A stretch of 10,447 bases of DNA from Nanobdellota archaeon (lineage in GTDB: Archaea; Nanoarchaeota; Nanoarchaeia; Woesearchaeales; GW2011-AR9): assembly GCA_002687775.1 (NCBI GenBank), contig NZBF01000004.1:1-10447 (forward strand), in the 5' to 3' direction. The translations under genes were made by a program, and so were the position numbers. The notes beneath the pieces are model-generated. The model was not told where the DNA came from, did not search any database, and saw only the letters and a list, made by a program, of their open reading frames with translations. Shown in pieces: positions 1-10,447 of the stretch (within the stretch, counting starts at the first letter, position 1; each line of letters opens with the position of its first letter).

Positions 1-37
1 GGCGACAAACCGAAATTGTATGTAAATGGGGTTTCAT
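1..37 (-). CDS. 5' fragment of unknown gene reading out of the window (left copy)
   Basis: On the minus strand an ATG at 37-35 opens a frame of 12 codons (MKPHLHTISVCR) that continues past the window edge. It is identical to the fragment at the right end because both lie in the inverted repeat. A TATA-like box (AGTATATA on the minus strand, 59-66) lies 22-29 nt upstream of the ATG, nearly the same leaderless geometry as several other genes here. A multicopy repeat with an outward gene is what a transposase gene of an insertion sequence would look like, but 12 residues are too few to assign a family. Confidence 0.35.
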   Translation of the reverse strand, partial: MKPHLHTISVCR

Positions 38-58
38 TTAAAAGTTTTAAAAATGACC

Positions 59-66
59 TATATACT
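59..66 (-). promoter_or_regulatory. TATA-like box of the outward-reading repeat gene (left copy)
   Basis: AGTATATA on the minus strand, 22-29 nt upstream of the ATG at 37. It mirrors 10382-10389 in the right copy. Confidence 0.4.
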
Positions 67-120
67 ACAGAAGTGTAAACAGATTTCCGAATTATTCAGA
101 AGTGATTTTTTACCAAAGCA

Positions 121-128
121 TTTATAAA
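121..128 (+). promoter_or_regulatory. Candidate TATA boxes for the DEAD-box helicase gene
   Basis: TTTATAAA at 121-128 matches the box used by other genes in this window. A second candidate, TTTATATTTAA, lies at 176-186. Using a TATA-to-start distance of about 27 nt, transcription would begin near 151 or near 208, giving a leader of roughly 120 or 60 nt. I cannot tell which is used. The rest of 100-270 shows no gene, tRNA or obvious strong hairpin. Confidence 0.4.
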
Positions 129-255
129 CTATGAGCACAACTAGTTCTTAAACAAAGCTGAGATACAAACTAAAGTTTATATTTAATTTGGCAGAAGCAG
201 ATAAGTATCATACTCATTCTGTTTCACTTGAAAACCTAACAGCTATACAATAATC

Positions 256-260
256 AGAGG
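256..260 (+). promoter_or_regulatory. Shine-Dalgarno-like motif before helicase
   Basis: AGAGG lies 10 nt upstream of the ATG at 271. With the distant TATA candidates it suggests a leadered mRNA, unlike most first genes in this window. Confidence 0.45.
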
Positions 261-270
261 ATTATATAAA

Positions 271-1560
271 ATGAAATTTAGTGAATTACAAGTAAGAGAA
301 GAAATAGTAAGTGCGTTACAGGATGAGCAAATTACTGAACCAACAAATATCCAGGAACAAACTATCCCGTTAGCATTAGCAGGGAAAGATATCGTTGGAA
401 GTTCCAGAACTGGAAGTGGTAAAACGTTATCATTCGGAGTACCATTAATACAACGAGTTGAATCTGGAAAAGGTGTACAAGGATTAGTTCTAGCACCAAC
501 AAGAGAATTAGCAAATCAAATTTCTAGAGAATTAAGAAAATGGAGTAAAAATATTAACTTAAACATTGCAACTGTTTTTGGTGGAGTGGCATTAGGTCCA
601 CAGGTTGACGCGATGCGAAGAAGTGAAATTATCGTAGCAACACCGGGAAGAATGTTAGATCACATGGGTAGAAATAATGTTGATTTAGGTTCTCTAAAAT
701 GTTTCGTTCTTGACGAAGCAGATAAAATGGTTGAAATGGGGTTCATTGAAGATATTGAACGAATCTTACAGGCAACTCCTGAAGATAGACAAATTCTATT
801 ATTTGGTGCAACCATCTCTGATGAAATTAATTACATCAAACAAAAACATATGAAAGATGTGCAAACTGCAAAAGCTGAGTTGCATGTGAAGAAAGATTTA
901 CTGGAACAACAATACTACAATGTAAAAATGTTTGAAAAGTTTTCATTACTTGTTCATTTACTGAAGAAGGAAGAAACTGGCAGAGTAATTATTTTCTGTT
1001 CTAAACGTTCGACTGTTGAATTGGTTAATAGAAATTTACGTGATCATTCTGTGAAATCAGAAATGATTCATGGGAAAATGCGGCAAAATAAACGGTTGAA
1101 TGTTATTGACAGATTCAATAATGGTAAGGTTGACATTTTAGTTGCATCTTCAGTTGCAGCACGTGGATTAGATATTAAGAATGTGACACACATTTTTAAT
1201 TATGACTTGTCAAAAGATCCGCAGGAATACATTCACCGTGTTGGACGAACGGCACGAGCTGGTGAATCTGGAACAGCTATCACATTACTTGCAGAGCAAG
1301 ATTATGAACCGTTCCATGCGATTCTTGGTCGTTATGGTATGGAAGTTGAAGAATTGCAAGTTGAAGCGTTTGAAAAGTTGCGATTTAACACACAGCAAGA
1401 AAGACGTGGATCTAGAAATGGTTTCCGTGGTCAAAGGAATGGACAACGAACTGGTGGATTCAGAGGTCAAGGAAGTGGTTCTCGGCCAAGTGGGCAGCGA
1501 AGCGATTTCAGACGTCCTAAGCGGCAAAGTATTCATGAGCGACAAACTGCTCATTTTTAA
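271..1560 (+). CDS. DEAD-box ATP-dependent RNA helicase
   Basis: 429-aa superfamily 2 RNA helicase, expected to unwind or remodel RNA with ATP in the cytoplasm (RNA decay, ribosome assembly or cold adaptation in this family). Visible motifs: Q motif (F3; T25 to Q28), motif I SRTGSGKT at 45-52, Ia APTREL at 75-80, GG at 104-105, TPGR at 124-127, motif II DEAD at 148-151, motif III GAT at 179-181, motif IV around VIIFC 239-243, motif V ARGLD at 297-301, motif VI HRVGRTAR at 322-329. After about residue 375 a basic Gly/Arg-rich tail replaces folded sequence, a common RNA-binding extension. Two departures from consensus: motif III is GAT rather than SAT, and the motif V region reads SSVAARGLD where TDVAARGLD is usual. 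The start at 271 is preceded by AGAGG. The gene is alone in its transcription unit, ending in a hairpin. The family is certain; the RhlE/CsdA-like subgroup is not resolved. Confidence 0.95.
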   Translation: MKFSELQVREEIVSALQDEQITEPTNIQEQTIPLALAGKDIVGSSRTGSGKTLSFGVPLIQRVESGKGVQGLVLAPTRELANQISRELRKWSKNINLNIATVFGGVALGPQVDAMRRSEIIVATPGRMLDHMGRNNVDLGSLKCFVLDEADKMVEMGFIEDIERILQATPEDRQILLFGATISDEINYIKQKHMKDVQTAKAELHVKKDLLEQQYYNVKMFEKFSLLVHLLKKEETGRVIIFCSKRSTVELVNRNLRDHSVKSEMIHGKMRQNKRLNVIDRFNNGKVDILVASSVAARGLDIKNVTHIFNYDLSKDPQEYIHRVGRTARAGESGTAITLLAEQDYEPFHAILGRYGMEVEELQVEAFEKLRFNTQQERRGSRNGFRGQRNGQRTGGFRGQGSGSRPSGQRSDFRRPKRQSIHERQTAHF

Positions 1561-1589
1561 TCCCTTAACGGGATTATTCTTTTTTCTTT
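1558..1589 (+). terminator. Hairpin plus T-tract terminator after helicase
   Basis: A 7-bp stem pairs 1558-1564 (TAATCCC) with 1570-1576 (GGGATTA) around the loop TTAAC. A T-rich run follows (1577-1589). The TAA stop codon of the helicase forms the base of the stem. It resembles an intrinsic terminator; archaeal termination often needs only the T-tract, so the hairpin may serve mainly in 3'-end stability. Confidence 0.65.
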
Positions 1590-1595
1590 CAATAA

Positions 1596-1604
1596 TTTTA
1601 TAAA
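1596..1604 (+). promoter_or_regulatory. TATA box for rfcL, leaderless spacing
   Basis: TTTTATAAA ends 23 nt before the ATG at 1627. This spacing places the transcription start at or next to the start codon. No Shine-Dalgarno motif is present, which fits a leaderless message. Confidence 0.75.
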
Positions 1605-1626
1605 CAATCAATTCTGTGAAATTTCT

Positions 1627-2814
1627 ATGTTTACACTCAAATACGCACCGAAACATTCTAACCACATAATTGGGCAAGATTCTGCAATGAGGGAATTGAA
1701 AGATTTTGTTCAGAATTATAAAAATAAGAAACATAAAGCGATTTTGTTACATGGAGCAATCGGAACAGGAAAGACAGCTTCTGTCTATGCATTAGCCGAA
1801 GAATTAGGGTATGATTTATTAGAACTAAATTCTGGTGATCAACGAAATGCGGATGGTATTACAAGATTTCTTTCATCTGCATTAGGTCAGCAATCATTAT
1901 TCATGACACCGAAAATGGTATTGATTGATGAAATTGATACTATTGGTGGTGTTCGAGATCGTGGGTGTATCCCTGCGCTACTCAAAGCTATTGCGAAATC
2001 TAAGTATCCTGTAATTTTAACAGCGAATGATCCGTTTGATCAGAAGTATAAAAATTTGAGAAAGAATGCATTAATGGTAGAATTTCCAAAATTACAATAT
2101 CAAGATCTTGCCATATTGTTAACAAGTATCTGTGAAAAGGAAAGCATCCAGTTTGAAGAAAAAGCAATAAATTCCTTAGCACGGCAAGCAGATGGTGATG
2201 TGAGAAGTGCGTTAATTGATTTACATTTATGTAAAGATAATATGACATTTGATGCTGTCAGTAATTTATCTGACAGAAAAAGAGTGGATTCAATCTTGCA
2301 AGCACTTGCAGTTATTTTCAAATCATCAAGTGTTGATAACGCATTACCAGCATTGAAAGATGTGAATGTTGAATTACGTGACGTGATGTTTTGGATTGAT
2401 CATAATTTACCTAAAGAATATGTTGATGCCACATCTTTAGCACGAGCATATGAACATTTAGCGCGAGCCGATATTTTTCAAAGGAGAATTATGAAAAGAC
2501 AACATTGGCGCTTTTTGGCTTACATTAACAATTTGTTGACAGCAGGTATTTCATCAGCCAAAGAAAAAAGAAACACGGAGTTTGTGAAATATATGCCAAC
2601 TATGCGATTTTTGTCAATGTGGCAGGCAAAGATGAGGAATGCAAAAAAGAATGATATTGCTTCGAGGTTAGCAGAAAAAACGCACACGTCAACAAAAGTT
2701 GCTAGGGAACAAATTCCTTACTTGCAGAAAATGTTTCAACATTCTATTAACAATGGTATTGTGAAAGAATTAGATTTATCCGATGATGAAGTTGCTTGGT
2801 TGAGCAAAACTTAA
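1627..2814 (+). CDS. rfcL: Replication factor C large subunit
   Basis: 395-aa AAA+ ATPase, the large subunit of the archaeal clamp loader that opens PCNA and loads it at primer-template junctions. Seen: N-terminal KYAPKH near residue 5 (RFC box II-like), Walker A GAIGTGKT at 43-50, Walker B MVLIDEID at 97-104, sensor 1 ILTAND at 130-135, sensor 2 GDVRSALIDL at 190-199, then a helical collar domain to the end. RfcL of Pyrococcus and relatives is longer and ends in a PCNA-interacting PIP box; here the protein stops at about 395 residues with a short acidic tail (DDEVAWLSKT) and no visible QxxLxxFF motif. No arginine-finger SRC motif is evident either, as expected for the large rather than the small subunit. 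The start is supported by the leaderless TATA spacing. The small subunit gene is not in this window. Confidence 0.93.
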   Translation: MFTLKYAPKHSNHIIGQDSAMRELKDFVQNYKNKKHKAILLHGAIGTGKTASVYALAEELGYDLLELNSGDQRNADGITRFLSSALGQQSLFMTPKMVLIDEIDTIGGVRDRGCIPALLKAIAKSKYPVILTANDPFDQKYKNLRKNALMVEFPKLQYQDLAILLTSICEKESIQFEEKAINSLARQADGDVRSALIDLHLCKDNMTFDAVSNLSDRKRVDSILQALAVIFKSSSVDNALPALKDVNVELRDVMFWIDHNLPKEYVDATSLARAYEHLARADIFQRRIMKRQHWRFLAYINNLLTAGISSAKEKRNTEFVKYMPTMRFLSMWQAKMRNAKKNDIASRLAEKTHTSTKVAREQIPYLQKMFQHSINNGIVKELDLSDDEVAWLSKT

Positions 2815-2818
2815 TAAA
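2811..2818 (+). promoter_or_regulatory. TATA box for glyS overlapping the rfcL stop codon
   Basis: TTAATAAA lies 24-31 nt upstream of the ATG at 2842 and contains the rfcL TAA. It matches the leaderless spacing of the other promoters here, so glyS probably has its own start even if it is also reached by readthrough from rfcL. Confidence 0.55.
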
Positions 2819-2841
2819 GATTTAACCTCATTCTTGATAAA

Positions 2842-4326
2842 ATGACCTCATTTGAAACAATAACAACGTTTTGTAAAAAGAAAGGATTCATGTATCCGTC
2901 TAGTGATATCTACGGCGGATTAGCAGGGATTTATGATTATGGTCATTTAGGAACGTTATTGAAACGAAATTTTGAAAATACTTGGAGAACATTTTTCTTG
3001 AATTTACATCATAATTACTACGAAATTGAAACAGCAAACGTGATGCATGAAAATGTTTTCCGCGCATCAGGTCATTTAGAAAACTTTATTGACCCTATTG
3101 CAAAATGTTCGAAATGTGGTAACATTGAACGCGCTGATCATTTGGTTGAAAAAGAATTGAAGAAGAGAGTTGAAGAATTGACACCCGGTGAATTAACTTC
3201 ATTGATTAAGAAACATAACATCACTTGTCATAAATGTCACAAAGCGTTCGAACCAGTTACAGTGTTAAACATGATGTTTCCGGTTATTATGGGTGTTGGG
3301 AAACAAACTCGTGCTTATTTACGACCAGAAACTGCTCAGGGCCCGTATGTGAACTTTAAAACACAATTTGAGTTGCAACGGAAGAAGTTACCTCTTGGAT
3401 TGGCTTTAATAGGAAGAGCATATCGGAATGAAATTTCTCCGAGACATTTTACGTTGCGGCAGAGAGAATTTACACAATCAGAATTGCAAATATTTTTTGA
3501 TCCTGATACTATTGATGAACATCCCGATTTTAATTCGATTAAAAATAAGAAATTGAATGTTGTTCTTGTTGGTGATAGGAGAGACGGTGTCAAAGAAGTT
3601 AAAGCAAGTGATTTAAACTTCCCAAAATTTTATGTGTATCATCTTGCAAAAATCCAAGAGTTTTATTTTGACGTTTTGAAAGTTGATAAAAAGAAGTTTA
3701 GATTATATCAGTTGAATGATAAGGAAAAAGCATTCTACAATAAGTATCATTTTGATGTTGAGGTTGATTTACATGAAGTAGGTTGGACAGAAGTTGGAGG
3801 ATTACATTATAGAACTAATCATGATTTAGAAGGACATGAAAAAGTTTCTGGAGAATCAATGCACGTTACTGTAAATGAAAAGAAATTTATCCCTCATGTG
3901 TTAGAATTAAGTTTTGGAGTTGATCGAAATACTTACATGCTGGTTGATCAAAATTATGAAGAAAGAGATCATGTTGTTTTAGGAATCCCTAGCAAACTTA
4001 CTCCATTCTTTTGCGCAGTGTTTCCATTAGTAAAAAACAAACATTCAATTGTCAAAAAAGCAAAACAAGTGTATGGTTCATTAATTGGTTATTCTTGCTT
4101 CTATGATGAAGTTGCTTCAGTTGGACGACGATATGCGAGAGCAGATGAAATTGGAATTAGATATTGTATAACAGTTGATTTTGATACGTTGGATGATAAT
4201 TCTGTGACTATAAGGGATAGAGAAAGTACGAAACAAATTAGAATAAAAATTGATACATTGTTAGACACACTTTTTGATTTAATGCAAGGCAAGAAATTTG
4301 AAGATAGTGGAAAGATTATTAAATAG
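2842..4326 (+). CDS. glyS: Glycyl-tRNA synthetase, homodimeric class II type
   Basis: 494-aa enzyme that charges tRNA-Gly with glycine, of the alpha2 archaeal/eukaryotic/Thermus type rather than the bacterial alpha2beta2 type. Seen: N-terminal GLAGIYDYGHLG (26-37), typical of the family; FRASGHLENFIDP (73-85); two CxxC pairs (C89/C92 and C129/C132), probably a zinc site; LRPETAQGPYVNF (160-172); motif 2 from RNEISPR (195-201) to REFTQ (208-212); substrate-pocket region HEVGWTEVGGLHYRT (311-325); motif 3 LSFGVDR (356-362); C-terminal anticodon-binding domain from about 385 to 475 (VFPLV, then YARADEIGIRYCITVD). It is shorter than many archaeal GlyRS, suggesting trimmed insertions. Motif 3 carries GVDR, as in Thermus-like enzymes, instead of the GxGR of eukaryotic enzymes. 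The tandem arrangement with rfcL is 27 nt apart. Confidence 0.96.
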   Translation: MTSFETITTFCKKKGFMYPSSDIYGGLAGIYDYGHLGTLLKRNFENTWRTFFLNLHHNYYEIETANVMHENVFRASGHLENFIDPIAKCSKCGNIERADHLVEKELKKRVEELTPGELTSLIKKHNITCHKCHKAFEPVTVLNMMFPVIMGVGKQTRAYLRPETAQGPYVNFKTQFELQRKKLPLGLALIGRAYRNEISPRHFTLRQREFTQSELQIFFDPDTIDEHPDFNSIKNKKLNVVLVGDRRDGVKEVKASDLNFPKFYVYHLAKIQEFYFDVLKVDKKKFRLYQLNDKEKAFYNKYHFDVEVDLHEVGWTEVGGLHYRTNHDLEGHEKVSGESMHVTVNEKKFIPHVLELSFGVDRNTYMLVDQNYEERDHVVLGIPSKLTPFFCAVFPLVKNKHSIVKKAKQVYGSLIGYSCFYDEVASVGRRYARADEIGIRYCITVDFDTLDDNSVTIRDRESTKQIRIKIDTLLDTLFDLMQGKKFEDSGKIIK

Positions 4327-4330
4327 AAAG

Positions 4331-4345
4331 TTCTTTATTTTGTTT
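4331..4345 (+). terminator. T-rich tract after glyS, possible terminator
   Basis: TTCTTTATTTTGTTT directly after the glyS stop codon, without a hairpin. Archaeal RNA polymerase often terminates at such tracts. It might instead be an AT-rich promoter element for the next gene, since it contains TTTATTTT. Confidence 0.35.
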
Positions 4346-4373
4346 GAGAGGCGATGGATGGTGATCAGTATGT

Positions 4374-5741
4374 GTGGTACAGTGTATTTCTGTTAGTTCA
4401 TTCAACACAATACATGGCAACAACATTTCTACAGATGGGTATATCTGGAATTTTGGCATCTTTCTCAGTGAGAATTCCACAAACAATACTATTTCGCAGA
4501 ATGTAATTACAACTTCTGGATCTCAAAGTGATGGAATAAGTATCAATTATACTGTTGGCACTGACCCTTCAAATAATGTAACAAATAATTCATTCGAGGA
4601 TGTAAGTGGTTATGACCTTGCCTTTCATAGTCCGGGGTTGAATGAAACTAAATTGGTGAATCAACCTATAAGCAATTATTCATTTAACAGTACAAAAATA
4701 TATTTCGAGAGGTCTACCCTTGGGATTGTTAAATTTCTTGATTTCATTAACGGTACAGGAACAAACTTGAGTAATGACATAAGGATAGAGAATAATTCTA
4801 TTGTTGTTGAATCGGGCAATAACTCTGGTTTGAATAAACCTGCTAATTTAACACTTTATGGTGTTCCCACTAATTACACCGATCCTGTTATTCTGAAAGA
4901 TTATGCAGAATGTGCAGCACCTGCTTGTTATAATTATACTTCACTCAATGCTGGAACTGTTTTGTTTAATGTCACTTCATTTTCAAATTATAGTATTGGT
5001 GAGAAACCACCAGCGGCTCCAGCTGAGGAATCCAGTTCATCATCTTCTTCTGGAGGCGGGGGAGGTGGAGGCGGGGGTTCAAGTAGTACAATCAGTGTCG
5101 AGAAGAAATTTACTTCTGCGAAACCCGGTGAATCAACTACTGTTTCGTTTACTAAAGATGCTGGTGTAATTGATATCACTTTTGATGTTAATACTGAGAT
5201 AAGTAGGATGACTGTTTCTGTGCAATCTGTGCCGGTGACAGATAAAGCAGTAGCTGCCGTTTCAACGCCAAGTGGAAATTCTTATAAATATTTGAAAATG
5301 ACTGCCGGTACTGATCAGAAAAATATCAATTCCGCGAAAATAAATTTCAAAGTTGCCACAACTTGGTTTACACAAAACAGATACGATCGTAAATCTGTCG
5401 TGCTGCAACGGCATGCTGACAAATGGAAGAGGTTACCTACAACTCAATTGCGTTCCGATTTAGATTTTGTGTACTATGAAGCAGAAACTCCTGGCTTTTC
5501 ATTGTTTGTGATTACAGCTGAAGAATTGCCTGAAGGTGTAACTGCGAGGGTGAATGAAGCAGGTGAGTTAGTTGAGCAAGTTGAAGTGATGGATGTTCCT
5601 GCTGCAGTTGAAGAAGTAATTGAGCAACCTGTTCAGGAAGTTGATAATTCGAAGTTGATTATTTTTTCAATGGTTGGATTATTGATAATCATAATACTGG
5701 TTTGGTTATTTAAGAAAAGATCTACAAGAAAGACCAGTTAA
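4374..5741 (+). CDS. Surface-anchored beta-helix/PGF-pre-PGF domain protein, probably 5'-truncated
   Basis: 455-aa cell-surface protein. Residues about 5-75 look like parallel beta-helix (NosD-like) repeats (NTIHGNNIS, NNTISQNVI, NNVTNNSF). A beta-rich region follows, then an Ala/Pro-rich, Ser7-Gly9 linker (212-238), and a domain at about 240-382 closing with ETPGFSLFVIT, which I recognise as the PGF-pre-PGF domain of archaeal surface proteins. An acidic stalk (383-426), a single transmembrane helix (428-446) and a basic KKRSTRK tail come last. Many N-X-S/T sequons suggest N-glycosylation. No signal peptide is present: the frame opens with a GTG at 4374, has TGA at 4362 just upstream, and starts mid-repeat. 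The N-terminal export region therefore seems lost by deletion or frameshift. Its stop overlaps the stop of the convergent AIM24 gene. Ligand or role unknown. Confidence 0.75.
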   Translation: MVQCISVSSFNTIHGNNISTDGYIWNFGIFLSENSTNNTISQNVITTSGSQSDGISINYTVGTDPSNNVTNNSFEDVSGYDLAFHSPGLNETKLVNQPISNYSFNSTKIYFERSTLGIVKFLDFINGTGTNLSNDIRIENNSIVVESGNNSGLNKPANLTLYGVPTNYTDPVILKDYAECAAPACYNYTSLNAGTVLFNVTSFSNYSIGEKPPAAPAEESSSSSSSGGGGGGGGGSSSTISVEKKFTSAKPGESTTVSFTKDAGVIDITFDVNTEISRMTVSVQSVPVTDKAVAAVSTPSGNSYKYLKMTAGTDQKNINSAKINFKVATTWFTQNRYDRKSVVLQRHADKWKRLPTTQLRSDLDFVYYEAETPGFSLFVITAEELPEGVTARVNEAGELVEQVEVMDVPAAVEEVIEQPVQEVDNSKLIIFSMVGLLIIIILVWLFKKRSTRKTS

Positions 5742-6427
5742 TTTCTGTTATTTCTTGGTTTAGGTAAATGAGGAATTATTTTCTTAACTAAATTTATTAA
5801 TGGCATACTTTGCAACCATACTTTTCCTGGACCTGTTAACGTTGCTAGAAACCATCCCTCTCCAGAGAATAAGATGTTTTTGAATCCTTTGGTTGTTGTC
5901 CAGTCCATGTTCACGGTTGATTCAAATAATGCAATATGTCCAGGATCAACTTTGATAGTTTCTCCGGCATGAAGATTTAATTCAGTAACTTCCCCATCAA
6001 TTTCCACAAAGGCTTTGCCACCACCTGATAATTTTTGGAATATGAAACCTTCGCCACCAACTAAACCAGCACCAAGTTTTTTTCTAAAATGCATCTCTAA
6101 TTGAACTGAATCTTCAGCACACATAAATGCATCCTTTTGACAAATGAAAGATTTTCCACCCATGTCAAGTTCAATGATTTTTCCTGGATACTCTGAAGCA
6201 AAGGTAACTTTGCCTTCTCCCTGCGATGTTGAATAGGTGGTTAAGAAAAAAGAATCACCAGAAAGCATTCTCCCTAAGCCTTTCATGACGCCACCACGCG
6301 TGGAGGTGGTCATTTCAATGTTTGAATCCATCCATGCCATGCCGCCAGATTCACAGAATACTTTTTCTCCAGGTTGCAAAGTTATGTCAAGTGTTTGCAT
6401 GATTGATCCATTGATTTTGTGTTGCAT
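5738..6427 (-). CDS. AIM24 / TIGR00266 family protein
   Basis: 229-aa protein of the AIM24 family (mitochondrial biogenesis AIM24-like, TIGR00266), a beta-rich fold found widely in bacteria and archaea whose biochemical role is not settled. Seen: FCESGGMAWMD near residues 24-34, GGVMKGLGRMLSGDSFFLTTY at about 45-65, a glycine-rich core (GAGLVGGEGFIFQKLSG), GETIKVDPGHIALFE, and the C-terminal LQSMPLINLVKKIIPHLP, all typical of this family. No signal peptide or membrane segment is seen. The length is usual. The ATG at 6427 is supported by a TTTTAAAA box 23-30 nt upstream (leaderless spacing). It lies 42 nt downstream of the lrp-like gene on the same strand and runs convergently into the surface protein gene, overlapping by 4 bp. 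Family assignment is confident; function is not known. Confidence 0.9.
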   Translation of the reverse strand: MQHKINGSIMQTLDITLQPGEKVFCESGGMAWMDSNIEMTTSTRGGVMKGLGRMLSGDSFFLTTYSTSQGEGKVTFASEYPGKIIELDMGGKSFICQKDAFMCAEDSVQLEMHFRKKLGAGLVGGEGFIFQKLSGGGKAFVEIDGEVTELNLHAGETIKVDPGHIALFESTVNMDWTTTKGFKNILFSGEGWFLATLTGPGKVWLQSMPLINLVKKIIPHLPKPRNNRN

Positions 6428-6449
6428 TTTTTCTTTGAGGATAGTTCTC

Positions 6450-6457
6450 TTTTAAAA
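6450..6457 (-). promoter_or_regulatory. TATA box for the AIM24-family gene, leaderless spacing
   Basis: TTTTAAAA is 23-30 nt upstream of the ATG at 6427, in the gap after the lrp-like gene. It implies separate initiation of the AIM24 gene. Confidence 0.65.
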
Positions 6458-6469
6458 TGTTATGTAATT

Positions 6470-6916
6470 TCACAACTTAACAAATTCTGTTTTCAACTGG
6501 TTAAATGAAACCAAAGATTTAATTTTTGCGATCCCTTTTCGTGAAATAACATGTTTGACAAAATTAAAATATTCATCTTGGTCTTTCGTTCGAATTTTTA
6601 ATATAATTTCCCAGTCACCGATTATGATGTCGACACTTTCAATTTCTGGATGTTTTGCTAATTCATGTCCTATGCGTTCTGGGTCACCATACTCGTCAGG
6701 TGATAAGCTAATTAATACGTACGTGCAGAATCCTTCTCCTATTTTTTTGTAATCAAAAACAGCTTTGTATGCTTTAATGGCATCTTTCTCTAATTTTTTT
6801 ATGTTGTAATGTATCGTTGTGGAAGGTTGCTTAATTTTCTTTGCAATTTTAGATATTTGCGGTGTGCAGTATCCTTCTTTGAAAAGTTCAATGAGTTTCT
6901 TGGTGATATCTTTCAT
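6470..6916 (-). CDS. Lrp/AsnC-family transcriptional regulator
   Basis: 148-aa DNA-binding regulator. The N-terminal winged helix-turn-helix (about 3-50) includes TPQISKIAKKIKQPSTTIHY and NIKKLEKDAI. The C-terminal RAM (ligand-sensing, oligomerising) domain (about 62-140) includes VDIIIGDWEIILKIRTKD, where the G-D-W-E-I-I-L strand is typical. I chose the ATG at 6916 although the frame is open to 7102, because a TTTATAAA box lies exactly 23-30 nt upstream and the extra 62 residues show no domain and would cover the divergent promoter and the racemase start. Members bind short palindromes as dimers or octamers and often control their own promoter and a neighbour. The divergent racemase gene and a palindrome at 6961-6977 suggest that here. 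The effector is probably an amino acid, by family; which one is unknown. Confidence 0.9.
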   Translation of the reverse strand: MKDITKKLIELFKEGYCTPQISKIAKKIKQPSTTIHYNIKKLEKDAIKAYKAVFDYKKIGEGFCTYVLISLSPDEYGDPERIGHELAKHPEIESVDIIIGDWEIILKIRTKDQDEYFNFVKHVISRKGIAKIKSLVSFNQLKTEFVKL

Positions 6917-6938
6917 ATTTTCGTAGAATATTCCATTT

Positions 6939-6946
6939 TTTATAAA
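6939..6946 (-). promoter_or_regulatory. TATA box for the lrp-like gene, leaderless spacing
   Basis: TTTATAAA, itself symmetric, lies 23-30 nt upstream of the ATG at 6916 on the minus strand. It fixes the start codon choice. Confidence 0.75.
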
Positions 6947-6960
6947 TTTGTTGTTGTTTT

Positions 6961-6977
6961 TTTGAATTTTGTTCAAA
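6961..6977. promoter_or_regulatory. Candidate Lrp operator between divergent genes
   Basis: TTTGAATTTTGTTCAAA: perfect 6-bp arms around a 5-bp AT-rich centre. Archaeal Lrp-type regulators (for example Ss-LrpB, Ptr2) bind 13-15 bp palindromes of just this design. It sits upstream of both promoters, about 15 bp from the lrp TATA box and 7 bp from the racemase TATA-like box, so binding could affect either. No footprint evidence; inference from symmetry and position. Confidence 0.55.
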
Positions 6978-6983
6978 TATGTT

Positions 6984-6991
6984 CTTATACG
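6984..6991 (+). promoter_or_regulatory. TATA-like box for the racemase gene
   Basis: CTTATACG is 32-39 nt upstream of the ATG at 7023, implying a short leader of about 10 nt. It is a weaker match than the other boxes, which would suit a promoter that needs an activator. Confidence 0.4.
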
Positions 6992-7022
6992 TGGCTTTGG
7001 GAATGTATGAGATGAGAAGACT

Positions 7023-7715
7023 ATGAGACTTGGAATAATTGGAGGACTTGGACCGGCGACAAGCTGTGCGTTTTGCCTGAATGTAAACAATCGGGTGCGC
7101 AAATTAACAGATTGTCAGCCAGACATTGTGTTAGAGAATCTGCCAATCTCCACCTCGGCTGAGCGAAATATTATTCATGGAAACCTTGGCTTTGAACATT
7201 GTCGATTGTTAATGCAAGCTGTTGAGCGATTAAACCGCAACGAAGTTGATTTCATAGTTATTCCATGCAATACTGTTCATGTCTTTATTAATGAACTCCG
7301 TGAAAATTCTCATGTGCCAATTCTAAGTATCATTGAGGAATGTGCAAAAGAATGTCAACTTCGTGGTTTCAGAAAAGTTGGGTTGTTAGGTTCAACCAAA
7401 ACGGTCAATGAAAAATTACATGACACAGAATTGGAAAAGTGTGGAATACAATTAATTACTCTCAATGAAAAAAATCAAGAAAAAGTAAGTGAAATTTTGA
7501 TAAAGATCATTCATAATAAGGCAACTGAAGCTGATGAAGCATTTCTTATAGGTGTTATTGACGTTCTGCGGACGAATGGAGCAGAAGCAGTAATCCTGGG
7601 ATGCACTGAATTGGGATCATTCATTAGAAAATCTTCTCTTCCGTTATTGGATACGTTATCGATTTTTGAAGATGAAACAGTAAATTTGTTAACAAATAAA
7701 AAGAAAACTATATAA
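7023..7715 (+). CDS. Aspartate/glutamate racemase family protein
   Basis: 230-aa PLP-independent racemase, predicted to interconvert L- and D-aspartate (or a related acidic amino acid) in the cytoplasm. Seen: N-terminal MRLGIIGGLGPATS (substrate-binding loop), first catalytic cysteine in IPCNTVH (C82), GLLGSTKTV (120-128), second catalytic cysteine in LGCTEL (C194). Both cysteines are present, so the two-base mechanism should be intact. The length matches the family. ATG at 7023 is the natural start; the two ATGs just upstream (7006 and 7011) are quickly stopped in other frames. It is divergent from an Lrp/AsnC regulator with a palindrome in the shared 106-bp gap, suggesting amino-acid-responsive control. 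Which substrate it uses cannot be told from sequence; other members act on glutamate, hydantoins or maleate. Confidence 0.9.
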   Translation: MRLGIIGGLGPATSCAFCLNVNNRVRKLTDCQPDIVLENLPISTSAERNIIHGNLGFEHCRLLMQAVERLNRNEVDFIVIPCNTVHVFINELRENSHVPILSIIEECAKECQLRGFRKVGLLGSTKTVNEKLHDTELEKCGIQLITLNEKNQEKVSEILIKIIHNKATEADEAFLIGVIDVLRTNGAEAVILGCTELGSFIRKSSLPLLDTLSIFEDETVNLLTNKKKTI

Positions 7716-7717
7716 AC
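7709..7717 (+). promoter_or_regulatory. TATA box for the ssb-pop5-psmA-SBDS operon
   Basis: CTATATAAA overlaps the end of the racemase gene. A 27-nt spacing puts the transcription start near 7740, about 19 nt before the ATG at 7759, leaving room for the GGAGG ribosome site. Confidence 0.65.
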
Positions 7718-7745
7718 CATTTCTTGTCTCGATGTGTAAAGCAAC

Positions 7746-7750
7746 GGAGG
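7746..7750 (+). promoter_or_regulatory. Shine-Dalgarno site that fixes the ssb start
   Basis: GGAGG, 8 nt before the ATG at 7759. It argues for that start over the in-frame ATG at 7732, which has neither a ribosome site nor a correctly spaced TATA box. Confidence 0.75.
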
Positions 7751-7758
7751 GTACAACC

Positions 7759-8181
7759 ATGTTAATCAAAGATATACAAGCAAACCAAGGAAACATTGAT
7801 TTAGTTCTTACCATTACGAATAAAGATAGTGTTCGTGAATTCGAAAAATTCGGTAGAAGTGGGCAAGTATGCAACTTGACTGGAAAAGATGAATCTGGAG
7901 ATGTTAAAATTACGTTATGGAATGATGACGTGAACAAAGTCAGTTTAGGAGATAAAATTCATATCACAAACGGCTGGTGTTCAGAGTTTAGAGGAGAAAG
8001 ACAAGTAAGTACTGGGAAATTTGGCCAATTAGAAGTTCTTGAAGCTAATGCGCCGTCGGAAAGTAGTACACCGGAAACTAACGAAGATATTTTACCAGAA
8101 CCGCCTGCTGAACCAGAATTACAGCCAGCCAATGAACTTAAGGAAGATGAACCTATTTCCAATGAGGAATCTGTGTTATGA
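7759..8181 (+). CDS. Single OB-fold ssDNA-binding protein (SOSS-B/RPA-like)
   Basis: 140-aa protein. Residues about 1-92 form an OB fold of the SOSS-B1/RPA type, from LIKDIQANQGNIDLVLTI through GRSGQVCNLTGKDESGDVKITLWNDD and VSLGDKIHITNGWCSEFRGE to TGKFGQLEVL. These align well by eye with human SOSS-B1 (hSSB1) and archaeal single-OB SSBs. W56 and W69 or nearby aromatics may stack on ssDNA bases. Residues about 93-140 are an acidic, Pro/Glu-rich disordered tail (PEPPAEPELQ, then NEESVL) like the partner-binding tails of SSBs. Probable role: coating ssDNA in replication and repair. First gene of an operon; its stop overlaps the Pop5 start (ATGA), so translation is probably coupled. It could also bind RNA, given its RNA-processing neighbours. 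Confidence 0.85.
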   Translation: MLIKDIQANQGNIDLVLTITNKDSVREFEKFGRSGQVCNLTGKDESGDVKITLWNDDVNKVSLGDKIHITNGWCSEFRGERQVSTGKFGQLEVLEANAPSESSTPETNEDILPEPPAEPELQPANELKEDEPISNEESVL

Positions 8182-8510
8182 AGTTATTGTCGTCCTTAAA
8201 AGAAAAGAAACGCTACGTTGTTTTTGAAATTAAGGCCGATAAAAATTTAACATTATCTGACGTTGAAAAAGTTGTTGACAGTGCAGTTAATGAATTCCTT
8301 GGTCAGCTTGGAAAATCAAAAGCTGGTGTGATGTTTATACGCGAGAAATGGAATGCTAAAACGCAACGTTTTTTAATGAAAGTTAACAATAAATATGTGG
8401 ATGAATTAAAATCTGCCATGCTGTTTATCAAAAGAATTAAAAACAAACCCGTTATAGTTGAGTCAGTATTGGTAACCAGTACGATTAAAAAAGCTCATGA
8501 TGCGATATAA
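8178..8510 (+). CDS. rnp2: Ribonuclease P protein component 2 (Pop5/Rpp14 family)
   Basis: 110-aa subunit of archaeal RNase P, the ribonucleoprotein that removes the 5' leader of pre-tRNA. Pop5 pairs with Rpp30 and supports the catalytic domain of the RNA. Seen: LKEKKRYVVFEI near residues 7-18, LGKSKAGVMFIREKWN at about 44-59, QRFLMKVNNKYVDELKSAM at about 63-81, and VLVTSTIKKAHDA near the C terminus, matching the alpha-beta sandwich of the family. The length is normal for archaea. The start overlaps the ssb stop in ATGA. Rpp30, often next to Pop5 in archaea, is not in this window, nor is the RNase P RNA. Confidence 0.92.
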   Translation: MKLLSSLKEKKRYVVFEIKADKNLTLSDVEKVVDSAVNEFLGQLGKSKAGVMFIREKWNAKTQRFLMKVNNKYVDELKSAMLFIKRIKNKPVIVESVLVTSTIKKAHDAI

Positions 8511-8516
8511 GAGGTG
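8511..8516 (+). promoter_or_regulatory. Shine-Dalgarno site for psmA
   Basis: GAGGTG directly after the Pop5 stop codon, 6 nt before the ATG at 8523. It shows psmA is translated as an internal operon gene. Confidence 0.65.
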
Positions 8517-8522
8517 TAACAA

Positions 8523-9233
8523 ATGAAATTAGATCAAAAGATGGGGTACGATAGAAGTATCACAATGTTTTCTCCCGACGGGAGATTATTACAGGTAGAA
8601 TATGCTAAGAAAACTGTTCGGCAAGGATCAACTGCCGTAGGAATTGTGTGCAAAGATGGTGTTGTTCTTGTTGCAGACAAGAGAATTAACGGAAAATTAA
8701 TTATTCCTGAATCTGTAGAAAAAATGTTTAAGATTGATGATCATATTGGGGCAACTGCCTCAGGAATCATTTCTGACGCTCGAGTTCTTGTAGATAGAAG
8801 TCAATTAAAGGCTCAGCAACATTCAGTAACGTATGATTCGGCCATTGACGTGTTGACAGTTGTGAAAGAAATTTGCGATTTAAAGCAAATGACCACGCAA
8901 TCTGCAGGATTACGACCGTTTGGTGTTGCATTATTAATAGCTGGTGTTGAAGAAGATCATTCTATTAAATTGTACATGACTGATCCAACAGGAATTTATT
9001 TCCAATACCGAGCAGCTGTCATTGGTGAAGGTGAACCTGAAATTGAAAAAATATTACAATCTAAGTGGAAAGCTTCCCTATCTATGGATGATGGGTTAAG
9101 CCTTGCCATAAAAGCAATGAAACAAGTTCTTGGTAAAGAATTTAGTATTGATCGTATTGACGCATCTTACGTGTCATCAAAAGATCGTAGATACAGAAAG
9201 TTTAAATCTGAGAAGATTAGAGAACGTGCATAA
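8523..9233 (+). CDS. psmA: Proteasome alpha subunit
   Basis: 236-aa outer-ring subunit of the archaeal 20S proteasome. Seven alphas form the gated ring that admits unfolded substrates and docks the ATPase regulator. The alpha signature YDRSITMFSPDGRLLQVEYA occupies 9-28, with the YDR gate motif at 9-11. VEKMFKIDD (65-73) holds the lysine (K67) equivalent to the one contacting the HbYX tail of PAN in Thermoplasma. SGIISDARVLVDRSQ (80-94) and GLRPFGVALLIAG (129-141) are also family-typical. There is no N-terminal Thr nucleophile, as expected for an alpha rather than a beta subunit. The C terminus is basic (DRRYRKFKSEKIRERA). The neighbours Pop5 and SBDS match the conserved archaeal exosome/proteasome superoperon. 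It overlaps the SBDS start by 1 bp (TAATG). Beta subunit and PAN genes are not present here. Confidence 0.96.
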   Translation: MKLDQKMGYDRSITMFSPDGRLLQVEYAKKTVRQGSTAVGIVCKDGVVLVADKRINGKLIIPESVEKMFKIDDHIGATASGIISDARVLVDRSQLKAQQHSVTYDSAIDVLTVVKEICDLKQMTTQSAGLRPFGVALLIAGVEEDHSIKLYMTDPTGIYFQYRAAVIGEGEPEIEKILQSKWKASLSMDDGLSLAIKAMKQVLGKEFSIDRIDASYVSSKDRRYRKFKSEKIRERA

Positions 9234-9937
9234 TGGAAAGAATTAGTAAGGAAAAAATCAAATTGAACTTAGCTCGTTTGAAGCGAGCTGGGCATACATT
9301 TGAAATAGATATTAATCCTGAAAATGCCACTGCGTATGTTAATGGTGAGATGTCAAACATTCATGAAGTGTTGAATGCTGAGCGAGTTTTTTCTGACGCT
9401 AAGAAAGGTGAGTTGGTTTCAAATACTTTATTGCAGGAGGTGTTTGAAACTTCGGATCCTTTGAAAGTAGCTGATATTATATTACGTCAGGGAGAAATTC
9501 AATCGACTTCTGAGCAAAGAAATGCTGAAAGGGAGCAGAAAAGAAAGAGGGTAGTTGAATTAATTCGTCGAAATGCAGTAGACCCCTCTACAAATATTCC
9601 GCATCCTGCTGAGAGAATTGAACGGGCAATGGAAGAAGCACGTGTTTCAGTTGATGATGCTATTTCTGCTGAAGATCAAATTCAAACAGTTGTGGATAAA
9701 TTACGAATAGTATTGCCTATCAGATTGGAGGAACGTTCGTTGAACATTACTATTCCTTCTCAGTACGCAGCGAAGTTGTACGGTCTTGTTGGTAAGTATG
9801 GTAAATTACAGAAAGAGAATTGGAATTCTGATGGTTCGTGGACAACAAACATTTTGATACCAGCTGGATTGCAGGAAGAATTAATGGACAAGTTAAATTC
9901 TGAGACACATGGCGGCGTACAGATTGAAGTTAATTAG
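9233..9937 (+). CDS. sbds: Ribosome maturation protein SBDS (Shwachman-Bodian-Diamond family)
   Basis: 234-aa protein of the SBDS family, the same size as the archaeal homologue from Archaeoglobus. In eukaryotes SBDS with the GTPase EFL1 releases eIF6 from the 60S subunit; archaea probably do the same with EF-2 and aIF6. Three domains are visible: N-terminal FYSH domain (about 1-88, with TAYVNGEMSNIHEVLNAERVFSDAKKGE), a central three-helix domain (about 89-160, including QRNAEREQKRKRVVELIRRNAVDP and NIPHPAERIERAMEEARV), and a C-terminal ferredoxin-like domain (about 162-234, LPIRLEERSLNITIP to HGGVQIEVN). The start codon overlaps the psmA stop, indicating coupled translation. In many archaea Rrp4-Rrp41-Rrp42 follow directly; here they do not. 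Confidence 0.95.
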   Translation: MERISKEKIKLNLARLKRAGHTFEIDINPENATAYVNGEMSNIHEVLNAERVFSDAKKGELVSNTLLQEVFETSDPLKVADIILRQGEIQSTSEQRNAEREQKRKRVVELIRRNAVDPSTNIPHPAERIERAMEEARVSVDDAISAEDQIQTVVDKLRIVLPIRLEERSLNITIPSQYAAKLYGLVGKYGKLQKENWNSDGSWTTNILIPAGLQEELMDKLNSETHGGVQIEVN

Positions 9938-9961
9938 TTAAGAAGTTTTCTTGGCACAACA

Positions 9962-9969
9962 TTTAAATA
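9962..9969 (+). promoter_or_regulatory. TATA box for the small membrane protein gene, leaderless spacing
   Basis: TTTAAATA lies 23-30 nt upstream of the ATG at 9992, within an AT-rich stretch (9960-9975). It indicates that this gene is not part of the SBDS operon. Confidence 0.65.
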
Positions 9970-9991
9970 AATAATAGAGTACTTAACCTTC

Positions 9992-10276
9992 ATGTCAGAA
10001 AATGTTGATAAAAAACCAGGGTACATAGATTCGATTCTTCCTTACATAACTGGGCCTCTTGCAATGCTTGTACCTCCTGCATTTATTTTTATTGGAGTGG
10101 TGGCGGCATCACCGCCTGAAATTCATGCTTCAGCACCTTCTATGCTTGAACTGAAGGTTGAAAACGTAATTGGCGGACAAACGCTCGATAAGTTTTATCA
10201 GAGGGGAACAGAAAGACTTTATATGGAGATAGATGGAAAACCAGCTATAGATTATTTTAGAGCTCTCGAAAATTGA
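9992..10276 (+). CDS. Small single-pass membrane protein of unknown function
   Basis: 94-aa protein I do not recognise. Residues 1-12 are polar (MSENVDKKPGYI). One hydrophobic segment at about 15-39 (LPYITGPLAM, then LVPPAFIFIGVVAAS) is a likely transmembrane helix or uncleaved signal anchor, with a double proline inside it. The remaining 55 residues are soluble-like and mixed in charge (LELKVENVIGGQTLDKFYQRG, IDGKPAIDYFRALEN). A basic KK before the helix and the positive-inside rule would put the short N terminus in the cytoplasm and the tail outside. A well-placed TATA box and clean start support it as a real gene. It sits between SBDS and the right inverted repeat, where exosome genes would be expected. 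Confidence 0.7.
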   Translation: MSENVDKKPGYIDSILPYITGPLAMLVPPAFIFIGVVAASPPEIHASAPSMLELKVENVIGGQTLDKFYQRGTERLYMEIDGKPAIDYFRALEN

Positions 10277-10381
10277 ATTTAATCATATTACACATTCTTT
10301 AGTATCTTATGTTTTGCAAATAATACAAGACTTATTTCTCAATAAAAACTGAATAATTCGGAAATCTGTTTACACTTCTGT

Positions 10382-10389
10382 AGTATATA
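10382..10389 (+). promoter_or_regulatory. TATA-like box of the outward-reading repeat gene (right copy)
   Basis: AGTATATA lies 22-29 nt upstream of the ATG at 10411. A second AT-rich patch (TTTTTAAAA, 10395-10403) lies closer to the ATG, too close for a TATA box. Confidence 0.4.
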
Positions 10390-10410
10390 GGTCATTTTTA
10401 AAACTTTTAA

Positions 10411-10447
10411 ATGAAACCCCATTTACATACAATTTCGGTTTGTCGCC
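10411..10447 (+). CDS. 5' fragment of unknown gene reading out of the window (right copy)
   Basis: ATG at 10411 opens MKPHLHTISVCR and is cut by the window end. It is identical to the fragment at 37-1 on the other strand. Placement next to a TATA-like box at near-leaderless spacing makes a real start plausible. It may be the start of a transposase or another multicopy gene; no family motif is visible in 12 residues. Confidence 0.35.
   Translation, partial: MKPHLHTISVCR

Follow-up and report, generated by a model that had tools for sequence, protein, structure and literature searches.

The window, i.e. the whole 10,447-nt stretch of DNA analysed here, is very probably one whole chromosomal contig of a Woesearchaeota-like archaeon, flanked by two IS481-like insertion sequence (IS) copies set in opposite orientation, each with its right end turned inward. 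Self-comparison of the window found bases 1-99 to be the exact reverse complement of bases 10349-10447 (99/99), and from base 100 inward the agreement between the two ends falls to scattered bases, just as the preliminary description had reported. Chance cannot account for a perfect match of 99 bases in a stretch of 10.4 kb, and the second-longest inverted repeat within the window spans 29 nt at 72% identity. By homology, the repeat is recognised as non-coding sequence from the right (3') end of an IS481-like element found in Woesearchaeota-like archaea. The share of the IS is 98 bases, with the IS boundary at window base 98, and base 99 (G) is the first target-site base of each insertion; that G stands at both copies is a coincidence, and it is the first target base in 12 of 24 right-end flanks when the two window flanks are counted in.

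Table 1. Features of the window, with the match or comparison on which each assignment is based.
Feature	Position	Strand	Basis
Right (3' of transposase) IS481-like IS end, last 98 bases, left copy	1..98	+	homology; boundary from relatives
TATA-like motif CCTATATACT, conserved, 3' of A-rich tract	57..66	+	17 right ends
Terminal inverted repeat, left copy, ends ...AATTATTCA	70..98	+	relatives' ends
Predicted 15-bp target site, left-hand insertion, GAAGTGATTTTTTAC	99..113	+	relatives' target duplications
DEAD-box helicase gene	271..1560	+	Pfam DEAD, 1.7e-47
Replication factor C large subunit	1627..2814	+	NF003229, 6.4e-103
Glycyl-tRNA synthetase (presumed specificity)	2842..4326	+	Pfam tRNA-synt_2b, HGTP_anticodon; 49 related loci
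PGF-pre-PGF domain protein	4374..5741	+	TIGR04213, 1e-28
AIM24-family protein	5738..6427	-	Pfam
Lrp/AsnC-family regulator	6470..6916	-	domain scan of 6470-6919, one codon before ATG
Asp/Glu racemase family protein	7023..7715	+	Pfam, NCBIfam
RPA-like single-stranded DNA-binding protein	7732..8181	+	best NCBIfam: single-stranded DNA-binding/RPA models, sub-cut-off
RNase P Pop5/Rpp14-family subunit	8178..8510	+	Pfam
Proteasome alpha subunit	8523..9233	+	Pfam
SBDS	9233..9937	+	Pfam
94-aa ORF in the interval between SBDS and IS end	9992..10276	+	without Pfam or NCBIfam match
Predicted 15-bp target site, right-hand insertion, GTTTTTATTGAGAAA (IS outward)	10335..10349	-	relatives' target duplications
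Right IS end, right-hand copy, opposite orientation	10350..10447	-	exact reverse complement of 1-98
Terminal inverted repeat, right-hand copy	10350..10378	-	mirror of 70-98

Of the 352 genomes searched in the order, at least 13 carry a related right end (E <= 1e-6); this is a lower bound as at most two candidates were scored per genome, and with that same restriction five of the 13 matching relatives gave two matches each. The best match (G045:C35) has 81% identity over 96 bases (window 4-99, E 8.9e-21), and 12 further genomes hold similar right ends. The terminal inverted repeat is kept across 17 aligned right ends; in one relative (G004) it has a 26-base match at 96% and, in inverted form, a second match of 24 bases at the opposite terminus of the element. 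Four full-size related copies measure 1107-1110 bp. In seven relatives the element starts with TGT and ends with TACA or TTCA, with matching inverted ends, and the window copies display the ...TTCA terminus only. An exact 15-bp target duplication was present in four of the six related elements with both flanks readable and absent from the other two; the second copy of the left-hand target site is predicted to fall beyond the window, past whose start and end both IS copies presumably continue. In one complete relative (L050) an exact 15-bp duplication surrounds the element, the transposase gene ends at 1490 and the IS ends at 1665.

As a candidate, we also considered a coding reading of the 99 bp, in which frame 1 gives 25 residues and then a stop. 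It was rejected because the homologous stretch of the complete relative sits 3' of the transposase stop, and because the nearest relative has an in-frame stop there. The frame-1 translation gave no match in a tblastn search against plasmids and phages, and a degenerate-pattern search for it among viral contigs was likewise negative. No identical copy of the 99-mer was found in overlapping sets of 22, 49 and 352 genomes, an exact-pattern search with its pieces found no match in viral contigs, and blastn found none in plasmids.

Prokaryotic members of the IS481 family have TG...CA termini with terminal inverted repeats, and both are present in the seven relatives. The likeness of the transposase to IS481 rests on the best NCBIfam model of one relative (L050), transpos_IS481 (E 7.2e-45), followed by an IS3 model (E 4e-25); in Pfam, rve_3 scores over its cut-off and rve under. 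As the IS481 score is 153.7 bits against a cut-off of 224, we suggest a divergent member or a neighbour of the family. The excerpted family account in PMC10045372 gives target duplications of 2 to 15 bp, with 6 bp in most members, and the 15 bp found in four of six relatives falls within this range. The same excerpt lists ISMac4 and ISA0963-1 as archaeal members with 15-bp duplications, to which the present elements are likened by description and not by sequence, and gives TGT...ACA termini for IS481EU, which is related to IS481.

The shared ends also resemble the repeat-caused contig ends of de Bruijn assemblies, which according to an excerpt of the COBRA paper (PMC10914622) carry an identical sequence of maxK or maxK-1 bases, 99 bp being used for the settings simulated there. 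The preliminary description had read the repeat as the overlap left by an assembler with k=99; the length indeed fits a maxK of 99, but on the rule in that excerpt it also fits IDBA_UD with a maxK of 100. Its wider proposal, an overlap of k-mer length into a longer mobile repeat, finds support in the relatives, where the matching sequence is the right end of an IS with IS481-like features and a length of about 1.1 kb. Among the relatives, the contig of 8 of 18 right-end matches breaks off on the IS side at a distance of 96-140 bp, and pairs of contigs share exactly 140 (G045), 138 (G205) and 136 (G165) bases of the same IS end. These cut depths vary (96, 116, 136-140) and do not settle at a single k. 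Unlike the ends described in the COBRA excerpt, the two ends that share sequence here belong to one contig, and therefore two copies facing each other are needed. The exact inverted right ends likewise support the oppositely oriented copies that had been proposed for the two sides. Hence we envisage that two copies of one IS would have inserted around the segment, inverted and with right ends inward, leaving a chromosomal stretch of about 10.25 kb with core genes between them, and that a de Bruijn assembler, blocked by the repeated element, would have ended the contig at either side after 99 bases of the shared sequence.

The core genes named earlier (RFC, GlyRS, proteasome and SBDS) were confirmed by Pfam/NCBIfam domain matches; the glycine specificity of the synthetase is presumed, being a naming by judgement and not from domain matches. 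ARAGORN detected no tRNA in the window, and nothing within it matched Rfam at gathering thresholds. Eleven of the 49 related loci share the chromosomal gene order RfcL-GlyRS-RPA-Pop5-PsmA, and contig ends interrupt many of the remaining ones. We found no close host relative; identity is at most 67% for GlyRS and, among the matches listed, at most 71% for the proteasome subunit. Of the 27 relatives in which SBDS was matched, 21 have rrp4 downstream of it, and in the window the IS lies 412 bases past the SBDS stop. In the other six genomes rrp4 is missing from the fetched SBDS flank, so this junction is variable anyway. None of the stretches fetched for the 49, often truncated, loci showed the DEAD-box gene, and this absence does not date an event at the left edge. 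The idea that a break in synteny proves rearrangement was considered and rejected, as simple insertion of an IS between SBDS and rrp4 accounts for the right edge.

The repeat could also belong to a short non-autonomous derivative (a MITE or a solo end) and not to a full copy, a reading that overlaps with the preferred one, would still make the repeat an IS end, and seems to us improbable. Shortened relatives do exist, with 401 bp between the ends including an N gap (G023), 856 bp (G042) and 518 bp (G010), and a further genome (G047) has a right end with no recognised left end, but the same group holds the four full-size copies. Contigs with inverted ends can generally arise by fold-back, a chimeric or hairpin artefact of assembly or library in which one end is copied in reverse onto the other. 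Here the two inner flanks are unlike each other and the point where the repeat breaks off is an IS boundary set independently by other genomes, which makes such an artefact highly improbable. Just as doubtful is a composite transposon, where the two inverted IS copies and the 10 kb of core genes between them would move as one: inverted right ends do stand on both sides of the segment, but its core gene order is common to relatives and the sequence comparison gave no sign of segment movement. Least probable of all is a linear replicon with terminal inverted repeats: both extremities do carry inverted ends, but the housekeeping genes stand in a conserved order and the ends are those of an IS found inside relatives' contigs.

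In the preferred arrangement of two facing IS copies, the segment could invert via homologous recombination between them. An excerpt of PMC5372343 describes, for P. aeruginosa and E. coli, inversions with inverted repeats at their borders; the present segment of about 10 kb between inverted repeats is alike, but here one orientation is known, from the contig alone. The 15-base flanks outside the two copies would distinguish the possible histories: GAAGTGATTTTTTAC on the left and TTTCTCAATAAAAAC on the right (+ strand) would mean independent insertions with no inversion since, GTTTTTATTGAGAAA on the left and GTAAAAAATCACTTC on the right (swapped and reverse-complemented) would mean an inverted segment, and outer flanks equal to each other would mean a composite unit.

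The TATA-like motif of the right end, whose TATAT and CT columns are at least 90% conserved over the 17 right ends, is directed out of the IS, towards the gene at 271, and may be a putative promoter. As a separate observation, a transposase-like frame in the relatives is entered only through an apparent -1 slip at 16 of 16 A8G places. In this slip subgroup an ATG and four more codons precede GAAAAAAAAG, and the transposase follows in the -1 frame with no ATG of its own; the need for this apparent slip is a point of difference from the IS481 family. Further we speculate, tentatively and as something rather unlikely, that the Woesearchaeota-order IS group that includes the IS of the window has a slippage-controlled transposase, that the TATA-like motif could drive transcription at a circle junction or into adjacent genes, and that inversion of the core segment by the IS pair could expose the helicase gene to that promoter.

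As a rule of thumb, when archaeal contigs assembled from short reads have perfect inverted ends about k bases long, these can signal facing IS copies, and relatives can put a name to the element behind such inverted contig ends. The analysis points to an archaeal IS group with a conserved apparent frameshift site, and for an archaeon not in culture it yields a rearrangement prediction that can be put to the test.

The two 99-bp ends of the window proved to be exact reverse complements with a sharp end of identity, so direct comparison bears out the exact inverted repeat and sharp inner stop described in the preliminary description. As the second-longest inverted repeat within the window is just 29 nt at 72%, the terminal repeat is real and chance is excluded. 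A search of 22 relative genomes with the 99-mer (E <= 1) turned up many weak matches, among them an inverted pair, approximately 940 bases apart, in the relative G004, where a local re-search added a 71-base match at 82%. The best NCBIfam model for the transposase gene at this locus was IS481, with a score under the cut-off of the model. Matches were detected in 5 of 49 genomes of the G004 family (E <= 1e-4) and, in a search that scored no more than two candidates per genome, in at least 13 of 352 genomes across the order (E <= 1e-6), the best at 81% over window 4-99. The window repeat is the right end of a new but ordinary IS481-like element.

Features of the window and its relatives
Feature	Position	Remarks
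Inverted repeat of the window ends	1-99; 10349-10447	
Conserved TATA-like block	57-66; mirror 10382-10391	outward from IS; right-end alignment
DEAD-box helicase	at 271	
RFC large subunit		
GlyRS (synthetase)	2842-4326	49 related loci, identity <=67%
PGF-pre-PGF protein, AIM24, Lrp/AsnC (Lrp-like) regulator, Asp/Glu racemase	4374-7715	four genes separating GlyRS from the RPA-like gene
RPA-like protein		
Pop5		
Proteasome alpha		
SBDS		
94-aa ORF		
A8G starts	L071, L077, L080, L091, L134, L051; L144-L159	loci in relatives, none in window; lists overlap

Ends and flanks were read for seven elements, six of them with both flanks, as the right flank in G037 is missing at a contig end. The elements start with TGT and end with TACA or TTCA; four full-size copies measure 1107-1110 bp and the remaining ones 401 (N gap included), 518 and 856 bp. 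An exact 15-bp target duplication was found in four of the six (G004, G023, G049:C78 and G042) and was absent in G049:C83 and G010. The former (L071) is a full-size copy, and its missing duplication might be due, for instance, to recombination between copies. In the decayed element of G010 the right end (L051:1400-1529) has turned into a 32-bp tandem repeat present in 4.1 exact copies. The boundary matching the IS end of the relatives is window base 98, and the target site starts at base 99, which is a G in both copies; the first target base is G in 12 of 24 flanks, the two window flanks counted.

The right ends were aligned for 17 sequences, that of the window plus 16 copies found in 14 genomes, excluding the pair-mates G045:C36, G205:C10, G165:C107 and G049:C82 and the ends of G200, G037, G010 and G042:C48. 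Conservation was high over approximately the last 62 columns, where an A-rich tract is followed by a TATATA block and then by the terminal repeat. The G004 transposase stop lies 175 bases ahead of the IS end, hence we read the 98 bases in the window as non-coding. The TATA-like block points towards the DEAD-box gene and, on the other side, runs antisense to the 94-aa ORF; we suggest it to be a putative outward promoter, perhaps active at a circle junction.

The transposase start was readable in 12 closely related copies, six distant copies (36-39% identical) being omitted. In six of the 12, an ATG and a short leader precede eight A followed by G (A8G) and the transposase lies in the -1 frame; the other six read in frame. 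A pattern constraining A8G and the downstream part, leaving the start free, was found at 16 places in 12 of the 352 genomes, and the reversed pattern at 0 places in the same genomes. These places do not amount to 16 independent cases, since they include repeated copies within single genomes (four in G049, two in G045). All 16 have an ATG five codons upstream, four more codons and then GAAAAAAAAG in frame 0, along with a KWI-type (transposase-like) reading in the -1 frame. Reading the -1 frame backwards as far as its first stop, or over 25 codons for L145 and L154, gave no ATG at any of the 16 places. At just eight places could this frame be followed for 45 residues without a stop; at six the contig ends too early, while L147 and L150 have more stops. 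The A8G start of these archaeal ISs resembles a site of programmed -1 frameshifting or of transcriptional slippage. Passages of a review on archaeal recoding (PMC8211752) treat the Sulfolobus fucosidase and some archaeal viruses, and their sole mention of a transposase is about pyrrolysine. Titles and abstract openings among the matches listed contained no report of such a start in archaeal IS481 elements, which leaves its absence unproven.

The main reading in the preliminary description, an assembly cut in a mobile repeat lying in opposite orientation on both sides, holds. According to passages of the COBRA paper (PMC10914622), repeat-caused contig ends share maxK (metaSPAdes, MEGAHIT) or maxK-1 (IDBA_UD) bases, and 99 bp is the length used for its simulated settings. 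Comparable cuts occur in relatives: two contigs of G045 have exactly 140 bases of the IS end in common before diverging, and contig pairs of G205 and G165 share 138 and 136 bases. Judging by coordinates and contig sizes, the IS side of 8 of 18 right-end matches reaches a contig end after 96-140 bp, at depths that are not uniform. As the same IS end is found at both window ends, the two copies must be oriented towards each other, right ends innermost, provided the contig is correct.

The core genes listed earlier, RFC, GlyRS, proteasome and SBDS, were all found in the window. GlyRS matches were labelled Woesearchaeota in 20 of 49 cases, and in 9 of the 14 that are at least 64% identical. The order RfcL-GlyRS-RPA-Pop5-PsmA on a single strand recurs in 11 of the 49 relative loci, many of the remaining being broken by contig ends; this order along with the core genes points to a chromosomal core segment. 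The distance from GlyRS to the RPA-like gene is shorter than that in the window in 13 of 17 relative loci with both matched. In the fetched flank rrp4 follows SBDS in 21 of the 27 genomes with an SBDS match (49 searched), and in the window 412 bases separate the SBDS stop from the IS start. The right edge is most plainly read as an IS that landed between SBDS and rrp4. In a Woesearchaeota genome a DDE_Tnp_1 transposase (L014:14806-15504) lies right after SBDS, in the expected place of rrp4.

Both window borders are the IS end, in opposite orientation and with differing inner target sites. The bordering copies would stem from two separate insertion events and presumably extend outside the window, and the segment between them may be able to invert by recombination. 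Inversions of more than 10 kb between inverted repeats are described for P. aeruginosa and E. coli in PMC5372343, and in light of these an inversion of the window segment would not be surprising.
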